Assembly (NCBI GenBank): GCA_035712365.1
Contig: DASTAW010000008.1
Coordinates: forward strand, 124,001-188,000
Direction of reading: 5' to 3'
Length of the DNA: 64,000 nt
Origin: Terriglobia bacterium
GTDB lineage: Bacteria > Acidobacteriota > Terriglobia > UBA7540
The translations under genes were made by a program, and so were the position numbers. The first letter of the stretch is position 1. The number at the start of each line of letters is the position of its first letter. The notes under the pieces are model-generated. The model did not search any database. It worked only from the letters and a program-made list of their open reading frames with translations, and was not told where the DNA came from. Below, piece by piece: positions 1 through 64,000 of the stretch.

Positions 1-426
1 AGGGGCAAGCGCACCAGTCTGGCGCCGGCGATCTGCCGCAAGCTGGGTCTCAGAAAAATCACCGAAGCTGTGCCCCTACAACTGACCCCGCAGAACATTG
101 CAGCGCTTTTTCCCGCCGTGCAGCAGGAGGCGGAGGCAGGAGACGCCACGGCCCGGCGACTGTGCCGTGAGGCGGCGGAAGATCTTGCCGAGCTGGCCGC
201 AACCATCATTCGCCGCCTTCGCTGGAAGAATCGCGCCGTTCCCGTAGTGTGCTCCGGGGGCGTGTTCCGCTCCAGTGATCTCATTCGGCAAGCCTTTGCC
301 CGCCGCATCCATCGCGTCGCTCCCCGCGCCCGCGTTTCGCTGCTCGAGCGCGAGCCTGTCGAGGGAGCATTGTTCCTCGCCCGACGATTGCTCTCGCCCC
401 GCGACACCAACCACCCGAAAGCGTGA
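1..426 (+). CDS. BadF/BadG/BcrA/BcrD-family ATPase, C-terminal fragment (N-acetylglucosamine-kinase-like)
   Basis: The reading frame is open from base 1 to a TGA at 424-426, so only the C-terminal ~141 residues of a longer protein are inside the window. It carries the second-domain signature of the ASKHA sugar-kinase fold: a helical stretch followed by VPVVCSGGVF and, near the end, an EGALFLA helix. Both are typical of the C-terminal lobe of BadF-type ATPases and N-acetylglucosamine kinases. The GTG at base 70 is internal and should not be taken as the start. A complete member of the same family lies at 54387-55379. Substrate cannot be decided from this fragment; an acyl-CoA-dehydratase activator is less likely because the cysteine cluster of that subgroup is not seen here. 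Confidence 0.7.
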   Translation, partial: RGKRTSLAPAICRKLGLRKITEAVPLQLTPQNIAALFPAVQQEAEAGDATARRLCREAAEDLAELAATIIRRLRWKNRAVPVVCSGGVFRSSDLIRQAFARRIHRVAPRARVSLLEREPVEGALFLARRLLSPRDTNHPKA

Positions 427-428
427 TG

Positions 429-508
429 CTGTGGCACGGGCGTCCCGCCCGTGTCGGACCACGGCCACGCCCGCCCTGAGCGAAGCGAACGAGATGGCCG
501 TGCCACAG
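429..508. repeat. Imperfect palindromic intergenic repeat (REP-like)
   Basis: An 11-bp perfect inverted repeat, ctgtggcacgg at 429-439 and ccgtgccacag at 498-508, encloses a second hairpin (cacgggcg / cgcccgtg, 435-453) and a gagcgaagcgaacgag tract. It lies directly behind the stop codon of the kinase fragment. Such modular palindromes in 3' intergenic space are common in GC-rich soil bacteria. It could act as a transcription or mRNA-end structure. No ORF is credible here. Confidence 0.6.
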
Positions 509-582
509 GGGACCTTGTAACAGAAGCTGGTAGCGCGGTCCCCCGATTTTGGGGTCCGCGGCTCTTTTTTTTGGAAGCCAGC

Positions 583-776
583 CCTCCACCCGTCACTCCG
601 ATCCCTGCTCCGCCTCCGTCACTCCGAGCCCCTGCCCGTGATCCCGAGTGTCGCGAGGAACCTGCTGTTACCGTTCCTAAGGAGGCCGGAGCTTCAGCTA
701 CGACATTTATCCGCCTCCCGCCAGCCAGCCTCAGCCGCTGAAGCAATCGTCAGGAAATTCTGCAGCATTGGCCCGC
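583..776. repeat. Interspersed intergenic repeat, copy A
   Basis: This non-coding stretch shares modules with 2640-2840: a cctNaggagg...gcttcagct.cgacattt block (here ending near 708), a gtcactccgag...gaggaacctgct block, and a cagccgctgaagc...aggaaattctg block near 738-762. Module order differs slightly between the copies, so this is a family of mosaic repeats rather than a clean insertion. The two short ORFs over it have no recognisable protein features. Confidence 0.45.
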
Positions 777-777
777 C

Positions 778-806
778 GCATACATTCCAGACTGCGGAAT
801 GTATGC
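778..806. repeat. Perfect 11-bp inverted repeat, 7-nt loop
   Basis: gcatacattcc (778-788) and ggaatgtatgc (796-806) are exact reverse complements around the loop agactgc. No T-tract follows, so it is not a classical terminator. It lies about 110 bp upstream of the proposed promoter of the HdeD-like gene and could be a regulator site or the end of repeat copy A. Confidence 0.5.
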
Positions 807-918
807 CCGACCCGCCAAATCCTTTGTCGCCTGTGGCCCCTCAGGTAAGAGGCTGCCGGGCCTTTCACAGACGGTCAAAACGAGCGGGTCCAGTTGGACA
901 AGATGTTCGTCATTTCAA

Positions 919-947
919 TTGCGGGGGACGATAGTTTGTTGTATAAC
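919..947 (+). promoter_or_regulatory. Putative sigma70-type promoter of the HdeD-like gene
   Basis: TTGCGG (919-924) and TATAAC (942-947) are separated by 17 bp. The -10 box matches the consensus at five of six bases, while the -35 match is weak. The predicted start falls about 25 bp before the ATG at 978, leaving room for the AAAAGGAGG ribosome-binding site at 961-968. Confidence 0.35.
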
Positions 948-977
948 CAGCTATAAATACAAAAGGAGGATTCGGTC

Positions 978-1559
978 ATGGCCCAAGACCCTGACACACC
1001 TCTCGGTATTTTCGCTACCGCTGGTGAGGAGTTGCGCCGGAATTGGGGATGGCTTCTCGCCCTGGGTATTCTCCTGGTCATTCTGGGCATCATTGCCCTG
1101 GTGGACTCGGTTTCGGTTACAGTGATTTCGATGTTGTTTTTTGGCTGGGTGCTGTTGGTCGCCGGCATCATCGAGGCGGTGCAAGCGTTCAGACACCGCA
1201 AAGCCGGCCATTTCTTCCTGCACGCGCTCAATGCGGTGCTCTCGATCATCGTGGGCCTCATGCTGGTCCGCCACCCCCTGGCGGGCGCCCTGGCGTTTAC
1301 GTTGCTTCTGGCCGCGTACTTCACTGTAGCGGGTATTTTCCGTATTGTCGCCGCGCTGTCCGTGCGGGTTCGGGGCTGGGGATGGGCGCTCGCGGACGGC
1401 ATTATTACCCTGGTCCTCGGGATCCTGGTCTGGACGCAGTGGCCGGTCTCGGGATTGTGGATCATAGGTTTATTCATCGGCATCGATTTAATCGTCGTCG
1501 GGTGGTCTGAAGTCATGTTGGCCCTGGCTGCGCGATCTCTTCGATCGGAAACCGCTTAA
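978..1559 (+). CDS. HdeD-family (DUF308) membrane protein
   Basis: A 193-residue integral membrane protein with six hydrophobic helices (roughly residues 23-42, 46-67, 75-95, 98-118, 128-150 and 153-178) in the three repeated two-helix pairs typical of HdeD/DUF308 proteins. In enterobacteria HdeD is an inner-membrane protein linked to acid resistance at high cell density; the activity in other phyla is not established. The start is well supported by AAAAGGAGG ten bases upstream of ATG 978. It is a single gene with its own promoter, followed by a transposase relic. Length matches the family. Confidence 0.85.
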   Translation: MAQDPDTPLGIFATAGEELRRNWGWLLALGILLVILGIIALVDSVSVTVISMLFFGWVLLVAGIIEAVQAFRHRKAGHFFLHALNAVLSIIVGLMLVRHPLAGALAFTLLLAAYFTVAGIFRIVAALSVRVRGWGWALADGIITLVLGILVWTQWPVSGLWIIGLFIGIDLIVVGWSEVMLALAARSLRSETA

Positions 1560-1670
1560 TGGCGCCGGCAGCGCATCGATAGGGTTGCCGGTTTCGTCAA
1601 GCAAAAATCTGCTTTTCGGTGCTGGTTTTTGGTTCGCCTTGGGACGGTGGCCCGGTTCCAACACACGTCT

Positions 1671-1832
1671 CTATTCGATCCCCTCTCTCAACATGATGTA
1701 GAGACGAATGGCCAGCTTGCCCGCCATGGTGACTTTGGCAAACGCCGCGCCCTTGCGAAACGCCAGGCGGCGATAGACGCGGCGGAATCGCTCGTCGTAA
1801 AGGTTTGCGGTGCCGATCAGGTTGGCATAGAA
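1671..1832 (-). pseudogene. IS110-like transposase C-terminal relic
   Basis: On the minus strand a ~53-codon frame closed by TAG at 1671-1673 reads ...YRRLAFRKGAAFAKVTMAG then KLAIRLYIMLREG. This resembles the basic C-terminal tail of IS110/IS116-type DEDD transposases (helix, KVA.ARKLA.RLY.MLR). The frame opens at a stop on its 5' side and nothing of the catalytic DEDD domain or of insertion-sequence ends is nearby, so it is a fossil. Assignment rests on motif resemblance only. Confidence 0.45.
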
Positions 1833-1880
1833 TTACTTCATAGATAAAGAGCTTCACTTCATTACCGGGAGGCGAATATC

Positions 1881-2483
1881 ATGAAAAGCCATACCATGAA
1901 AATGAATGCGTCGAGTGCGCGGGTGAGCGCCCAGCCCCACTTCCATCAAATAGCTCCGGAAATTCAGACCTATGGAACGGTCAAGCTGCTGCCCATTGAG
2001 CTCGAAGAGCCAGTCCGCCTGGAAATGACGGAACAACTGAATCTGCTTCTGGCAGACACCATGACCCTCCGCGATCTCTATAAAAAATCGCACTGGCAGA
2101 CCTCAGGGCCGACTTTTTACCAACTCCACCTCCTTTTTGACAAGCATTTCAATGAGCAATCCGAACTGATCGACGCGATTGCCGAGCGCGTTCAGACGCT
2201 CGGAGGCGTCAGCATTGCTATGGCGGCCGACGTTGCCGAGACGACCCGCATTGCGCGTCCTCCGCGCGGGAGGGAGGAGGTCCCGGTCCAGATTTCCCGG
2301 TTGCTCGACACGCACCAGATCGTTATCGGGTATGTGCGGCAACTCGCTCGTCGCGCCTCCGAACTGGGCGACGATGGAACCAACGACATTCTGGTTAGCG
2401 AAGTTTTGCGCACCAATGAGATGCAGGTCTGGTTCCTCAGCGAGCATCTGGTCGAGATGCCTCTGGTTGAGGCTAAACCGTAG
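1881..2483 (+). CDS. dps: Dps-family ferritin-like DNA-protection protein
   Basis: A 200-residue protein with the Dps four-helix-bundle signature: KKSHWQTSG followed by FDKHFNEQSELIDAIAERV, which supplies the inter-subunit ferroxidase ligands (His, Asp, Glu). Dps dodecamers oxidise Fe(II) with peroxide and shield DNA in stationary phase and oxidative stress. The ~45-residue N-terminal extension ahead of the bundle is polar and may contact DNA. GGGAGG at 1867-1872 supports ATG 1881; the second ATG at 1896 lacks such a site. The gene stands alone between an IS relic and repeat-rich DNA, close to the stress-associated HdeD-like gene. Confidence 0.9.
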   Translation: MKSHTMKMNASSARVSAQPHFHQIAPEIQTYGTVKLLPIELEEPVRLEMTEQLNLLLADTMTLRDLYKKSHWQTSGPTFYQLHLLFDKHFNEQSELIDAIAERVQTLGGVSIAMAADVAETTRIARPPRGREEVPVQISRLLDTHQIVIGYVRQLARRASELGDDGTNDILVSEVLRTNEMQVWFLSEHLVEMPLVEAKP

Positions 2484-2639
2484 ATGACGGGTAGCGGGTT
2501 GACCATCATCGTTTGCGCGTAGGCCGCCAAGCCGTTTCTTCGGCCAGAAACCGGCCTCAGAATGACCTCGCGTGAAGCGCCTTAACCTGCTGTATTCTGC
2601 CGAAACTGAAGGGTCCGATCCCCTGACCTTGCCGAGGCA

Positions 2640-2840
2640 TGGCCGGCCACGGTTGTTTCCTCAGGAGGTCGGGGCTTCAGCTCCGACATTTGACAGGCCC
2701 CGCCCTCCGTCATTCCGATCCCGCAAAACGGGAGAGGAATCTGCTGGTACGTCAGCTCCGAAGTTTATCGCGCCTCTAGCCAACGGGCTTCAGCCACTGA
2801 AGCGCTCATCGGGAAATTCTGAAGCACTGACCCGCGGTTC
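2640..2840. repeat. Interspersed intergenic repeat, copy B
   Basis: Shares the blocks of copy A (583-776): the aggagg...gcttcagctccgacattt hairpin module near 2659-2691, a gtcattccgat...gaggaatctgct module and a cagccactgaagc...gggaaattctg module near 2793-2822. It is followed by short gactcctggctcctg repeats. No protein-coding signal is seen between 2484 and 3438. Confidence 0.45.
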
Positions 2841-2987
2841 CTGACTCCTGGCTCCTGGCTCCTGCCTTCCAGCCTCTCCCGCCGATTTTGCTTGACAATC
2901 ACTGGCCTAGCATGGTAGTCTCTTCTCAGTGCCTGTAAGCGTGCGGCTTTCCGGGACTAAAAGTAACGAAATGGGACAGAAAAACAC

Positions 2988-3199
2988 GTTTTTTGAAAAA
3001 CAAACCGGAGAGGTTGTTGAAAACAAATAGAAATGGCCAAAAAACAAACCGGAACGAACCGGAAAACAAAGCGGAGAAGTTGTTGAAAACACGTATCTGT
3101 GGAAAAAACAAACCGGAACGAACCTAAAAACGAAGCTACCGATCTTGTTGAAAACATTAGAGGGTCAAAAAACGAACCGGAGACGAACCTGGAGAAGAT
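2988..3199. repeat. A-rich degenerate tandem repeat of about 65-66 bp
   Basis: Three copies of a (g/c)ttgttgaaaac box begin at 3013, 3079 and 3144, i.e. 66 and 65 bp apart. Each is preceded by an aaaacaaaccggaacgaacc-like block; a fourth partial block ends near 3199. The A-rich composition contrasts sharply with the surrounding GC-rich DNA. On the plus strand the units read like KTNRNEPKNEATDLVEN, but the frame slips by one base between units and a stop interrupts it, so a functional protein is unlikely. The rest of 3200-3438 shows nothing recognisable. Confidence 0.6.
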
Positions 3200-3438
3200 T
3201 CTCTTCAATGTAGCCTGCCTTGGCGTTGCGATTGCCTGCCCGCCTGGGACCCGCAGGTCTGGCTCGCTGCGTCAAGGCAAAGCCCTGCGCGGGTTGTGAA
3301 CAGCAGTCGGCATCTGATAAAATCCAACTCAAGTAAGCACACCCAAGATCGTGGCGCATGCTGTGAGAAACCCCACAAAGACGAGTGGGCGGCGAGTCAT
3401 GAGTGGGAAGAGGATGGTGAAAGACAACGAGGGTACTC

Positions 3439-4779
3439 ATGGATCAACCAACTGTTTTTGTGGTGGGCGCCGGCCCCGCTGGGCTTTTCGCAGCCCGCAA
3501 AATCGCCGCAGCCGGACATCGTGTCCTGATTCTTAACCGGGACGTCAAGCCGGGCGGCCTTGCCGAGTACGGCATTTATCCCCAGAAATTCCATATGAAG
3601 AGCGGCCTGCGGAAACAGTTTGCCAAAATTCTCGCCATGCCAAACCTGGATTACATCGGCAACGTAAGGGTGCGCTGCGACGAACCGCTGACGGTTGAGC
3701 GACTGAAAGACTGGAACCCCTCAGCCATCGTGTTCGCGGTAGGCGCGCAGGGCACCAAGAACCTGGGCCTTCCCGGCGAGGACGCGAAGGGCGTCTATTC
3801 CGCCAAAGATTTCGTTTATCACTACAACTTGCTGCCTCCGTTTGCCTCGCAGGATTTCTCTACCGGGCGCCGAGTGGCCATCGTCGGGATGGGCAACGTC
3901 ATGGTGGATATCGCGCGCTGGCTGCTGGTTGACCAGCCGGGCCAACGGCCTGAAGAGGTGATCGTGATCGCGCGGCGCGGGCCGTTTGAAGTCAAGTTTG
4001 ACCGCAAGGAATTCGACGAAGTTGAAACCTTCCTGGACCGCAGGTTGTTTCAGGAGGAACTCAGCCGTGTGGCGGAAGCCTGCAAGGCCGTCGGCCAGGA
4101 TGTCAGCCAGGTTGCCGACAAATGCTTTCCGTGGCTTAAAATCCAGCCGGAAAATTCGCCGGCGTCCAGGCTGAGTTTTCGATTTCTCTGTTCTCCCGTG
4201 GAGATTGAGCCTGGAGCGGACGGCCGCATTGCGCGGCTTCGGGTGGTTGAGAACATTCTCGTCCGCGACGGCGAAAATACGCGCCCGAAGGTAACGGATG
4301 CCGAGTCGCTTCTGGATGTCGATACTCTCATCTTTGCCATCGGCGACCTTGCCGACCCGGGTCTGGGTCTGCCTTATGCCAAAAACTGCTATGTGACCAA
4401 CTCCAGTCCCGCGGAATCGGACCGCGCCTCCTACGAAGTTTTTGATCCGGCGTCCGGCAGCGTGATGGACGGCGTGTTCGTGGTGGGATGGGCCCGCAAG
4501 GCCAGCGAAGGGCTGGTGGGCAAAGCCCGCTTTGACGCCGAGCACGGGATCGAGCATGTGCTCAAGTATCTCGAAATCGCCGCGCCAAAAGAACCGGCCA
4601 CAACCGCAGAGATCCTGGGCGAAATCCGGGCGAGAGGAATCGAAGCCGTAACCAAAGAGGACATCGCCGTCCTTGGGCAAATCGAATTACAGCAAGCTCA
4701 GTCGCTCGGCTTGAAAGAGTTCAAGTTTTCCACGAATGAAGAGATGCTGCGGGCCATTGAGGCCAGGGTGGCCAGCTAA
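3439..4779 (+). CDS. FAD-dependent ferredoxin--NADP(+) reductase, FprA/adrenodoxin-reductase type
   Basis: A 446-residue flavoprotein. The N-terminal FAD site is VFVVGAGPAGLFAAR (about residues 6-20), a second nucleotide-binding fold begins with VAIVGMGNVMVDIARWL (about 147-163), and a late GWARKASEGLVGKARFD stretch resembles the C-terminal GW..RGP.GvIgtN-like region of adrenodoxin reductases. Expected role: electron transfer between NADPH and a ferredoxin. A glutamate-synthase small-subunit-like oxidoreductase is the main alternative, but the cysteine-rich N-terminal Fe-S domain of that family is absent. GAGGG upstream of ATG 3439 supports the start. No ferredoxin or P450 gene is adjacent; the P450 at 39508-40887 is a conceivable but unlinked client. 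Confidence 0.75.
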   Translation: MDQPTVFVVGAGPAGLFAARKIAAAGHRVLILNRDVKPGGLAEYGIYPQKFHMKSGLRKQFAKILAMPNLDYIGNVRVRCDEPLTVERLKDWNPSAIVFAVGAQGTKNLGLPGEDAKGVYSAKDFVYHYNLLPPFASQDFSTGRRVAIVGMGNVMVDIARWLLVDQPGQRPEEVIVIARRGPFEVKFDRKEFDEVETFLDRRLFQEELSRVAEACKAVGQDVSQVADKCFPWLKIQPENSPASRLSFRFLCSPVEIEPGADGRIARLRVVENILVRDGENTRPKVTDAESLLDVDTLIFAIGDLADPGLGLPYAKNCYVTNSSPAESDRASYEVFDPASGSVMDGVFVVGWARKASEGLVGKARFDAEHGIEHVLKYLEIAAPKEPATTAEILGEIRARGIEAVTKEDIAVLGQIELQQAQSLGLKEFKFSTNEEMLRAIEARVAS

Positions 4780-5015
4780 ACCCTGGCATCTCGCGGGCTA
4801 GTCCTCCAATCAGGAGTCTGTTGCGAGCCCGCATCGGACCTGTGCGGCCCAGCGATATGCTTTTATTTTCTCGTATTGGAGTTCTGCTGGAGTTCGCCAT
4901 GAGAGAACTTTACGTCGAACAGTACGGTCGACTGGCCCTTTGGGGACACTGTTTGATGAACAGCGGTTTGGGTTGTGTATCGGCCCCCTCCGATTTGAGT
5001 AAGGGACATCTGGTG

Positions 5016-6110
5016 ATGCTCACTCGACAAAAAGTATTGACTTTCAAATCGACGCTCTCCATCCCGATTCTCCTGGCGGGCCTCATCTTTTTTTCACTCC
5101 CCGCCAGAGCCAGGGGCACTTCGCCCTTTGCTCAACTCAAACTGAGCGCGTCTGCTTCCACCTGCAGGCAGGATACCGAGATTTCCAGCACTGAACTTGC
5201 TGCGATTGATGACGCAGCGATTTCGTTTGTCCGTACCGCCATCGGTTCCGACCCCGACGCGGCCTACCGCAAGCTTTCGGATAAGGCCAAGGCTTCTACA
5301 AGCCAGAAGCAGTTTGAATCTTACATGCGGATGGCAGTTGATCCCTTCGCCCCGTTTGCAGCCTTAGCGATTACTCATACCTATCTAGCCAACGTTTTGG
5401 GGACACCCCAAGACAATAGGGTGCTTTGTGGCGCACTGTCCAAACCGGAGGATTGGGTTTCGTTTAAAGTCGAACCGTCTTCAAGGCAGGCTTGGGTCCT
5501 CATCGACGGAAAGGCACGCAATAATAACTGGACATTTGCCGCATGGCTTATTCCGGTCGGTGGAACGTGGCAAATCAACTCCGTCAATGCAGGCGCGTCA
5601 ACGCTGGCGAACCAGTCGGCGGCAGATCTGTGGAAAACTGCCGAGCGAGAACACGCCCGCCAGCATTCGTTTAACGCCTTCGTGCTCTACAATACCGTCC
5701 TTCAACTCTCCGTACGCGGCCCTCTTTTTGAATACGGGATAGCGTCCGCTATCCGGGAAACGCTGTCGAATACACCTTCTCCAGCGCTTTTCCAGGGTAA
5801 GCCACCGTTCACGTGGCAACTCGGTCATGACCAGTTTCAGGTAATTAATGCCGGCGCGCTAGCAGTAGCGGGAAAGATTTATCTCGACATCGCGTATCTG
5901 GCAAAACCGTGGAAAAATTACGATGAGGTTGATCGGGAAGATCGAAAGCTGATTGAAAGCTTTGCATCCGCCATACCCGAATACAGCGCAGTCTTTGCTG
6001 GCATCATTGCCGAAGCGCATGAAATCGGTGGAACTCAAGGTTACCGCACAGTCGCTGTCGTCCACAACGGATCCCTAGAAATTCTTCCACCGCCCGGCGG
6101 AGAACGTTAG
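5016..6110 (+). CDS. Exported protein of unknown function
   Basis: I do not recognise this family. The frame is open further upstream (to 4821), but ATG 5016 is preferred because TAAGGGA lies 9-15 bases before it and a clear signal peptide follows: basic start MLTRQK, a hydrophobic core (STLSIPILLAGLIFFSL) and PARARG as a likely cleavage region. The mature part (about 335 residues) is soluble, mixed alpha/beta, with one WVSFKVEPSSRQAWVLIDG-like strand-rich segment and a C-terminal proline-rich end. It is a single gene between the reductase and the convergent glnK. Periplasmic location is inferred from the signal peptide; function unknown. Confidence 0.6.
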   Translation: MLTRQKVLTFKSTLSIPILLAGLIFFSLPARARGTSPFAQLKLSASASTCRQDTEISSTELAAIDDAAISFVRTAIGSDPDAAYRKLSDKAKASTSQKQFESYMRMAVDPFAPFAALAITHTYLANVLGTPQDNRVLCGALSKPEDWVSFKVEPSSRQAWVLIDGKARNNNWTFAAWLIPVGGTWQINSVNAGASTLANQSAADLWKTAEREHARQHSFNAFVLYNTVLQLSVRGPLFEYGIASAIRETLSNTPSPALFQGKPPFTWQLGHDQFQVINAGALAVAGKIYLDIAYLAKPWKNYDEVDREDRKLIESFASAIPEYSAVFAGIIAEAHEIGGTQGYRTVAVVHNGSLEILPPPGGER

Positions 6111-6137
6111 GCGCATGGGAACAGCAGGCGCGGACGG

Positions 6138-6494
<357 letters not shown>

Positions 6495-6543
6495 TCAGGC
6501 TGCGCCTGTGTTCAGTTTATCAGGGCCACGCCCGGTGTATGCG

Positions 6544-8013
6544 CTACGCCTCGAAGGTGTAGCCTTCCTCTCCGTGCAGCGCCAGGTCAAGGCCCTGGAT
6601 CTCGTGCTCTTCGGGCACTCGCAGCCCGATAACCGCATCGACGAATTTCAAAATGATCAATGTGCCGACGATTGCCAGGCCCCATGCAATCAGGACGCCC
6701 ACCAACTGGTTGAGCATCTGTCCGGAATGGCCGTCGATCACGCCGACCGGCAGCGTGTTGCCCTGGGCGTCTTTGAAGATAGGATTGATGGCGCTGCTCG
6801 CGAATACGCCGGTCAGCAGCGCCCCGATCGTGCCGCCGGCGCCATGAACGCCAAAGGCGTCGAGCGAATCGTCATACCCGAACAGGGCCTTGACTTTCGA
6901 GACCATCCAGTAGCAGAAAACTCCGGCGATGAACCCGATGATGAGGGCCGGCATCGGCCCCACAAACCCGGACGCAGGGGTGATGGCCACCAGACCCGCG
7001 ACGGCGCCGGAAATCGCGCCCAGGACGCTGGGCTTGCCGTTGCGCACCCACTCCGCAAGCGCCCACCCGATGGTCGCGGCGGCCGCCCCGAAATCGGTGG
7101 CGATAAATGCGCTGGTGGCCAGGCCGCTCGAAGCAACCGCGCTGCCGGCGTTAAATCCGAACCATCCCACCCACAGCAGACATGCCCCGATGACGCTCAG
7201 CACCACGCTGTGGGGAGGCATCGGCTCCGAGGGAAAGCCCACGCGTTTCCCCAGATAGAGCGCACAGACCAGGGCCGACACACCTGAAGTGATATGCACC
7301 ACCGTTCCGCCGGCGAAATCGAGCGTAGGGAAAGCGCCGCCCAGCGCGGCGTTGAGGAATCCGCCCTTGCCCCACACCATGTGCGCCATGGGGTCGTAAA
7401 CGATGATGGACCAGAGCACCATGAACAGGACCATGGCACTGAATTTCATACGTTCGGCAAAAGCTCCGCAAATCAAGGCGGGCGTGATGATGGCAAACAT
7501 CAACTGGAAAACCATATAGGTGCCGAGGGGAATCGTGCCGGCGTAAGCGGGATCGGGCGCGCTGCCCACGCCGCGGAGGAAGAGATGACTGAGGCCGCCG
7601 ATGAAGGAAGTTCCCGGAGCAAAACAGAGGCTGAAGCCAACAATGGCCCAGACCACCGTGATCAAGGCCATCATCGAGAAGCTTTGCATCATGGTGGCAA
7701 GCACGTTCTTCTTGCGCACCAGGCCGCCGTAGAAAAGCGCCAGGCCAGGGCCCGTCATCATCAGCACCAGCGCGGCGCACACCAGCATCCAGGCGTTGTC
7801 ACCGGCGCTTTGGGCGGCCGCGATTTCAGACTCGAGTTTTTGCAGCCGGTCAGGGCTGGCCGCCTGGGAACTCGATGCTGCTTGTGCCCCCACAGCCGCT
7901 GGCTGCAAAGTTTGCGCCACCCCGGCGGGTTGCTGCGCGGCTCGCACGACGCCCGGCCCTGCAAGCAGGCCAAGTGCAACTATCAACATCACGGCATAAG
8001 ACACGCGTTTCAT
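6544..8013 (-). CDS. amtB: Ammonium transporter AmtB
   Basis: 489 residues from ATG 8013, which has a GGAGA site upstream; the longer frame to 8115 lacks one. A cleavable signal peptide (MKRVSYAVMLIVALGLLAG) is followed by a ~45-residue Ala/Gln/Ser-rich linker and then eleven membrane helices. Recognisable signatures are LFYGGLVRKKNVL, the DPMAHMVWG segment, DFAGGTVVHITSG and FGVHGAGGTIG, which provide the twin pore histidines. It conducts ammonium across the inner membrane under nitrogen limitation. It is co-directional with glnK and preceded by a strong predicted promoter at 8152-8179. Confidence 0.93.
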   Translation of the reverse strand: MKRVSYAVMLIVALGLLAGPGVVRAAQQPAGVAQTLQPAAVGAQAASSSQAASPDRLQKLESEIAAAQSAGDNAWMLVCAALVLMMTGPGLALFYGGLVRKKNVLATMMQSFSMMALITVVWAIVGFSLCFAPGTSFIGGLSHLFLRGVGSAPDPAYAGTIPLGTYMVFQLMFAIITPALICGAFAERMKFSAMVLFMVLWSIIVYDPMAHMVWGKGGFLNAALGGAFPTLDFAGGTVVHITSGVSALVCALYLGKRVGFPSEPMPPHSVVLSVIGACLLWVGWFGFNAGSAVASSGLATSAFIATDFGAAAATIGWALAEWVRNGKPSVLGAISGAVAGLVAITPASGFVGPMPALIIGFIAGVFCYWMVSKVKALFGYDDSLDAFGVHGAGGTIGALLTGVFASSAINPIFKDAQGNTLPVGVIDGHSGQMLNQLVGVLIAWGLAIVGTLIILKFVDAVIGLRVPEEHEIQGLDLALHGEEGYTFEA

Positions 8014-8151
8014 CACAGATTCTCCGTTCCCCCACAATTCCCGCCGGGTCTGCCCCGGGCTCCCGGGTTTAAAGGCGCGGACCGCAGTTGGACAAACCTG
8101 GCCCTGAAAGTTCACGAAAATTATGAGACCAGACGAAAGGTATGAGCGGCA

Positions 8152-8179
8152 ATTATAACCCGGACGGGCGGACCGTCAA
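8152..8179 (-). promoter_or_regulatory. Strong sigma70-type promoter of amtB-glnK
   Basis: On the minus strand TTGACG (8179-8174) and a perfect TATAAT (8157-8152) are 16 bp apart, reading toward amtB. The predicted start near 8145 leaves a ~130-nt leader. No sigma54 GG-N10-GC element was noticed in the leader, so regulation may differ from the enterobacterial NtrC/sigma54 scheme. Confidence 0.6.
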
Positions 8180-8207
8180 GACCTTTGCTGAGGATTGCAA
8201 AGCACAG

Positions 8208-8224
8208 AGAATGCCTGGCATTCT
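8208..8224. promoter_or_regulatory. 17-bp palindrome, candidate regulator site
   Basis: agaatgcc-t-ggcattct is a perfect inverted repeat with a one-base centre. It lies about 70 bp upstream of the predicted amtB start site and 165 bp upstream of the divergent oxidoreductase gene at 8390. Position behind the -35 box suggests an activator site for amtB; the regulator is unknown. Confidence 0.4.
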
Positions 8225-8389
8225 CCGCCCACCTGGGCTCGATGGGGCGGCAAGCCCTTCCACAAGCGGTGAGGGTTATGATAGCTTGGCAGATTCGGTC
8301 GGGAAATTGATTTCAGGTTTGACGATCGGTCACCCGGAGGCGTCGTCAGCTCTGCAGTTGAGATATGGATATGACGAAGGAGGAACAAA

Positions 8390-9682
8390 GTGAGTGAAGA
8401 TTCCGGCAAGAAAATAGGGCGAAGAGAGTTTATGGGCGCCGCTGCGGCCGCGGCGGGTTTTATGATCGTGGCCCCGCAACTGGTGCGTGGAACGGCGGCA
8501 AATTCTACCCTCCGTGTCGGCTTGCTCGGCTGCGGAGGCCGCGGCACGGCAGACGCCACCTACACGGTCGAAACGGGCAAGGCGCGGCTGGTGGCCCTGG
8601 GCGACCTGTTCCAGGACAAACTCGATGAGGCCAAGGCCCACTTTGACAAGTTTCAGCAGGCAAAAGGGATTCCGGCAATCGAGCGCAGGCTGATGTTCCG
8701 GGGGCCAAACGCTTACCAGGAAATCGCGAACTCGAAAGATGTCGATGCCATCATCATCACGACTCCGGCATACTTCCACCCGCAGCACCTCGCGCAAGTA
8801 GTGACGGCGGGCAAGCATGTTTATTGTGAAAAACCCGTGGCGGTTGATCCCGCAGGCTGCGTTTCGGTGCTCGATTCCTCCCGCCGCGCCCAGGGGCGCC
8901 TGAGCCTCGAAGTCGGGTTCCAGCTCCGCAACGCTCCTCCTTATGTGGAGCAGGTGAAGCGGATTCACGCGGGTGCTTTGGGAGACATCGTTTCCGGTGA
9001 AGGCCACTACTACGCCACCTGGCCCAAGCTTCCTGACTGGCCGAAAGCCTCTGCGGACGAACGGACCATCCGCAACTGGTATTACTCACGCATCCTTTCA
9101 GGCGACATCATCGTGGAGCAGAACATCCACGTGATTGACGTGTGCAACTGGGTGCTCCAGTCGCACCCCGTCATGGCTTCGGCCTCGAGCTCCCATAACG
9201 GCCGGCCCGAGAAAGGCAATGTGGCCGGGCATTACAGCGTGGTGTTCAAGTACCCCAACGGCGTCAGTCTGACGTTCGGTTCCACGCAGTTCGGCAACAA
9301 TCCGTGGGAAGTGGGCTGGCGGTTCTTCGGCACGAAAGGCGCTTCCGAGGCGCATTACTCCGGACCCGTTGCCATCTACGGCGACAATGCCTGGAAGTGG
9401 GGCGGAAGCCAGCCCGCAGCGCAAGCCTCGAAACAGGAATTTTCAACCTCCGGCGTTTTCGAGGACAATCTGGCGCAGGCGGACCCGGAGAAGAAGATGT
9501 CCTTTGTGGACAGCATTCTGAGCGGCAACTTCCATAATCAGGCCGAACAAGGCGTGGAATCGGCCTTGAGTTGCATGATGGCCCGGCACTCCTCCTACAC
9601 AAGTCAGGAAGTCAGCTACCAAACGATGGCGACTTCAGGTGAGCGATGGGATGCGGACATCAACATGAGCCAATTCGCCTGA
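8390..9682 (+). CDS. Tat-exported Gfo/Idh/MocA-family oxidoreductase
   Basis: 430 residues from GTG 8390, chosen because AAGGAGG (8377-8383) sits at ideal spacing. A twin-arginine signal (GRREFMGAAAAAAGF) precedes the NAD(P)-binding fold VGLLGCGGRG (about residues 43-52), and the family EKP motif occurs as CEKPVAVDP. Members oxidise or reduce sugars and inositols. Tat export with bound cofactor is known for glucose-fructose oxidoreductase. It leads a plus-strand set with the SIS protein at 9896 and is followed immediately by a 124-bp repeat whose first bases include its stop codon. Substrate unknown. Confidence 0.85.
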   Translation: MSEDSGKKIGRREFMGAAAAAAGFMIVAPQLVRGTAANSTLRVGLLGCGGRGTADATYTVETGKARLVALGDLFQDKLDEAKAHFDKFQQAKGIPAIERRLMFRGPNAYQEIANSKDVDAIIITTPAYFHPQHLAQVVTAGKHVYCEKPVAVDPAGCVSVLDSSRRAQGRLSLEVGFQLRNAPPYVEQVKRIHAGALGDIVSGEGHYYATWPKLPDWPKASADERTIRNWYYSRILSGDIIVEQNIHVIDVCNWVLQSHPVMASASSSHNGRPEKGNVAGHYSVVFKYPNGVSLTFGSTQFGNNPWEVGWRFFGTKGASEAHYSGPVAIYGDNAWKWGGSQPAAQASKQEFSTSGVFEDNLAQADPEKKMSFVDSILSGNFHNQAEQGVESALSCMMARHSSYTSQEVSYQTMATSGERWDADINMSQFA

Positions 9683-9804
9683 GGCACGGCGGGTATGGTG
9701 ACAAGATCGTTTGTAGCGCCGCCTTCCCGGCGGCAATTTTCAGGGCCGGTCCCGCTTGGGGGGACCGGCGCGACGGAAGTCCGTCACGCTATTATGCAAT
9801 CCTC
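9681..9804. mobile_element. MITE-like 124-bp element, copy 1
   Basis: Exactly the same length as the element at 12427-12550; by eye about 16 of 124 positions differ and no gaps are needed. The right terminal box tgcaatcctc (9795-9804) is intact; the left box has decayed (gaggcacggc instead of gaggattgca), and the stop codon of the upstream gene overlaps it. Internal hairpins gccgcc..ggcggc and acgga..tccgt are kept. No ORF is inside, so mobilisation would have to be in trans. Confidence 0.6.
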
Positions 9805-9895
9805 ATTAAAATAGCTGAAAGGTCTGACGGCGACATGCAGCTTGAGGATGTCTCCGTAAAGCTCCTGGTGGGACTCAAATAGTCCCTGGAGGGAG

Positions 9896-10522
9896 GTGAG
9901 AGAGTTGGTAAACACGGCAAGGAACCTGTCGGATTATCTTGCGGAACTCAAAACGGTTTTGGACAGCCTCCCACTCCAGCAGATCTCGAGAGCGGCGGAA
10001 ATTTTGTTTGAATGCTACCAGGCTGATCATACGGTCTTCACGTTTGGCAATGGCGGCAGCGGGGCGCTGGCGTCACACCTGGTCGCCGACCTTGGCAAAG
10101 GCACGCACTTCCCCGGGCCCAAAGAACTGGCCGCTGTCAGGCGCCTCCGGGCGATGGCAGTGACGGACAATATGCCCATGGTGACCGCCTGGGCCAACGA
10201 TACGCACTACGAAGACGTCTTCATGCGCCAGATCGAAAATTTCCTTCAGCCCGAAGACGTGGCCTTCGCCATCAGTGGGAGCGGGAATTCTCCGAACGTC
10301 CTCAAGGCCCTCGCATACGCCCGAGGCGCAGGCGCGATCACCATCGGACTGGGCGGGTTTGGCGGAGGCAAAATGAAGGACCTGCTGGATTGCCCCATCA
10401 TCGTCCCTTCCAGCAACATGCAGCAGGTTGAGGACGCCCATCTCGTCATCAGCCACATGATTTTTCTTGACCTCAAGAACCGCATCGCGGCCATGGCGGC
10501 AGCCGTTCGCATGCCGGGCTAG
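9896..10522 (+). CDS. SIS-domain sugar-phosphate isomerase (GmhA-like)
   Basis: About 208 residues carrying one SIS fold. Phosphate-binding signatures are FTFGNGGSGALASHL (about residues 48-62) and the SGSGNSPNVLKAL loop (about 131-143). The length and the GNGGS...ASH pattern resemble GmhA/sedoheptulose-7-phosphate isomerases more than GlmS-type enzymes. Start choice is open: GTG 9896 lies inside the strong GGAGGTGA box, so TTG 9905, five bases after the box, may be used instead. It lies 91 bp after the first 124-bp repeat and in line with the Gfo/Idh genes, suggesting shared sugar-phosphate metabolism. Heptose synthesis is possible, but no other heptose gene is nearby. Confidence 0.75.
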   Translation: MRELVNTARNLSDYLAELKTVLDSLPLQQISRAAEILFECYQADHTVFTFGNGGSGALASHLVADLGKGTHFPGPKELAAVRRLRAMAVTDNMPMVTAWANDTHYEDVFMRQIENFLQPEDVAFAISGSGNSPNVLKALAYARGAGAITIGLGGFGGGKMKDLLDCPIIVPSSNMQQVEDAHLVISHMIFLDLKNRIAAMAAAVRMPG

Positions 10523-10608
10523 ATTGGCGGACCCCACAGCCTTGGAGCGGAAAGATGTCACCGGTGGAATGCGCCATGCCGCTGGTCCTGGCTCGCGGCA
10601 ATGGCGGA

Positions 10609-10914
10609 CTAAACCACATCCTTGGTCTGGCTGGCGGGTTTTACGATGAACTGGCTGCGCGGGTGTTTCCTGACGAGACGCTCAAGGCCCCAAAGGGAGG
10701 ATTCCGCTCTGGTATCTTTCAACTCCTGGAACGATCGCGTGTTGCCGTCATTACAGCGCGGACAAATCATGGTAGGCCGCCCCAGCACGTTCACCTTCGG
10801 GTCCTTGGAGTAGAAAATTGACCTGAGCGCGTCATGATCGTTTTGCATCATGCAGTTGTGGCAAATAAACCAGCAGTTCCTGTCAATTTTTTTAAGAATG
10901 GTCAAGATGCTCAT
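10609..10914 (-). CDS. Small zinc-ribbon protein of unknown function
   Basis: 101 residues from ATG 10914 with AAGGGA upstream; the frame extends to 11214, but that part has no start signal. Two cysteine pairs, CHNC (about residues 17-20) and CPRC (about 50-53), are spaced as in a rubredoxin-like zinc ribbon. The C-terminal half is basic and helical (SLWGLERLVRKHPRSQF). It runs opposite to the flanking SIS and Gfo/Idh genes. A nucleic-acid-binding or protein-binding role is possible, but nothing in the sequence identifies a function. Confidence 0.55.
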   Translation of the reverse strand: MSILTILKKIDRNCWFICHNCMMQNDHDALRSIFYSKDPKVNVLGRPTMICPRCNDGNTRSFQELKDTRAESSLWGLERLVRKHPRSQFIVKPASQTKDVV

Positions 10915-11230
10915 CGCAGGTCCCTTCGCGCTCCTTCTCCATATTCCGGAACGGCCAAAATCCGACGGCCGGCACGATGCTATCGTCGAAGCCACCGCCG
11001 GGCTGCTCCGGTATTTGGAAATTATATTTCGATTGGCCGCAGTTCCGCCACAGAAAGGCCTGTACTTCACTTTGTGAGGTGAGAAGCAGAGGTCCTTTTC
11101 ACGCGAAGCCGTCGTTGCCGAAAACGCTCTCCGGTATTCCGTCGGCGATGGTAGAATGCACGTCGATGTCTGCGGCGGTCTGCCTCTGAAGAGTATCGGT
11201 ATCGTCAAATCCACTTAAGCGGAGCTTGAA

Positions 11231-12418
11231 ATGACAGAAGCTATTCGAATCGGAATTGCCGGAGCGGGTTTCGCCGCGCGGTTCCACATGAAGGGCATTC
11301 GGAGAGTCTACGGCGTGCCTCTCACCGTCTCTGGCGTCATCTCCAACACGCCGGCTTCACGCCGGAAATTTGCGCAGGAGTTTGGCGTGAAAGCCTTCGA
11401 TACTCTCGAAGAACTTTGCAACGCCTCCGACGTTATCGACGTATGTACTCCCGGGTCAAGCCATGAAACGGTGGCGGTTGAAGCGCTGAATCGCGGCAAG
11501 CACGTCATCGTCGAAAAGCCCTTTACCGGCTATTACGGGCCGCCTGGCGCGGATGGCGCCAAATTTCGCGGTAATACCTTCTCCAAGGAGATCATGCTGC
11601 GAGAGGCCCTGGCAAGCTGCCGCCGCATCCTCGAAGCCGCCAGCAAAAGTGGAAAGCGGATCGGCTACGCTGAAGATTGGGTCTATGCGCCTTCCGTGCA
11701 GAAGGAGCGCGAGATCCTGGAGAAGAGCGGCGGGCAGATCCTGTGGCTGATCGGCGACGAATCGCACAGCGGATCGCATTCTCCCTACTACGGTATCTGG
11801 AGATTTTCAGGAGGCGGTTCGATTGTGGGCAAAGCCTGCCATCCTCTCTCGACGGCGCTCTACCTGAAGGCGGTTGAAGGAAAGGCGCGCGACGGCAAGC
11901 CCATCCGGCCGGCTACCGTGTCAGCCAGGACGCACGAAATCACACGCCTGAAGGCTTTCCGCGACGCGGGGATTATTCGCACCGGCTACGACGACATTGA
12001 AGACTATGGCCAGATCCACATCACGTTTGAAGACGGGACCGTGGCCGACATTTTTGCTTCCGAGCTCGTCATGGGCGGCGTCCACAACTGGCTCGAGGTC
12101 TTTGCAAACAACCACCGCACCCGTTGCAACCTGAATCCGATTGACGCTCTTACCACCTTCAATCCGAAGGAGGATTTCTTCAAAGATATTTACGTTACGG
12201 AGAAGATTTCCACCAAGCAGGGATGGAACCATCCGGCGCCAGACGAAGACTGGCAGCATGGCTACCCGCAGGAGTTCCAGGACTTTCTCGAGGCCTTCCG
12301 CGACAATCGCGAGCCGCTGGCGAACGGGGTCCTCGCGTCCGACAGCATCGCCGTGCTCTACAGTGCCTATCTATCGGCCGAGCGCCGCGGCGCGGAGGTG
12401 GAAATCCCTCGTGCCTGA
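11231..12418 (+). CDS. Gfo/Idh/MocA-family oxidoreductase
   Basis: 395 residues, cytoplasmic (no signal). The Rossmann motif is IGIAGAGFAARFH (about residues 6-18) and the catalytic-region motif is VEKPFTGYYG. Compared with typical members there is an insertion of about 25 residues directly after EKP (GPPGADGAKFRGNTFSK...), and a WRFSGGGSIVGKACHPL segment in the position where family members carry the substrate-binding H..D-type residues. GGAGC lies seven bases upstream of ATG 11231. It is followed after 8 bp by the second 124-bp repeat. Substrate unknown. Confidence 0.82.
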   Translation: MTEAIRIGIAGAGFAARFHMKGIRRVYGVPLTVSGVISNTPASRRKFAQEFGVKAFDTLEELCNASDVIDVCTPGSSHETVAVEALNRGKHVIVEKPFTGYYGPPGADGAKFRGNTFSKEIMLREALASCRRILEAASKSGKRIGYAEDWVYAPSVQKEREILEKSGGQILWLIGDESHSGSHSPYYGIWRFSGGGSIVGKACHPLSTALYLKAVEGKARDGKPIRPATVSARTHEITRLKAFRDAGIIRTGYDDIEDYGQIHITFEDGTVADIFASELVMGGVHNWLEVFANNHRTRCNLNPIDALTTFNPKEDFFKDIYVTEKISTKQGWNHPAPDEDWQHGYPQEFQDFLEAFRDNREPLANGVLASDSIAVLYSAYLSAERRGAEVEIPRA

Positions 12419-12426
12419 CCATTACT

Positions 12427-12550
12427 GAGGATTGCAAAATATGGTGACAAGCTTGTTTGTAGCGCCGCCGTCCCGGCGGCATTTTTCAGGGCCGGTCCCG
12501 CTTGGCGGAACCGGCGCTACGGAAGTCCGTCACTCTATTATGCAATCCTC
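12427..12550. mobile_element. MITE-like 124-bp element, copy 2 (intact ends)
   Basis: Perfect 10-bp terminal inverted repeats, gaggattgca (12427-12436) and tgcaatcctc (12541-12550), enclose a non-coding core. An inner pair gtagcgcc / ggcgctac encloses two hairpins (gccg..cggc and gccggt..accggc), then an acgga-ag-tccgt hairpin follows. No obvious target-site duplication is seen. It separates convergent genes: the plus-strand oxidoreductase and the minus-strand SIS gene. Confidence 0.65.
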
Positions 12551-12613
12551 TTTAGGCCACGCACAATCGCACGCTGGTGGCGACTAGCTCTTCCAGAAAC
12601 ATCCACCAGACGC

Positions 12614-13648
12614 CTACAACGTCCGGGTGACGATTTTGAGTGAGCGAGGCTTGTCCGGATCAATCCCCTTCAGTTCCGCCAGCAGGCAGGCAAAAAGCTG
12701 GCCCGGAATGATGTAAGGAATCGGAGTATAGACTTCCGGGATTTCGGCGGGAACGCGAATGGCGTTCGTGTGGCCCGGCAGCCGCACACCTTCGGCGGAG
12801 ATGACGAGGGTTTCCGCGCGTAACTTGCGGACGCGGTCTGCCAGCCTTTTCATGTCCGCATAGGTCTTTCCAGGCGGCATAAAGAGGATCACCGGAAAGT
12901 CACTCTCGACCATGGCGATGGGGCCGTGCAGGAAATCGGCAGCGGAAAATCTTTCCGCAACCACATAGCAGGTTTCCATCAGTTTCAGTGAAAGCTCAAA
13001 GGCGTTTGCATAGTTCAGCCCCCGGGCCACCACCACGCACTGCCGCATAAAGCGGTAGCGCTCGACGATGCGCCGGATTTCCGGAAGGATCTTGAGTGAA
13101 CTTTCCGCCCACCTCGGGATTTCGCCGACTCGCTCGAGCGTAACGTGGGACCCCAGTGCCGCCGCCAGCATGTAGAGCATCAGGAGTTGCCCGGTATAGG
13201 TCTTGGTGGCGGCGACCGACCGCTGGGTGCCGGCGCGCACGAAGAAAGCGTCATCCACAATACCGGCCATGGCAGACTTCGTTTCATTCGTGATGCCCAC
13301 CGTAAACGCACCCTGGCGGCGTGCCGCATGGAGCACCGCGTTGATGTCCGTTCCCTCGCCGGACTGCGAAATTCCAATCACCAGCGCCTTCCGCAGATCG
13401 ACTTTGGCATGGTAAAGCGTATGGATCGAAGGCGCGCACAGAGACACGGGTTTGCCTGTGGTCAGTTCCAGCAAGTAACGCCCGAAAAGCGCGGCATTGT
13501 CAGAAGTCCCGCGCGCAACCAGCAGGATCATGCGGAAGTCCTGGCGTTCGGCGAACCTCTTGAGTTCAACGACGTGCTTGTGCTCAGCTTTATAGCAGCG
13601 CAGCAAGGCGCGCGGCTGGTCCAGAATTTCCCTCATCATGAATGACAT
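12614..13648 (-). CDS. SIS-domain isomerase/deaminase (GlmS isomerase-domain / AgaS-like)
   Basis: 344 residues with two SIS folds, as in the isomerase half of glucosamine-6-phosphate synthase but without the glutaminase domain. First-fold signatures are LLVARGTSDNAALFGRYLLE and GISQSGEGTDINA; the second fold includes VVARGLNYANAFELSLKLMET with the family ARGLNY/E..LKL..T pattern. Known relatives act as amino-sugar-6-phosphate deaminases/isomerases (AgaS, FrlB-like) or fructoselysine deglycases. It is the last gene of a minus-strand set behind a Gfo/Idh gene and an aminotransferase. Starts at 13648 or 13636 are equally possible. The role is presumably amino-sugar phosphate turnover. Confidence 0.78.
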   Translation of the reverse strand: MSFMMREILDQPRALLRCYKAEHKHVVELKRFAERQDFRMILLVARGTSDNAALFGRYLLELTTGKPVSLCAPSIHTLYHAKVDLRKALVIGISQSGEGTDINAVLHAARRQGAFTVGITNETKSAMAGIVDDAFFVRAGTQRSVAATKTYTGQLLMLYMLAAALGSHVTLERVGEIPRWAESSLKILPEIRRIVERYRFMRQCVVVARGLNYANAFELSLKLMETCYVVAERFSAADFLHGPIAMVESDFPVILFMPPGKTYADMKRLADRVRKLRAETLVISAEGVRLPGHTNAIRVPAEIPEVYTPIPYIIPGQLFACLLAELKGIDPDKPRSLKIVTRTL

Positions 13649-13690
13649 AATTAACCTGTGCGCTCAGAGTTTCAGGACCGCCGCGCGAGG

Positions 13691-13708
13691 CAGCGTCAAC
13701 CGACGCTG
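13691..13708. repeat. Intercistronic hairpin
   Basis: cagcgtc (13691-13697) pairs with gacgctg (13702-13708) over a 4-nt loop, in the 176-bp gap between the Gfo/Idh and SIS genes. With no T-tract it is more likely an mRNA-stability or processing structure than a terminator. Confidence 0.35.
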
Positions 13709-13824
13709 ACACTACGCAATTCGATTTGCGAACGCTGCGTTTTCATCTTAATCCTCGGACTGGCTGTCCGTGAGGTCTGTGTCGAACTCGCCCGCGGGCC
13801 GGGACGTTCCTCAAGAATGGCCAC

Positions 13825-14859
13825 TTACCCGGGGAGGACATTTTTAAGAGCTTCCAGTTCCGGCTCGCCAGGACCGAGCGGCAGCTTGACCTTGCCGCGC
13901 TGGACGGCGGACCGGCAGATAGCCATCATCAGCTCAAATCCTTTATAGGCGCTCTCGCCATTGCAGGGATGAACTTTCTTCGGATCGTCGAGCCAGTCGG
14001 CGATCTCCTGAATGTAGGGCGGCATGTCGTGGGCGTAGTCCATGCAACCCGGCCCCGAAATCACTCCGCCGGATTCCCTGGTAATAGCGCGCCAGCCTCC
14101 GCCGGTGAGGACTTCGGCGAAGCCTTCCGTACCCTGGGCCCCTATCCGGCATTTTCGCCACCAGTAATCAACTTCCGGAACATCCGGCGCGCCATCGCCA
14201 CTCTCGACGATGCCGCGAACGCCGTTTGCAAACTGGATGAGACCTGCCACGTAGTCTGGCGAGGGATGATTGTCGGCGAACTTTTCCCTGCCTGCCGCCT
14301 GGCCCACCACCCATTCCGCTTCAGCATAATCATTGAACCAGCGTATGTATTCAATCAGATGAGTCAGCATGTGCATCATCCAGCCTGTGGCTGTGCCGTA
14401 GACCGTGTGGACCCGGCCGATCGCGCCGCTGGCAATGATCTCTTTCACCTTCTTGTAGTGCTCGCCGTAACGATGCTGGTGGCTCACCACGGTCTTCACC
14501 TTGGCACCGCGCACCAATTTCATCACTTCGAGGGCTTCGCTGGTACTCAGGGCAACCGGTTTTTCAAAAGCAATCAGCCCCGCGCCCGATTCCACGCCCA
14601 GGCGGACCATGTCCAGCCGCAATTGGGGCAGAGTGCAAAAGCAGAATACGTCAGGCTTGAGCCCCTGCATCAGGGCCCTGGCGTCGGTGGCCGTTTTAGG
14701 GCCGCCAAATTTCCGGGCTGCGGCGTCCAGCCGCTCTTTGTCAATATCGCAAAGACCCACAATCTCAAAACGGCCGTTGTTCGCGAAGGCGTCGGCGTGG
14801 TGCATTCCCCGCTTTCCGAGCCCTACGACAACAACACTGTATTTCCTGTTTCCGCTCAT
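13825..14859 (-). CDS. Gfo/Idh/MocA-family oxidoreductase
   Basis: 344 residues from ATG 14859, preceded by GAGGAGGGG; the frame upstream to 14955 has no comparable signal. The N-terminal fold is VVVVGLGKRGMHHADAF, followed by CDIDKERLDAA, and the family motif occurs as FEKPVALS. The predicted active-site region VSHQHRYGEHYKKVK replaces the more usual RFNP-type segment, and a HLIEYIRWF stretch supplies a candidate catalytic His. It lies between a DegT aminotransferase and an SIS isomerase, all on the minus strand, so it may make or consume the keto-sugar handled by the aminotransferase. Confidence 0.83.
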   Translation of the reverse strand: MSGNRKYSVVVVGLGKRGMHHADAFANNGRFEIVGLCDIDKERLDAAARKFGGPKTATDARALMQGLKPDVFCFCTLPQLRLDMVRLGVESGAGLIAFEKPVALSTSEALEVMKLVRGAKVKTVVSHQHRYGEHYKKVKEIIASGAIGRVHTVYGTATGWMMHMLTHLIEYIRWFNDYAEAEWVVGQAAGREKFADNHPSPDYVAGLIQFANGVRGIVESGDGAPDVPEVDYWWRKCRIGAQGTEGFAEVLTGGGWRAITRESGGVISGPGCMDYAHDMPPYIQEIADWLDDPKKVHPCNGESAYKGFELMMAICRSAVQRGKVKLPLGPGEPELEALKNVLPG

Positions 14860-14982
14860 CCTCTGCGACCCCTCCTCGATCTGCGCTGGCAGACCTCCAC
14901 AGGTCAGCCTGAAAGGGCTGGTCACCCTCTCTGGCCGGCTGCTGCAAGCCGCCATCGCTCAGGAAAACCTGTTACGGCGCCA

Positions 14983-16128
14983 TTAAGCCCGGACCGAACC
15001 CACCACGGCCTTGCGCGATTTTTCCCATTCCTTGATTCCGGAGATCACCAGCTTGACTTCATCTGAGGTCAGTTCAGGGAACATCGGCAGTGAAAGCACG
15101 CGGGCTGCTGACCGCTCCGTGTGTTCCAGAGAGCCGGAGATCCGCGCCGTCTCCCCAAATGGAAATCCCTCCTGCTGGTGGATGGCGATCGGGTAGTGGG
15201 TCAGAGCGCGAACACCCTTGCTCAGAAGGAATTCCTGGAGCTCATCGCGGTGCTCGGTTTCAACGATGTAGAGGTGGAAGATGTGCCGAAAGCCGGTCCG
15301 CACCGTAGGCAGCGTCAGCGAGGTGCCAGCCAGGCCGGCATCATATTCGCTGGCGCGCTCCCGCCGCAGGTCGTTCCATTTGTCGAGCTGCCTTAATTTC
15401 ACGCTCAGCACTGCGGCATGGATGTCGTCCAGCCGGCTGTTGTATCCGAGACTGTGGTGGGAACGCTTGCCCGATCCGTGGTTGCGCAGCTTGCGGATTT
15501 CAGCCGCCATTTCTGAATTGTTTGTGGTCACCGCGCCGCCGTCCCCAAAGCAACCCAGGTTCTTCTGGATAATGAAACTGGTGCACACCGCGTCGCTTAG
15601 CTCCCCAATCGCAAAGTCATCGCCGCGCGCGCCGAGTGCCTGCGCGCAATCCTCGATTACATACAGCTTGTGGGCTTTTGCAATCTTTGAGATCTGGCGC
15701 ATCTCGGCCGGCTGGCCGTAGAGATGAACTGGAATAATGGCCTTTGTCTTCGGCGATATGGCCGCCTCGATTAGATTGGGATCAATATTGCAGGTCCTGG
15801 GCTCGATATCCACGAAAACCGGCGTCGCGCCAACCAGCCATACGGCTTCTGCCGTCGCGAAGAAGGTGTTGGAGGTTGTTATGACTTCATCCCCCGGACC
15901 CACGCTCAGGGCCTTCAGCACCAGAACCAGGGCGTCCGTGCCGGAGTTAAGACCCACAGCTTCCTTGCTGTTGCAGTACCTGGCCAGTTCCGCTTCAAAC
16001 TGCGGCACTTTGGGGCCCAACACGTAATTTCCGCTCTCGAGGACCTCCAGAATGGCCGCATCAATTTCTGCCTTCAGATTGTGGTACTGGCGAACGTGGC
16101 CGTAAAAATCAACTTGATACTTCGACAC
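14983..16128 (-). CDS. DegT/DnrJ/EryC1/StrS-family PLP aminotransferase
   Basis: 381 residues, the typical length. The cofactor-binding landmarks are NSGTDALVLVLKA (phosphate loop), Asp160 in VIEDCAQALGA (pyridine nitrogen) and Lys189 in SFIIQKNLGCFGDGGAV, the Schiff-base lysine. These enzymes transaminate keto-sugars, often nucleotide-linked, with glutamate. GTG 16128 is the likely start, with GGGAGG at 16135-16140. It is first in the minus-strand order aminotransferase, Gfo/Idh, SIS. A dehydrogenase-aminotransferase pair recalls the NtdC/NtdA steps of kanosamine synthesis, but the HAD phosphatase NtdB is absent and an SIS enzyme takes its place. Confidence 0.88.
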   Translation of the reverse strand: MSKYQVDFYGHVRQYHNLKAEIDAAILEVLESGNYVLGPKVPQFEAELARYCNSKEAVGLNSGTDALVLVLKALSVGPGDEVITTSNTFFATAEAVWLVGATPVFVDIEPRTCNIDPNLIEAAISPKTKAIIPVHLYGQPAEMRQISKIAKAHKLYVIEDCAQALGARGDDFAIGELSDAVCTSFIIQKNLGCFGDGGAVTTNNSEMAAEIRKLRNHGSGKRSHHSLGYNSRLDDIHAAVLSVKLRQLDKWNDLRRERASEYDAGLAGTSLTLPTVRTGFRHIFHLYIVETEHRDELQEFLLSKGVRALTHYPIAIHQQEGFPFGETARISGSLEHTERSAARVLSLPMFPELTSDEVKLVISGIKEWEKSRKAVVGSVRA

Positions 16129-16151
16129 AATGAACCTCCCTTAGATCATTT

Positions 16152-16233
16152 TCCTGAATTTTCAGGATGCTTACGTTCCCGCCTGGCCGGATGGCAGGGT
16201 CTTCAACTTTCGGGTAACGAATTAGAGATTATA
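16152..16233 (-). promoter_or_regulatory. Predicted promoter and operator-like palindrome of the aminotransferase operon
   Basis: On the minus strand a perfect TATAAT lies at 16233-16228; the upstream CTGATA at about 15 bp spacing is a poor -35. The predicted 5' leader of about 90 nt contains a perfect palindrome, tcctgaa-tt-ttcagga (16152-16167), 24 bp before the GTG start and just upstream of its ribosome-binding site. That position suits a repressor site or a translation-controlling hairpin. The rest of 16234-16586 shows nothing clear. Confidence 0.4.
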
Positions 16234-16586
16234 GCACTTCTCCCTGTTTATCAGGCCACCCATCGGTGCGGATTTTCACAAGTCGCTCAGAATAACGGAC
16301 AGTAATTGGACGCAGCCGGAAGCGAAATTTCAGCCACTCGTTGCAGAAGCCCGATCAGCCAGGTCTGTATTAATTGCTGAAACTGCCCACCAACCTGTGA
16401 GACAATGCTTACAGAATAGGATATAGATCAGCATTTGGAGCCTGACTCGAACTCAAGGTGTAGGCTTTCTTTAGCACGATCAAAAAAAGGCCGCACCGGC
16501 ACTGAATAACCCGGGGACAAGGAAACTCCCTTGATTCCGGGAGATCGATCCTGATTGTGAAATACCAAAACCTGTGAGGAAAACGA

Positions 16587-16952
16587 ATGAAGAACCTTTT
16601 TGTAGGGAACCTTCCATTTACCGCCAGCGAAGACGAACTCCGAGATATGTTCAGTGCGTTCGGGGAAGTTCAGCAAGTGCGGATCATGACTGACCGCGAC
16701 ACCGGCAAATCTCGTGGCTTTGCTTTTGTGGAAATAGCAGACGACGAGGCGGCCGCAAAGGCTGTTTCTGAGCTCAATGGCAAGGAATTTGGCGGACGCG
16801 CGCTGACCATTAATGAAGCCAGGCCCAAACCCGAACGCAGGGGTGGCGGCGGGTTCGGAGGCGGGGGTGGGTTCGGCGGAAAGCGCCGGGGTGGCGGCGG
16901 TGGCCGCGGCGGGTCGCACGGACCGCATTCTCCTCGTGAACCACGGTGGTAG
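16587..16952 (+). CDS. RRM-domain glycine-rich RNA-binding protein
   Basis: 121 residues. A single RNA-recognition motif covers residues 1-80: RNP2 is LFVGNL (4-9) and RNP1 is KSRGFAFVEI, with both RNA-stacking aromatic positions present. A basic Gly/Arg tail (GGGGFGGGGGFGGKRR...) follows, like bacterial and cyanobacterial Rbp proteins that rise in the cold or locate mRNAs. GAGGAAAAC precedes ATG 16587. It is monocistronic, with a ~450-bp upstream gap that could hold a long regulated leader. The specific RNA targets cannot be inferred. Confidence 0.92.
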   Translation: MKNLFVGNLPFTASEDELRDMFSAFGEVQQVRIMTDRDTGKSRGFAFVEIADDEAAAKAVSELNGKEFGGRALTINEARPKPERRGGGGFGGGGGFGGKRRGGGGGRGGSHGPHSPREPRW

Positions 16953-17237
16953 AGTAATCACACCGTAACTGCCCTGGCCAATCCGATCAGATACCGCTCC
17001 TTGAATAGGGCCGGGGGTTGCTCCACGCAAAATCCGTCGTGCGCGCGCGGCAGTTTGACTGTTCGCGCGCATTTCTGTCAGGTTCGTCATCGCTCGGATT
17101 GCGCTGCCGGGTCCGGCGTCCGTCGTGGTTGTGGCGCGCATTTGCGCTAAACACGTCTGATGCCGCCCGGCGGGACAGCCAGTGTAACCATGATAGAGAC
17201 TTGACGCGCGGTCCTTGCCCGCCCGTACAATAGCCCT

Positions 17238-18647
17238 ATGTGGCCGGGACGTGTCCGATGGGTTCTAATGCTTTCCATTCTTGGTGCAGTCCCTTCCCTG
17301 CTCCCTGGGACGTCTTTACCCCCCTTGCCGGAGGTCAGGACCGGCCATCTTTTTCCGGCAGTGGTGAAGCAGATCAATGAAGCCTATCAAACGGCCCGCG
17401 CCCATTCCACGGATGCCGCCGCCAACGGCAAGCTGGCCATGGTCCTCGACACGTACGAGCAATATTCTCTGGCAGAAATCTGTTACCGGCGAGCCCACAT
17501 TCTCGATCCCAAATCCTTCGCCTGGGCGTACGATCTCGGGTATGTACTTTTCAAGGAGGGTCGATATACCCAGGCTGTCGATGCTTTGCGTGAGGCCCTC
17601 ATACTCCGGCCCGGCTACGTCCCGGCAAAATTGAAGCTGGCGGACAGCCTGTTTTCAGCCCGGCAGGCGGAAGCCGCAGGCAGGCTCTACCAGGAAATCA
17701 GCCAACAAAACCCCGGCAGCGCCGAGGCGTGGTACGGCTTGGGTCGGGTGCAGGCGGCGCAAGGCAATTCGAAGGCCGCCGCCCAGTCACTGGCCAAAGC
17801 CTGTGATCTGGTCCCGCGTTACGGCGCGGCGCAGTTTGCGCTGGCGACGGCCTACCGGAAACTCGGAGAGGCGGACAAGGCCTCCGAACACTTCAAGCTG
17901 TATCAGGCCAACATGACTACCGTACCTCCGGCCGTCGACCCGGTACGTGCCGCAGTACAGGCGCTCGACCAAAGCGCGACTGCTTATCTTCGGCGGGGGC
18001 TGGCTCTGGCTGATGCGGGCGATCTTCAGGGAGCCATTCAGCAGCACCTGAACGCGATCCAGGCCGACCCGAACGAGGTGCAGGGATACATCAACCTTAT
18101 CCAGCTCTATGCGCGCGTTGGCGAAAACGACAAGGCTGTGGAAGCCTACCGCAAAGCGGTCTCGATTAATCCGAACCGCGCGGACTGTTATTACAATTAC
18201 GGAGTGCTCATGTTCAACCTGCGGAAAATGCCGGAGGCCGAACAGGCAATGCGAAAGGCCCTCCAAATTAACCCCTTTTATGCGGAGGCCCACGACAATC
18301 TGGGTTACCTGCTGGCGATACGCGGACAACTTGATGAAGCCCTTGACGAATACCGTAAAGCAGTTGATGAACGTCCCGATTTTCGGCTGGCGCGTTTTCA
18401 CATCGGACAGGCCCTTGTGAACCAGGGTAAGTACGCGCCAGCCATTCAGGAATTTCAGAAGATCCTCACTCCCGCCGACGCCAGCACTCCTGGCTACCTC
18501 TATGCGCTCGGGGCCACTTATGCGCGCGCTGGAGACCGCCAAAACGCCCTCGTCTATATGCGAAAGGCCCGTGATGAGGCGGCGGCGCGCAGCCAGGAAA
18601 AGCTGCTTAGCAGCATCAATCAGGACATCGCCACTCTTGAAAAGTGA
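17238..18647 (+). CDS. Exported tetratricopeptide-repeat protein
   Basis: 469 residues. An N-terminal hydrophobic segment (VLMLSILGAVPSLLPG) looks like a signal peptide. From about residue 60 the protein is built of roughly ten TPR units with repeated A..LG......A...Y..A....P patterns (for example YYNYGVLMFNLRKMPEAEQAM and AHDNLGYLLAIRGQLDEAL). TPR superhelices bind partner proteins. The next gene, 70 bp on, encodes an FG-GAP/ASPIC protein. In Acidobacteriota and Planctomycetes such genes are often paired, hinting at a shared extracytoplasmic complex. No strong ribosome-binding site precedes ATG 17238. Confidence 0.82.
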   Translation: MWPGRVRWVLMLSILGAVPSLLPGTSLPPLPEVRTGHLFPAVVKQINEAYQTARAHSTDAAANGKLAMVLDTYEQYSLAEICYRRAHILDPKSFAWAYDLGYVLFKEGRYTQAVDALREALILRPGYVPAKLKLADSLFSARQAEAAGRLYQEISQQNPGSAEAWYGLGRVQAAQGNSKAAAQSLAKACDLVPRYGAAQFALATAYRKLGEADKASEHFKLYQANMTTVPPAVDPVRAAVQALDQSATAYLRRGLALADAGDLQGAIQQHLNAIQADPNEVQGYINLIQLYARVGENDKAVEAYRKAVSINPNRADCYYNYGVLMFNLRKMPEAEQAMRKALQINPFYAEAHDNLGYLLAIRGQLDEALDEYRKAVDERPDFRLARFHIGQALVNQGKYAPAIQEFQKILTPADASTPGYLYALGATYARAGDRQNALVYMRKARDEAAARSQEKLLSSINQDIATLEK

Positions 18648-18716
18648 TGTTGTCCACGCTGGAGAAAAGTCATTAAGGAACGCTGGCAAACCCATGCAGG
18701 AGGCAGAGAGAAATAA

Positions 18717-20435
18717 TTGACCCGACGGGACCTTTTACTGGCCAGCCTTGCCGCTTGCGCATGGCCCTCGAGTACACGCCCAGCCCTTCCCTCGTCAGCG
18801 GCGCCTCGTCCGCTCTTTCGCGACGTGGCTGAGGAGACCGGCCTCAAATTCCACCACTTCAGCGGCTCAGCCGGAGACCTGCTGATGCCGGAAATCCTCG
18901 GGGCGGGCCTGGCATTGATCGATTATGACAATGATGGCGACCTGGACGTCTACCTGCTCCAGGGAACCATGCTCCAACCGGATAAGAAACCGCTGGCGCC
19001 GCCTCCCGCAGGCTGGAAGCCGGGAAATCGTCTGTTTCGCAACATGCTTTCTGAAACCGGCAAGCTGCAGTTTGTGGATGTCACCGAAAAGGCCGGCGTC
19101 GGAAACGTCGGCTACGCCATGGGAGTTGCCGTGGGCGATTACGACAATGATGGATATCAGGACATCTACGTCACCAACTTCGGGCGCAACGTTCTCTATC
19201 ACAACAATGGCGATGGAACATTCACCGACGTCACTGAGTCCGCCGGCGTTGGAGATCCTCGTTGGAGCACCAGCGCCGCGTGGGTTGACTACAATGGCGA
19301 CGGATTGCTGGACCTTTTCGTGTGCAATTACGTGGACTTTACTGTGCGCGGCCACAAGAAATGCTATTCCCCTTCGGGGCAGCCCGATTATTGTTCGCCG
19401 ATTGCTTACCATGCCATTCCGTCGCGTTTGTACCGCAATCTCGGCAATGGGAAATTTGAAGATGTCACCCAGGCCTCCGGCATCGGATCCTCCTACGGAC
19501 CAGGACTCGGCGTCATCTGCATGGACTTCAACGGCGACGGATTAATCGATATTTATGTGGCAAACGATACGGCTGCAAACCTCCTCTGGCTGAACCAGGG
19601 CAACGGCACGTTCAAGGAATCCGGTCTCGATCTGGGCGTTGCCCTCAGCGCGGACGGCCTGCCCAAAGCCGGCATGGGCATCACCGCGGATGATATCAAC
19701 AATGACGGCCGCCTGGAGATACTGGTCACCAACCTGAACCGGGAAGGAGTCACCCTGTTTCGGAGCGATGGAAAGGGCATGTACGATGACGACACCGCCC
19801 AATTCCGGCTGGCGCAATCGACGTTCGGATATACGGGCTACGGCGTGGGCTTTATTGATTACGACAACGACGGCCTGATGGACCTCTTCATCGCCAATGG
19901 AGCTATGACCATCATCGACTCCATGCAAAGCAACGCCGAGCCTTACGCCCAGAAGAACCAACTGTTCCACAACGAAGGTCCGGACAAGGGATTTCGCGAA
20001 ATCACCGCCAACGCCGGGCCTTTCCTCCAGTTGGTCGAAATCAGCCGCGGAGCTGCGTTCGGGGACATCGACAACGACGGCAACATCGATATCGTCATCA
20101 CCAACGACGACGGCCCCGCCCGCCTTTTCCTGAACCAGGGCAGATCTGGAAATCACTGGCTGCTGGTGAAACTGGAAGCCCCGAAACTTAACCGCTTCGG
20201 CATGGGCGCCAGGGTTGGCGTTTTCCGTAGCGGCGCGCCCACCTTGTGGCGCCACGCCCACACCGATGGCAGCATGTTGAGCGCCAGCGACATCCGAGTA
20301 CACTTCGGGCTTGGCAACAACCCCAGAATTGAAGCGATTGTGGTCAACTGGCCAGACGGGAAAAAGGAAAAGTGGGAGAATGTCCGCGCCGACCGCATCC
20401 TTACTCTACGCCAGGGGACTGGACACTCCCTCTGA
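18717..20435 (+). CDS. FG-GAP/VCBS-repeat protein with C-terminal ASPIC/UnbV domain (CRTAC1 type)
   Basis: 572 residues from TTG 18717; AGGAGG at 18698-18703 is 13 bases away, longer than ideal. The start MTRRDLLLASLAACAW is a twin-arginine-like signal. At least seven calcium-binding FG-GAP blades follow (DYDNDGDLDVYL, DYDNDGYQDIYV, DYNGDGLLDLFV, DFNGDGLIDIYV, DINNDGRLEILV, DYDNDGLMDLFI, DIDNDGNIDIVI), consistent with an integrin-like beta-propeller. The last ~110 residues (NHWLLVKLEAPKLNRFGMGA ... VNWPDGKKEKW) match the ASPIC/UnbV module. It is probably a secreted or surface Ca-binding protein; the ligand is unknown. It ends 15 bp from the convergent LacI gene. Confidence 0.88.
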   Translation: MTRRDLLLASLAACAWPSSTRPALPSSAAPRPLFRDVAEETGLKFHHFSGSAGDLLMPEILGAGLALIDYDNDGDLDVYLLQGTMLQPDKKPLAPPPAGWKPGNRLFRNMLSETGKLQFVDVTEKAGVGNVGYAMGVAVGDYDNDGYQDIYVTNFGRNVLYHNNGDGTFTDVTESAGVGDPRWSTSAAWVDYNGDGLLDLFVCNYVDFTVRGHKKCYSPSGQPDYCSPIAYHAIPSRLYRNLGNGKFEDVTQASGIGSSYGPGLGVICMDFNGDGLIDIYVANDTAANLLWLNQGNGTFKESGLDLGVALSADGLPKAGMGITADDINNDGRLEILVTNLNREGVTLFRSDGKGMYDDDTAQFRLAQSTFGYTGYGVGFIDYDNDGLMDLFIANGAMTIIDSMQSNAEPYAQKNQLFHNEGPDKGFREITANAGPFLQLVEISRGAAFGDIDNDGNIDIVITNDDGPARLFLNQGRSGNHWLLVKLEAPKLNRFGMGARVGVFRSGAPTLWRHAHTDGSMLSASDIRVHFGLGNNPRIEAIVVNWPDGKKEKWENVRADRILTLRQGTGHSL

Positions 20436-20449
20436 GGCGCCGCCCATGA

Positions 20450-21490
20450 CTACAGTTTTCTGACCGTGCCGCGAACCACCAGATCGGTCGGCAGCGTCCT
20501 TTCAACATAAGCCATATCCGGATGGCGGAGCCGTTCGAGCAGCGTGCGCAGGCACGTCTGGCCGATCTCCTCTTTTCGGACCCGTACGGTGGTCAGAGGC
20601 GGATCCATCAACAATGCTTCCTCACGGTCATCAAACCCCATCAGGCTGATGTCCGAAGGGACGCGAATGCCCCGCCGGCGGAAGGACCGCCACAGCCCGA
20701 AGGCCACTTCGTCATTGACCGCCAACACCGCGGTCGGCCGGCGAAATTGGTCCAGCACACGCTCCCCCGCCCACTCCCCGTAGTCCACGAAGCTGAGCTC
20801 CCGAGCCGTCGTGATGCTTCGAGGCTCGAGCCTATGGTCGCGGCACGACTTTAGAAACGCGTCATAGCGCACCCTGACCCACGGATAGCCGATGTCCCCG
20901 ACAAACATGCAGTCCCGGTGTCCAAGGCCCAGCACGCTCTCGATGGCCTCCAACTCGCCTTTGAAGCCGTCAAATCCCACCTGGTCAAAGTACTTTTCTC
21001 CTTCAAAGTCCACGAGGTTGTTCCCAAAAACCACAAACGGCGCTTCCAACTTCTGGATCCTGGTAAGGAAGTTTGGATGATTTGTTCCAGACAGAATGAG
21101 CCCGTCGAACCATCCCCGTTCGTCCAGCACCGAGGGCAGGTTGATCTGCCAGGGCGGAGTCGTCGAATCATAGTTGACACCCGCGAACAATACATGCTGC
21201 CGTAGCTCCCGGGCGCAGTCTTCCACACCCTGCAGGATTCGCGCGTGGAATGAATTGGGAAACTTGCGATTGCTCAGCAGGAAGCAGACGACCTCGGTCC
21301 GCTTTCGCTGGATCCGCCGGGCCTGCGCGTGCGGGCGGAACCGCAACCGGCGGATGGCCCACAATACGCGTTCACGCGTTTCCAGCTTCACATGGTTGCC
21401 ACCGTTCAGAACGCGTGAAACAGTTCCAAGGCCGACTCCAGCCTCGCGCGCAACATCACGAATCGTGGCAGCGCTACAAGTAGAATTCAT
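20450..21490 (-). CDS. LacI-family transcriptional regulator
   Basis: 346 residues, family length. The DNA-binding helix-turn-helix is ATIRDVAREAGVGLGTVSRVL (about residues 8-28), with a hinge helix RPHAQARRIQRKRT, followed by a periplasmic-binding-protein-like effector domain (VGFDG..GELEAIESVLGLG, FDDREEALLMDPPLTTVRV). Sugars or sugar phosphates are the usual effectors. It is divergent from the TonB receptor, and a LacI-type operator overlaps that receptor's promoter, so it most likely represses the receptor and perhaps nearby sugar genes. Confidence 0.92.
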   Translation of the reverse strand: MNSTCSAATIRDVAREAGVGLGTVSRVLNGGNHVKLETRERVLWAIRRLRFRPHAQARRIQRKRTEVVCFLLSNRKFPNSFHARILQGVEDCARELRQHVLFAGVNYDSTTPPWQINLPSVLDERGWFDGLILSGTNHPNFLTRIQKLEAPFVVFGNNLVDFEGEKYFDQVGFDGFKGELEAIESVLGLGHRDCMFVGDIGYPWVRVRYDAFLKSCRDHRLEPRSITTARELSFVDYGEWAGERVLDQFRRPTAVLAVNDEVAFGLWRSFRRRGIRVPSDISLMGFDDREEALLMDPPLTTVRVRKEEIGQTCLRTLLERLRHPDMAYVERTLPTDLVVRGTVRKL

Positions 21491-21664
21491 CGTTATCCTC
21501 TGCCTGTCTCAGCAGGCTTATTTTCGTATCGCCCAGCGCCTTCTCCTGAACGCGAGGCGTCCTGTCCATTTTAGCAACGGGCATAGGATATGGGAGCATA
21601 TGACCCGACATACTCTTCCCGGCTCCGGGACCCCAACGACTTCATGCGACATCAAAAATAATCC

Positions 21665-21693
21665 TTGACATGACATTTGTCTAGTGATATATG
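21665..21693 (+). promoter_or_regulatory. Strong sigma70 promoter of the TonB receptor gene
   Basis: Consensus TTGACA (21665-21670), 17-bp spacer, and TATATG (21688-21693, five of six). Transcription would start near 21700 and give a ~170-nt leader before ATG 21869. Confidence 0.65.
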
Positions 21694-21709
21694 ATGGAAC
21701 CGTTTCCGT
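21694..21709. promoter_or_regulatory. LacI-type operator overlapping the receptor promoter
   Basis: atggaaccgtttccgt is close to the LacI/GalR consensus (TGGAAACGTTTCCA) with the central CG and near-perfect half-sites. It begins directly after the -10 box and covers the predicted start site, a classical repression geometry. The divergent LacI gene (20450-21490) is the obvious candidate ligand. Confidence 0.6.
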
Positions 21710-21868
21710 AACTCTCGCGTCGGACTTTGGGACTAAGAGCACAATTTCCATGGCGAACTGGGGCCTCGATTCCTGCATGGGAGCGCTTGTGCATCGAACA
21801 GGGCTTTACAGGGCCGCGCTCACTTGGGCCACAGACACAAAATATATTGTAAGGAGGGAAAAGATCAC

Positions 21869-24800
21869 ATGACTGGCAATGCTTCACATCACTGCGCGAA
21901 GCTCAACCGCCTCGTTCGCAGTGCCATTTTGGCCGCTCTCGCTTTCTCAATCGCGGTGGCCATTCCCACAACCGGCGCGGCCCAGGTCCTTTACGGCACT
22001 CTGGTTGGCAACGTCCAGGATCCCACCGGCGCCGTCGTCCCGGGAGCGACCGTCACGGTCACCCAGACTCAAACCGCCCTCACCCGCCAGGGGCAGACGG
22101 ATTCGCGCGGCGGCTACACCATTTCCACCCTTTCCGCAGGCACCTACACGGTGAAAATCGAGGCCAGGGGCTTCAAGACGTTCGCAAAGAGCGACGTCCC
22201 TGTGGCCATCAATACCGTCAGCCGCGTGGACGCAACCCTGCAGATTGGGGCGGTAAGCCAGACGGTGGAGGTCAGCGCCAGCGCTGCGGTGCTGCAGACC
22301 GACCGCGCCGACGTCCACCACGACATCACCGCGACCACTCTCGAACAGGTGCCGCTGCCTCCAGGGAACAATTTCCAGTCAATGATGAAAACCCTGCCGG
22401 GCGTCACCCCGCCAACCACCGCCCATTCCATTCCCACCAATCCCACACGGGCCCTCGACTACAGCGTTAACGGTACCAGCGACTATGGGAACACGGTCCG
22501 CATTGACGGCGTCACACAGTACAACATCTGGGTGCCTGAAAACACCTCTTATATCCCCTCCTCCGACGCCATTCAGGTGGTGAACGTCACGACGGCAGAC
22601 TTCAACCCTGAGCAAGGGATGGCAGGCGGATCGACGACCAACGTGGAGATCAAGAGCGGCACCAACCAGATTCACGGCGACCTCTACGAATACCATTTCG
22701 ACAACAACACTGAAGCCCACAATTTCTTTGACCCCAATAACAAGATCACCCGCAAGCCCAAGGACATTTTCAACCAGTTCGGGGCCAGCATCGGCGGACC
22801 CATCAAGAAAGACAAACTGTTTTACTTCTCGAACGTCGAGTGGACGCGTCAGCGGCAATTTGCCACAGCCACCGCCACCATCCCGACGCTCGCCATGATG
22901 GCGGGCGACCTGCAGGGGAATGACCCGGCCAACGGTCTGAACGCTAACAGCGACATCGTTTTTGACCCGACAACAGGCAATGCGGACGGAACGGGACGGA
23001 CACAGATTTACGCCACCAACGATCCCAACGACACCGCCCATTACAACGCCCTCTGCACCAGCGCGCAGTGTTTGAACATGGTCCCCACCAGCCGCATCAG
23101 CCCTACGGCGACGACGCTCCTGAACTTGCTGCAGCAGGCTCCCGGGCGGTTTCTTCAGAGCGCCAGCACATCGGCTCCCAATGATAACTACCTTGCGGCC
23201 ACCTCTTTTGCTTTTAACCGGTTCACCACGGATGACAAGGTCAACTGGAACGCCACCGACAAGTTCACCATGTACGGCCACATCGGGTTCCTGAAGTTTG
23301 ACGACCTGGACCCCCAGCAGTTCGGCGAAGTGGGCGGCGATCCCATCAGCAGCTACGGCGGGAACGAAGGGCACGGCTACGGGCACACCCTTACCTTCAC
23401 CGTGACGAGCAACTACGTGGCCAGCCCCCATTTCGTGGTGGATGGCAGCTTCGGCATGACGCGCCAGGTTTCGAACTCCGCGCAGCTTGACATCACCAAG
23501 AACCAGGGGCTCGATGTTCTGGGCATTCCTGGCGTGAACGGCACGCGAATTTTTGAAGGAAGCTGGCCGCGCTTCGCCATCAGCAACTTCGATGATCTGG
23601 GCACGCATAACACCTATATGCCGTATTTCCGGAACGACCCCCAGTTTCTCTGGAGCGGCAATGCGAGCTGGATCCATAGCAACCATACCATCCGGTTTGG
23701 CGGGGCTTATTACGTCACCCACCTGAACCACGCGCAGCCGGAATGGAACGGCGGGGGATCCACCATGCCAGGATCGGGCGGCTTCGCCTTTGGCGCTGGC
23801 CCCACCCAATGCCAGGCGACGGCACTAGCCGCGACCCCTTCCGTGAACAATTGCTTCGATACGACCGGGAAACTGAAGGCAGGCAAGGGATCGACTACCA
23901 ACGCCTACAACGACCTCGCGACATTCCTTCTGGGGCTGGACACAGCTTACGGCAAGAACATCATGGTGCCGGACGAATTCCACACCGTCACCCACCAGCT
24001 CAGCCTGTACGTCGGCGACCAGTGGCAGACAACCCACAAGCTGACCACGCAACTCGGTCTCCGCTGGGAGTATTATCCCATCCCGACCCGGGGCGGCAGT
24101 CGGGGTCTCGAGCGCTATGACTTCGCCAAGAACATGGTGATGCTCTGCGGCGTTGGCAACATTCCCACCGATTGCGGGACTTCGGTCAGCAAAACGCTGT
24201 TCGACCCGATCGTTGGTCTTGCTTACCGCGTGACGCCAAGCTTTGTCGTTCGCGCCGGGTATTCACTGACCAATGAGCCCTACAACCTGGCCGACGACCT
24301 GCGGACCAATTACCCCATTCTGATTCCGCTCTACATCAGCGCAGACTCGTACCAGGCGACGGGCGTGCTGGATGCGGCCAGCCTCATTAACAGTCCCGTA
24401 GGGTCAAGCCTTCCGATCGGAATTCCTCTTCCGGCAACTCCCGATCTCACCCAGCCGGAGGTCCCCATCCCGGGCAACGTGAACCTTGCAACAACCGTTG
24501 ACAATTTGCAGCGCGGATACATCCAGTCCTGGAACCTCACGCTTGAAAAAGAGCTTCCTCATGGCTGGCAGGCGCAGGCGGGTTACGTCGCGACGCGGAC
24601 CATTCGCCAACTCGGCTTCCAGGACTTGAATGCCGAAACGCCCATCGGCCCTGCGGGTTGCACGGTGGGAACGGATTGCGGCGGACACGCAAGCCAGCCC
24701 TTGAACTATCTGAGCTCTACCACCGGCTGTTCAGGCACAGCCTCAACCGCGATCGGTTGCCGCACCGGGGTGACTTCACTGATCGCCCCCATTGCCAACA

Positions 24801-25555
24801 ACCATTACGACGCCCTCCAGAGTGTCCTCCGGCACCAGTTTGCCCATGGCTACCAGGTTATGGTTGCCTACACATGGTCAAAGAACATTGGGATGGCGGG
24901 GGTCACCGACGAAAAGGCCAGCGCCTACATCCAGACGCCTGCCTTCTACTACCTCAACCGGGGGCTTTCCCCGTGGGACCGTCCACAGAACTTACAGGCG
25001 TTGTTTATCGGCCAATCGCCCTTTGGCGCCGGCAAGCGCTGGATGAACACCGGAATAGGCTCCAAACTCCTGGGCGGCTGGCAGATCAGCGGGGTCCTTT
25101 CGAAAGTTTCTGGAAGCGTCTTTCGAATTAATTCTGGAGGGTCTTCGTCAACCAACCTGAACGCGTCGGTGGGCAATTCCCAACGGCCCGATCTCGTGAA
25201 GTCATCCATTGACGTATTGAGCGTTTACGGTCCGCACACGACGTGGTTTGACACTTCGGCCTTTGCGGCCGTGGCGGACAAGAACCGTTTCGGCACTTCG
25301 CCGTTCTATCCCCTGCACGGGCCTCCGCTGTTCGACCTGGACGTTGCCCTGGCCCGCAACTTCAAGCTTACTGAGCGCTTCAACCTGCAGTTCCGCGCCC
25401 AGTCAATCAACTTCACCAACACACCTCATTTCGGAAATCCGACCGGGGACTTCAACAGCAGCAATTTCGGCCGGGTAAACGGGTTGGCAAACACGGGCCG
25501 CGACGGCGGAGTGGACGCACGACAATTCATCTTCACCGCCAAACTGAGCTTCTAG
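21869..25555 (+). CDS. Oar-like TonB-dependent receptor with N-terminal carboxypeptidase-regulatory domain
   Basis: 1228 residues from ATG 21869, chosen because AAGGAGGG (21851-21858) precedes it. A signal peptide ends near TTGAAQ. A beta-sandwich carboxypeptidase-regulatory-like domain (about 42-130: LVGNVQDPTGAVVPGATV ... GGYTISTLSAGTYTVKI) is followed by a plug domain and a long beta-barrel closing with FIFTAKLSF and a terminal Phe. Such receptors are highly expanded in Acidobacteriota and are thought to import oligosaccharides across the outer membrane. The cognate LacI regulator is divergent, and a terminator follows. The transported compound is unknown; adjacent MFS porter and GH39 genes suggest a sugar. 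Confidence 0.9.
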   Translation: MTGNASHHCAKLNRLVRSAILAALAFSIAVAIPTTGAAQVLYGTLVGNVQDPTGAVVPGATVTVTQTQTALTRQGQTDSRGGYTISTLSAGTYTVKIEARGFKTFAKSDVPVAINTVSRVDATLQIGAVSQTVEVSASAAVLQTDRADVHHDITATTLEQVPLPPGNNFQSMMKTLPGVTPPTTAHSIPTNPTRALDYSVNGTSDYGNTVRIDGVTQYNIWVPENTSYIPSSDAIQVVNVTTADFNPEQGMAGGSTTNVEIKSGTNQIHGDLYEYHFDNNTEAHNFFDPNNKITRKPKDIFNQFGASIGGPIKKDKLFYFSNVEWTRQRQFATATATIPTLAMMAGDLQGNDPANGLNANSDIVFDPTTGNADGTGRTQIYATNDPNDTAHYNALCTSAQCLNMVPTSRISPTATTLLNLLQQAPGRFLQSASTSAPNDNYLAATSFAFNRFTTDDKVNWNATDKFTMYGHIGFLKFDDLDPQQFGEVGGDPISSYGGNEGHGYGHTLTFTVTSNYVASPHFVVDGSFGMTRQVSNSAQLDITKNQGLDVLGIPGVNGTRIFEGSWPRFAISNFDDLGTHNTYMPYFRNDPQFLWSGNASWIHSNHTIRFGGAYYVTHLNHAQPEWNGGGSTMPGSGGFAFGAGPTQCQATALAATPSVNNCFDTTGKLKAGKGSTTNAYNDLATFLLGLDTAYGKNIMVPDEFHTVTHQLSLYVGDQWQTTHKLTTQLGLRWEYYPIPTRGGSRGLERYDFAKNMVMLCGVGNIPTDCGTSVSKTLFDPIVGLAYRVTPSFVVRAGYSLTNEPYNLADDLRTNYPILIPLYISADSYQATGVLDAASLINSPVGSSLPIGIPLPATPDLTQPEVPIPGNVNLATTVDNLQRGYIQSWNLTLEKELPHGWQAQAGYVATRTIRQLGFQDLNAETPIGPAGCTVGTDCGGHASQPLNYLSSTTGCSGTASTAIGCRTGVTSLIAPIANNHYDALQSVLRHQFAHGYQVMVAYTWSKNIGMAGVTDEKASAYIQTPAFYYLNRGLSPWDRPQNLQALFIGQSPFGAGKRWMNTGIGSKLLGGWQISGVLSKVSGSVFRINSGGSSSTNLNASVGNSQRPDLVKSSIDVLSVYGPHTTWFDTSAFAAVADKNRFGTSPFYPLHGPPLFDLDVALARNFKLTERFNLQFRAQSINFTNTPHFGNPTGDFNSSNFGRVNGLANTGRDGGVDARQFIFTAKLSF

Positions 25556-25590
25556 TTCAGACCCGCTGCATGTGATAAATTCAACCCCGA

Positions 25591-25626
25591 GGGGACCGCA
25601 GCACAACGCGGTCCCTTTCTTTTTTG
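25591..25626 (+). terminator. Rho-independent terminator of the TonB receptor
   Basis: gggaccgc (25592-25599) pairs with gcggtccc (25608-25615) over an 8-nt loop, followed directly by tttctttttt. It lies 36 bp after the receptor stop codon and before the convergent MFS gene. Confidence 0.85.
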
Positions 25627-25667
25627 GAGAGACCATAGAGTTGAACGTGCCGGTGCAGCACGTTCTG

Positions 25668-27032
25668 TCAGTTCACCGGAGGCAGCGATTCCTCGCTCCA
25701 CGAAGCCTCGATCTCTTCCAGGCTCCTTCCCTTGGTTTCCGGGACCAGCCAGAACGCGAACACAAAAGCAGCGCCGCAGGCGGCGGCGTAAATCCAGAAT
25801 GAGAACCTCGCCCCTACAGCGCCAACCAGGCTCAAGAAGGTCACGCTTACCAGCAGATCGAAAATCCAGATGGTGACCGACGCCACGGACATGGCCTGCC
25901 CGCGAATAGTAGTGGGATAAATTTCCGAAATCAGCAGCCAGAACACGGGACCAAGTCCAATGGCGAAGCAGGCCAGATAAGCGAGCACGTCCGAAAGGAT
26001 TGCAGCCCGCGAAACATGGGCGGCCCCGAACAGGTAGCCAAGAAAAATGAGGCTGACCAGCATCCCCCCAATTCCGAAGAGCAACAGCGGCCTGCGTCCC
26101 ACACGGTCCAGCAGGAACAGCGCCGCTATAGTCAGAAGCAGGTTGACACCACCCACCAGCACCGTGGCCAGGATGGCGCTCCTGGCGCTCTGGAACCCCG
26201 CCATCTGCAGAATGGTCGGCGTGTAGTAGATGATGGCGTTGACCCCGGTAATCTGCTGGAAGATAGCAAGTCCCACGCCGATCATCAGCGGCTTTCTAAA
26301 CCGGCCGCCGAAAAGGTCCCGGAACCGTAGCCGGCCACTTCCGGTCACCGCCTTTAGTTCTTCCAGGTGGCGGCGGGCGTCCTCGCTGCTCTCAATCCGG
26401 TCGAGAATTCTGTAGGCGTCGTCCTCCTGCCGCCTTACCACCAGCCAGCGCGGGCTTTCCGGAAGAAAGACCAGGGCAATGAGTAGGACCACGGAGGGGA
26501 CAACGGCGCTGATGAACATGGCCCGCCAATTGAATGACGCAGAAAACAGGTAATCGACGTAATACGCGACCACAATTCCGGTAACGATGGCCAATTGATT
26601 CAGCGTGACGAGTGCGCCGCGAATCTTAGGCGGAGCCAGCTCCGCGATATACAGGGGCGTCAGCATCGACGCAATACCCACGGCAATACCAACCATAAAT
26701 CGCGCCGCCAGAAACAGCGGCAGGCCGTTCGCCATTCCCGTCAGCACAGCAAACACGCCGAATAGAATGGCGGTCACAATCAGCACGGGCCTTCGTCCGT
26801 AACGATCGCCGAAGTATCCTGCACAGCCCGCTCCAATCGCAGCGCCAGCCAGCACCATACTCACCGCCAGTTCCGTCTCAAAGGGTGTCAACTGGAATTG
26901 CTGCCGGACAAACAGGATGGCGCCGGAAATCACACTGGTGTCGTACCCAAACAGCAGTCCTCCCAGCGCCGCAGCAAAGGCAATCACCAGCGCATAACCG
27001 CTTTTACCTAACGCAAACGGACCTTCGGGCAT
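25668..27032 (-). CDS. Sugar-porter-family MFS transporter
   Basis: 454 residues, twelve membrane helices. Sugar-porter signatures are all present: GYDTSVISGA in helix 1, DRYGRRPVL between helices 2 and 3, PESPRWLV before the central loop, DRVGRRPLLL between helices 8 and 9, and PETKGRSLEEIE at the C-terminus. ATG 27032 has CGGAGG six bases upstream and is preferred over the TTG at 27047. It probably imports a monosaccharide (xylose, arabinose, glucose type) with protons across the inner membrane. It diverges from the GH39-like gene, with a 13-bp palindrome between them. Confidence 0.93.
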   Translation of the reverse strand: MPEGPFALGKSGYALVIAFAAALGGLLFGYDTSVISGAILFVRQQFQLTPFETELAVSMVLAGAAIGAGCAGYFGDRYGRRPVLIVTAILFGVFAVLTGMANGLPLFLAARFMVGIAVGIASMLTPLYIAELAPPKIRGALVTLNQLAIVTGIVVAYYVDYLFSASFNWRAMFISAVVPSVVLLIALVFLPESPRWLVVRRQEDDAYRILDRIESSEDARRHLEELKAVTGSGRLRFRDLFGGRFRKPLMIGVGLAIFQQITGVNAIIYYTPTILQMAGFQSARSAILATVLVGGVNLLLTIAALFLLDRVGRRPLLLFGIGGMLVSLIFLGYLFGAAHVSRAAILSDVLAYLACFAIGLGPVFWLLISEIYPTTIRGQAMSVASVTIWIFDLLVSVTFLSLVGAVGARFSFWIYAAACGAAFVFAFWLVPETKGRSLEEIEASWSEESLPPVN

Positions 27033-27065
27033 GGGGCCTCCGAGCAAGACCTACGATGGTAATCG

Positions 27066-27078
27066 ATGTTCGGAACAT
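27066..27078. promoter_or_regulatory. 13-bp palindrome between divergent MFS and GH39-like genes
   Basis: atgttc-g-gaacat is a perfect inverted repeat with a single-base centre. It sits 34 bp upstream of the MFS start codon and 87 bp upstream of the GH39-like start. Its spacing fits a shared operator, though it does not match the LacI-type site near 21700. Confidence 0.4.
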
Positions 27079-27164
27079 TGTCACGGCTCGCGGTATGCGA
27101 TTGTTTGTTGTATATTTTTAGCGTTGGCCGTTGTGCTCATGCCTTTCAGCAAACAGCTTTTCGC

Positions 27165-28706
27165 ATGAAAAAATTCGGCTTTCGAACGATATTGATCGCA
27201 GCCTTCGCCCTTTCGGCGCTTCTTTGCGCTTATCGACAAATTCTGCCCGGCCAGCCGAACCAGGTCTCGCAAACCGAAGACATAACCATCGACACGCAGG
27301 CGCCCTCGCACCCTTTTCCTCACTATTGGGAACAGATGTTCGGGTCGGGGCGCGCAAGCCTTTCGCTGCGGCAGAGTTACCGTCGTGATTTGAGGGCCGT
27401 AAGGGCGGTTACGGAATTCCGGTACGTCCGGTTTCACGCCATTTTCGACCGCGATGTGGGCCTCTACGATGAAGACAAGCAAGGCCATGCGTTATACAAT
27501 TTCACTTATATTGACCAGATTTATGACGGCCTGTTGGCGAGTGGAATTCGCCCTTTCGTGGAACTCAGCTTTATGCCGCCAGCGCTGGCCTCAACACCTC
27601 AACAGCAGGAATTCTTTTACCATCCCTACATCGCGCCCCCGCGGGATTGGAGCCGATGGGAGGACCTGATCAGGGCCTTCGCCCGGCACCTGGTTGCGCG
27701 GTACGGCATCGATGAAGTTTCACAATGGTATTTTGAAGTCTGGAATGAACCGAACATCGGGTTCTGGGCGGGCGAACCGAAACAGGCCACTTACTTTCAT
27801 CTGTACGACGCTGCCGCCCGGGCGCTCAAGAGCGTCAGTCCGGAACTTCGCGTTGGCGGGCCTGCGACCGCGCAAGCCGCATGGGCCAGCGCCTTTATAG
27901 CTCATTGTGCCAGGGACAGGGTCCCGGTTGATTTCGTCTCAACTCACGTTTACGGCGACGACACTGCGGAAGACGTTTTCGGCACTCATCAGAAGATTTC
28001 GCGGCGCGACATGGTGGTGATGGCCGTCAAGAAGGTCCACGATGAAGTGGCCTCCTCGCCAATGCCAAATCTCCCCATCATTTTCAGCGAATACAACGCC
28101 ACTTACATGAACGTCCCGGACATCACCGATTCGGCCTTCATGGGACCCTGGCTGGCAGAAACCATCGCCCGATGCGACGGGCTGGTCCACCTGCTCTCTT
28201 ACTGGGCTTTTTCCGATGTCTTTGAGGAGCAAGGGGTGGCGAAGAAGCCTTTTTACGGCGGCTATGGTCTTATAGCCACGGGCCACATCCCCAAAGCGGC
28301 CTATAATGACTTCGCTCTGCTGCACCACCTCGGGACAGAACGACTCACGGAAAAGCCCAGTCCGGTCATCGTCACGCGCCACATGGACGGAACGCTAGTT
28401 GTCGCATTGTGGAATTACGCACCGCCCGGGAGTGAGGGAGCCGTCCGTACGTTTAAGCTTACATTCGACGGCCTCAGCGGCCCGCATCACGCCATCATCT
28501 GGACCATTGACGAGCATCACGGTTCGCCGCTGGCTACCTGGAAAGCGATGGGAGAGCCATCCTTCCCCAGCCCCAATCAGCAGGAAATCCTACGCCAGGC
28601 AGCCCAAGTCCCTCCGCCCGCAATTGAATCGATGCCTGCGGAAAATCCCGCGCTATCGGTAACACTTGGACCGCATGCGCTATCACTGGTCGAAATCACC
28701 CAATAG
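27165..28706 (+). CDS. GH39-like glycoside hydrolase (putative beta-xylosidase)
   Basis: 513 residues if started at ATG 27165, which gives a signal-peptide-like start (MKKFGFRTILIAAFALSALL); the frame is open to 27066. The TIM barrel contains Glu195 in FEVWNEPNIGFW, the clan-A acid/base, and Glu309 in IIFSEYNATYM, the expected nucleophile. A C-terminal beta domain follows. GH39 enzymes cleave beta-xylosides or alpha-L-iduronides with retention. With the MFS porter and the nearby acetyl-xylan-esterase-like protein, xylan side-chain or xylooligosaccharide breakdown is plausible. There is no clear ribosome-binding site for the chosen start. Confidence 0.78.
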   Translation: MKKFGFRTILIAAFALSALLCAYRQILPGQPNQVSQTEDITIDTQAPSHPFPHYWEQMFGSGRASLSLRQSYRRDLRAVRAVTEFRYVRFHAIFDRDVGLYDEDKQGHALYNFTYIDQIYDGLLASGIRPFVELSFMPPALASTPQQQEFFYHPYIAPPRDWSRWEDLIRAFARHLVARYGIDEVSQWYFEVWNEPNIGFWAGEPKQATYFHLYDAAARALKSVSPELRVGGPATAQAAWASAFIAHCARDRVPVDFVSTHVYGDDTAEDVFGTHQKISRRDMVVMAVKKVHDEVASSPMPNLPIIFSEYNATYMNVPDITDSAFMGPWLAETIARCDGLVHLLSYWAFSDVFEEQGVAKKPFYGGYGLIATGHIPKAAYNDFALLHHLGTERLTEKPSPVIVTRHMDGTLVVALWNYAPPGSEGAVRTFKLTFDGLSGPHHAIIWTIDEHHGSPLATWKAMGEPSFPSPNQQEILRQAAQVPPPAIESMPAENPALSVTLGPHALSLVEITQ

Positions 28707-28776
28707 CGAAAATCATGCTGGGTCTGAACAGTGGAGGGATGGCCGTTGCGGACGTGCATCTCTTAAGGCAGGGTTG

Positions 28777-29538
28777 CTAAATCGTTCCACCGCCTCCGAG
28801 CATAAGGTTGACCTCACCCATGCCGCCCTCGACCTGGATATCGAGGTTTACTGGCGACTTGCCATAGGAGCTGTTAATGTAAGCGTCGCCATTCCGCGAA
28901 AACCCGTTTGCATGGACATCGCCGAGTCCACCATGGACGGTGGCCCGAACCCCCACGTCGCTTGGCAAATGCAGGGTTACCTTGCCGACTCCGCCGTGGA
29001 TCGAGGAGGCCAGGTCATGCTGCCACGCTCCGTCCAGATCGATATCCACCTCACCCGCCCCCACGTTCAGATTGAACTGACTGAGATTCAACCCCGCAAG
29101 CTTGAAGTTGGCCTTGCCGGCGCCCATCTTGACGTTCATCTGCATTGGGACCTGCCTGTTCAATTGGACGTCCCAATCATACCGGGTTTTGCCCCGAAAA
29201 TTGTGGCCGCCAGACGGCTGCTGGATGGTCAACGTGCCCTGATCTCCAGTGGCGTCGTACCGTACTTCCGGTTTCCAAGCATCGACATTGTACGTGAACT
29301 CGGCTGTCATCAACTCGCTACTGCCATCGGCAACGCGAAGCTCGCCCGCACCCATTTTGATTTCTACATCAACAGACTTCTGTTGCCCGAGAGGGACGCT
29401 CTGGGATACCGTACGCGTCTCGCCCACAGGCGGCCCGCCGGAAATATTGCAGCCCGCCAGGCATAATAGAGGTAGCAGGACGCAAAAGGCGAGCACGGTG
29501 GACTGAGCCCGCCCTCGACAGGGTTCTGAGAACGGCAT
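28777..29538 (-). CDS. Toast-rack-type lipoprotein
   Basis: 253 residues from ATG 29538; a GTG at 29586 is the alternative, but it makes the signal overly long. Lipobox LCLAGC gives Cys30 as lipidation site. The mature protein is a repetitive beta-helix-like chain punctuated by glycine turns: KMGAGELRV, KMGAGKANF, NVGAGEVDI, HGGVGKVTL, HGGLGDVHA, EGGMGEVNL. This matches the stacked-strand toast-rack/DUF4097-like architecture. Role unknown; outer-membrane or periplasmic anchoring is inferred from the lipobox. It is convergent with the GH39-like gene, 70 bp apart. Confidence 0.75.
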   Translation of the reverse strand: MPFSEPCRGRAQSTVLAFCVLLPLLCLAGCNISGGPPVGETRTVSQSVPLGQQKSVDVEIKMGAGELRVADGSSELMTAEFTYNVDAWKPEVRYDATGDQGTLTIQQPSGGHNFRGKTRYDWDVQLNRQVPMQMNVKMGAGKANFKLAGLNLSQFNLNVGAGEVDIDLDGAWQHDLASSIHGGVGKVTLHLPSDVGVRATVHGGLGDVHANGFSRNGDAYINSSYGKSPVNLDIQVEGGMGEVNLMLGGGGTI

Positions 29539-29687
29539 TCGTCCTGTCCTATTGCACTTGTTCAATACCTTGGGATCTTGATGCACGGTTCTCTTCCTGT
29601 GAGGCTGCTTAAAAAGATTTAGGATTTCGGGTATCTGGCGCGACTAAGGACCCATAATGCGCGTGCAAAAGATGTCGTGTGGCGGTT

Positions 29688-30995
29688 CTAAACCCACTCC
29701 CCCCGGCGCATTACCGGTTCGGCCCTGCCGTCGGCGGTGAGACCGTCCACATCAATCCTGTTCGATCCGATCATCCAGTCCACGTGGATAATACTGTCAT
29801 TCGCGCCGCGTGCTGCCAGTCCTTCCGGGCTCAATTCATTGCCGTTCTTCACGCAATTGCTGTAGGCCTGTCCCAGCGCAATGTGACAGGCGGCATTTTC
29901 ATCGAAAAGCGTATTCTTAAACAGCAATCCGCTCGAAGCAATCGGCGAGGAGTGCGGCACCAGGGAGACTTCGCCCAGACGCCCCGCACCGTCATCGGTG
30001 TCAATCATGCGCTGTAACACCTGTTCCCCGCGCTCAGCATGAGCTTCGACAATTCGGCCAGCCTCGAAACGCACGGCGATACCTTCAATCATCGTGCCCT
30101 GGTGTGAGAGCGGTTTGGTGCTGGCCACGTGCCCTTCCACGCGGTCTTTATGCGGCGTGGTAAAAACCTCTTCTGTGGGCATGTTGGGAACACAGTAGCG
30201 GCCGTTACCGGCCATAGTGCCTCCACCCAACCACAGATGGTCGTCGGCAAGACCTACCTTCAAATCCGTACCCGGCCCCTTGAAATGCAAGGCCGCGTAG
30301 CGTCTCTGGTTCATGCGGTCGGCCCAGGCGTGCAGCTTCGCGTCATGCGCTTTCCAAGCAGCAACAGGGTCGGGTTGGTCAGCGCGTGAAGCGGCAAAGA
30401 TTGCCTCCCACAGCCGGCTTACGGCTTGGTCCTGCGGGAGGCCGGGAAATACAGCCGCCGCCCACGCCGGAGTAGCACAGGAAACGATCGTCCAATTGAT
30501 GTCGTGCCTCGTGATCAATTCCATCGCCGGCCGGTACGCCTTGGAGGTCGCGCGATTGGCGCGGCTCACCTTTTCCGGATCTTCTCCGGACAGCAAGGCG
30601 GGGTTGCCTCCGGCAATGGCCAGCCTCGCCGCACCGCTGCGGTAAGCCTGGGCCATCCCTTCATAGAGCCAGGAAGCTGCCACGTCAAAACTGGCGTCCG
30701 GCGCATGTCGATAGCGCAACAGCGTGGATTCTTCGTCTCCAAGAAGCGTAGTTACCAGTGTTGCCCCGGCTTTATAGGCGTGTTCCGTAATGAGCCGAAC
30801 CAGAGGCACGGCATCGAGCATGGCCGTCATCACAAGTTGCTGCCCGGCGCCGAGCCCCAGTCCAACATGGACCGCAACTTCTGCCAGACGGTTGAGTTTC
30901 TTTTTAAATTCAGGTACGTGGGCAAACTGCCCTTCAGCTAATGCAGTTGTCGATATCATGGCCTCCATTATGGCCTGTGGCTCGGCCATTGGCAA
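29688..30995 (-). CDS. M29-family (AmpS/PepS/aminopeptidase T) metallo-aminopeptidase
   Basis: 435 residues. The C-terminal half holds the family metal-site motifs: NMPTEEVFTTPHKDRVEGHV (two Glu), a VSLVPHSSPI segment (His) and NDSIIHVDWMIGS (His, Asp), preceded by KGPGTDLKVGL. These enzymes use two divalent metals to release N-terminal residues. No signal peptide is seen, so cytoplasmic peptide turnover is expected. Start codons at 30995, 30989, 30968 and 30959 are all in frame, and none has a well-placed ribosome-binding site. Confidence 0.85.
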   Translation of the reverse strand: MPMAEPQAIMEAMISTTALAEGQFAHVPEFKKKLNRLAEVAVHVGLGLGAGQQLVMTAMLDAVPLVRLITEHAYKAGATLVTTLLGDEESTLLRYRHAPDASFDVAASWLYEGMAQAYRSGAARLAIAGGNPALLSGEDPEKVSRANRATSKAYRPAMELITRHDINWTIVSCATPAWAAAVFPGLPQDQAVSRLWEAIFAASRADQPDPVAAWKAHDAKLHAWADRMNQRRYAALHFKGPGTDLKVGLADDHLWLGGGTMAGNGRYCVPNMPTEEVFTTPHKDRVEGHVASTKPLSHQGTMIEGIAVRFEAGRIVEAHAERGEQVLQRMIDTDDGAGRLGEVSLVPHSSPIASSGLLFKNTLFDENAACHIALGQAYSNCVKNGNELSPEGLAARGANDSIIHVDWMIGSNRIDVDGLTADGRAEPVMRRGEWV

Positions 30996-31236
30996 CCCAA
31001 GTGTACAGCGGCCCGCGCGGGTGGAAGGGTTTTAACCTATGGCTCAATGCAACGAGTGCGCAAAGGTTTTCACTTTCCAGCTAAATTCGGCTGCAGTAAT
31101 ACTGACCGCCTATCAACCGCTACGAAAGTTCTATTGTCCTCATTCGAGGATTGATGCTAATTCCTATACAGGGTTCGGTTACGCCCGGCCTGTACCGGCA
31201 GGGACACACGTACGGGGTTCCAGGGGAGGGAGGCTT

Positions 31237-31500
31237 ATGTTTGACACGATGTCAGTAGAAGATTTTGACCAACGAGTCAAATCGATACTGGTCCAGGAAT
31301 TCGTAGGAGTTTTGGAACTAGGGCTTTTGTCGGAACAGGCACTGCTGCCCGTCGTCTCTGGCATGCGGGATTCGCTTTGCGAGGCTTTCTGCTCGATGTC
31401 GACGGCGGAGGCGGAATTCCACCTGCAGGCCTTACGTGATCAATGCAGAGAAGCGGCAAACAGCATCGTCGCCCTGGCCGATTCAGGATATTGGAACTAG
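31237..31500 (+). CDS. Small protein of unknown function
   Basis: 87 residues. ATG 31237 is chosen over the upstream in-frame start because GGGAGGGAGG (31224-31233) lies at good spacing. The protein is acidic and predicted all-helical (FDQRVKSILVQEFVGVLELG ... FHLQALRDQCREAANSIVAL) with two cysteines near the middle. I do not recognise a family. It is monocistronic, upstream of a 720-bp gene-free stretch. Confidence 0.5.
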   Translation: MFDTMSVEDFDQRVKSILVQEFVGVLELGLLSEQALLPVVSGMRDSLCEAFCSMSTAEAEFHLQALRDQCREAANSIVALADSGYWN

Positions 31501-32223
31501 CGTATCTGACTCCCGGCTGCAACCAAAGGCCTGCCGGTTCATCCCTTTTTGCCTTCCAAAAACAAAAATTGGGGTGTCGGGTTCTCGCACCTGTGATGAT
31601 AGCCTGTGGCGACAAACCTGCCGTTCAAGTCCATCGTTGCCTCAGGTGCTCTGCTCTTTCCGGCCCGATCGGACATAGAGGGCTATGGCACACAATCGCC
31701 AAGAGATCGATCGCGGCTGTTGATGTTCAATGGAGGGTCCCTGACCGTAGGGGTTAATTTCGGCTAGTGTGTGTCAAGTTTGAACACTTAGCTCGACTGG
31801 CTTTGGCATATGAAGTGCTTTTGTCAAGGTAGGTCAGACACGCTTCAACTCCTCCAGATTCGGAGTCCAGGAGGTTACACCGACAGACTTCCTGGACTCC
31901 GACTCCTCCAGAAAAGTTCAATCCTACTGATTTCAACCATTTGGCACAGATAATCTTGTGCCCTGCGAAAATCTCGCAGAAAAGTGCGTGTCCACATTGC
32001 ACTCCGCAGACAGTGCTCTTTATTTCACGGTTCTGGTAGTTTTTACTCCTTCGACAAAGTTTCCAGCACCATAGTTTTCTGTCCCCGGCGCCATCCTATG
32101 CCCGGAGGGAAGAAGCAAGTGGCGGGTCGAATCGCCGACCCTCATGGCAAGAACTCAAAACATTCCCAGGTTCCGATGCTGGCGTGCGGCAGATGACAGG
32201 ACCTTTTGTGATTCAGGTGGAAT
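31501..32223. other. Gene-free stretch
   Basis: No ORF here has protein-like features or a ribosome-binding site. It contains a compact repeat structure at 31848-31912 (listed separately) and, at 31768-31790, a tgtgtcaagtttgaacactta sequence resembling the outer end of some insertion sequences, without any transposase nearby. Possibly a decayed mobile element. Confidence 0.4.
31848..31912. repeat. Inverted repeat bracketed by direct repeats
   Basis: 11-bp direct repeats actcctccaga (31848-31858 and 31902-31912) enclose an 11-bp perfect inverted repeat, ggagtccagga (31862-31872) and tcctggactcc (31890-31900), with a 17-nt loop. No T-tract follows. Confidence 0.55.
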
Positions 32224-34884
32224 TTAGCGACCTTCAAGCTTCTTTGCCGCCAGCCTCTTCCACTCGTGACGGTAGCCGCCATCGGGATCGAACGCTACCA
32301 CCGTGTAAGTTCCAGGCCCGCGCACCAGTGGCGTGAAGGATTCACCGTTCATCCGCACCGTGTAAACAATTTCCCCATCCGCTTCTTTCCGGACCTGGAC
32401 AACCTGGTCCCGCTGGCCAGGAGTTGTAATCTTCTCCAATGCCCACTGGGCGCCATGCAATCCGTTGTCAAGCTGTTTGACAGTTATAGGCCAGCCCGGA
32501 TAGGGTTTTGCTCCCGGAGAAGAGGGATCCACCCAGCGCGGCCACAGTGTCACCTCGACCTCGCGCGTCTGGCGGTTGCACTTCAGAATCGAATAACCTG
32601 TTGCCCGATGCCTCAGGCCCTCCAATCCTCCACCAGAGTATTGGTGGGGATTGGCCACAGCCAGCACGGTGATGTGATTGCCAAAACGGTCTTCATAGTC
32701 ACCTGTATTCCGCGTTCCGGGCAGGACGTTCTTTCCGGGCTGGGCCGGAAACCAGCGACGCGGCCAAAGGTTTGAAATAGCCGGTGTGCAAACGTCATAG
32801 ACTCCGTCGCGAAAACCATCGATGCCGTAATGCGATGTTGTTCCAAGGTGCTGATCGCCAGATACGTGAATGGCAAAACCTTTGCGCCACTTGCGAATCG
32901 CGTCGTCGCGGCCATGCTGCGGCCACCCGCCGGAGTCGTGATCGGCCATCATCCAGTCGTTCGGAGGGTATTCACCTACGGGCAGGATCGGGAGCTTGGG
33001 ATCGAGATTGTCGTTCGGATCACCCGTCGGAGTAGTCTGCAAACACGCGAATCGTGTCTGGGAGACTGCTATTTTCATCCACGTTCCACCACTCCAGTCC
33101 GCCGACCAGGACTCCAGAAAATCGAGCTGCCGTTGCCCCAGCAGTTCCGCCGTGGGCACATTGCCCTTTCGGGGATCCCATAGCGGGTCCTTCGGAAAGC
33201 CGTTCATGATCTGCGCCTGAGGCAACTCCACGGTCGGGGAGGATTTCCATTTGCGGTCTTCGAGAATGGCATAACTGATTCCTCCCCACACAAGGTGGGT
33301 GTAGTAGACCGAGATGTTTTGCTCCACCGGCGTCGCATCAAAGGGATCGGGCAGATGCGAGGTCTGAACCCGCTGGGCCATATTTACCCAGCGTGCTGGC
33401 ATCTTGTAGCCGCCTGAGTCCTGACTCGCATCGCCCTGCATAGGCAGACTCGCATCGGTCGGCCTGCCGCCGCATCCCCAGAGGTTCCCGTGGAACATGT
33501 CGTGGTCGTCGGTCATGCAGACCGAAGGAATGCGGCGCGTCAGGTCGCGTGTGGCCCAGCCGAACAGATACCACTTTCGCAGGTAGTCCTGCATTGATGG
33601 AACCAGCAGTTCCGGATCGCGCGTCTCCATCACTCCGAAGCCGCCGACCCTTTCGTAAACCTGATCGCCCGTCCAGAGCAGGATGTCCGGCTTGTGCCAG
33701 CCCAAGTACTCGACAAACTCCGAATGCGGAAAGCCCATGTCCCACACGCAGGTCAGCAGACCTACGGTGATCTCATTCTGTCCCTGGGGATTCCTGCGGA
33801 TCGTTCCCTCGTATGTGTGTTGCTGAAGTTTTCCGCTGGCATCTGGCATGGCGTAAAGCAGCCGATAGGCATGGTCTTTCGAGTCGTCCCACGAGGCCAC
33901 GCGGAACACCGCATTCCAGGCGTCGGGGTCTAGCTCCGCCGTCGCGATCGTCTTCCACCGGCTCCCGCCGTTGCGAATTTCGAGCCGCATTTCCGTGGGC
34001 GCGTTGCCCATCGGCGGACACTGCGCGGAAAGCTTCAGCACGCCCCGACTTACCGTGTAGAGCGCGAAAAGGACAGGTCCAAAGGTGCGGTCTTCGTGCG
34101 CATCAACCTTGGTACCACCGAGCGTCCAGTCGGTAAACCAAAAGCGCACGCTCCCGCCCCGCCCCTGTCCTGGAGGATAGAAAGCGTAACCCGTCAGCTT
34201 GCCCAGGGGCTTCGGCGTCGGCTCGACTTTTCCGTAACTCGATACCAGCGCCACGCCCCCTTCCAACCACTCGCCCGGAACCTGCCGCGCGATTTGAGCC
34301 AGTTTCTTCCCTTTCGCGTCTTCCGCGCCGAGCGTTACGGTGTAACGACTGCCCGACGGGCGTGCTTCGAAACTCAGACGTAACTCCTGGTCCAGGGGTA
34401 CTCGCTGGGCTGACTGCTCAACTTCGCCAATGAAGAGTTGTCCTTCCGCCGTCACACCCGCATTCATTCCGCGGCCGTGGATGGCGCGTGCGCGGTAGTC
34501 GTCCACGAAGCTCTTGATGCCCACTCGGAATCCGGCGAAACCCTCTTCCTGCCTTTCTGAGCTCTCCAACCGGCCAAGCCTCACGCCCATGGCCAGGCTC
34601 CCCTCCCGGCTGGAAACCTCATGCGTCAGAAGGAACACATTGCGGTCACCGCCTGCCCCGACGCATTCCAGGCGGCCGTCTCGGATGCGCCAATCCTGGA
34701 GCGGGTTGGTCCAGTATTCGGGCCCAGCCCAAGGACGCTCCGCCTGCTGCGGCCAGGAGCTGTGGAAACTGTTCTCGGCCGCTCCAGCGGCCCGCGACGG
34801 CCCCAGCAGTGAAGCGGCTGTCGCCCCCAGCGCGGCCCCGCTCGACTTCTTCAGGAACGATCTTCGGTTAATTCGCCGAGCCAT
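32224..34884 (-). CDS. Tat-exported PhoD-like phosphatase/phosphodiesterase
   Basis: 886 residues, far longer than classical PhoD. A twin-arginine signal (RRSFLKKSSGAALG) is followed by a ~200-residue beta-sandwich-like region (laminin-G/concanavalin type), then a fibronectin-like strand region, then the metallophosphatase core: ILLWTGDQVYERVG (Asp, Tyr), CMTDDHDMFHGNLWG (the DDHD ligands) and IHVSGDQHLG (Gly-Asp-x-His). PhoD enzymes are Ca/Fe phosphodiesterases of the periplasm or surface. The extra N-terminal domain may bind a polymer. ATG 34884 follows a GGAGGG-type site. The substrate could be teichoic-acid-like or nucleotide diesters. Confidence 0.8.
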   Translation of the reverse strand: MARRINRRSFLKKSSGAALGATAASLLGPSRAAGAAENSFHSSWPQQAERPWAGPEYWTNPLQDWRIRDGRLECVGAGGDRNVFLLTHEVSSREGSLAMGVRLGRLESSERQEEGFAGFRVGIKSFVDDYRARAIHGRGMNAGVTAEGQLFIGEVEQSAQRVPLDQELRLSFEARPSGSRYTVTLGAEDAKGKKLAQIARQVPGEWLEGGVALVSSYGKVEPTPKPLGKLTGYAFYPPGQGRGGSVRFWFTDWTLGGTKVDAHEDRTFGPVLFALYTVSRGVLKLSAQCPPMGNAPTEMRLEIRNGGSRWKTIATAELDPDAWNAVFRVASWDDSKDHAYRLLYAMPDASGKLQQHTYEGTIRRNPQGQNEITVGLLTCVWDMGFPHSEFVEYLGWHKPDILLWTGDQVYERVGGFGVMETRDPELLVPSMQDYLRKWYLFGWATRDLTRRIPSVCMTDDHDMFHGNLWGCGGRPTDASLPMQGDASQDSGGYKMPARWVNMAQRVQTSHLPDPFDATPVEQNISVYYTHLVWGGISYAILEDRKWKSSPTVELPQAQIMNGFPKDPLWDPRKGNVPTAELLGQRQLDFLESWSADWSGGTWMKIAVSQTRFACLQTTPTGDPNDNLDPKLPILPVGEYPPNDWMMADHDSGGWPQHGRDDAIRKWRKGFAIHVSGDQHLGTTSHYGIDGFRDGVYDVCTPAISNLWPRRWFPAQPGKNVLPGTRNTGDYEDRFGNHITVLAVANPHQYSGGGLEGLRHRATGYSILKCNRQTREVEVTLWPRWVDPSSPGAKPYPGWPITVKQLDNGLHGAQWALEKITTPGQRDQVVQVRKEADGEIVYTVRMNGESFTPLVRGPGTYTVVAFDPDGGYRHEWKRLAAKKLEGR

Positions 34885-35008
34885 TTATCATCCCTCCGCG
34901 TGAAAAGCGCTGCAGTCAAATTGCGCGCGCTGAGACTCACCGACCCAAACTGCATGTGTCTCAATGAAAAATTCCATGTTCAAGCGTCACCGGCTTCCGA
35001 GCCCAGAA

Positions 35009-35923
35009 TCAACTCTCCGCAATCAGCTTCTTCAGGTAGGCCATATCTTCCCGGATTTCCTGATCGCGTTGCTCCCGGCCCAGCACTGGCTCAATGGTGA
35101 TGGGTCCCGCATACCCGAGTTTTTTCAAGCCGGGGATCAGCCGCGGCCAGTCCACTTTGCCATGCCCGCAGGCAACCTGGCGCCCCAGATACCGGGGATT
35201 CGTCGGATAAAATCCATCCTTGGCATGAACGCCAATCACGTACTTTCCAATCACGTCGAGCGAATCCACGGGGCTGCCTTTTCCATAAAGGATAAGATTG
35301 GCTGCATCCAGAACCACCTTTACGTTGTCCGCGCCGGTGTCAAGAATCGTTCTGAGCAGGGTCACCGGTGTTTCCTGGCCTGTCTCGTTCACAAAGATCT
35401 GACCGTTCGCCTTGCAGTGCGCCGCGATCTCCTGGACGGCCTTTACTGTGGGTTCGTACAGCGGGTCGCTTGGAACTTCAGGAATATAACCCCATTGGTT
35501 GAACGTAACCGGAATCTTCAGAACCTTGGCAAAGTCTGAGGCCCGCTTAAGATGGTCAACCCGCTGCGCCCGATAAGGCGAAGCTACCAGCCCGTAAGTC
35601 ACGGGGCCGTCATAGAGGTCATACTTCTGCTCGCCCGGCCCCGATGAAACCAAAGCCGTGGCCTCGATGCCATTGTCATCGAGCGCCGCGCGCAGCCGCT
35701 CGGCCATGGCGGAGGAAAAGTCTGAGGTGCTTACGTGGACCGTGGGAATCCCGAAGCCCCGGACTTGCGCCATCACCTTTTCCGGTTCGCTCGTCGCGCT
35801 TACCAGCAATCCCATCCGCATAGGCTCCGGCTCAGCAGCTAGCGCCCCTTGGAAACTACCGGCGCTCGCGACAACAGCCGCGGCTGCCGCCTGCATGAAT
35901 CCTCTTCTGCTCAGGTCCTTCAT
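35009..35923 (-). CDS. Tat-exported xylose-isomerase-like TIM-barrel protein (sugar phosphate isomerase/epimerase family)
   Basis: 304 residues from ATG 35923 with GGAGGGAC upstream. Signal: SRRGFMQAAAAAVVASAG, a twin-arginine leader. The barrel resembles the AP-endonuclease-2/xylose-isomerase-like superfamily: an N-terminal VHVSTSDF strand, VFVNETGQETPVTLL, VKVVLDAANLIL (metal Asp), YVIGVHAKDGF (His, Asp) and ITIEPVLGRE (Glu). Such proteins isomerise or epimerise sugars; Tat export suggests folding with metal before secretion. It follows the PhoD-like gene in the same direction after 124 bp. Confidence 0.78.
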   Translation of the reverse strand: MKDLSRRGFMQAAAAAVVASAGSFQGALAAEPEPMRMGLLVSATSEPEKVMAQVRGFGIPTVHVSTSDFSSAMAERLRAALDDNGIEATALVSSGPGEQKYDLYDGPVTYGLVASPYRAQRVDHLKRASDFAKVLKIPVTFNQWGYIPEVPSDPLYEPTVKAVQEIAAHCKANGQIFVNETGQETPVTLLRTILDTGADNVKVVLDAANLILYGKGSPVDSLDVIGKYVIGVHAKDGFYPTNPRYLGRQVACGHGKVDWPRLIPGLKKLGYAGPITIEPVLGREQRDQEIREDMAYLKKLIAES

Positions 35924-36160
35924 TGTCCCTCCGTTATTTCTCGTCGAAACGCTCCTACAGTTCCGGCCACACATCTGGACCCTGGGGTAGTCGAACGCCT
36001 GCCGATATCCCTTGACTGGTTTGGCTTGGTCACATCAATGACCCGTAACGGTTGGCAGGGCTGTCGTACTTAAAGTTTCGGCTTCCGGAATTTTCACCGG
36101 CGCGATTCTTCAAGCCAGCAGAGTCCCAGGCCGGGCATGCATTCCCCACTGCCCGGCGTT

Positions 36161-38176
36161 TCAGTGTTCACGCAACTGCTTCGCGGCGGTCAGGTCCACA
36201 TAATCCGCTTCCGTCACCGTGGCAGGCCCGGCCATGGCCTTCAGAGCGTCCAGGTCGAAGTCCTTGTAGAGGTCCAGGCAGAACACGTCCGGCACGTCGT
36301 CTGAGCTTACCGATTTATCCAGCAGTTCTCCCAGACTGTGAATCCCCTGGTGAATCGCGATGCTGCGGAACAGGCTAGGTTGCAAGGCTCCCGCAACCAG
36401 CGAGACCAGTTGCATACGATAACCTGAGCTCTCAAGGCTGAGCTCCGAGGGTTGCCACTTCTGCTTTGCCCACTCCGTGATCGCGATGAGTTGAGCAGCC
36501 TCCAGGCCAAGCGGTGGCGCGCCTACTGACGTCATCATATAGCCGAAGCTTCCCACGTCGTCCTTCGAGGGATTTGCATCGCCGGTAAAAAGGATGGAAA
36601 GCGCCAGCACTTGTTTTCCAGTTTCCACAAGGTTGGCGGCTTCAGGAACGTGGTCGCCAATTTGTTCGCCCACGCCAGGCCGCCCTTTATCATTCACCAT
36701 CACAACCATTGGGGCAGTTTCCGGCGTCCAGGTGGATTTTGTCCAGACACCCGTGGCGCTCAAGCCATTGCTGAGCATGAACCGGAAGGAAATGGATTCC
36801 ACGGTGCTGTGGTTCGTGTTCGCCACGTACCAAGGCTGCAGAACCTTCACGGGCTTGTAATGCACCAACCTGCTGAGCGTTGCCCGTTGAGCCGTCGCCC
36901 ACTCCGAGCGGGCAGATCCCGCCGGTACGGGCTCGTGCTGGATTTTTGACGCGAATGCTCTAGCCAGCCCAAGGACCGTCAGGTTGTCCGCCGGCACGCC
37001 GGAGGCAAGCTCGGTGTAGCTCTTGACATATTTCTCCACCGGGATTTCGTCGGGCTTGTCCGGAAGCTTGAACCATTTGTTCAGAAAGCGGTAAGCCTGC
37101 TGCCGATCATCCCGCTGATAGTTGTGTGCCGAGACCTGCGTGTCCTGATGGAATTGGAGCGAATCCTCCTTTCCATACAGCGCGTAGAAAGGTTTGATCG
37201 CATCGTAGATGTCGGGCTTAACCAGCGGCGCGCGGAAACAGCATGAATCCTCCGCATTGTTGATCTCGAGCGTCGGCTTCGGCGCTCGAATGGCAACGAA
37301 GGTCTGATAACCCTGGCCATCCAGCAGCCCCGGCGCAAGCTGTTCATAATCTCCCGGTTCGCCAGGCAGCCGTTGGAGCCGGCCGTTCAGCGAATCAAAT
37401 CCAGCCACCGGAATGGACACTTCAACCCTTGTGTCGAGGGAGCTGAGCACGATGGTTTGATAGCCTCCGCCGGACAATCCCGTCACGGCGATTCGGCTTC
37501 GGTCCACATGCGGGTTGTTGTAAAGAAAATCGAGGCCGCGGCGCATGGCCAGATAAAACAGGCCGACGCCGTTGACGCCCACCAGGTCAAGGTCTGAGCC
37601 GTAATAATGCGAATTCTCAGCCGTTCGTAATTCGCCCATATCGATATAAGCGATGCTCAAAGCGAACATGCCGCGCAAAGCCTGGTTGATGCAGAGCTTC
37701 TGTTCAAATGGCTCGGACTTGCCGGTCGGGAAATGGCCCAGCACGTCCAGCACTGCCGGAGCTTTTCCCTCGAGATTTTCGGGCTCGTACAAAACAGCGG
37801 TGGAATAGAAACCGGGCACCACCTCGTAACGGAACTTTCGCAGCCGATATCCCGCTCCGGCCGGCACGGGAACCGCTCCCATGTCCTGAAAATTCGGCGG
37901 AGAATCTACCCAGTCTTTTGGCCATCCATGGTAAACGACATCGTTCAAGACGTGCTGTCGGATGCGATTCGCCTCCGCCGTCCATTGCGCTGAGCTGGCG
38001 GGATTCGGAAGTTTGGCCATGCGGTCCATCAGAAACTGCTGCATCTGAAAGGTGACAACCTCTGGCGATTGCAATGGGTTCGGCAGAAATTCATCCACCA
38101 TTCTTTGGGCGCTTTGCGCCATCGCGTACGTGCTGCCCAGCAGAACAAATGCTGTCAAGAGAAGCTTCGATCTCAT
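36161..38176 (-). CDS. Exported two-domain alpha/beta hydrolase (acetyl-xylan-esterase-like)
   Basis: 671 residues from ATG 38176 (CGGAGA upstream), with signal peptide MRSKLLLTAFVLLGSTYAMAQ. The first half has the alpha/beta-hydrolase elbow VTGLSGGGYQTI (nucleophile Ser in GLSGG) and a preceding LDVLGHFPTGK strand as in AXE1/cephalosporin-C-deacetylase-type esterases. The second half (after about residue 400) looks like a second hydrolase-like fold (MVVMVNDKGRPG ... EWAKQKWQPSELSLESSGY) without an evident GxSxG. It probably deacetylates carbohydrates outside the cytoplasm. It lies next to the TIM-barrel and PhoD-like genes. Confidence 0.7.
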   Translation of the reverse strand: MRSKLLLTAFVLLGSTYAMAQSAQRMVDEFLPNPLQSPEVVTFQMQQFLMDRMAKLPNPASSAQWTAEANRIRQHVLNDVVYHGWPKDWVDSPPNFQDMGAVPVPAGAGYRLRKFRYEVVPGFYSTAVLYEPENLEGKAPAVLDVLGHFPTGKSEPFEQKLCINQALRGMFALSIAYIDMGELRTAENSHYYGSDLDLVGVNGVGLFYLAMRRGLDFLYNNPHVDRSRIAVTGLSGGGYQTIVLSSLDTRVEVSIPVAGFDSLNGRLQRLPGEPGDYEQLAPGLLDGQGYQTFVAIRAPKPTLEINNAEDSCCFRAPLVKPDIYDAIKPFYALYGKEDSLQFHQDTQVSAHNYQRDDRQQAYRFLNKWFKLPDKPDEIPVEKYVKSYTELASGVPADNLTVLGLARAFASKIQHEPVPAGSARSEWATAQRATLSRLVHYKPVKVLQPWYVANTNHSTVESISFRFMLSNGLSATGVWTKSTWTPETAPMVVMVNDKGRPGVGEQIGDHVPEAANLVETGKQVLALSILFTGDANPSKDDVGSFGYMMTSVGAPPLGLEAAQLIAITEWAKQKWQPSELSLESSGYRMQLVSLVAGALQPSLFRSIAIHQGIHSLGELLDKSVSSDDVPDVFCLDLYKDFDLDALKAMAGPATVTEADYVDLTAAKQLREH

Positions 38177-38400
38177 GGATTCTCCGTACTCAGTTGTTTG
38201 CGCTGTTAAGCCAAGGGCTCTAAGAGATTTGGTATTGTTTCTTGACTGAATTCCTAACAGCCGAGCAAGCATAACCCAATTTGGCCTCTGGTTCCACCGG
38301 AACAAATGAGGGGCTGGACTGAAATGTAAAAATTTTTCAGACAGAGATCAGAATCGCATCTGGAACGTACGACCGAAATGACCGGCGAGTGATGCAGAGG

Positions 38401-38817
38401 CTAATCGATCCTTAGGCTGGGGCTTCGCAGAGGAGCAATCCGCAGGAGCGCGCGCAGGCGCCCCGCCAGATCAAAACTCAGCCGGTTTCGCCGAATCTGA
38501 AGGAGGAAGTAACGTTCAACCAGCTCCAGGGTCCCTTGGTCATCAACCTCACCGGTTATCACCAGGACCCTTCCCACCAGGCTCGGCCGGATGTGGTGAA
38601 TTCCTGAGACCACCTCCTCAGGCGGTATTGCGGAACTTCTCAGGTCAAGCAGGACCGCGTCAAAGTCCTCAGACCGCACCGTGGCCATCGCCTGGCGCCC
38701 GTCCTCCACGACTTCACCGTGGCAGCCCAGATTGTCAACCAAGACCTGGAGGACCTCCCTGGCCGCGGGCTCGCTCTCGATCAGAAGTACTTTGCGGGTT
38801 TTGGAAGCAGCTTGCAT
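38401..38817 (-). CDS. Single-domain response regulator, degenerate
   Basis: 138 residues with only a receiver domain. The phospho-acceptor Asp58 is present in FDAVLLDLRSSA, and the acidic pocket is represented by Glu14/Glu16 (LLIESEP) instead of the usual DD pair. After VLVITGE the invariant Lys of receivers (normally K104-type) is missing; the region reads VERYFLLQIRR. Phosphotransfer may therefore be altered or absent. It is 36 bp downstream of a small membrane-protein gene in the same direction, and no histidine kinase is adjacent. Confidence 0.68.
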   Translation of the reverse strand: MQAASKTRKVLLIESEPAAREVLQVLVDNLGCHGEVVEDGRQAMATVRSEDFDAVLLDLRSSAIPPEEVVSGIHHIRPSLVGRVLVITGEVDDQGTLELVERYFLLQIRRNRLSFDLAGRLRALLRIAPLRSPSLRID

Positions 38818-38853
38818 CGTCAGTGCAATCGCGAACCGGGCGCCGGCTTCAGG

Positions 38854-39312
38854 CTAATGGCCGGCAGACATTCCAGGCTCGGCCGCCAGGATGACCCGTT
38901 CGCCAACCAGGTTCGCGAAGTGGTGCAGAATCACCGTGAGTTTGACTACTCCCTGGTTTTCGCGGAAATGGAGGGCATAACGCATCGGGAGCATTAAGAA
39001 CAGGACGCGGAAATAACCGATCAGCAGCTTCTCATGCCAGGAGAAACGGCGCTGTTTGGGATTTCCGTTCTTCAGCAGATACTTGAGAGTGAGATAGTCA
39101 GACTTCAAGGCCAGCCGTATCTGGGGATAAGTAACATCCAGGCCGGCCGCAACCGCCTGCCGCAAGCGAGGAAATTCCAGATCAATAGCGTTAAGAACAT
39201 CCTGAAAATAGGCGCGGCTGAACTCGCGCCGCAGCACCTTTTCACACAACGTCTGAATATAGAAAATAAATAACGCCGTCGAAAAAACCAGAATCACAAT
39301 AGAGGAAATCAT
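38854..39312 (-). CDS. Small membrane-anchored protein of unknown function
   Basis: 152 residues. One N-terminal membrane helix (MISSIVILVFSTALFIFYIQTL) is followed by a basic cytoplasmic region rich in Arg, Lys and aromatic residues; a second hydrophobic stretch (YFRVLFLMLPMRYALHF) is probably amphipathic. No family is recognised. It is co-directional with the degenerate response regulator downstream, suggesting a small two-gene unit. Confidence 0.5.
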   Translation of the reverse strand: MISSIVILVFSTALFIFYIQTLCEKVLRREFSRAYFQDVLNAIDLEFPRLRQAVAAGLDVTYPQIRLALKSDYLTLKYLLKNGNPKQRRFSWHEKLLIGYFRVLFLMLPMRYALHFRENQGVVKLTVILHHFANLVGERVILAAEPGMSAGH

Positions 39313-39507
39313 TAGCCGGTCCTTAACTTCTCGGGTTTTTCCTTCTCATCCCGGGCAGTATCGTACCCGGTGATACATCCTGCGGCAATGTTACGAAGGT
39401 ACTGGCGCAACCCCGGGCGCGAGTACTCGATTCGCGGAACCTGTGGCTATGATACAGGCTAAATGGCCCAGCAAACATTAGACTTCTCTAATGATCGAAT
39501 CAACAGG

Positions 39508-40887
39508 TCACCTGCCGGTCGTTTGCCGCTTGTGGGCAAGCATTCTAATTCCGAAGCGCGGCCTCAGAGTGAGGGAAGGCAGGATTTCGACCCGTGCATC
39601 CGGCGCGAGTTCAAAATGGAACCGCCTCGCCACCGTTGCCAGAATAAGCACGGCCTCCATCATGGCAAACGAAGCGCCAATGCACTTGCGAGGACCGCCA
39701 CCGAAAGGAAAGTATGCAAAACGCGGAAGATTATCGTCGCGCGCGGAATCGCCCTCCCATCGTTCGGGCTTGAAACGTTCGGGACCAGGAAAAAACCGCT
39801 CGTGCCGCTGCGTTATCCACTGCATTAGAAAGATATTGGTTCCAGCAGGCAGGCGGTAACCGCCGACCTCAAATGCCGACAGCGCCCTGCGCCCGATGCC
39901 CCAGGCCGGAGGATAAAGGCGCATGGATTCCTTGATGACCGATTCTGTATAACGCAGTCGCGGAATATCGGCGACGGTTGCTTCACGGTCGCCGAGAACA
40001 TCCTTCAATTCACCCAAAAGCTTCGTTTCCGTCTGCTGGTTGAGTGCCAGGAGGTACCAGGCCCAGGAGAGGCTGACCGCCGTGGTTTCATGGCCGGCAA
40101 GAAGCAGCGTCATCATCTCGTCCCGCAGCTCCCGGTCGCTCATCGGGCGGCCGTCCGCATGGCGCAACTTGAGCAGGGCCCCGAGCAAGTCGCCGGCGCC
40201 AGCCGGATTCGCGCGCCGCTCCCGGATGATGGAGTAGAAAACGTCATCCAACTGTCTTATTCCGCGGCGCAGGCGCCGCCTGACAGGAAGCGGAAGCCAC
40301 TCAGGCGTGATGAAGGAGATGCTGGCGTGCCAGGTGAATTCCTCCATCATCGATTTCAGGCCCCGGGCAACAGCATCCGCTCTCTCCAGGATGGTTGCTC
40401 CAAAAAGCGCTCGTGTGACGATTTCGAGGGTGAGGTGTGTCATGTCCTGGTGAACGTCGTGCAAGGCATTATCTTCCCAGCCGTCCAGCATCCGGACCGC
40501 GCAATCCACCATCACTTTTCCATATTCCTCGATGTTTTCATGGTGAAAGGCTGGCTGCACAAGTTTTCGTTGCCGCCGCCATGCCTCGCCTTCCGCGGTC
40601 AACAGTCCCTCACCCATTACATAAACCAGGACCCGGTAATCGCGTGATTTTTCAAAATTGGACGGGTTGGTCGCCAGAACATATTCGATAAAGTCAGGAT
40701 GCACAAGGAGACAGATTGAAACGCCAAAGAACCTAAAGAAAACAATATCACCGTACTCACGGGCGCATTTGACCAGATAGCCCATCCAATCGCGCGAGAG
40801 CTCGAAGGCGCTGCCTGCAAGAAATCGGCCGGACGGTCCGGGAGGAAGTTTTGCGGAAGAGGATGATTGTTGCGGCCGGGTTACCAT
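39508..40887 (-). CDS. Cytochrome P450
   Basis: 459 residues. All landmarks are present: an LPPGPSG proline-rich start, I-helix AGHETTAVSL (oxygen activation), K-helix ESMRLYPP (ExxR), PERF...ERW and the heme loop FPFGGGPRKCIG with Cys402 as ligand. No N-terminal membrane anchor, so it is a soluble monooxygenase. The sequence pattern (AGHETTA, SMRLYPPAW) resembles CYP110/CYP102-like fatty-acid-type groups, but substrate cannot be given. No ferredoxin or reductase gene is adjacent; an FprA-like reductase is at 3439. Confidence 0.93.
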   Translation of the reverse strand: MVTRPQQSSSSAKLPPGPSGRFLAGSAFELSRDWMGYLVKCAREYGDIVFFRFFGVSICLLVHPDFIEYVLATNPSNFEKSRDYRVLVYVMGEGLLTAEGEAWRRQRKLVQPAFHHENIEEYGKVMVDCAVRMLDGWEDNALHDVHQDMTHLTLEIVTRALFGATILERADAVARGLKSMMEEFTWHASISFITPEWLPLPVRRRLRRGIRQLDDVFYSIIRERRANPAGAGDLLGALLKLRHADGRPMSDRELRDEMMTLLLAGHETTAVSLSWAWYLLALNQQTETKLLGELKDVLGDREATVADIPRLRYTESVIKESMRLYPPAWGIGRRALSAFEVGGYRLPAGTNIFLMQWITQRHERFFPGPERFKPERWEGDSARDDNLPRFAYFPFGGGPRKCIGASFAMMEAVLILATVARRFHFELAPDARVEILPSLTLRPRFGIRMLAHKRQTTGR

Positions 40888-40937
40888 GTCAATGGATTAT
40901 TGTACTCTGGCCGCGGCACGCTCATTTAGGTTAGCGC

Positions 40938-43037
40938 CTACTCCAGATCGAGAACCGCAAGAGTGTAAGTGTCAAGGGCAGGTACCGCGAAATCTACCCT
41001 TCCCCGATCGACGCGGCCTGCCACCGTCTGGCTCTCATTTCCATCGGGGCTCAGCAGGGTGATGGCGCGCGTCCGCTTCCCTGCCGGCAGTTCAACGGAT
41101 ACTTCAATATCACTGACCGTTTTGCCCTGCGGTCCTACATAGTTCACCAGGTGAACCAGGCGCCGGCCCTGCGCAGGTTGCTCCATCAATTCAGCCACAA
41201 CAGCCGCGGCGCCGGGAGCATTTACTTCCAGCGAAAGCCTGCCTCCAGCGGCCCACCTGACCGCTTCAATCATCTCTTTCCAGTTCAAAGGCAGCTTCCA
41301 GTATCTGCTCGACATGGGGGCGGCCCGAGGCTTTTCAATCGCAGGCTGCACAGATGGAATATACGCAACGCGTCCCCGGCCCATTGTGTTTTGCGTCGGG
41401 CCAATCTGAAGGTCCTTTTCCGGCGCTCTCGGCCCTTGCCACGCTGGCGCCGAAACTTTAAACAGGTCTTTCAGCCCAAAGTCCTGTCGCCGCAATCGTC
41501 GCGTCGTGTAAAGTGACGACTGCTCCGTCGCCACGAGTCCCCGGCCCTCGGTTACAAATTTTCGGACCAGGTTCATCTGTTCGTCGCTCAGGCATTCCTG
41601 GTCCGCCAGAACCAGCGCCCGGTACTTTGAGAGGTCCGTCAGGTGTTCGTCGAAAATAATGTCAAACGGCACTCTCGCCTGAATCAACGCCTGAGTAAAC
41701 AGCATGAAGCTCACAGCCGGGCGATCGTTGTTAAATCCCATGGAAGCGTAAGAGTAGAGGACGGCGACGTCCGGCACGTTTTCCACGTCCGCATAATACT
41801 TAAAGTTTTGCTTAAAGAATTGGATGTACCGCATTTGATCTTCCGGCAGTCCCTCAGCTTTGAGAATGCCGCTAACCATGCCCAGGCTCTGGCGGTTGAA
41901 CACCATTGATTCCGCCATAGACGCGCGATCGCCGCCTTCCCCGCCGTAATAACCTCCTCCCGCGGTGTAGGTAAGAATCTGGGTACCGAGAATGCCGCCT
42001 GTTTTGTAGGTGCGAATTTTGGAAACCAGGATTCCGTCCTGCGTAACTCCGGCATAGTTTCCCTCTTCAGTCCAACTAATCTCCATGTGAGGGAGAAGTC
42101 CGGGATATGAAATTCCCTGCTCCCAGACCGTGTTCGTACCAGCCATTCCCGAACTGGGATTGCTGTCGATGATCGCCGCTGGATTCAGTTCGTGAACATA
42201 AGCCTGCATCGAGGCATAGTAGCGGTTCAACTGACGGCAGCGAAAGTCCGTCCAGAGCTGGAACAGCGGATCGTCGATCACAACCAGCGGCCTTTCGATA
42301 ACCGGCGGCAGAACATATTTCACGTTCGAGAAACCCAGGCGCTCTTCGAGTTCCTGCGGGGAGTAGACGGTTTGCAGGTATTCGCGAAAATCCTTGACGG
42401 CGAGGGGATGCTGGAATATTTCAGGGCGGCCTTGCAGACTTGTATTGTCAAAATGAATCAGGTCGGCTTTGAGGTCTTCTACCCCCATGCGGACCACACG
42501 CTTGATGTAGTTCACATATCCGGGATGCATAAAGTAGACGCGCTTGCGGAAAGTTTGGTCGCCGTAGATGACCGGGCGGCCAAGATAGTCAGGAACAAAC
42601 CATTCCTGGGCTGAGGGATCTTCCAGCAAAAAGGTTTCGTACGCGATGGTGCTGCCCACGTACAGCCCCACGCGGATGCCATGCTGGTGGAGCAGGACGG
42701 CCATTTTTCTGGCCAGGCTGATGTGCTCGGCCTCCGCTTCAAGGCCAAAGCCCTTAAAAAAGTCGATGATGGCCATCGTCACGCCGAGATCTTTGAGTTT
42801 CCTTACCGTTGCCTCCGTGTGCTCGCTGCGATAGTCGGCTTCCTGCCAGGTCCCTTGGCCGCCAACACGACGGAAAAAGATCGGCATATCGTCCCAACTT
42901 CCCACAGCTACAAAGGGCGTGGTCTTCAGCCAGGCTCGAGGCGAAACCGCCGCCTTTTCTTCTGCCGTCATCAGGCTTGGAACACTTGTCGCCGAAATCC
43001 CAGCCGCAACATCGCGCATAAATTCTCTGCGATTCAT
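40938..43037 (-). CDS. Tat-exported glycosidase-like protein (TIM barrel plus trimerisation-like domain)
   Basis: 699 residues from ATG 43037 (AAGGGGAC upstream); the longer frame to 43184 lacks a start signal. The leader MNRREFMRDVAAGISATSV is twin-arginine type. Residues ~40-400 resemble an (alpha/beta)8 glycosidase barrel: IIDFFKGFG, GIRVGLYVGSTIAYE, ADLIHFDNTSLQG and IIDSNPSSGMAG. A later Rossmann-like segment (YRALVLADQECLSDEQMNLVRKFVTEGRGLVATEQS) matches the beta-galactosidase GH42 trimerisation-domain pattern. A C-terminal beta domain follows. The conserved NEP motif of clan-A enzymes is not obvious, so catalysis is uncertain. Confidence 0.6.
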   Translation of the reverse strand: MNRREFMRDVAAGISATSVPSLMTAEEKAAVSPRAWLKTTPFVAVGSWDDMPIFFRRVGGQGTWQEADYRSEHTEATVRKLKDLGVTMAIIDFFKGFGLEAEAEHISLARKMAVLLHQHGIRVGLYVGSTIAYETFLLEDPSAQEWFVPDYLGRPVIYGDQTFRKRVYFMHPGYVNYIKRVVRMGVEDLKADLIHFDNTSLQGRPEIFQHPLAVKDFREYLQTVYSPQELEERLGFSNVKYVLPPVIERPLVVIDDPLFQLWTDFRCRQLNRYYASMQAYVHELNPAAIIDSNPSSGMAGTNTVWEQGISYPGLLPHMEISWTEEGNYAGVTQDGILVSKIRTYKTGGILGTQILTYTAGGGYYGGEGGDRASMAESMVFNRQSLGMVSGILKAEGLPEDQMRYIQFFKQNFKYYADVENVPDVAVLYSYASMGFNNDRPAVSFMLFTQALIQARVPFDIIFDEHLTDLSKYRALVLADQECLSDEQMNLVRKFVTEGRGLVATEQSSLYTTRRLRRQDFGLKDLFKVSAPAWQGPRAPEKDLQIGPTQNTMGRGRVAYIPSVQPAIEKPRAAPMSSRYWKLPLNWKEMIEAVRWAAGGRLSLEVNAPGAAAVVAELMEQPAQGRRLVHLVNYVGPQGKTVSDIEVSVELPAGKRTRAITLLSPDGNESQTVAGRVDRGRVDFAVPALDTYTLAVLDLE

Positions 43038-43302
43038 CCTGTCCCCTTTCCGCTGATTAGATTGTTTGTCGTCTTTCCGCGACTGTTCCCGTGTGCCGCA
43101 AAGCAGTCCAAAAGGCAGACGCCGTCTTTCTCCACCGACGGGCAGGCGGCGCGCCGTTTCTCTCCGGGACCGGCTGGAACTCAAGGGCCAGTAACAGGTT
43201 AGCGAAAGCGGGTTCTGCCCGTTACGCTACGCCGAAACCCTCTTGTCACCCTTGGGCTGGCTTGCCATAATGAACGGTGCCATAACCGGCCTGAGAGGCG
43301 TA

Positions 43303-45081
43303 ATGGGTTCCTTCCCATCTCTGAAACGGCAGTGGGTCGCAGCCAGCGAACCGCAACGCATCGAGAGGATCCTTGCAGCTACTCGTGCTCTTCTGGCCGT
43401 GGCATCGCTGTTCGTCATATGGCTTGACCCCACGGAGCCACGCCAGTATCCCACAGTTGTTTGGGGATTACTGGCCCTTTTTGCTTTTGAGTCAGTGGGG
43501 GTGCTGGCTCTGGTCCGGACCCAGCGAAATTCGTCGCCCACTTTTCGTCTGGCCGTTCACTCGCTCGATGTCTTGTGGCCAGCGCTCATTGCCATTTTTA
43601 CCGCCGGACCTAACAGCCCGTTCTACCTCTTCTATACCTTCGTTCTGCTTGAGGCAGCCTATCGCTGGGGGCTGCAGGCAACCCTGCTGACAGCCCTGAT
43701 CTCGACCGGGCTCTACATGTCGCAATCGTTCTTCACGCTTGCAAAAGGATTGACCTTCCCGGGCATGTTCCGCGGGGCCTACGATCTGAACTCGTTCGTC
43801 ATGCGCGGCGTCTATCTGCTCATCCTGGGTTACCTGCTGGGATATCTTGGTGAGGAAGAAAAGCAGTTGCGGGAAGAAACCACGGCCATCGCGAATGTAA
43901 TGATAAAGGCCCGCACGGAAGTCGGAGTTCGAGGAACGCTCGAGGCCGTGTTTGACGAAATTTTGAGGCTTTACCGGACCGACCGGGGCATCCTGGCGGT
44001 ACTCGACCACAGCTCAGGGCGGGCCTTTATCTGGAACGTCGAGAGGGAGAACCCTGGCGGGAAACTGGCGCTGTCAACCACCGAACTCGGCCCACAGCAG
44101 GGCGAGAAGAGCCTGTTTGAAACCCCCGGCCACGTATGGTATGCCAGGCGCAAGCCGAAGAGCCCCGATCCTTCAGCATACGAGGTCTATGCTTTAGACG
44201 AGGACGGGAGACGGCTTTTTGGCGAAAGCTGGACGCCGCCCAGCGCCCTTATTGACGTTCAGAAGGTGCGCAGGTTTCTGGGCGCGAGGACAGTGTATGC
44301 GGATGAATGGTCGAGCGTGATGCTTCTGTTTGGTCCGAGGCTTCCGTCCACCCCGGAAGCTGCCGTGCGCTTCCTTCGAGCCCTGGCGCTGCAAGTAAGC
44401 CCCGCCATTTACACGGCGTTTCTCACCACCCGTTTGCGCACACGAGCCGGCGCCCTGGAGCGGGCGCGGGTGGCACGGGAGCTGCACGACGGCGTCATTC
44501 AGTCGCTGATCGGATTGGAACTTGAAGTTGACGTCCTGCGCCGCAAGCCCGGCGCTTCCACGGCCGACATCGTTGACCGGCTTTCCCACATCCAGCGAAT
44601 TCTTCGACAGGAAGTACTCAACCTGCGCGAACTGATGCAGCAGATGAAACCCGTTGAAATCCGGCCTACGCAGCTCCTGGATTTCCTGTTCTCCATGGTT
44701 GACAAGTTCCAGCGCGACACGGGGATTTCAAGCCGCTTTGTTTCGACACTGCAAGATATCTCATTGCCGCCTCGAGTCTGCAATCAACTGGCGCGCATTG
44801 TTCAGGAAGGTCTGGTGAACGCCAGGAAGCACAGCGGGGCCCACAAGGTGCTGGTACAACTGGGGCAGCACGACGGGCGTTTGAGGCTGGCCATAGATGA
44901 TGACGGGCATGGGTTCGACTTTTCAGGCCGCCTTTCGCTGGCGGAGCTTGACGCCATTCGTAAGGGTCCAGTGGTCATAAAGGAAAGAGTTCGCACCATT
45001 GGGGCCGAACTTGTTGTAGAATCAGTCCCCGGCAAGGGGACTCGCGTGGAAGTCAGCCTGCCGAAAAACACCTATGGGTGA
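43303..45081 (+). CDS. NarL-type membrane sensor histidine kinase
   Basis: 592 residues if started at ATG 43303 (GAGAGG 5 bases upstream); ATG 43270 and TTG 43243 are alternatives. Six membrane helices fill residues ~20-180, followed by a GAF-like sensor (~200-370) and a HisKA_3 core: phospho-acceptor His395 in VARELHDGVIQSL and the ATP-binding segments IVQEGLVNARKHSGA (N box) and IDDDGHGFDFSG (G1). It would phosphorylate the response regulator encoded next, whose ATG overlaps its stop by 8 bp. Confidence 0.88.
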   Translation: MGSFPSLKRQWVAASEPQRIERILAATRALLAVASLFVIWLDPTEPRQYPTVVWGLLALFAFESVGVLALVRTQRNSSPTFRLAVHSLDVLWPALIAIFTAGPNSPFYLFYTFVLLEAAYRWGLQATLLTALISTGLYMSQSFFTLAKGLTFPGMFRGAYDLNSFVMRGVYLLILGYLLGYLGEEEKQLREETTAIANVMIKARTEVGVRGTLEAVFDEILRLYRTDRGILAVLDHSSGRAFIWNVERENPGGKLALSTTELGPQQGEKSLFETPGHVWYARRKPKSPDPSAYEVYALDEDGRRLFGESWTPPSALIDVQKVRRFLGARTVYADEWSSVMLLFGPRLPSTPEAAVRFLRALALQVSPAIYTAFLTTRLRTRAGALERARVARELHDGVIQSLIGLELEVDVLRRKPGASTADIVDRLSHIQRILRQEVLNLRELMQQMKPVEIRPTQLLDFLFSMVDKFQRDTGISSRFVSTLQDISLPPRVCNQLARIVQEGLVNARKHSGAHKVLVQLGQHDGRLRLAIDDDGHGFDFSGRLSLAELDAIRKGPVVIKERVRTIGAELVVESVPGKGTRVEVSLPKNTYG

Positions 45082-45751
45082 TGTTGCACAATCCGTTCGG
45101 ATCCTGATTGCTGACGACCACCCCATCTTCCGGGACGGCTTGCGGAGGCTGCTGGAAGCGGAAGATGATTTCAAGGTGATCGGTGAGGCTTCAGATGGCG
45201 GAGAAGCCATTGAGATGGCTCACCAGCTCAAACCCGACATCCTGTTGCTGGACCTGGCCATGCCCCGTGTTCCTGGACTCGAAGCGCTCCGGCAGCTCGG
45301 CGGCACCGTTGAATCCATCAAGGTCATCCTGCTTACGGCAGCCATAGAGCGTGACCAGATTGTCGATGCTCTGCACCACGGAGTGCGGGGCGTAGTCCTC
45401 AAGGAATCCGCCACTGAGCTCCTCTTGAAGAGCATTCGTTGCGTGATGGACGGCCAGTACTGGGTGGGCCGCGAAAGCGTTTCCGACCTGGTGCGAATCA
45501 TCCGCGATCTCACCGCCATACCCGAGCAAGGGACCAGGAAACGCTCGTACAATCTGACGCCCCGCGAGCTTGATATCATTGCAGCCATCGTTAACGGATA
45601 CACCAACAAGGACATCGCCGAAAAGTTCTCCATCGCCGAGCAGACGGTCAAGCACCATCTCGGAAATATTTTTGACAAGCTGGGCGTGTCCAACCGCCTG
45701 GAACTTGCGCTGTTTGCCGTCAACCATCATCTCGTTGAAGAGCAGCACTAG
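45074..45751 (+). CDS. NarL/LuxR-family response regulator
   Basis: 225 residues. The receiver domain carries ADDHP (acidic pocket), Asp60 in ILLLDLAMP, Thr in VILLTAA and a Lys in VVLKESATE. The C-terminal LuxR-type helix-turn-helix is LTPRELDIIAAIVNGYTNKDIAEKFSIAEQTVKHHLGNI. The 8-bp overlap with the kinase gene signals translational coupling. Targets are unknown; the next gene is the convergent UxaA-family dehydratase. Confidence 0.93.
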   Translation: MGDVAQSVRILIADDHPIFRDGLRRLLEAEDDFKVIGEASDGGEAIEMAHQLKPDILLLDLAMPRVPGLEALRQLGGTVESIKVILLTAAIERDQIVDALHHGVRGVVLKESATELLLKSIRCVMDGQYWVGRESVSDLVRIIRDLTAIPEQGTRKRSYNLTPRELDIIAAIVNGYTNKDIAEKFSIAEQTVKHHLGNIFDKLGVSNRLELALFAVNHHLVEEQH

Positions 45752-45816
45752 GGCCCCGCCCTGACCGCGATCTGGATGTCTGAAGTTTGACGGTTATTGC
45801 GGAATGGCAGAATTGC

Positions 45817-47382
45817 TTAGAGGGAAGGCCAGAGCGACTCCCAAACCTTGAACTCGGTGTGGAAGCCTGATTCCTCCGCGCGAACCATGGTTCGGCCGGA
45901 AGCTATATCGAGGGTATGCTCGAAAATGCGCTTTCCAACTTCTTCAACGGTTTCATCTCCGTCGAGGATGGTTCCCGCGTTGATATCAATATCGCCGTTG
46001 TGGTTGGATAGAATGCTGTTCGACCCGATCTTGGTCACCGGTCCCAGCGCGGAGCCGATGCCCGTGCCGCGGCCTGTTGTAAACAGCGTGATTTGCGCGC
46101 CGCTCATGAAGAGTGCTGGCGTCGCAAGGTGGTCATAGCCCGGCGTATAGAGGACATATAGTCCTTTGCGGTCGCCCAGCCACTCACCATAGTCAACCAG
46201 ATCTTCAACGATCGACGTTCCGCCCTTGGCTTTCACGCCGCTCGATTTCAAAAAGATGTTGTAGAGCCCGCCCTTTTTGTTTCCCGGCGAAGGATTTTCG
46301 CGGAAGTCCTCTCCGAACATCTCCACATATTTCTGATAGCGCTTCAGGGCTTGCATCAGCTTGCGTCCGACCTGGCGGGTGCGGGCGCGGTGCGCGAGGT
46401 CCACCATGGCGCCGCCCTGAAGTTCGGGAATTTCCGGAAGGAAGACTGCGGCGCCGGCTTTCACAAACATGTCAGCGGCGACTCCGACGGCCGGATTGGC
46501 GGTTACGCCGGACCACCGGTCGGAGCCTCCGCACTCCGTTCCAACGATCAGCTTTGAAATGGGCAGCGGTTGGCGGACATATCGATTTGCGATGGGAAGT
46601 ATCTTTTCGACGATCGCCAGGCCCTTCTCAACGGTCTTTCGACCGCCCCCTGCCTGCTGAATCGTGAGGTTCACAACCCGCTGGTTGTAATTCTCGATTT
46701 CTTTCTCGAAGACCGGCACAGAGCACTCGACGCAGGTCTTTCCGCATCCAAGATCGATGTAGATGGCCGATCCCAGGTTCGGATGGCGCAGAGAATTGGT
46801 CAGGAGCCGGTTGAGCAGCGCGACGGCTTTGCCATCCGGCATGCCACAGCCGGAGTCATGAACAATAGGAACCACGCCATCAACGTTGGGGAACTTTTCC
46901 CGACTATAAATCTCCCGCATGGCACGGAACGCAATTTCACGGGCTTCCGCAGCGGAACACATTCCGGAGGTCACAATGCCCACAAAATTTCGAACGCCCA
47001 CGCCGCCGTCCGGCCTGACGAATCCGTCAAACGTCCGCGCCGCGAGATTGGCGTCAATGGGATTGGGAGCAGGATTGTCGCGATAACGCACTTTCAGGCG
47101 CGGGAGGTGGTGGTCGATGTTGGTTTCATCGATGGGATCGCCCGCGCGGACTTCGCATGCAGCGAGCCCGATCGGATCGCCGAGAGAAATAAAGGGCTTC
47201 CCTTCCGGAATATCACTGACGGCAAAGCTCTGACCCCGGAGAGCGCGCCCGGAAAGGGTGATCACGCTTTCATCATGCTGGAGATGCGCGCCCTCTTCGA
47301 TGAAATCTGTCTTCACCACCGCGACGTTGTCTTTTCCTGGGCGGATAATAATCGCGACTTCCTTGAGACTAACAACTGCCAT
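45817..47382 (-). CDS. UxaA-family altronate/galactarate-type dehydratase
   Basis: 521 residues from ATG 47382 (GAGGAG upstream); the frame to 47532 adds a non-conserved leader. An N-terminal SAF domain (GKDNVAVVKTDFIEEGAHL, to about residue 80) joins the large catalytic domain with metal-site cysteines in HDSGCGMPDGKA and DLGCGKTCVECS and the GTECGGSDRWSG motif. These iron enzymes remove water from D-altronate or D-galactarate to yield 2-keto-3-deoxy acids in uronate (pectin) catabolism. Fusion of SAF and catalytic domains is the usual UxaA form. The exact sugar acid cannot be fixed. Confidence 0.9.
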   Translation of the reverse strand: MAVVSLKEVAIIIRPGKDNVAVVKTDFIEEGAHLQHDESVITLSGRALRGQSFAVSDIPEGKPFISLGDPIGLAACEVRAGDPIDETNIDHHLPRLKVRYRDNPAPNPIDANLAARTFDGFVRPDGGVGVRNFVGIVTSGMCSAAEAREIAFRAMREIYSREKFPNVDGVVPIVHDSGCGMPDGKAVALLNRLLTNSLRHPNLGSAIYIDLGCGKTCVECSVPVFEKEIENYNQRVVNLTIQQAGGGRKTVEKGLAIVEKILPIANRYVRQPLPISKLIVGTECGGSDRWSGVTANPAVGVAADMFVKAGAAVFLPEIPELQGGAMVDLAHRARTRQVGRKLMQALKRYQKYVEMFGEDFRENPSPGNKKGGLYNIFLKSSGVKAKGGTSIVEDLVDYGEWLGDRKGLYVLYTPGYDHLATPALFMSGAQITLFTTGRGTGIGSALGPVTKIGSNSILSNHNGDIDINAGTILDGDETVEEVGKRIFEHTLDIASGRTMVRAEESGFHTEFKVWESLWPSL

Positions 47383-47650
47383 CGAGTCCTGCTCCTCGCT
47401 TGGATCTTCGGTTGAAACCACGGTTGTATAAAAGATGAGCGGGCGACCTTCGTACCCTCCGCCTGGCACGTTATCCATAACGCCGCTCAACATCAACCGG
47501 CCTGCAAGCGGCCATTTAAGATGATAAATCAAATCGCATTTCGGTGCGCAACGGCCCGACTTCCCACGGGCAGCGATGTCCTTAAAAAGGCGGGGGGGAT
47601 TGTGTTAGACTGTTTTGGTACATCAGTGAATCCAATGTGGTGCGATTTGC

Positions 47651-47726
<76 letters not shown>

Positions 47727-47996
47727 TGCAACCGTTAAGTCTCCTCGCGTTGATTCCAATGCGTTCGTCTTCGGCCCACAACAATAGCAGACACGCGAAC
47801 ACCTTGGAGCATGTGAGCCGCCTTTAAGCGATTCCGCAGAGGCGGTTTGACAATTTTGAGACTTGGGGAAGAACCGGATCAGCAGCATCTCTTTTCGAAA
47901 AAACCGTGAGAGATTCAATCGTTTCGTCATCGAGGAATGCTTCCACTTCGAAAACAAATGTGGCATAATTTCGCCGCCAGCAGGATACAGGGCCGC
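47727..47996. other. Intergenic stretch without identified features
   Basis: Between tRNA-Lys and the RND adaptor. A TTGACA at about 47848-47853 has no good -10 partner at 16-18 bp. No credible gene or terminator is seen. Confidence 0.4.
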
Positions 47997-49136
47997 ATGA
48001 GCAGAGTCTGCAAATTCCTTGCACTCATACCATTACTGTTTGTTGTGCTCTTCGGGGGATGCGCCGATAGCGACGCGCCGGCGCAAGGATCAGCAACCAG
48101 TGGAGAGATTGCGCGACCGCAGGACAGCGCCGCTGTCCCGGTGATGGTGGCTGAGGCCGGGCGGCAGACGATTCCGATCGAATTGACCGCAATCGGTACG
48201 GGCAAAGCTTTCCAGACGGTCTCCGTGGAGTCGCAGGTCGCGGGCATCGTCGAAGAAGTCCATTACCGGCAGGGCCAGTTCGTCACCAAAGGTGATTTGC
48301 TTGTAACACTGGATAAGGAACCCTTTCTCGCGGCTAATGCGCAGGCCGAGGCCGCTCTGGCAAGGGACAAGGCCCAGGCCCAGCTCAGCCAGGCGGAGCT
48401 TCAGCGCACTCAACAGCTCTATAAAGAAGGGATTGTTTCCCCACAGCAGAACGATCAATCACAGGCGAGTTCGGCGGCCGCAGCGGCCACGGTCCAAGCC
48501 GACGAGGCGGCCATTCGCACGGCCAAAATCCAACTCTCTTATTGCTCGATTTACGCTCCCATCAGCGGGGTCACCGGAGAACAGCTCATTTCGCCCGGAT
48601 CAACCGTAAAGGCGAATGATGTGCCAACGCTGGTGGTGATCAATCAAATTGATCCCATTTACGTCATTTTTTCTGTTCCACAGCAGTATCTGGAAGCGAT
48701 TAAAGATTCGATGGCGCGCTCCCGTTTGCGCGTTAGTGCAACGCCACCCGGCGCCTCCAGTGCTGAAACAGGTGTTCTGACGTTTGTGAACAACACGGTC
48801 GACACCACAACCGGCACCATCCAGTTGATGGCAACATTTCCCAACACGGACCACCACCTTTGGCCCGGCCAGTTTTCGAATGTCGTGCTGAATCTTGGCA
48901 AGCAGCAGGATGTGCTGGTGGTGCCCTCGCAAGCGGTCCAGGCAGGGCAGCAAGGCGATTACGTGTTTGTAGTCAAGCAGGACAAGACCGTTGATGTCCG
49001 GCAGGTGAAGGTGGGGCAAACGGTTAACAACAGCACGGAAATCCTGCAGGGCCTCACTGGGGGAGAAACCGTCGTTACGGACGGCCAGGTGCGGCTGGTT
49101 CCAGGCACCAAGGTCTATTTCACCAAGACCCTGTAG
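47997..49136 (+). CDS. RND efflux periplasmic adaptor (membrane-fusion lipoprotein)
   Basis: 379 residues from ATG 47997, giving the signal peptide MSRVCKFLALIPLLFVVLFGGC with lipobox FGGC. The HlyD/AcrA architecture is clear: a first beta/lipoyl half (VESQVAGIVEEVHYRQGQFVTKGDLLVTLD), an alpha-hairpin rich in Ala/Gln (residues ~105-165), a second lipoyl half (IYAPISGVTGEQLISPGSTV) and a membrane-proximal barrel (GDYVFVVKQDKTVDVRQVKVG). It links the inner-membrane pump, encoded 14 bp downstream, to an outer-membrane channel that is not in this window. Confidence 0.92.
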   Translation: MSRVCKFLALIPLLFVVLFGGCADSDAPAQGSATSGEIARPQDSAAVPVMVAEAGRQTIPIELTAIGTGKAFQTVSVESQVAGIVEEVHYRQGQFVTKGDLLVTLDKEPFLAANAQAEAALARDKAQAQLSQAELQRTQQLYKEGIVSPQQNDQSQASSAAAAATVQADEAAIRTAKIQLSYCSIYAPISGVTGEQLISPGSTVKANDVPTLVVINQIDPIYVIFSVPQQYLEAIKDSMARSRLRVSATPPGASSAETGVLTFVNNTVDTTTGTIQLMATFPNTDHHLWPGQFSNVVLNLGKQQDVLVVPSQAVQAGQQGDYVFVVKQDKTVDVRQVKVGQTVNNSTEILQGLTGGETVVTDGQVRLVPGTKVYFTKTL

Positions 49137-49150
49137 CAAGGCGCGAACGC

Positions 49151-52100
49151 ATGAACCTTTGCGAACCTTTCATTCGCCGCCCCGTCATGACCAGCCTCCT
49201 GATGCTGGCCATTCTTCTCTTCGGCATTATCGGCTACCGCTATCTGGCTGTCAGTGACCTGCCCAACGTCGATTTCCCAACCATCGAGGTTTCTGCCGGG
49301 CTCCCCGGCGCCAGTCCCGAGACGATGGCTTCCTCGGTGGCGACCCCTCTGGAAAAGCAGTTCACCACGATTGCCGGCCTGGATTCGATGACATCCACCA
49401 GTTCTCTGGGCAATACGTCGATCACGCTGCAGTTCGACCTCAGCAGGAACATCGATTCGGCCGCCCTCGATGTGCAGTCGGCCATCGCCGCGGCCGCCAG
49501 CCAACTCCCGTCCAACTTGCCCTTTCCTCCGACCCTGAAAAAAGTGAATCCGGCCGACCAGGCCATCTTTATGCTGGCGGTGACTTCACCGACTCTTCCA
49601 CTCTATAAAGTGGACCAGTACGCGGAAGACCTGATTGCCGAGCAGATTTCAATGATTCCCGGCGTTGCACAGGTCGGCGTCAACGGCGCGGCAAAGTACG
49701 CTGTACGTGTCCAGTTGAACCCCAAGTCGCTGGCCAGCCGTCAGATTGGTATTGATCAGGTTGAGCAGGCAATCCAAAACGCAAATGTCAATATGCCTAT
49801 GGGGACGCTTTATGGCGCCCACAAGGCCTACAACCTCGATTCCAACGGGCAGCTTTCCGACGCTTCGGTCTATCGCCCGCTCATCGTCGCTTACCGGAAT
49901 GGAGCGCCGGTGCGGCTGGATCAGGTGGCTACTGTCGTTGACGGGATCCAGGATAATTATGTAGCAAACTGGATTAACGGCGTGCCGGGCATTTTGCTGG
50001 CCGTCCAGCGGCAGCCCGGCACCAACACCATCGAGATTGTCAGGAACATCAGAAAACTCCTGCCGCGCTTTTACTCGATTCTGCCTCCGTCCATATATCT
50101 CTCGATCGAGTACGACCGCTCCGTTTCCATCGAACAATCGGTCAATGACGTCAAGTTCACTCTTCTGCTGGCAGTTTTTCTGGTTGTGCTGGTCATCTTC
50201 CTTTTCCTGCGCAACGCTTCCGCCACCATCATACCGAGCGTGGCCCTGCCCATGGCGATTATGGGCACGTTCGCCGTGATGTATCTCCTTGGTTACACCA
50301 TTGACAATCTATCCTTGCTGGCCCTGACCTTGTCGGTGGGCTTCGTTGTCGATGACGCGATCGTCATGCTGGAAAACATCGTGCGTCATCTTGAGATGGG
50401 AAAGGCGCCGCTGCAGGCCGCGCTCGACGGTTCGAGCGAAGTCAACTTCACCATTCTCTCGATGACCATCTCGCTGGCCGTCGTCTTCCTTCCCGTCTTT
50501 TTCATGCCTGGAGTTTTCGGCCGCCTGCTCCACGAATTTGCCGTGGTCATCATTTCGGCCGTCCTCGTTTCCGGCGTGGTTTCCGTCACCCTCAGCCCGA
50601 TGCTCGCCCGGCACTATCTGCGCCCTCAGCATGAGAAACAGCAAAGGTGGTTGTATCGCAAACTGGAAAGCATCCTGGATGCCGCGCTCCGCGGGTACGG
50701 CTGGACACTTCGATGGGCCCTGAGTCACCGCGTGCTGGTGATGCTTTTCGGTTTTCTCGTACTGCTAGGCACCGCCTGGGAGTTCTGGAAAATTCCGAAG
50801 GGCTTCCTGCCCAATGGCGACTCGGGGCGGATTGCCGTCGCGACCGAAGCAAACCAGGGCATCTCTTTTGACGCCATGAAGATGCATCAGCAGGCGGTCA
50901 ATGCCATCCTGGCGGCCGATCCGAGCGTCGTTCAATTCTTCTCGGGTATCGGCGGGTCCTTCAACAACGGCATGAACAATGGCCGTGCCTTCCTCCACCT
51001 GAAAGACCGGCCCGATCGACCCTGGAGCCACAGTGCGGCATATGATCATCTTGTTTCCCGCTACGGGCGCCTGGCCGTCGTTGGTTCCGTGGTCAAGTGG
51101 ATTCGGCCGCTCTACGAACACCACATGACGATCGACGACGTCATCCATGAGCTGCAGCCAAAGCTGGACAAGGTTCCCGGAATCCGCGCGTTTCTCACCA
51201 ATCCGCCCTCCATCCGGATTGGCGGCCACATGACCAAGAGCCTTTACCAGTACACGCTCTCCAGCCCGCAAACGGACGACCTCTACAAGTACGCCCAGAA
51301 GTTTGAAGCTCAGATGAGAACTTTGCCCGGGCTCGAGGACGTTACCAGTGATCTCCAGATCAAGAATCCGCAGGCCAACGTCGTGGTCGATCGGGACAAA
51401 GCCGCAGCGTTGGGAGTGACGCCACAGCAGGTGGAGAGTGCCCTGTACAGCGCGTACGGCCAGCGCCTTGTGTCTCCCATTTACACCTCGAGCGACGAAT
51501 ACTGGGTGGTGCTCCAGGTGCAGGACCAGTTCCAGAGCGATCCCAACATGCTTTCGGAGCTCTACATCAGCTCATCCTCCGGCCAACTGGTGCCGCTGAG
51601 CGCGGTTTCAAAGTTTACGACGAGCGTCGGCCCGCTCACCGTGAACCACAGCGGTCAGCTTCCCTCCGTGACGATGTCCTTCGACCTTGCGCCCGGCGTG
51701 GCGCTGGGCCAGGCAGTGAGCGAAGTGGAGGGCCTTGCCCGATCCATGCTGCCCGTTTCCATTACTACGGACTTCCAGGGCGCCGCCCAGGCCTTCAAGG
51801 AATCCCTGACCGGGCTTGGCGTCCTGCTGATCATGACGGTGCTGGTGATTTATATCGTGCTGGGCATCCTCTATGAAAGTTACGCGCATCCCATCACGAT
51901 TCTCACCGGATTGCCCGCGGCGGCGTTCGGCGGCCTGCTCACTCTTTCTCTGTTCCACCTGGACCTCGACCTCTATGGCTTTGTCGGCCTGATCATGCTG
52001 ATCGGCATCGTCAAGAAGAACGCCATTATGATGGTCGATTTTGCTCTGGAACTGGAGCGCAAAGGAAATTACACGGCCAGCGAATCCGCGTATCAGGGCT

Positions 52101-52390
52101 CGATGATTCGATTCCGGCCCATCATGATGACCACCGCATGCGCCATCATCGGCACGCTGCCCATCGCCATCGGCATCGGCGCTGACGCCGATTCGCGGCG
52201 TCCGCTGGGCCTCTGCGTGGTTGGCGGCCTGTTGTTCGCCCAGCTTGTAACACTCTATGTCACGCCCGTTTTCTATACTTATATGGATTCGTTCCTGAAG
52301 TGGCGCAAGCGCGGCAAACGCCAGGAGGAGTCCGAAGCTGTCGGCGCACCGCTTCTGGCGCCCGACGCCGAGCACCTCGCCCGGAATTAG
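49151..52390 (+). CDS. RND multidrug efflux pump (MdtB/MdtC/HAE1-type permease)
   Basis: 1079 residues, twelve membrane helices and two large periplasmic loops. Start MNLCEPFIRRPVMTSLLMLAI and FPTIEVSAGLPGASPETM are diagnostic of the family, as is the proton-relay VDDAIVMLENIVRH in helix 4, which retains the paired Asp. The helix-10 Lys is represented in MLIGIVKKNAIMMVDFAL. It exports hydrophobic compounds using the proton gradient together with the upstream adaptor (operon, 14-bp gap). MdtB/C-like sequence suggests bile-salt or novobiocin-like substrates, but this is only by resemblance. Confidence 0.94.
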   Translation: MNLCEPFIRRPVMTSLLMLAILLFGIIGYRYLAVSDLPNVDFPTIEVSAGLPGASPETMASSVATPLEKQFTTIAGLDSMTSTSSLGNTSITLQFDLSRNIDSAALDVQSAIAAAASQLPSNLPFPPTLKKVNPADQAIFMLAVTSPTLPLYKVDQYAEDLIAEQISMIPGVAQVGVNGAAKYAVRVQLNPKSLASRQIGIDQVEQAIQNANVNMPMGTLYGAHKAYNLDSNGQLSDASVYRPLIVAYRNGAPVRLDQVATVVDGIQDNYVANWINGVPGILLAVQRQPGTNTIEIVRNIRKLLPRFYSILPPSIYLSIEYDRSVSIEQSVNDVKFTLLLAVFLVVLVIFLFLRNASATIIPSVALPMAIMGTFAVMYLLGYTIDNLSLLALTLSVGFVVDDAIVMLENIVRHLEMGKAPLQAALDGSSEVNFTILSMTISLAVVFLPVFFMPGVFGRLLHEFAVVIISAVLVSGVVSVTLSPMLARHYLRPQHEKQQRWLYRKLESILDAALRGYGWTLRWALSHRVLVMLFGFLVLLGTAWEFWKIPKGFLPNGDSGRIAVATEANQGISFDAMKMHQQAVNAILAADPSVVQFFSGIGGSFNNGMNNGRAFLHLKDRPDRPWSHSAAYDHLVSRYGRLAVVGSVVKWIRPLYEHHMTIDDVIHELQPKLDKVPGIRAFLTNPPSIRIGGHMTKSLYQYTLSSPQTDDLYKYAQKFEAQMRTLPGLEDVTSDLQIKNPQANVVVDRDKAAALGVTPQQVESALYSAYGQRLVSPIYTSSDEYWVVLQVQDQFQSDPNMLSELYISSSSGQLVPLSAVSKFTTSVGPLTVNHSGQLPSVTMSFDLAPGVALGQAVSEVEGLARSMLPVSITTDFQGAAQAFKESLTGLGVLLIMTVLVIYIVLGILYESYAHPITILTGLPAAAFGGLLTLSLFHLDLDLYGFVGLIMLIGIVKKNAIMMVDFALELERKGNYTASESAYQGSMIRFRPIMMTTACAIIGTLPIAIGIGADADSRRPLGLCVVGGLLFAQLVTLYVTPVFYTYMDSFLKWRKRGKRQEESEAVGAPLLAPDAEHLARN

Positions 52391-52494
52391 CCCGAGCCGG
52401 AAGCAGGGATTGAGGGTTGATTTGCCTGGCAGGATCTGCCGTGTATTGCGGGACATCCATTCAACTGGCCACCTGGTGTGAGCACAACTTGCCA

Positions 52495-53541
52495 TCATGA
52501 AAGCGTGCCTGACCAACCAAGAGTGATGATAGCCAGAATCAGGACCAGCAGTCCAAGACCCATCAGCAGGCGCTCAACTGTGCGCGAGTAGCGCCATTCG
52601 CCGGCAAAAATGCCGCACAGGTTTGCGGTGAGGAGACCAACCGAGAGACTGAGCGGCCAGCCGATGGCCGGACCAAGCCTGCCGAGCTTTGGCGCTGCCG
52701 AACCATAAACGAAGATGCTTCCGCCCCAAAGCAACCCCATCAGCAAGGTCAGTCCGTAAAGGGATGTAGATCCGGGCTGCGCATATTTTGCCCAGCTTTG
52801 ATTTTTCCTGAACAGGTACGCACAAAAGCCAAGATTTGCAATTGCTCCGCCGGTGAGCATCAAGAGCCAGACAACATTGGAACCTGCAAACGCGCTGTTA
52901 CCCAGTCGAACCGCGGACTGGACAATCCCCTGCGCAGAACTGTACCCAATGTTGAACACCGCCGAAAGCACGCCCGCGCCCGCGCAGAGCACCAGACCAA
53001 TCCAAAACGGACGCGCTTCCCCCACCATCTCCTGGCGGACATTTTGGTTACCCTGACTGCGTTCCTTCAGCTTTCCTGCGTAGCCGCAAAAGCCGATGCC
53101 CGCGATGGCAATCCCTGTGCCCGCCATGATCGCTTCCCCCTGGCTTTCGAACACCTTGCCAGGGTCAAGCACAAGAATGGGAAGGAAGGAGCCCAGCGAG
53201 GAACTGATGGCCAGGACAAAGGTGTTGCCCAAAGAAATGCCGATGGCGCTGACACCCTGGCCAAACATCACGGCCCCGAAACCCCAGGCGAATCCGCAGA
53301 TCACTGCCATCGCGATGGCATGCGTGGGGGCCTGGCGAAGCACTTCGCCGAGGCGTGAAACCGTTGCTGTTGCTATAACTGCCGGCATTAACAGGCAGGC
53401 GATCAGAATAAAAAGCGCCCAGACGTTTTCCCACGACCATCGCCCCAGATAGCGCATGGGCAGGGTGAAAGTCCCGTTCATGAGCCCGGAGATGATTGCC
53501 AGCGCCAGACCCAAACCGAGCGCGGATGAAGTTGCGTCCAT
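52495..53541 (-). CDS. RhaT-like sugar/proton symporter
   Basis: 348 residues with ten membrane helices; start MDATSSALGLGLALAIISGLMNGTFTLPMRY and the WSWENVWALF segment match L-rhamnose-proton symporters (RhaT, drug/metabolite-transporter superfamily). It is divergent, over 72 bp, from the NanE and BadF-kinase genes, so its physiological sugar may be an amino sugar or a deoxysugar rather than rhamnose. A rhamnose mutarotase gene lies at 62791, supporting rhamnose as the default guess. Confidence 0.8.
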   Translation of the reverse strand: MDATSSALGLGLALAIISGLMNGTFTLPMRYLGRWSWENVWALFILIACLLMPAVIATATVSRLGEVLRQAPTHAIAMAVICGFAWGFGAVMFGQGVSAIGISLGNTFVLAISSSLGSFLPILVLDPGKVFESQGEAIMAGTGIAIAGIGFCGYAGKLKERSQGNQNVRQEMVGEARPFWIGLVLCAGAGVLSAVFNIGYSSAQGIVQSAVRLGNSAFAGSNVVWLLMLTGGAIANLGFCAYLFRKNQSWAKYAQPGSTSLYGLTLLMGLLWGGSIFVYGSAAPKLGRLGPAIGWPLSLSVGLLTANLCGIFAGEWRYSRTVERLLMGLGLLVLILAIITLGWSGTLS

Positions 53542-53613
53542 TAATCCCTCATCGGACCATTTACACGTCGGGGTTCCACCGGCCCACGCAGGTGAAATAT
53601 ACTATGGGTCGTC

Positions 53614-54390
53614 GTGGACAAGAACGGTACGCTATCACAACTGAAGCACGGATTGATTGTTTCCTGCCAGCCGCGTCTGAAGTCTGCGCTCGACCGTCTC
53701 CGATTTGTCGCCGCGCTTGCCACCGTGGCTGAAGAACAAGGAGCGGTCGGAGTCCGCATCCGAGGCGTTCGAGACATCCGGGCAGTCGGCCGCGCGGTAC
53801 ACATTCCCATCATTGGCATTGAAAAGATAAATGATCCGGATTCCGATGTCTACATCACCCCGACCATCGAATCGGCCCAACGCGTTTGTCGAGCAGGCGC
53901 TCGGATTATCGCCATGGATGCCACAGAACGTGCCCGCCCGCGGGGCCAATCCCTCACCAACATCGTCGCTGGCGCAAAAGACAATCTTGGTGCGCTCTTG
54001 ATGGCTGACGTCGCTACCCTCAAGCAGGGAGTTGAAGCAGCGAAGCTGGGGTTTGACATAGTAGGAACAACGCTTTGCGGCTACACCGAGGAAACTCGCC
54101 AGTGCACGGGACCGGCGTTCGAACTTGCCCGGCAGTTGGTACGGGAAGTTGATATCCCCGTGATTCTTGAGGGACGGGTGCAGGAACCCGATCACGTCCG
54201 GAAGGCCTTTGATCTGGGTGTCTACGCGGTCGTGGTGGGCACGGCCATCACTGATTTTGAGTGGCTCGCGCGCCGCTTTATTGACGCTTGCCCAGACGCT
54301 AAAACCGGCAAAGGCGAAGAACGGTCTTACCACGGGGAATCCCGTCGTGCCGGCATTTCGAGGACCGGAAGAAGGAAGCTGAAATCATGA
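53614..54390 (+). CDS. nanE: N-acylglucosamine-6-phosphate 2-epimerase
   Basis: 258 residues from GTG 53614. NanE signatures: GLIVSCQ near the N-terminus, VGVRIRGVRDIRA, PIIGIEKIN, the catalytic LMADVATLKQGVEAAKLGFDIVGTTLCGYT segment and VILEGRVQEPDHVRKAFDLG. It interconverts N-acetylmannosamine-6-P and N-acetylglucosamine-6-P. A TATACT box (53598-53603) ends only ten bases before the GTG and there is no ribosome-binding site, so a near-leaderless mRNA is possible. The C-terminus extends ~25 residues past the usual end. Stop and next ATG overlap (ATGA) with the kinase gene. Confidence 0.9.
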   Translation: MDKNGTLSQLKHGLIVSCQPRLKSALDRLRFVAALATVAEEQGAVGVRIRGVRDIRAVGRAVHIPIIGIEKINDPDSDVYITPTIESAQRVCRAGARIIAMDATERARPRGQSLTNIVAGAKDNLGALLMADVATLKQGVEAAKLGFDIVGTTLCGYTEETRQCTGPAFELARQLVREVDIPVILEGRVQEPDHVRKAFDLGVYAVVVGTAITDFEWLARRFIDACPDAKTGKGEERSYHGESRRAGISRTGRRKLKS

Positions 54391-55379
54391 AGCTTTTCCT
54401 CGGCGTAGACGGCGGCCAGACGGCCACCAGAACCGTGGTGGGCGACGAACACGGCGCCATAGTCGCGCAATCGAGCGGAGGCCCCAGCAATCATACTGAG
54501 GAACCGGGAGGCCCGGAACGCCTGGAACGCGTGGTGCTGGCGACCATTCGCGACGCGCTGGCCTCGATCCACTTCTCGAATACGGATGAGCATACTTTTG
54601 CAGCCTCCTGTTTCGGAATGACAGGTGAAACGGACATCAAAACGCGGATACTCAAACGGATTGTTCGCACTGAGCATCTCAGGGTTGTCCACGATTCGGT
54701 CAACGCGCTGGCAGGGGCAACGGCTGGGGCGCCGGGAATCATTGTCATCGCGGGTACCGGATCCGTGGCCCGCGGCGTCAACGCGCAGGGCGAAGAAGCA
54801 CGAGTAGGCGGATGGGGCCACCAGTTCGGCGACGAAGGCAGTGCTTACTGGATTGGCCGGGCCGCGGTCCGGGCAGCGCTTGCGGAATATGACCGCATGG
54901 CTCCCGAAACCATCTTGACTCCCATGCTTTTTGAACGCCTCTCCGTCAGCTCGCCGTACGAACTGACCGAGAGGTATTATGCAGGGTCACTTTCGCGCGA
55001 CCACCTGGCGGGGCTTTCGGTCTGGGTGGATGAAGCGGCCCAGCAGGGCGACAAGGTTGCCCAGGAGATATTGCGCGACGCCGGTCGTGATCTGGCGCGT
55101 TTTGCTCAGGTTGTCATCTCGCTCGTTTTTCCGCCTTCTGCCGATACCGGCCGCCGGGCATCTGGTCCTGAATTCCCCGTCTGCTATGCCGGCGGAGCTT
55201 TCCAAAGCGAGCTTGTCTTGGCAAGTTTCAGCGAGAGCGTATCTAGCGGCGAACTCCGCGCTGAAGTTCGAGCTGCTTTACTTCCTCCGGTCCTGGGTTC
55301 GCTGCTGCTGGCCTATCGCGACGCTGGAGTTGATCTGCCAGTCAGTGCGCTCCAGCAGTGGATCCAGCTTGCTGTGTAA
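54387..55379 (+). CDS. BadF-family N-acetylhexosamine kinase
   Basis: 330 residues. ASKHA-fold ATP-binding motifs are FLGVDGGQTATRTVV (phosphate 1), IIVIAGTGSVARGV (adenosine-side), GGWGHQFGDEGSAYWIG and CYAGGAFQSEL. The pattern is that of N-acetylglucosamine kinases in the BadF/BadG family. ATG overlaps the nanE stop by 4 bp, implying coupled synthesis. It probably phosphorylates N-acetylmannosamine or N-acetylglucosamine at O6 so that NanE can epimerise it. A truncated relative lies at 1-426. Confidence 0.88.
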   Translation: MKLFLGVDGGQTATRTVVGDEHGAIVAQSSGGPSNHTEEPGGPERLERVVLATIRDALASIHFSNTDEHTFAASCFGMTGETDIKTRILKRIVRTEHLRVVHDSVNALAGATAGAPGIIVIAGTGSVARGVNAQGEEARVGGWGHQFGDEGSAYWIGRAAVRAALAEYDRMAPETILTPMLFERLSVSSPYELTERYYAGSLSRDHLAGLSVWVDEAAQQGDKVAQEILRDAGRDLARFAQVVISLVFPPSADTGRRASGPEFPVCYAGGAFQSELVLASFSESVSSGELRAEVRAALLPPVLGSLLLAYRDAGVDLPVSALQQWIQLAV

Positions 55380-55440
55380 TCCGATCGCGACGCGTGCTAC
55401 GGCCCGCCCGCTGCGGCGACGGCGAAGCTTTCTTGCGAGA

Positions 55441-57033
55441 ATGAATAGCAGTTCAATGGCACAGACGCAACAGGTAGAGACAAGCGGCAGGCCGAATACA
55501 ACTGAGTCGAGGCGACCCAGTTGGTTTTCAGGTGGCACAGCGATTGTACTCTATATCGCGGCGGCAAGCTTCCTGGCCCACATGCTCACCGCCGGACGAT
55601 ACGGTTATTTCCGTGACGAGCTCTATTACCTTGCCTGTTCACGCCACCTGGCCTTCGGCTACGTCGATCAGCCGCCCTTGATTGCCCTGCTCACGTGGCT
55701 CACCGTCCACACGATTGGTAATTCTCTCCAGGCCCTGCGCTTTCTTCCGGCACTAGCCGGCGCTGCCATCATCTGGCTGACCGGAATGATCGCTCGAGAG
55801 TTTGGCGGGGGCCGTTTCGCCCAGCTACTAGCGGCGCTGAGCACTGCGCTCGCGGGCGTATTCGTGACCAACGCTCACCTGCTGACTATGAATGTCTTCG
55901 AACCGCTCTTCTGGATGGGGTGTGCATATCTAGTGATTCGCATCATCAAGACGCAAAATCAGCGCCTCTGGCTGTGGTTTGGTGTGCTGGCTGGCGTTGG
56001 GCTGGAGAATAAATATTCGATGGCCCTTTTCGGGCTTGCCGTGGTCGTCGGCCTGCTGCTGACGGCAGAGCGCAAGGCGTTTCGGTCGCCGTGGATATGG
56101 TTGGCAGGAGTGATTGCCTTCGCCATCTTTCTTCCCAATCTGCTATGGAACGTCCACCATCACTGGCCGTTCATCGCGCTGATGCACCACATTCGGGCCA
56201 GCGGCCGTGACATCGTCCGAGGCCCTCTGGCATCCCTGGGCGAACAGATATTCATGATGTCGCCGCTCAATTTCCCAATCTGGCTGGCAGGTCTGCTGTA
56301 CCTGTTTTTTGCGCCGGAGGGCAAGCGTTTTCGAGTGCTGGGATGGATCTTTCTTATAGTCGTGGTGACAACCATGTTGCTGCACGGAAAAGGTTACTAT
56401 TCAGCGCCCGCTTACCCCATGCTGCTGGCTGCGGGGGCAGTGGCGATCGAACGCATGGCCAGAGATCGCCACTGGCTCAAACCCGCCACCGTGGCGGTAC
56501 TGGTTGCGGGTACCGCGCCGTTGTTGCCGATGATGGTTCCGGTCCTGCCGCTCGAAACGTACGTTCACTATCAGGAAAGACTTCATCTTGCGCCACCCGC
56601 CACGGAGAAGAGTCATCTCCGTTCGCCGCTGCCTCAATATTACTCGGACGATCTCGGCTGGGAGCAGATGACAGCCGCGGTGGCCGAGGCGTACGATCGG
56701 CTTCCATTCGGGCTGCGCTCGGTGACCGCCGTGTACGCGCAGAATTACGGCGAGGCGGGAGCGATCGATTTCTTCGGCCCGAAATATGGCCTGCCGAAAG
56801 CAATCTCAGGCCATCAGAACTATTACCTTTGGGGACCACGTCAATTCAAGGGCCTGTCAATGATTGTCTTGGGCGACACGCGCGAGCATCTGGAGAAATA
56901 TTTCGGGCAGGTCATACACGCCGGTACATTCGGAGTCCCGTATTCCCTCGAACGAGGTCCTGTGTGGGTTTGCACGCAGCCCCGTGGCTGGAATCTGCAA
57001 CAAATCTGGCCGACACTGAAGAAATGGGATTAG
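55441..57033 (+). CDS. GT39/PMT-family membrane glycosyltransferase
   Basis: 530 residues from ATG 55441 (55456 also possible). About eleven membrane helices. After helix 1, the lumenal/periplasmic loop YGYFRDELYYLACSRHLAFGYVDQPPL carries the Asp-Glu pair (RDE) that is catalytic in ArnT/PMT enzymes. The C-terminal soluble region ends with WVCTQPRGWNLQQIWP. Such enzymes use polyprenyl-phosphate sugars to glycosylate lipid or protein acceptors on the outer face of the inner membrane. It lies 61 bp after the kinase gene. Acceptor unknown. Confidence 0.8.
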   Translation: MNSSSMAQTQQVETSGRPNTTESRRPSWFSGGTAIVLYIAAASFLAHMLTAGRYGYFRDELYYLACSRHLAFGYVDQPPLIALLTWLTVHTIGNSLQALRFLPALAGAAIIWLTGMIAREFGGGRFAQLLAALSTALAGVFVTNAHLLTMNVFEPLFWMGCAYLVIRIIKTQNQRLWLWFGVLAGVGLENKYSMALFGLAVVVGLLLTAERKAFRSPWIWLAGVIAFAIFLPNLLWNVHHHWPFIALMHHIRASGRDIVRGPLASLGEQIFMMSPLNFPIWLAGLLYLFFAPEGKRFRVLGWIFLIVVVTTMLLHGKGYYSAPAYPMLLAAGAVAIERMARDRHWLKPATVAVLVAGTAPLLPMMVPVLPLETYVHYQERLHLAPPATEKSHLRSPLPQYYSDDLGWEQMTAAVAEAYDRLPFGLRSVTAVYAQNYGEAGAIDFFGPKYGLPKAISGHQNYYLWGPRQFKGLSMIVLGDTREHLEKYFGQVIHAGTFGVPYSLERGPVWVCTQPRGWNLQQIWPTLKKWD

Positions 57034-57149
57034 AAGCACGAGATTAGCATCTAAGCAGCCCGGCAGCAGATTTTGGGCCCCTGTTCAGGAGTTGGAACAG
57101 CATTCCTGACAGAGAGAGCTTGGATCAGCGAAGAAAAAGTAAGAAGGAA

Positions 57150-57226
57150 TGGTCGGGGCGCCCAGATTTGAACTGGGGACCTCTTGGTCCCGAACCAAGC
57201 GCGCTACCAGGCTACGCCACGCCCCG
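57150..57226 (-). tRNA. tRNA-Pro (anticodon CGG)
   Basis: Reads on the minus strand from 57226. Acceptor cggggcg / cgccccg is perfectly paired, anticodon stem cttgg / ccaag encloses TTCGGGA giving CGG, the T arm contains GTTCAAATC, and CCA is encoded at 57152-57150. Confidence 0.93.
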
Positions 57227-57267
57227 AAAAAACCATGACCAGTGGCAAGCATGCGACCGAAACCCCT

Positions 57268-57337
57268 TGGCCCGTTTCGGAGTCGAGCCAGAATCCATCC
57301 CGTTTTTGGGACTGCTCTGCCGCTGAGCTAGTCGGAC
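57268..57337 (-). pseudogene. tRNA-like relic between two tRNA-Pro genes
   Basis: On the minus strand from 57337: gtccgac-ta-gctc-agcggcaga-gagc, i.e. a regular acceptor 5' strand and D arm, then GTCCC/GGGAT with a six-base A-rich loop and no U33, a T-like arm around ctcgact, and a 3' region that does not pair with the acceptor strand. A functional tRNA is unlikely; it looks like a decayed tRNA gene. Confidence 0.5.
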
Positions 57338-57393
57338 AAATCGCAAATCAGATTCCGCGGGCGCTTCCCACTTTTCACTAACCACTGCATTGA

Positions 57394-57470
57394 TGGTCGG
57401 GACGGCCGGATTTGAACCGGCGACCACTTGCACCCCAAGCAAGTGCGCTACCAGGCTGCGCTACGTCCCG
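57394..57470 (-). tRNA. tRNA-Pro (anticodon GGG)
   Basis: Minus strand from 57470. Acceptor cgggacg / cgtcccg, anticodon stem cttgc / gcaag with loop TTGGGGT giving GGG, T arm CCGGTTCAAATCCGG, and CCA encoded at 57396-57394. With the CGG isoacceptor 170 bp downstream it forms a proline tRNA pair. Confidence 0.93.
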
Positions 57471-57527
57471 GCAATCCACGCCTTCACGCTCAAATATGGG
57501 CTGAATGGCACGAATTCAACGCTAGCA

Positions 57528-57944
57528 TCATCGGGAAACGATTGTCAAGATTCCGAGGAGTTCGCGTTTAATCGCCTTCATGCGAGATTGATTAAGACTG
57601 GAGGGCGCGCTCGATTTAGTTCCCGCAACAGCGCCGGAATTTCCCGCCAGATGCTTGCGAGCGCCTTCGATAGTAAAACCCTGTTCGTAGAGGAGCCGTT
57701 TAATCTCAAGGACCATTTCGACATCCGGGCGCCGGTAAAGGCGATGGCCCGTGGCACTCTTGCCCGGCTTCAAGCTGGGAAATTCGGTTTCCCAATAGCG
57801 CAGGACGTACGGTTTGGTGTCAGCAAGCTCGCTGACTTCGCCGATGCGAAAGTAAAGCTTGTCCGGGATAAGGACCCAGCCGGGTGAGCTCCGAGCATGA
57901 CGGTGGTTGCGTGGCTTGCGCTGCTTCAGCATAGCCCTAATCAC
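57528..57944 (-). CDS. MerR-family transcriptional regulator
   Basis: 138 residues. The winged helix-turn-helix is [60 protein letters not shown] (about 31-90), with the wing TGHRLYRR and a short C-terminal dimerisation helix. No effector-binding cysteine cluster is present, so it belongs to the simple HTH-only subgroup often found near tRNA or ribosomal genes in this and related phyla. Targets unknown. Confidence 0.9.
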
Positions 57945-58067
57945 GGAATCGAAAAGATGCGCCTCCGTGTCATCTTAGAAAACCTCCAGCCCTTCGTCAA
58001 GGACATGTGCCCATCATACCCGGACGTCTCCAGAATGACCAAAACTTCCAAGTTGTCCCGGAGAGTT

Positions 58068-59666
58068 CTATGGCGCCGCTTCTGCCAAAGGCAGGGGAGC
58101 CTGCGCTTTGCCGGCGGGCGCTGCCGAGAACAGAACCATTCCCCCCTGCCATTGTTCAAGCACAATTTGCCAATGCGCCGCTTGGAACCCGCGAACGACC
58201 CAGGCATACGCATCCGGATAATTGATCACGTAAACGTAACACTTTTGCCCGGCAGCAACAAACTCGCGAAACTGTTGCACATCGAGTCCTGCCCAGGACC
58301 TCATCTCCACCAGACCCTTCTCCGCATCGTCTGATCCCGTGTACTGGAGGGACAGCCGAGGGTCCGCCAGATAAGTCAGCCGCCGTGCCAGACTTTTGGG
58401 AGCGTCATAAGAAAGTTCCATAAAGTCCATCGGACCCGAAATTACGATCGGGGCGCTGCCGCCCGCATAGCTCTCGAGAAAATTATACGTTTGCGTATGC
58501 CGCAATTTTTCAACGACAACGCGCCGGTAGGTTTGTACTTCCTTGATGGCCAGAAATGCCAGCAGAAGTAACCCAAGAGCTGCGGCAACGGCCCGCCGAC
58601 CATCCAACGCACTGTGCAGTCCCCATGCAACGATCAGGACCAAACCAATCACCGCCGGCAGCGCGTAGCGGTCCGAATAGGCTCCGACGATAGTCTTGGC
58701 CAGGACCACGCCCACGGCCGGTATCAAGAGAAAACCAACGGCGGCGGCGATTTCGTGTGCGGGGACATCAGCACGTACCGGCGTGTCGGCAGCGTCGGCA
58801 TCAGGCCGGCGGAGGGTGCGATAAGCAACAATTGCCAGAAAAATCACCAGCAATGGAATCGCGGATGGAGTCAGCAGAAAATGGTCATAGAAATACCCCA
58901 TGGATGACCACTTTGGCTTTGCCCAGAAGTGCGGAGCAAATTTTCGGGCGCTCTGGATCAAAGGAAGGAACACGAGGAGCGGAGATAATGATAATCCCAG
59001 GGCCAACCAGACGCCCGCGTCCAAACGTTTGCGGCGGAGGGACCGCGTCGCTTCGCCCAAAGCCAGCGGAAACAGGCTGAGCACCGCGTAATAGTGGCAG
59101 GATATCGCCGCAGCAAGGCTGGCGGCCAAACCAATCAGGGCCAACTGGCGGTGCCGGCCCTCCACAGCCCAAATCCAGCAAAACAGCCCGAGCGCAGAAA
59201 AAGCCAGGACCAGCGCGTAAGCCCGCGCCTCGAACACGTAATTAAAGGCCGTAGTCATGAATGGGAACAGCAGGGCAAGAAAGCCATAAACGGACGAAGT
59301 CCGCCGGGCGACAATATGGAAAAGGCAGATGCACATCAGGGCGAATGCAAGCAACTCCGGAAGCCGGAGGGCCAGGCCGGACGTCCCGACCAGATGAATG
59401 TCGGCACGAGATATGGCATAGAAAAGCGGTGGAGTCTGCTCCGCCCCTGTCGCCAGAGCGGCCCAGACATTTCTGAAGTGAGGAAGACGAGCGATGTACA
59501 GGGTGAAAAGCTCGTCGTTCGAAATCACTGCCTTTGCAGCGATCATGCCAAATCCGATGAAATAGACACAGGCGAATAACAGCAGGAGCAATCCCGGCCT
59601 GTTGCCGATTCTGTCGAGATGAGTCACAATCCGGCACCGTAATGAACTTTGGAATTCTTTGTTCAT
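58068..59666 (-). CDS. Polytopic membrane protein, GT39-like
   Basis: 532 residues from ATG 59666; 59705 is an upstream alternative. About eleven membrane helices; the first external loop holds SNDELFTLYIARLPHF, comparable to the catalytic Asp-Glu loop of GT39/ArnT-type enzymes, and a FEARAYAL segment follows as in many bacterial dolichyl-phosphate-mannose-type transferases. A periplasmic C-terminal domain (~400-532) is soluble. It is likely to transfer sugars from a polyprenyl carrier. The adjacent GT2 fusion could make such a carrier-linked sugar. Confidence 0.72.
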   Translation of the reverse strand: MNKEFQSSLRCRIVTHLDRIGNRPGLLLLLFACVYFIGFGMIAAKAVISNDELFTLYIARLPHFRNVWAALATGAEQTPPLFYAISRADIHLVGTSGLALRLPELLAFALMCICLFHIVARRTSSVYGFLALLFPFMTTAFNYVFEARAYALVLAFSALGLFCWIWAVEGRHRQLALIGLAASLAAAISCHYYAVLSLFPLALGEATRSLRRKRLDAGVWLALGLSLSPLLVFLPLIQSARKFAPHFWAKPKWSSMGYFYDHFLLTPSAIPLLVIFLAIVAYRTLRRPDADAADTPVRADVPAHEIAAAVGFLLIPAVGVVLAKTIVGAYSDRYALPAVIGLVLIVAWGLHSALDGRRAVAAALGLLLLAFLAIKEVQTYRRVVVEKLRHTQTYNFLESYAGGSAPIVISGPMDFMELSYDAPKSLARRLTYLADPRLSLQYTGSDDAEKGLVEMRSWAGLDVQQFREFVAAGQKCYVYVINYPDAYAWVVRGFQAAHWQIVLEQWQGGMVLFSAAPAGKAQAPLPLAEAAP

Positions 59667-59800
59667 TGCTGCTTCAAAATTGCGTGTAAGCGAATTCAGA
59701 CCCACCTGGCACCTGCAACAGCTTTACATCGGGTGAGTTGATTTGCGAATAGACGGCCGAACGCAACGCGACCGCCGAACAGTTGATGCGGCAAACATCG

Positions 59801-61456
59801 TCAGCATGAAGTGCGGAAATCGCCCCGCCAACTTCTCCATGTGGTCCGGAGAAGCACGCGCACGTAATCAGGACTAACCTTCAGAAGACTGAAAGAGGAC
59901 CTTCCCATGTCTGCCGTTCGGTTGATCCAGGAGATTGGAACTTCCTGAATGTGGTAGCCCATCAGAAGTGGCTTTAAGCCCGTTTCCACGTTGGCGGCAA
60001 AGTGGTTCTCTTCAATATCGAGGTCCTTCAGTATCTCCGCGCGATAAAGCTTGAGATTGTTTGACACATCTCGCACCCGCTTCCGCAACAGCAGGTTCAG
60101 CAGCAGGTGGTATCCGCGGTTGCAGATAATCTTAAAGAATGGATAACGAACCAGCGCAGACTCGGCTGAAAACCGGCTGCCCATCGCGCCGTCACAGCCT
60201 CCGGCAACCGCGTCGAACAGTCCTTTGAATTCCGGTGCGATATTAACGAAATCGCAGTCAATCGTCAGGATGTATTTTCCGATGGCTGCGGCATACCCGT
60301 CGCGCAGCGCACGGCCAACTCCGGCTGGAGGTTTACGCGTCACCAGCTTGACGCGGGGTTCAGTACCCGCCAGGGCAGCAGCAACTTCAGCAGTTCGGTC
60401 TGCGCTGTTATCATCGACAATCACGATCTCGTGAATATAATCACCGTACAGCGCGAGGAGCGTCTTGACGAGACGATCAATATTCGCCTCCTCGTTGTGA
60501 CATGGGACCACAACCGAAACCACACCAAAAAGCTGCTGATGCGTGGCCAGACTCAATTGTGGAGTGCCGTCGCTTGTCGAGTCACCTGGTTTCGCACCGT
60601 GCAGACTTACCACGCTTGAAAATCGGCGCACGATCGGCGCTCGCTCCAGAATCAACGTCATCGCCTGCCCGGCGGAGGAACGCAGAGGCGGAATAACTTC
60701 ACACGGTGTGACTTCGATGTTCGAAAAGCCCATGCTCCGAGCCTCATCGGCCCAGAGCTTTAGATCGGCGTGTTTCTGGAGGCCGGCTGTCGGGTTGGCT
60801 CTGCCGGAAGGGTTTAAAACCTTTCGGAACCAACTCAGCGGGTTCGATGAATTGGGGACGAAGAAAAGCAGTTTCCCGCCGGGTTTGAGCCAGGCGTAAA
60901 CAACTTCGAGCGTCGCGGAACAAAGTTCGTCCGTCAGCATATCGGTCCCAACTATATAATCAAAGCTTTCCGGAGGAAAAGCAGACCCAACGTCTTCGAC
61001 GTAGACAAAGCTTGTGTTGGGGAGGGTTTTCAACCGTGTCTTATACTCCAACTCCTTATTGAAGATCACGGCAGTGACGGGATTCTGCCCGCCAAAAGCC
61101 AGAGTCAGATATTCGGTCCATCTTCCGCTGCCGGCGCCAAATTCAAGGACCCGTCGGCCGGGAATCACGGGCAAAGTCTTTGCTGCAAGAAAGGCGCGAC
61201 GACGTAACCTGGCCGCTCGCCACTTGGAGGGCTCATCCCAGGCCCTTTCGCGGGACAACTCGAACCTTCGCCATACTTCGGGGAGCAAGGACCCGGCGGC
61301 CCGTGAACACAGGCTGAATACTCCGCCTGCCCTACTTTCCATCTGAGGCATCGCTCCATCCTCTTCCTCGATGCGGACACCCGCTTCCACGCGTCGCCTT
61401 GTAGAACCGGTCCGCATGTAATGATGCGAACTTTCTGTCTTCCACTGCGGCATCAT
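59801..61456 (-). CDS. Methyltransferase-glycosyltransferase (GT2) fusion protein
   Basis: 551 residues from ATG 61456, which overlaps the epimerase stop as ATGA (translational coupling). Residues ~60-280 are a class I SAM methyltransferase (RRVLEFGAGSGRWTEYL motif I; FDYIVGTDMLTDELC; LKPGGKLLFFVPN). From ~312 a GT2 domain follows: VVSVVVPCHNEEANIDRLV, VIVDDNSADRT, LTIDCDF (metal-binding DxD-like) and the C-terminal EVPISWINRTADMGRSSFS, as in polyprenyl-phosphate mannosyl/glucosyltransferases (DPM1-like). One chain could make a carrier-linked sugar and methylate the sugar or another acceptor. Confidence 0.82.
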   Translation of the reverse strand: MMPQWKTESSHHYMRTGSTRRRVEAGVRIEEEDGAMPQMESRAGGVFSLCSRAAGSLLPEVWRRFELSRERAWDEPSKWRAARLRRRAFLAAKTLPVIPGRRVLEFGAGSGRWTEYLTLAFGGQNPVTAVIFNKELEYKTRLKTLPNTSFVYVEDVGSAFPPESFDYIVGTDMLTDELCSATLEVVYAWLKPGGKLLFFVPNSSNPLSWFRKVLNPSGRANPTAGLQKHADLKLWADEARSMGFSNIEVTPCEVIPPLRSSAGQAMTLILERAPIVRRFSSVVSLHGAKPGDSTSDGTPQLSLATHQQLFGVVSVVVPCHNEEANIDRLVKTLLALYGDYIHEIVIVDDNSADRTAEVAAALAGTEPRVKLVTRKPPAGVGRALRDGYAAAIGKYILTIDCDFVNIAPEFKGLFDAVAGGCDGAMGSRFSAESALVRYPFFKIICNRGYHLLLNLLLRKRVRDVSNNLKLYRAEILKDLDIEENHFAANVETGLKPLLMGYHIQEVPISWINRTADMGRSSFSLLKVSPDYVRVLLRTTWRSWRGDFRTSC

Positions 61457-62535
61457 TGGCGGTCGTTCGCGGCAAGGGTTTCTAGATCGTGGGGTTTGGA
61501 TTTCGAACGGGCCTCGACAATTTCGGCGATCATTTGATAAAGACTGTATTTGAGTTCCCAATTCGGAAAATGCGAGCGCACCTTGCCCAGGTCCGTGATG
61601 TAGCAGATGTGATCACCCATCCGGTTTTCAGGGTCGTACCTGTATCGGACCGTCAGTCCCATTGCCGCCAGCAGTTCGACTGTCTCTAGGATGGAAATAC
61701 TATTCTGCCTTCCTCCGCCGAGGTTATAAACTTCGCCACACCTGGGGGACCCGAAAAACTCCAGCAGCAGCCGGGCGACGTCATTACAGTGGATCTGGTC
61801 GCGCACCTGCTTCCCTTTGTATCCGAAAATTGTGTATTCACGTCCGGTGACAGCACATTCGACAATGTAGGCCAGATAGCCGTGCAGTTGAACGGCCGCG
61901 TGCTGGGGTCCTGTTATGCAGCCGCCCCGAAACACTCCCACCGGCATTTGGAAATGCCGGCCGAACTCCTGGCTCATTACGTCTGCGGCCACTTTGGACG
62001 CCCCAAAAACGGAGTGCAGGGAGGCATCGATGGACATTGATTCATTGATTCCATCCCGGCCGTCCGCATAGTCGTAGCGCAGGGATTGTTCCACCAGAGG
62101 CAGCGAGTTAGGCCGGTCACCGTAAACCTTGTTCGTGCTGAGAAAGCAGAAGGGTGCGTCCCGGCAGAAGTCCCTGGCTGCGACCAGCAGGTTCAGTGTC
62201 CCTACCGCGTTCACATCAAAATCTTCATATGGAATCGAGGTGGCGCGGTCGTGAGATGGTTGCGCCGCTGCGTGAATGATGAAGTCCGGATGCTCTTGTC
62301 GCACTAGATTGCGGATCGCCTGCCGGTCGCGTATATCCACGGCGCGATGACGATATTGCACAAATGATTCCTGCAGAAATTTGATATTCGGCGCGATGGA
62401 AGCCTGAGGCCCGAAAAACTCCTGCCGCATGTTGTTGTCGACACCAACAACCTCCCATCCTGCATCGCTCAACAGGCGCGCACAAGCTGAGCCAACAAGC
62501 CCCCCCGATCCTGTAATCAAGGCCTTCACTCTCAT
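61453..62535 (-). CDS. NAD-dependent sugar-nucleotide epimerase/dehydratase (SDR, CDP-paratose-2-epimerase-like)
   Basis: 360 residues. NAD-binding ALITGSGGLVGSACARLL (5-22) and the FLSTNKVYGD strand (131-140, Thr134) match the tyvelose/CDP-paratose epimerase branch of extended SDRs. The usual catalytic YxxxK appears as F177-GAS-K181 (HSVFGASKVAADVM), so the tyrosine is replaced by phenylalanine while lysine stays. RGGCITGPQHAAVQLHG follows in the substrate region. It is upstream of, and overlaps, the methyltransferase-GT2 fusion. The likely role is preparing a sugar nucleotide for the glycan made by the adjacent genes. Confidence 0.82.
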   Translation of the reverse strand: MRVKALITGSGGLVGSACARLLSDAGWEVVGVDNNMRQEFFGPQASIAPNIKFLQESFVQYRHRAVDIRDRQAIRNLVRQEHPDFIIHAAAQPSHDRATSIPYEDFDVNAVGTLNLLVAARDFCRDAPFCFLSTNKVYGDRPNSLPLVEQSLRYDYADGRDGINESMSIDASLHSVFGASKVAADVMSQEFGRHFQMPVGVFRGGCITGPQHAAVQLHGYLAYIVECAVTGREYTIFGYKGKQVRDQIHCNDVARLLLEFFGSPRCGEVYNLGGGRQNSISILETVELLAAMGLTVRYRYDPENRMGDHICYITDLGKVRSHFPNWELKYSLYQMIAEIVEARSKSKPHDLETLAANDRQ

Positions 62536-62790
62536 AAGAATCTACTTACGAGTGGCCCCAATTGCAAGCCGTAACTATGCAGTCACCATCAGCGTTCACG
62601 CGCCATCTGGCAGTAGCCGTGCAGCCACTACCCCGCAGGTCCGGTCCTGGTCAGGCGCACACCGCAAGAAAGTACAATTGCCGCAGACAAGTTGAAACGA
62701 AGTTTCGATGGGCCATGCACCCTATTGGACCCTTTCGATGAAAGCACGGGGTACAAACGGCTGGATCAAGAGCGTAACGGGATAATTCAT

Positions 62791-63114
62791 TCAGTCGAGG
62801 TGAAACACCTCTTCAAGTTCCCGCATCATCTCGTCCGGGCGGGACCCCTCAAGGGATTCAAAATAAGGCGCCATCATTTTCTGCCACCGGGAGTTGACTT
62901 CTTCTTTTGCCATTTTATCTACGGCGGACTTCAGATCAGCGGCTGTTTCAAAATACCCGAAAAGCGTGCCGTCGCTTCGCAGGAATAGCGAATAGTTGTG
63001 CCAACCCGTGCGTCGAAGCGCGTCCAGCATCTCCGGCCATACTTTCTTGTGGTGCTCTTTGTACTCCTCCATCAGTTCAGACTTGACTTTCAAGATGAAT
63101 CCAACCCTCTTCAT
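62791..63114 (-). CDS. rhaM: L-rhamnose mutarotase
   Basis: 107 residues, the family length. RhaM signatures: MKRVGFILKVKSELMEEYKEHHKKVWPEML with the catalytic-region His pair, GWHNYSLFL, and SRWQKMMAPYF near the C-terminus. It interconverts alpha- and beta-L-rhamnopyranose, the step feeding rhamnose isomerase. AGGAGG lies seven bases before ATG 63114. No rhamnose isomerase or kinase gene is in the window; the RhaT-like transporter at 52495 may belong to the same process. Confidence 0.92.
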   Translation of the reverse strand: MKRVGFILKVKSELMEEYKEHHKKVWPEMLDALRRTGWHNYSLFLRSDGTLFGYFETAADLKSAVDKMAKEEVNSRWQKMMAPYFESLEGSRPDEMMRELEEVFHLD

Positions 63115-63432
63115 CTCGCCTCCTGGAGCTAATTTCTCTGCCGGCAGGTAATTAAATCATTCTGGCGACGCTAAATCCATTCTTCGTTGACCGCGCAAAT
63201 TACACCGCTGAGAAGGGCACCGCCTTTGCACCCAGGACAATAAACAGCGGCGCTTTGTCGGTGATTGCGTCCGAAATCTCTTGCAGGAACGCAGACCTGA
63301 TAAAATGAAGGCGATCCATATGGGCCAAAAGTAAAAAACGCTGCCGGAACTATGTGCATTGTTAACCCGCAGGGCTGACGCCCTGTTCTGGGCACGACAT
63401 TTCAAAAAGCGGCGGAAAGCAGCTCAAGGGAA
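63115..63432. other. Gene-free stretch
   Basis: No credible ORF. A short hairpin cagggc-tgac-gccctg lies near 63368-63383. No clear promoter for the downstream gene was identified. Confidence 0.35.
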
Positions 63433-64000
63433 ATGAGCAATAGCGTTCAATCCTGGTACGTTTCCATGACTCTTACGATTCTATGGGCGGCTCCTTCGCC
63501 CCTGGTGGCGCATTCACGACAGGGGTCTCCTCTGTCTTCTCCAAACATTCACCAGATGGTCAAGAACTTGGCGCGGAATGAATTGCAGGCCTCCGAACAT
63601 CCCTCGCATTACTATAGCTATATCGAGCGTAACATCACGCCGGATGGATCCAACACAGTCGAGGAAATCGCGACTCCACAAGGCAGCGTGGATCGCCTGA
63701 TTGAAGTGGACCACCACACGCCCGATCCGCGGCAACTCGCGCAGAATCAGGCGCTGCTCGCAGAGCTTCCGGGCGACACGCAACTCCAACAGTCGCGCCT
63801 TAAGGACCAGCAAAACAACCGGCAGCGGCGGGACAACGTGCTCAAAGATATTCCCCAGGCGTTTATTTACACCTATGGCGGCAGAGATCAACAGGGACGG
63901 ATCATATTAAAGTTCCAGCCTTCACCTGATTTCGAGCCGAGTTCCCGCCAATCGCTCATTCTTCAGGGGATGGCAGGAGAGTTGTGGGTTGACCCTTCCA
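63433..64000 (+). CDS. Exported protein of unknown function (3' end beyond window)
   Basis: The frame from ATG 63433 stays open to the last base, so at least 189 residues are encoded here and the C-terminus is missing. CAAGGGA just upstream is close to the ATG; ATG 63466 is an alternative. A signal-peptide-like start (YVSMTLTILWAAPSPLVAHS) is followed by a helical, Asn/Gln/Arg-rich region (QNQALLAELPGDTQLQQSRL) and a strand-rich part (FIYTYGGRDQQGRIILKFQPSP ... QGMAGELWVDPS). No family recognised with confidence; the pattern recalls lipoprotein-sorting-factor-like periplasmic proteins. Confidence 0.6.
   Translation, partial: MSNSVQSWYVSMTLTILWAAPSPLVAHSRQGSPLSSPNIHQMVKNLARNELQASEHPSHYYSYIERNITPDGSNTVEEIATPQGSVDRLIEVDHHTPDPRQLAQNQALLAELPGDTQLQQSRLKDQQNNRQRRDNVLKDIPQAFIYTYGGRDQQGRIILKFQPSPDFEPSSRQSLILQGMAGELWVDPS

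Follow-up and report, generated by a model that had tools for sequence, protein, structure and literature searches.

Two intergenic elements of a Terriglobia bacterium as probable copies of an IS630-type MITE with a REP-doublet core

Two similar stretches of DNA stand behind two genes that a preliminary description labelled Gfo/Idh-like oxidoreductases, raising the question of what these stretches are, how they spread and why they lie so close to stop codons. In this study, the window (the whole 64,000-nucleotide stretch of Terriglobia bacterium DNA that holds the pair) was analysed together with its host assembly G000 (65 contigs, 98.9% complete) and genomes of the same family. We consider it very probable that both stretches are copies of a non-autonomous IS630-type MITE with a REPIN interior, namely, two inverted GTAG-tagged REP hairpins.

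The two stretches align without gaps over 124 bp (9681–9804 versus 12427–12550) and agree at 108/124 positions, in line with the identity of about 87% first reported. The agreement is uneven, being 103/111 over 9694–9804 and 5/13 over 9681–9693, where copy 1 shows no visible homology. Relative to copy 2, copy 1 has lost its left end and runs from 9694 to its right-hand TA at 9808 (forward strand). It contains a GTAG-tagged hairpin 1 (REP; 9713–9734, forward), a hairpin 2 (inverted REP; 9744–9774, reverse) whose tag is GTCG and not GTAG, and a right TIR ending in TA (9783–9808, reverse), in the position that corresponds, at an offset of 2746, to that of the right TIR in copy 2. Copy 2 comprises a left TIR with flanking TA (TACTGAGGATTGCAAAATATGGTGAC; 12423–12448, forward), a GTAG-tagged hairpin 1 (REP; 12459–12480, forward), a hairpin 2 followed by CTAC (inverted REP; 12490–12520, reverse), which forms a doublet with hairpin 1, and a right TIR with flanking TA (12529–12554, reverse). 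The perfect 10-bp inverted repeat noticed earlier in one stretch belongs to copy 2 (GAGGATTGCA/TGCAATCCTC) and extends to 14/15 positions. Copy 2 folds far better than its shuffles (z of −6.15 and −6.12 on the two strands); the values for copy 1 are −2.03 and −1.66. Pairwise alignment of about 300 bp each revealed no clear similarity past the element.

The upstream Gfo/Idh-like ORFs occupy 8390–9682 (forward, with its own stop codon) and 11231–12418 (forward, with relatives in 29 loci). The homologous part of copy 1 starts 11 bp past the stop of the former, and copy 2 starts 8 bp past the stop of the latter. Copy 1 had been thought to supply the stop-codon context of its neighbour, a claim that fails because the syntenic, element-free relative L129 has TGA at the same codon. 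Both window elements are missing from the same places in L129, whose intergenic sequence has diverged too far for the exact join to be located, and a search for the TIR (≤3 mismatches) in the 29 loci with relatives of the second ORF gave no match.

Two similar pieces 2.7 kb apart could also result if a single intergenic piece had simply undergone segmental duplication inside the window, an explanation to which the host genome leaves next to no probability. Copy 2 matched at least 40 distinct places at 80–100% identity, so other copies exist and the likeness of the pair is not due to chance; the search returned 45 matches, the last five being antisense self-matches at places already counted, and the figure of 40 is a lower bound because 40 of the 82 first-look candidates were scored. 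With 12 shorter or truncated copies, at least 52 were tabulated in the 4.67-Mb assembly (truncated-side edges of L192–L197 and L062 are approximate). They lie on many contigs and have common boundaries, and relatives of the element occur in other genera; segmental duplication was rejected because of this copy number. None of the 52 copies shares >25 bp with any gene predicted by a simple gene caller, and the element is a short, non-coding, dispersed multicopy unit, as in a MITE. Both window copies do lie behind oxidoreductase genes, but the other 50 tabulated copies are elsewhere in the genome; as far as the positions of the copies show, this placement looks like coincidence.

The element is composite: its outer ends are like those of IS630-type insertion sequences, and its core is a REP doublet. 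The outer part of about 26 bp (TA plus TIR) resembles the ends of insertion sequences of about 1.1 kb from other genera of the same family. The TIR pattern TAYTGAGGATTRCAWAATANNGTGAC (≤3 mismatches) is present in 31 of the 39 family genomes, G000 included, and its control gave 0 matches in all 39. A reference locus for the transposase is L198, in which both transposase ORFs match NCBIfam transpos_IS630 (E = 2e-31 and 1e-30) and the catalytic ORF matches Pfam DDE_3 (1e-27). Two loci, L206 (1095 bp) and L207 (1094 bp), carry a transposase between TIRs like those of the element, with open frames of 326 aa that are 63% and 62% identical to the L198 catalytic protein; a motif similar to the left end of copy 2 terminates both, so the element shares its TIRs with IS630-family elements of other genera. 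A degenerate case is L208. The reversed-sequence control of the TIR search gave 1 match in 83 kb at ≤6 mismatches, and 19 of the 30 transposase loci listed from relatives are without such a TIR. The label MITE-like is therefore borne out: the copies are dispersed, carry TIRs and TA flanks, and have the same ends as IS630-type elements of relatives.

What was first noted for the window, the absence of a transposase with such ends, applies to the entire assembly within the reach of the searches made. Protein search found 0 transposase homologues in G000 at E ≤ 1e-10, and around the three DDE_3 proteins of the host no ends of this kind occur over a distance of about 1.5 kb or up to where the contig stops. 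An autonomous partner was thus not found in the host assembly by TIR pattern, transposase protein or DDE_3 family, and G000 lacks the mobilising transposase as far as these searches reach. A mobilising transposase in the same genome is not required for a relict MITE.

The core had been described as containing several hairpins, which is correct, but the REP doublet went unrecognised as a separate module. The inner part of about 62 bp is a REP doublet (REPIN) of two inverted GTAG-tagged hairpins, and copy 2 has both inverted palindromes tagged GTAG. The same 22 bases as its hairpin 1 occur outside these TIRs in the relatives G027 and G029, and also in the RAYT-containing ORF L292 of a relative. 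In G029, where the TIR has 0 matches genome-wide, 14/14 fetched doublets stand alone without it and 11/14 end in CTAC (by eye); in G027, 6/6 fetched doublets (one degenerate) lie inside an unrelated inverted repeat. The consensus fold aligned the second hairpin poorly, and a per-element hairpin test was used in its place. A GTAG-like tag and a stem score ≥6 at both core ends were found in 21/34 TIR elements of relatives, against a shuffled expectation of 0.02 for this two-hairpin test; the other 13/34 failed it, one of them without any tag at both ends. Subfamilies A and B, with 12 and 8 copies, have consensus sequences that agree at 57/62 core positions but at only 24/37 and 26/35 arm positions, one position per end being an artefact of the cut. 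Within either subfamily all parts of the element are about equally conserved. In the host genome the doublet itself is not the dispersed unit, and conservation reaches the TIR and TA.

The presence of REPs raises the possibility that the 124-bp unit in its entirety is a REPIN/BIME and that a RAYT moves it through single-strand HUH transposition, the TIR being the base of a long hairpin. Consistent with this are the GTAG-tagged inverted hairpins, the whole-unit fold of copy 2 (z about −6) and nine host loci above the Y1_Tnp cut-off, of which the four tested all match REP_Tyr_transpos. We regard it as very unlikely: TA flanks the copies, the G029 cores exist without the outer part, and the inverted repeats beside the host RAYTs examined are not the element TIR. 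Since IS630-type transposase genes are bounded by outer ends like these, RAYT-only mobility was rejected as the main explanation. The REP–RAYT association was seen in relatives. The RAYT gene of L295 matches REP_Tyr_transpos (E = 2e-31) and has an exact copy of GTAGCGCCGGCATCTTGCCGGC on either side; this sequence is a minority form of hairpin 2 in G000 (4/52 copies), which differs from hairpin 2 of the window copies and is also the form beside the RAYT of L302. Among the RAYTs of the host genome, none was found to be accompanied by the core REP of the MITE.

Returning to the IS630-type MITE, its flanks were compared among copies. TA was present at 71/88 element ends and at both ends in 22/36 copies with both ends recognisable, and conservation ends just outside a CYTA half-site. 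Flanks alone cannot prove TA duplication because the TA lies inside the palindrome. In the relative G037, two orthologous sites are without the element; at one a single TA remains (stop codon TAG), and at the other the codon is TGA, with no TA there.

Position relative to stop codons was tabulated for 51 copies. A stop codon lay within 50 bp of 25/51 copies and within 10 bp of 12, one of which (L196) rests on a truncated edge set by eye. Copies are closer to stop codons than intergenic TA sites are, the effect at the shortest distances being overstated as this null left out stop-codon TAs. Exactly in a stop codon are 7/51 copies, compared with expectations of 12.6% for YTAR sites (p = 0.47) and 6.2% for all TA sites, non-coding plus stop (p = 0.038). 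The suggestion that the element targets gene ends holds in part: copies lie nearer to stops than intergenic TA sites, but the number within stop codons is as YTAR sites predict and can be explained without any recognition of gene ends as such, and special targeting of stop codons is not claimed. Copies tend to sit behind genes partly because the element enters TA, which occurs in two of the three stop codons, and either element end restores a stop codon.

The same bias could arise if the element were a selected 3′-UTR structure or terminator, whose RNA hairpins end or stabilise transcripts and keep copies near stops; this is unlikely, though less so than RAYT-only mobility. When distances of 1 bp or less were excluded, 23/30 copies in gaps ≤400 bp lay within 100 bp of a stop versus 45% of TA sites (p = 4e-4), as did 22/27 versus 55% in gaps ≤300 bp (p = 0.004), and one hairpin of copy 2 is terminator-like. 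However, orientation to transcription is balanced in tandem contexts (12 versus 12 for forward copies, 6 versus 5 for reverse copies), terminator-like sites in the region number 5 against 3.2 ± 1.8 in shuffles and are not clearly enriched, no Rfam match was found at E up to 1 in 9300–12900, and L129 lacks both copies at the same places.

MITEs containing a GTAG REP are already known. QMITE2 of Coxiella burnetii carries such a REP and is located for the most part in 3′ untranslated regions; certain of its insertions change the ends of genes and introduce a stop (PMC5896051). As far as that account describes it, QMITE2 resembles the present element in the GTAG REP inside a MITE, the 3′ location and the stop brought by insertion; it differs in its size of 150–190 bp and its 7–11-nt direct repeats of variable sequence rather than TA, and it is described with a GTAG REP whereas the present element has an inverted REP pair whose stems are exchangeable. 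RUP, whose ends resemble those of IS630-Spn1, Correia/NEMIS and ERIC are likewise non-autonomous, about 100–160 bp, mostly intergenic and bounded by TIRs with TA termini, but the relevant portion of the source mentions no internal GTAG REP doublet (PMC2229807). The likeness to ERIC (127-bp enterobacterial element) concerns size and TA ends. REPIN/BIME systems share the inverted REP pair and GTAG-type tags, with REPs flanking the RAYT gene, as was seen here in relatives; unlike them, the unit that is dispersed in the host has IS630-type TIRs as its ends, lying outside the REPs (PMC3116915, PMC2817692). Similar features are also described, in part of PMC3733652, for Pseudomonas mixed GTAG-1 structures (inverted repeats of degenerated GTAG-1 units plus unrelated stem-loops) and for TIRtron/TIRYT (RAYT-like genes flanked by TIRs in Acidobacteria). 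The TIRs of TIRtron/TIRYT flank tyrosine transposases and those studied here flank IS630-type DDE transposases, a distinction based on how those genes are described (PMC3733652).

From these comparisons we infer that an IS630-family transposase recognised the TIR of about 24 bp and would have inserted the unit at YTAR sites, duplicating the TA. The REP doublet may have joined the MITE scaffold separately, through RAYT activity, recombination or gene conversion, and would then have been carried along as cargo. On insertion, an element end could regenerate the stop (TA plus ATGA giving TAA; TA plus CTGA giving TAC TGA), and insertions within genes would presumably be lost by selection; copies may survive near 3′ ends for these two reasons. 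MITEs and REPINs are as a rule assigned to different classes, each with transposases of its own. Doubtful, but offered tentatively, is a family-wide dual mobility in which RAYTs insert or swap REP pairs in MITEs and IS630-type transposases spread them; if true, two unrelated transposition chemistries would act in one unit of about 125 bp. Related genomes show the MITE and REP modules separately as well as combined, which makes the loading of hairpins into MITEs by RAYTs a testable proposal. Finally, part of the 3′-end bias of TA-targeting elements may have a simple cause: TAA and TAG both contain the target and a TA(C/A)TGA end restores a stop, so that insertions of this kind cost little.

The two elements that the preliminary description had paired, as similar ungapped stretches of 124 bp, form a real pair: 108/124 positions are identical in an ungapped alignment, and the repeat search of the window aligned them at 92% over 115 bp. 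At 9681–9693, only 5/13 positions of copy 1 match copy 2, compared with 103/111 over 9694–9804; copy 1 (9694–9808) has therefore lost its left end. The full copy 2 (12427–12550) has near-perfect terminal inverted repeats (TIRs) and is predicted to fold into a single extended stem that encloses two hairpins (z about −6), and the predicted fold of copy 1 is weaker (z about −2). Very probably, the pair represents two copies of an IS630-type MITE that carries a REP doublet (REPIN) as its core.

Both copies follow Gfo/Idh-like genes (ORFs 8390–9682 and 11231–12418). The protein of ORF 11231–12418 has 29 related loci, 28 in MAGs labelled as acidobacterial (Acidobacteria, Terriglobia etc.) and one labelled Gammaproteobacteria. 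The closest of these, L129 (isolate DBS2-1.bin74), shares approximately 80% DNA identity across several syntenic blocks and contains neither element. Its first Gfo/Idh-like gene ends with TGA at the same codon position as in the window; the stop therefore does not originate from copy 1, and the suggestion that it supplies the stop-codon context was dropped. Two other repeats were observed in the window, namely, short A-rich direct repeats at 2997–3136 (units like AAACAAACCGGA, spacing 64–66 bp) and five 36-nt direct repeats at 19142–20104 (65–78% alike, units like CGACAACGACGGC), which we take as perhaps encoding Asp/Asn-rich protein repeats.

The window's own genome assembly (G000; 4.67 Mb, 65 contigs) was searched using copy 2, and 45 matches were obtained, of which 5 are antisense self-matches and the other 40 mark separate places. 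This number of places is a lower bound, since scoring covered 40 of the 82 first-look candidates. The TIR pattern combined with reading of the sequence added 12 short or truncated copies. The proposed check for further copies in the host genome thus yielded at least 52 tabulated copies, the remnants L158 and L159 being left out of the table. The right hairpin has the window's GTCCCGC form in 39 of these 52 copies, the CATCTTG form in 4 and a fused single hairpin in 4, and is other or truncated in 5. A second subfamily (B) has the ends TACCGAAGGTTGCATAATC....

TA occupies the expected place in 71/88 recognisable element ends, and both ends have it in 22 of the 36 copies with both ends recognisable; information content drops to background beyond the CYTA half-site. 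Given that the TA lies within the palindrome, TA flanks by themselves are no proof of duplication. Two copies adjoining conserved genes, L187 and L013, have orthologous places without the element in a genome of the same family (G037), with upstream stretches of 85% and 86% identity, respectively. Where both copies read TAC TGA, the gene stop at the empty site is TAG for L187 and TGA for L013 (frames judged by eye), and in silico removal of the element plus one TA gives TAA at each. The L187 comparison supports a putative TA duplication; the empty site for L013 is visible but holds no TA, so TA is kept in one of the two.

Genes were called using our own simple hexamer caller, for which the window plus fourteen 20-kb stretches served as training set. 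Overlap with a predicted gene did not exceed 25 bp for any of the 52 copies. In 51 cases a gene was called to the left and to the right, and these copies lay between tandem (35), convergent (9) or divergent (7) genes. A stop lay within 50 bp of 25/51 copies versus 12.7% of intergenic TA sites (344-kb sample), an excess whose size varies with the null model. For seven copies, the TA occupied belongs to a stop codon; the sequence reads TAA in five of them and TAC TGA in two. Stop-codon TAs account for 6.2% of TA sites when non-coding and stop sites are pooled (p = 0.038 for 7/51) and for 12.6% of the YTAR sites in that pool (p = 0.47). With distances ≤ 1 bp removed and gaps ≤ 300 bp, 22/27 copies were within 100 bp of a stop versus 55% (p = 0.004), and 8/27 were within 30 bp, which is no significant excess (p = 0.15). 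Targeting of gene ends, as once proposed, is therefore retained as closeness to stops, whereas the stop-codon insertions fit the YTAR null.

The TIR pattern was present in 31/39 genomes of the family, and control matches were 0 in all 39. In G003, a TIR lies immediately ahead of a transposase gene of IS630 type that is split across two frames. Both parts of this gene match NCBIfam transpos_IS630 and the second also Pfam DDE_3; no good TIR was found at its opposite end. At this locus, L198:529–600 (G003:C117) is an IS630-type-like left end including the leader up to the ATG, and another ORF, 585–1052, lies directly downstream, as if the leader/promoter had been donated. Protein search detected relatives of this transposase in 18/39 genomes; G000 gave no match at E ≤ 1e-10. 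Among the 30 loci returned, a TIR with ≤ 6 mismatches was found in 11 and none at that threshold in 19. L206 (G020) and L207 (G015) are bounded on either side by TIRs, spaced 1095 and 1094 bp, and their transposases share 63% and 62% identity with that of G003; L208 (G010; the same place as L224) has a degenerate pair, and L221 and L227 (G038, the window's own genus) are transposase C-termini with TIRs at contig ends. Three DDE_3 proteins occur in G000, and 0/3 have such ends; the absence of a matching transposase, first claimed for the window, extends in both searches to the whole of G000. From the ends shared with IS630-type elements, together with the TA, we infer that an IS630-family transposase moved the element.

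Between the TIRs, the core consists of two inverted hairpins with GTAG/CTAC on their outer edges; among relatives' elements the TIR is constant and the hairpin stems vary. The script, which restricted pair distance to 60–220, returned 34 distinct TIR-paired elements from relatives, 29 of them 121–127 bp long. A GTAG-like tag and stem score ≥ 6 at both core ends were found in 21/34 (shuffled expectation 0.02), and the 13 failures were mostly at one side only. In an alignment of 24 elements, 12/27 consensus pairs show double changes that preserve pairing.

RAYT genes (REP-associated tyrosine transposases) in L295 (G030) and L302 (G029) are flanked on each side by GTAGCGCCGGCATCTTGCCGGC, which is the CATCTTG form, and in L292 (G027) the RAYT-containing ORF itself includes an exact match to hairpin 1 of copy 2; all three loci match NCBIfam REP_Tyr_transpos, as do 4/4 tested Y1_Tnp proteins of G000, where no RAYT was seen adjoining a REP of the MITE core. 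Nine Y1_Tnp loci of G000 (L031–L039) exceed the cut-off, several flanked by GTAG/GTGG hairpins with other stems. In L302 (G029:C244, minus strand, 1–3012) and L292 (G027:C362, 13–1554), a restriction-modification ORF of Type ISP contains the RAYT domain in frame: profile matches to Type_ISP_C and to Y1_Tnp share one open frame, and REPs are translated as in-frame linkers, e.g. AGVSPA...QDAGAT. The two cases come from two genera, at apparently different sites by profile positions.

The core also occurs apart from the TIR. In G029, with 0 TIR matches genome-wide, 14/14 fetched core copies lack it, and 11/14 end in CTAC (by eye). In G027 (17 core matches), a different inverted repeat, GTAGTGTCC...GGACACTAC, encloses the core in 6/6 fetched copies, one of which is degenerate; the right-hand tag is TTAC. 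Elements with these ends and a similar REP doublet were observed at L249–L254 (G027) and also at L082 and L097. Coxiella QMITE2 (PMC5896051) is a precedent and resembles the present element in being a MITE with a GTAG REP inside. Among the open-licence PMC papers listed, titles and abstract openings revealed no MITE of IS630 type whose REPIN core is exchangeable, which leaves absence unproven. In G000, the subfamily A consensus (from 12 selected copies) matches that of subfamily B (8 copies) at 57/62 core positions and at just 24/37 and 26/35 in the arms, despite arms and core being about equally conserved within each subfamily. This comparison of consensuses points to separate histories of the core and the arms.
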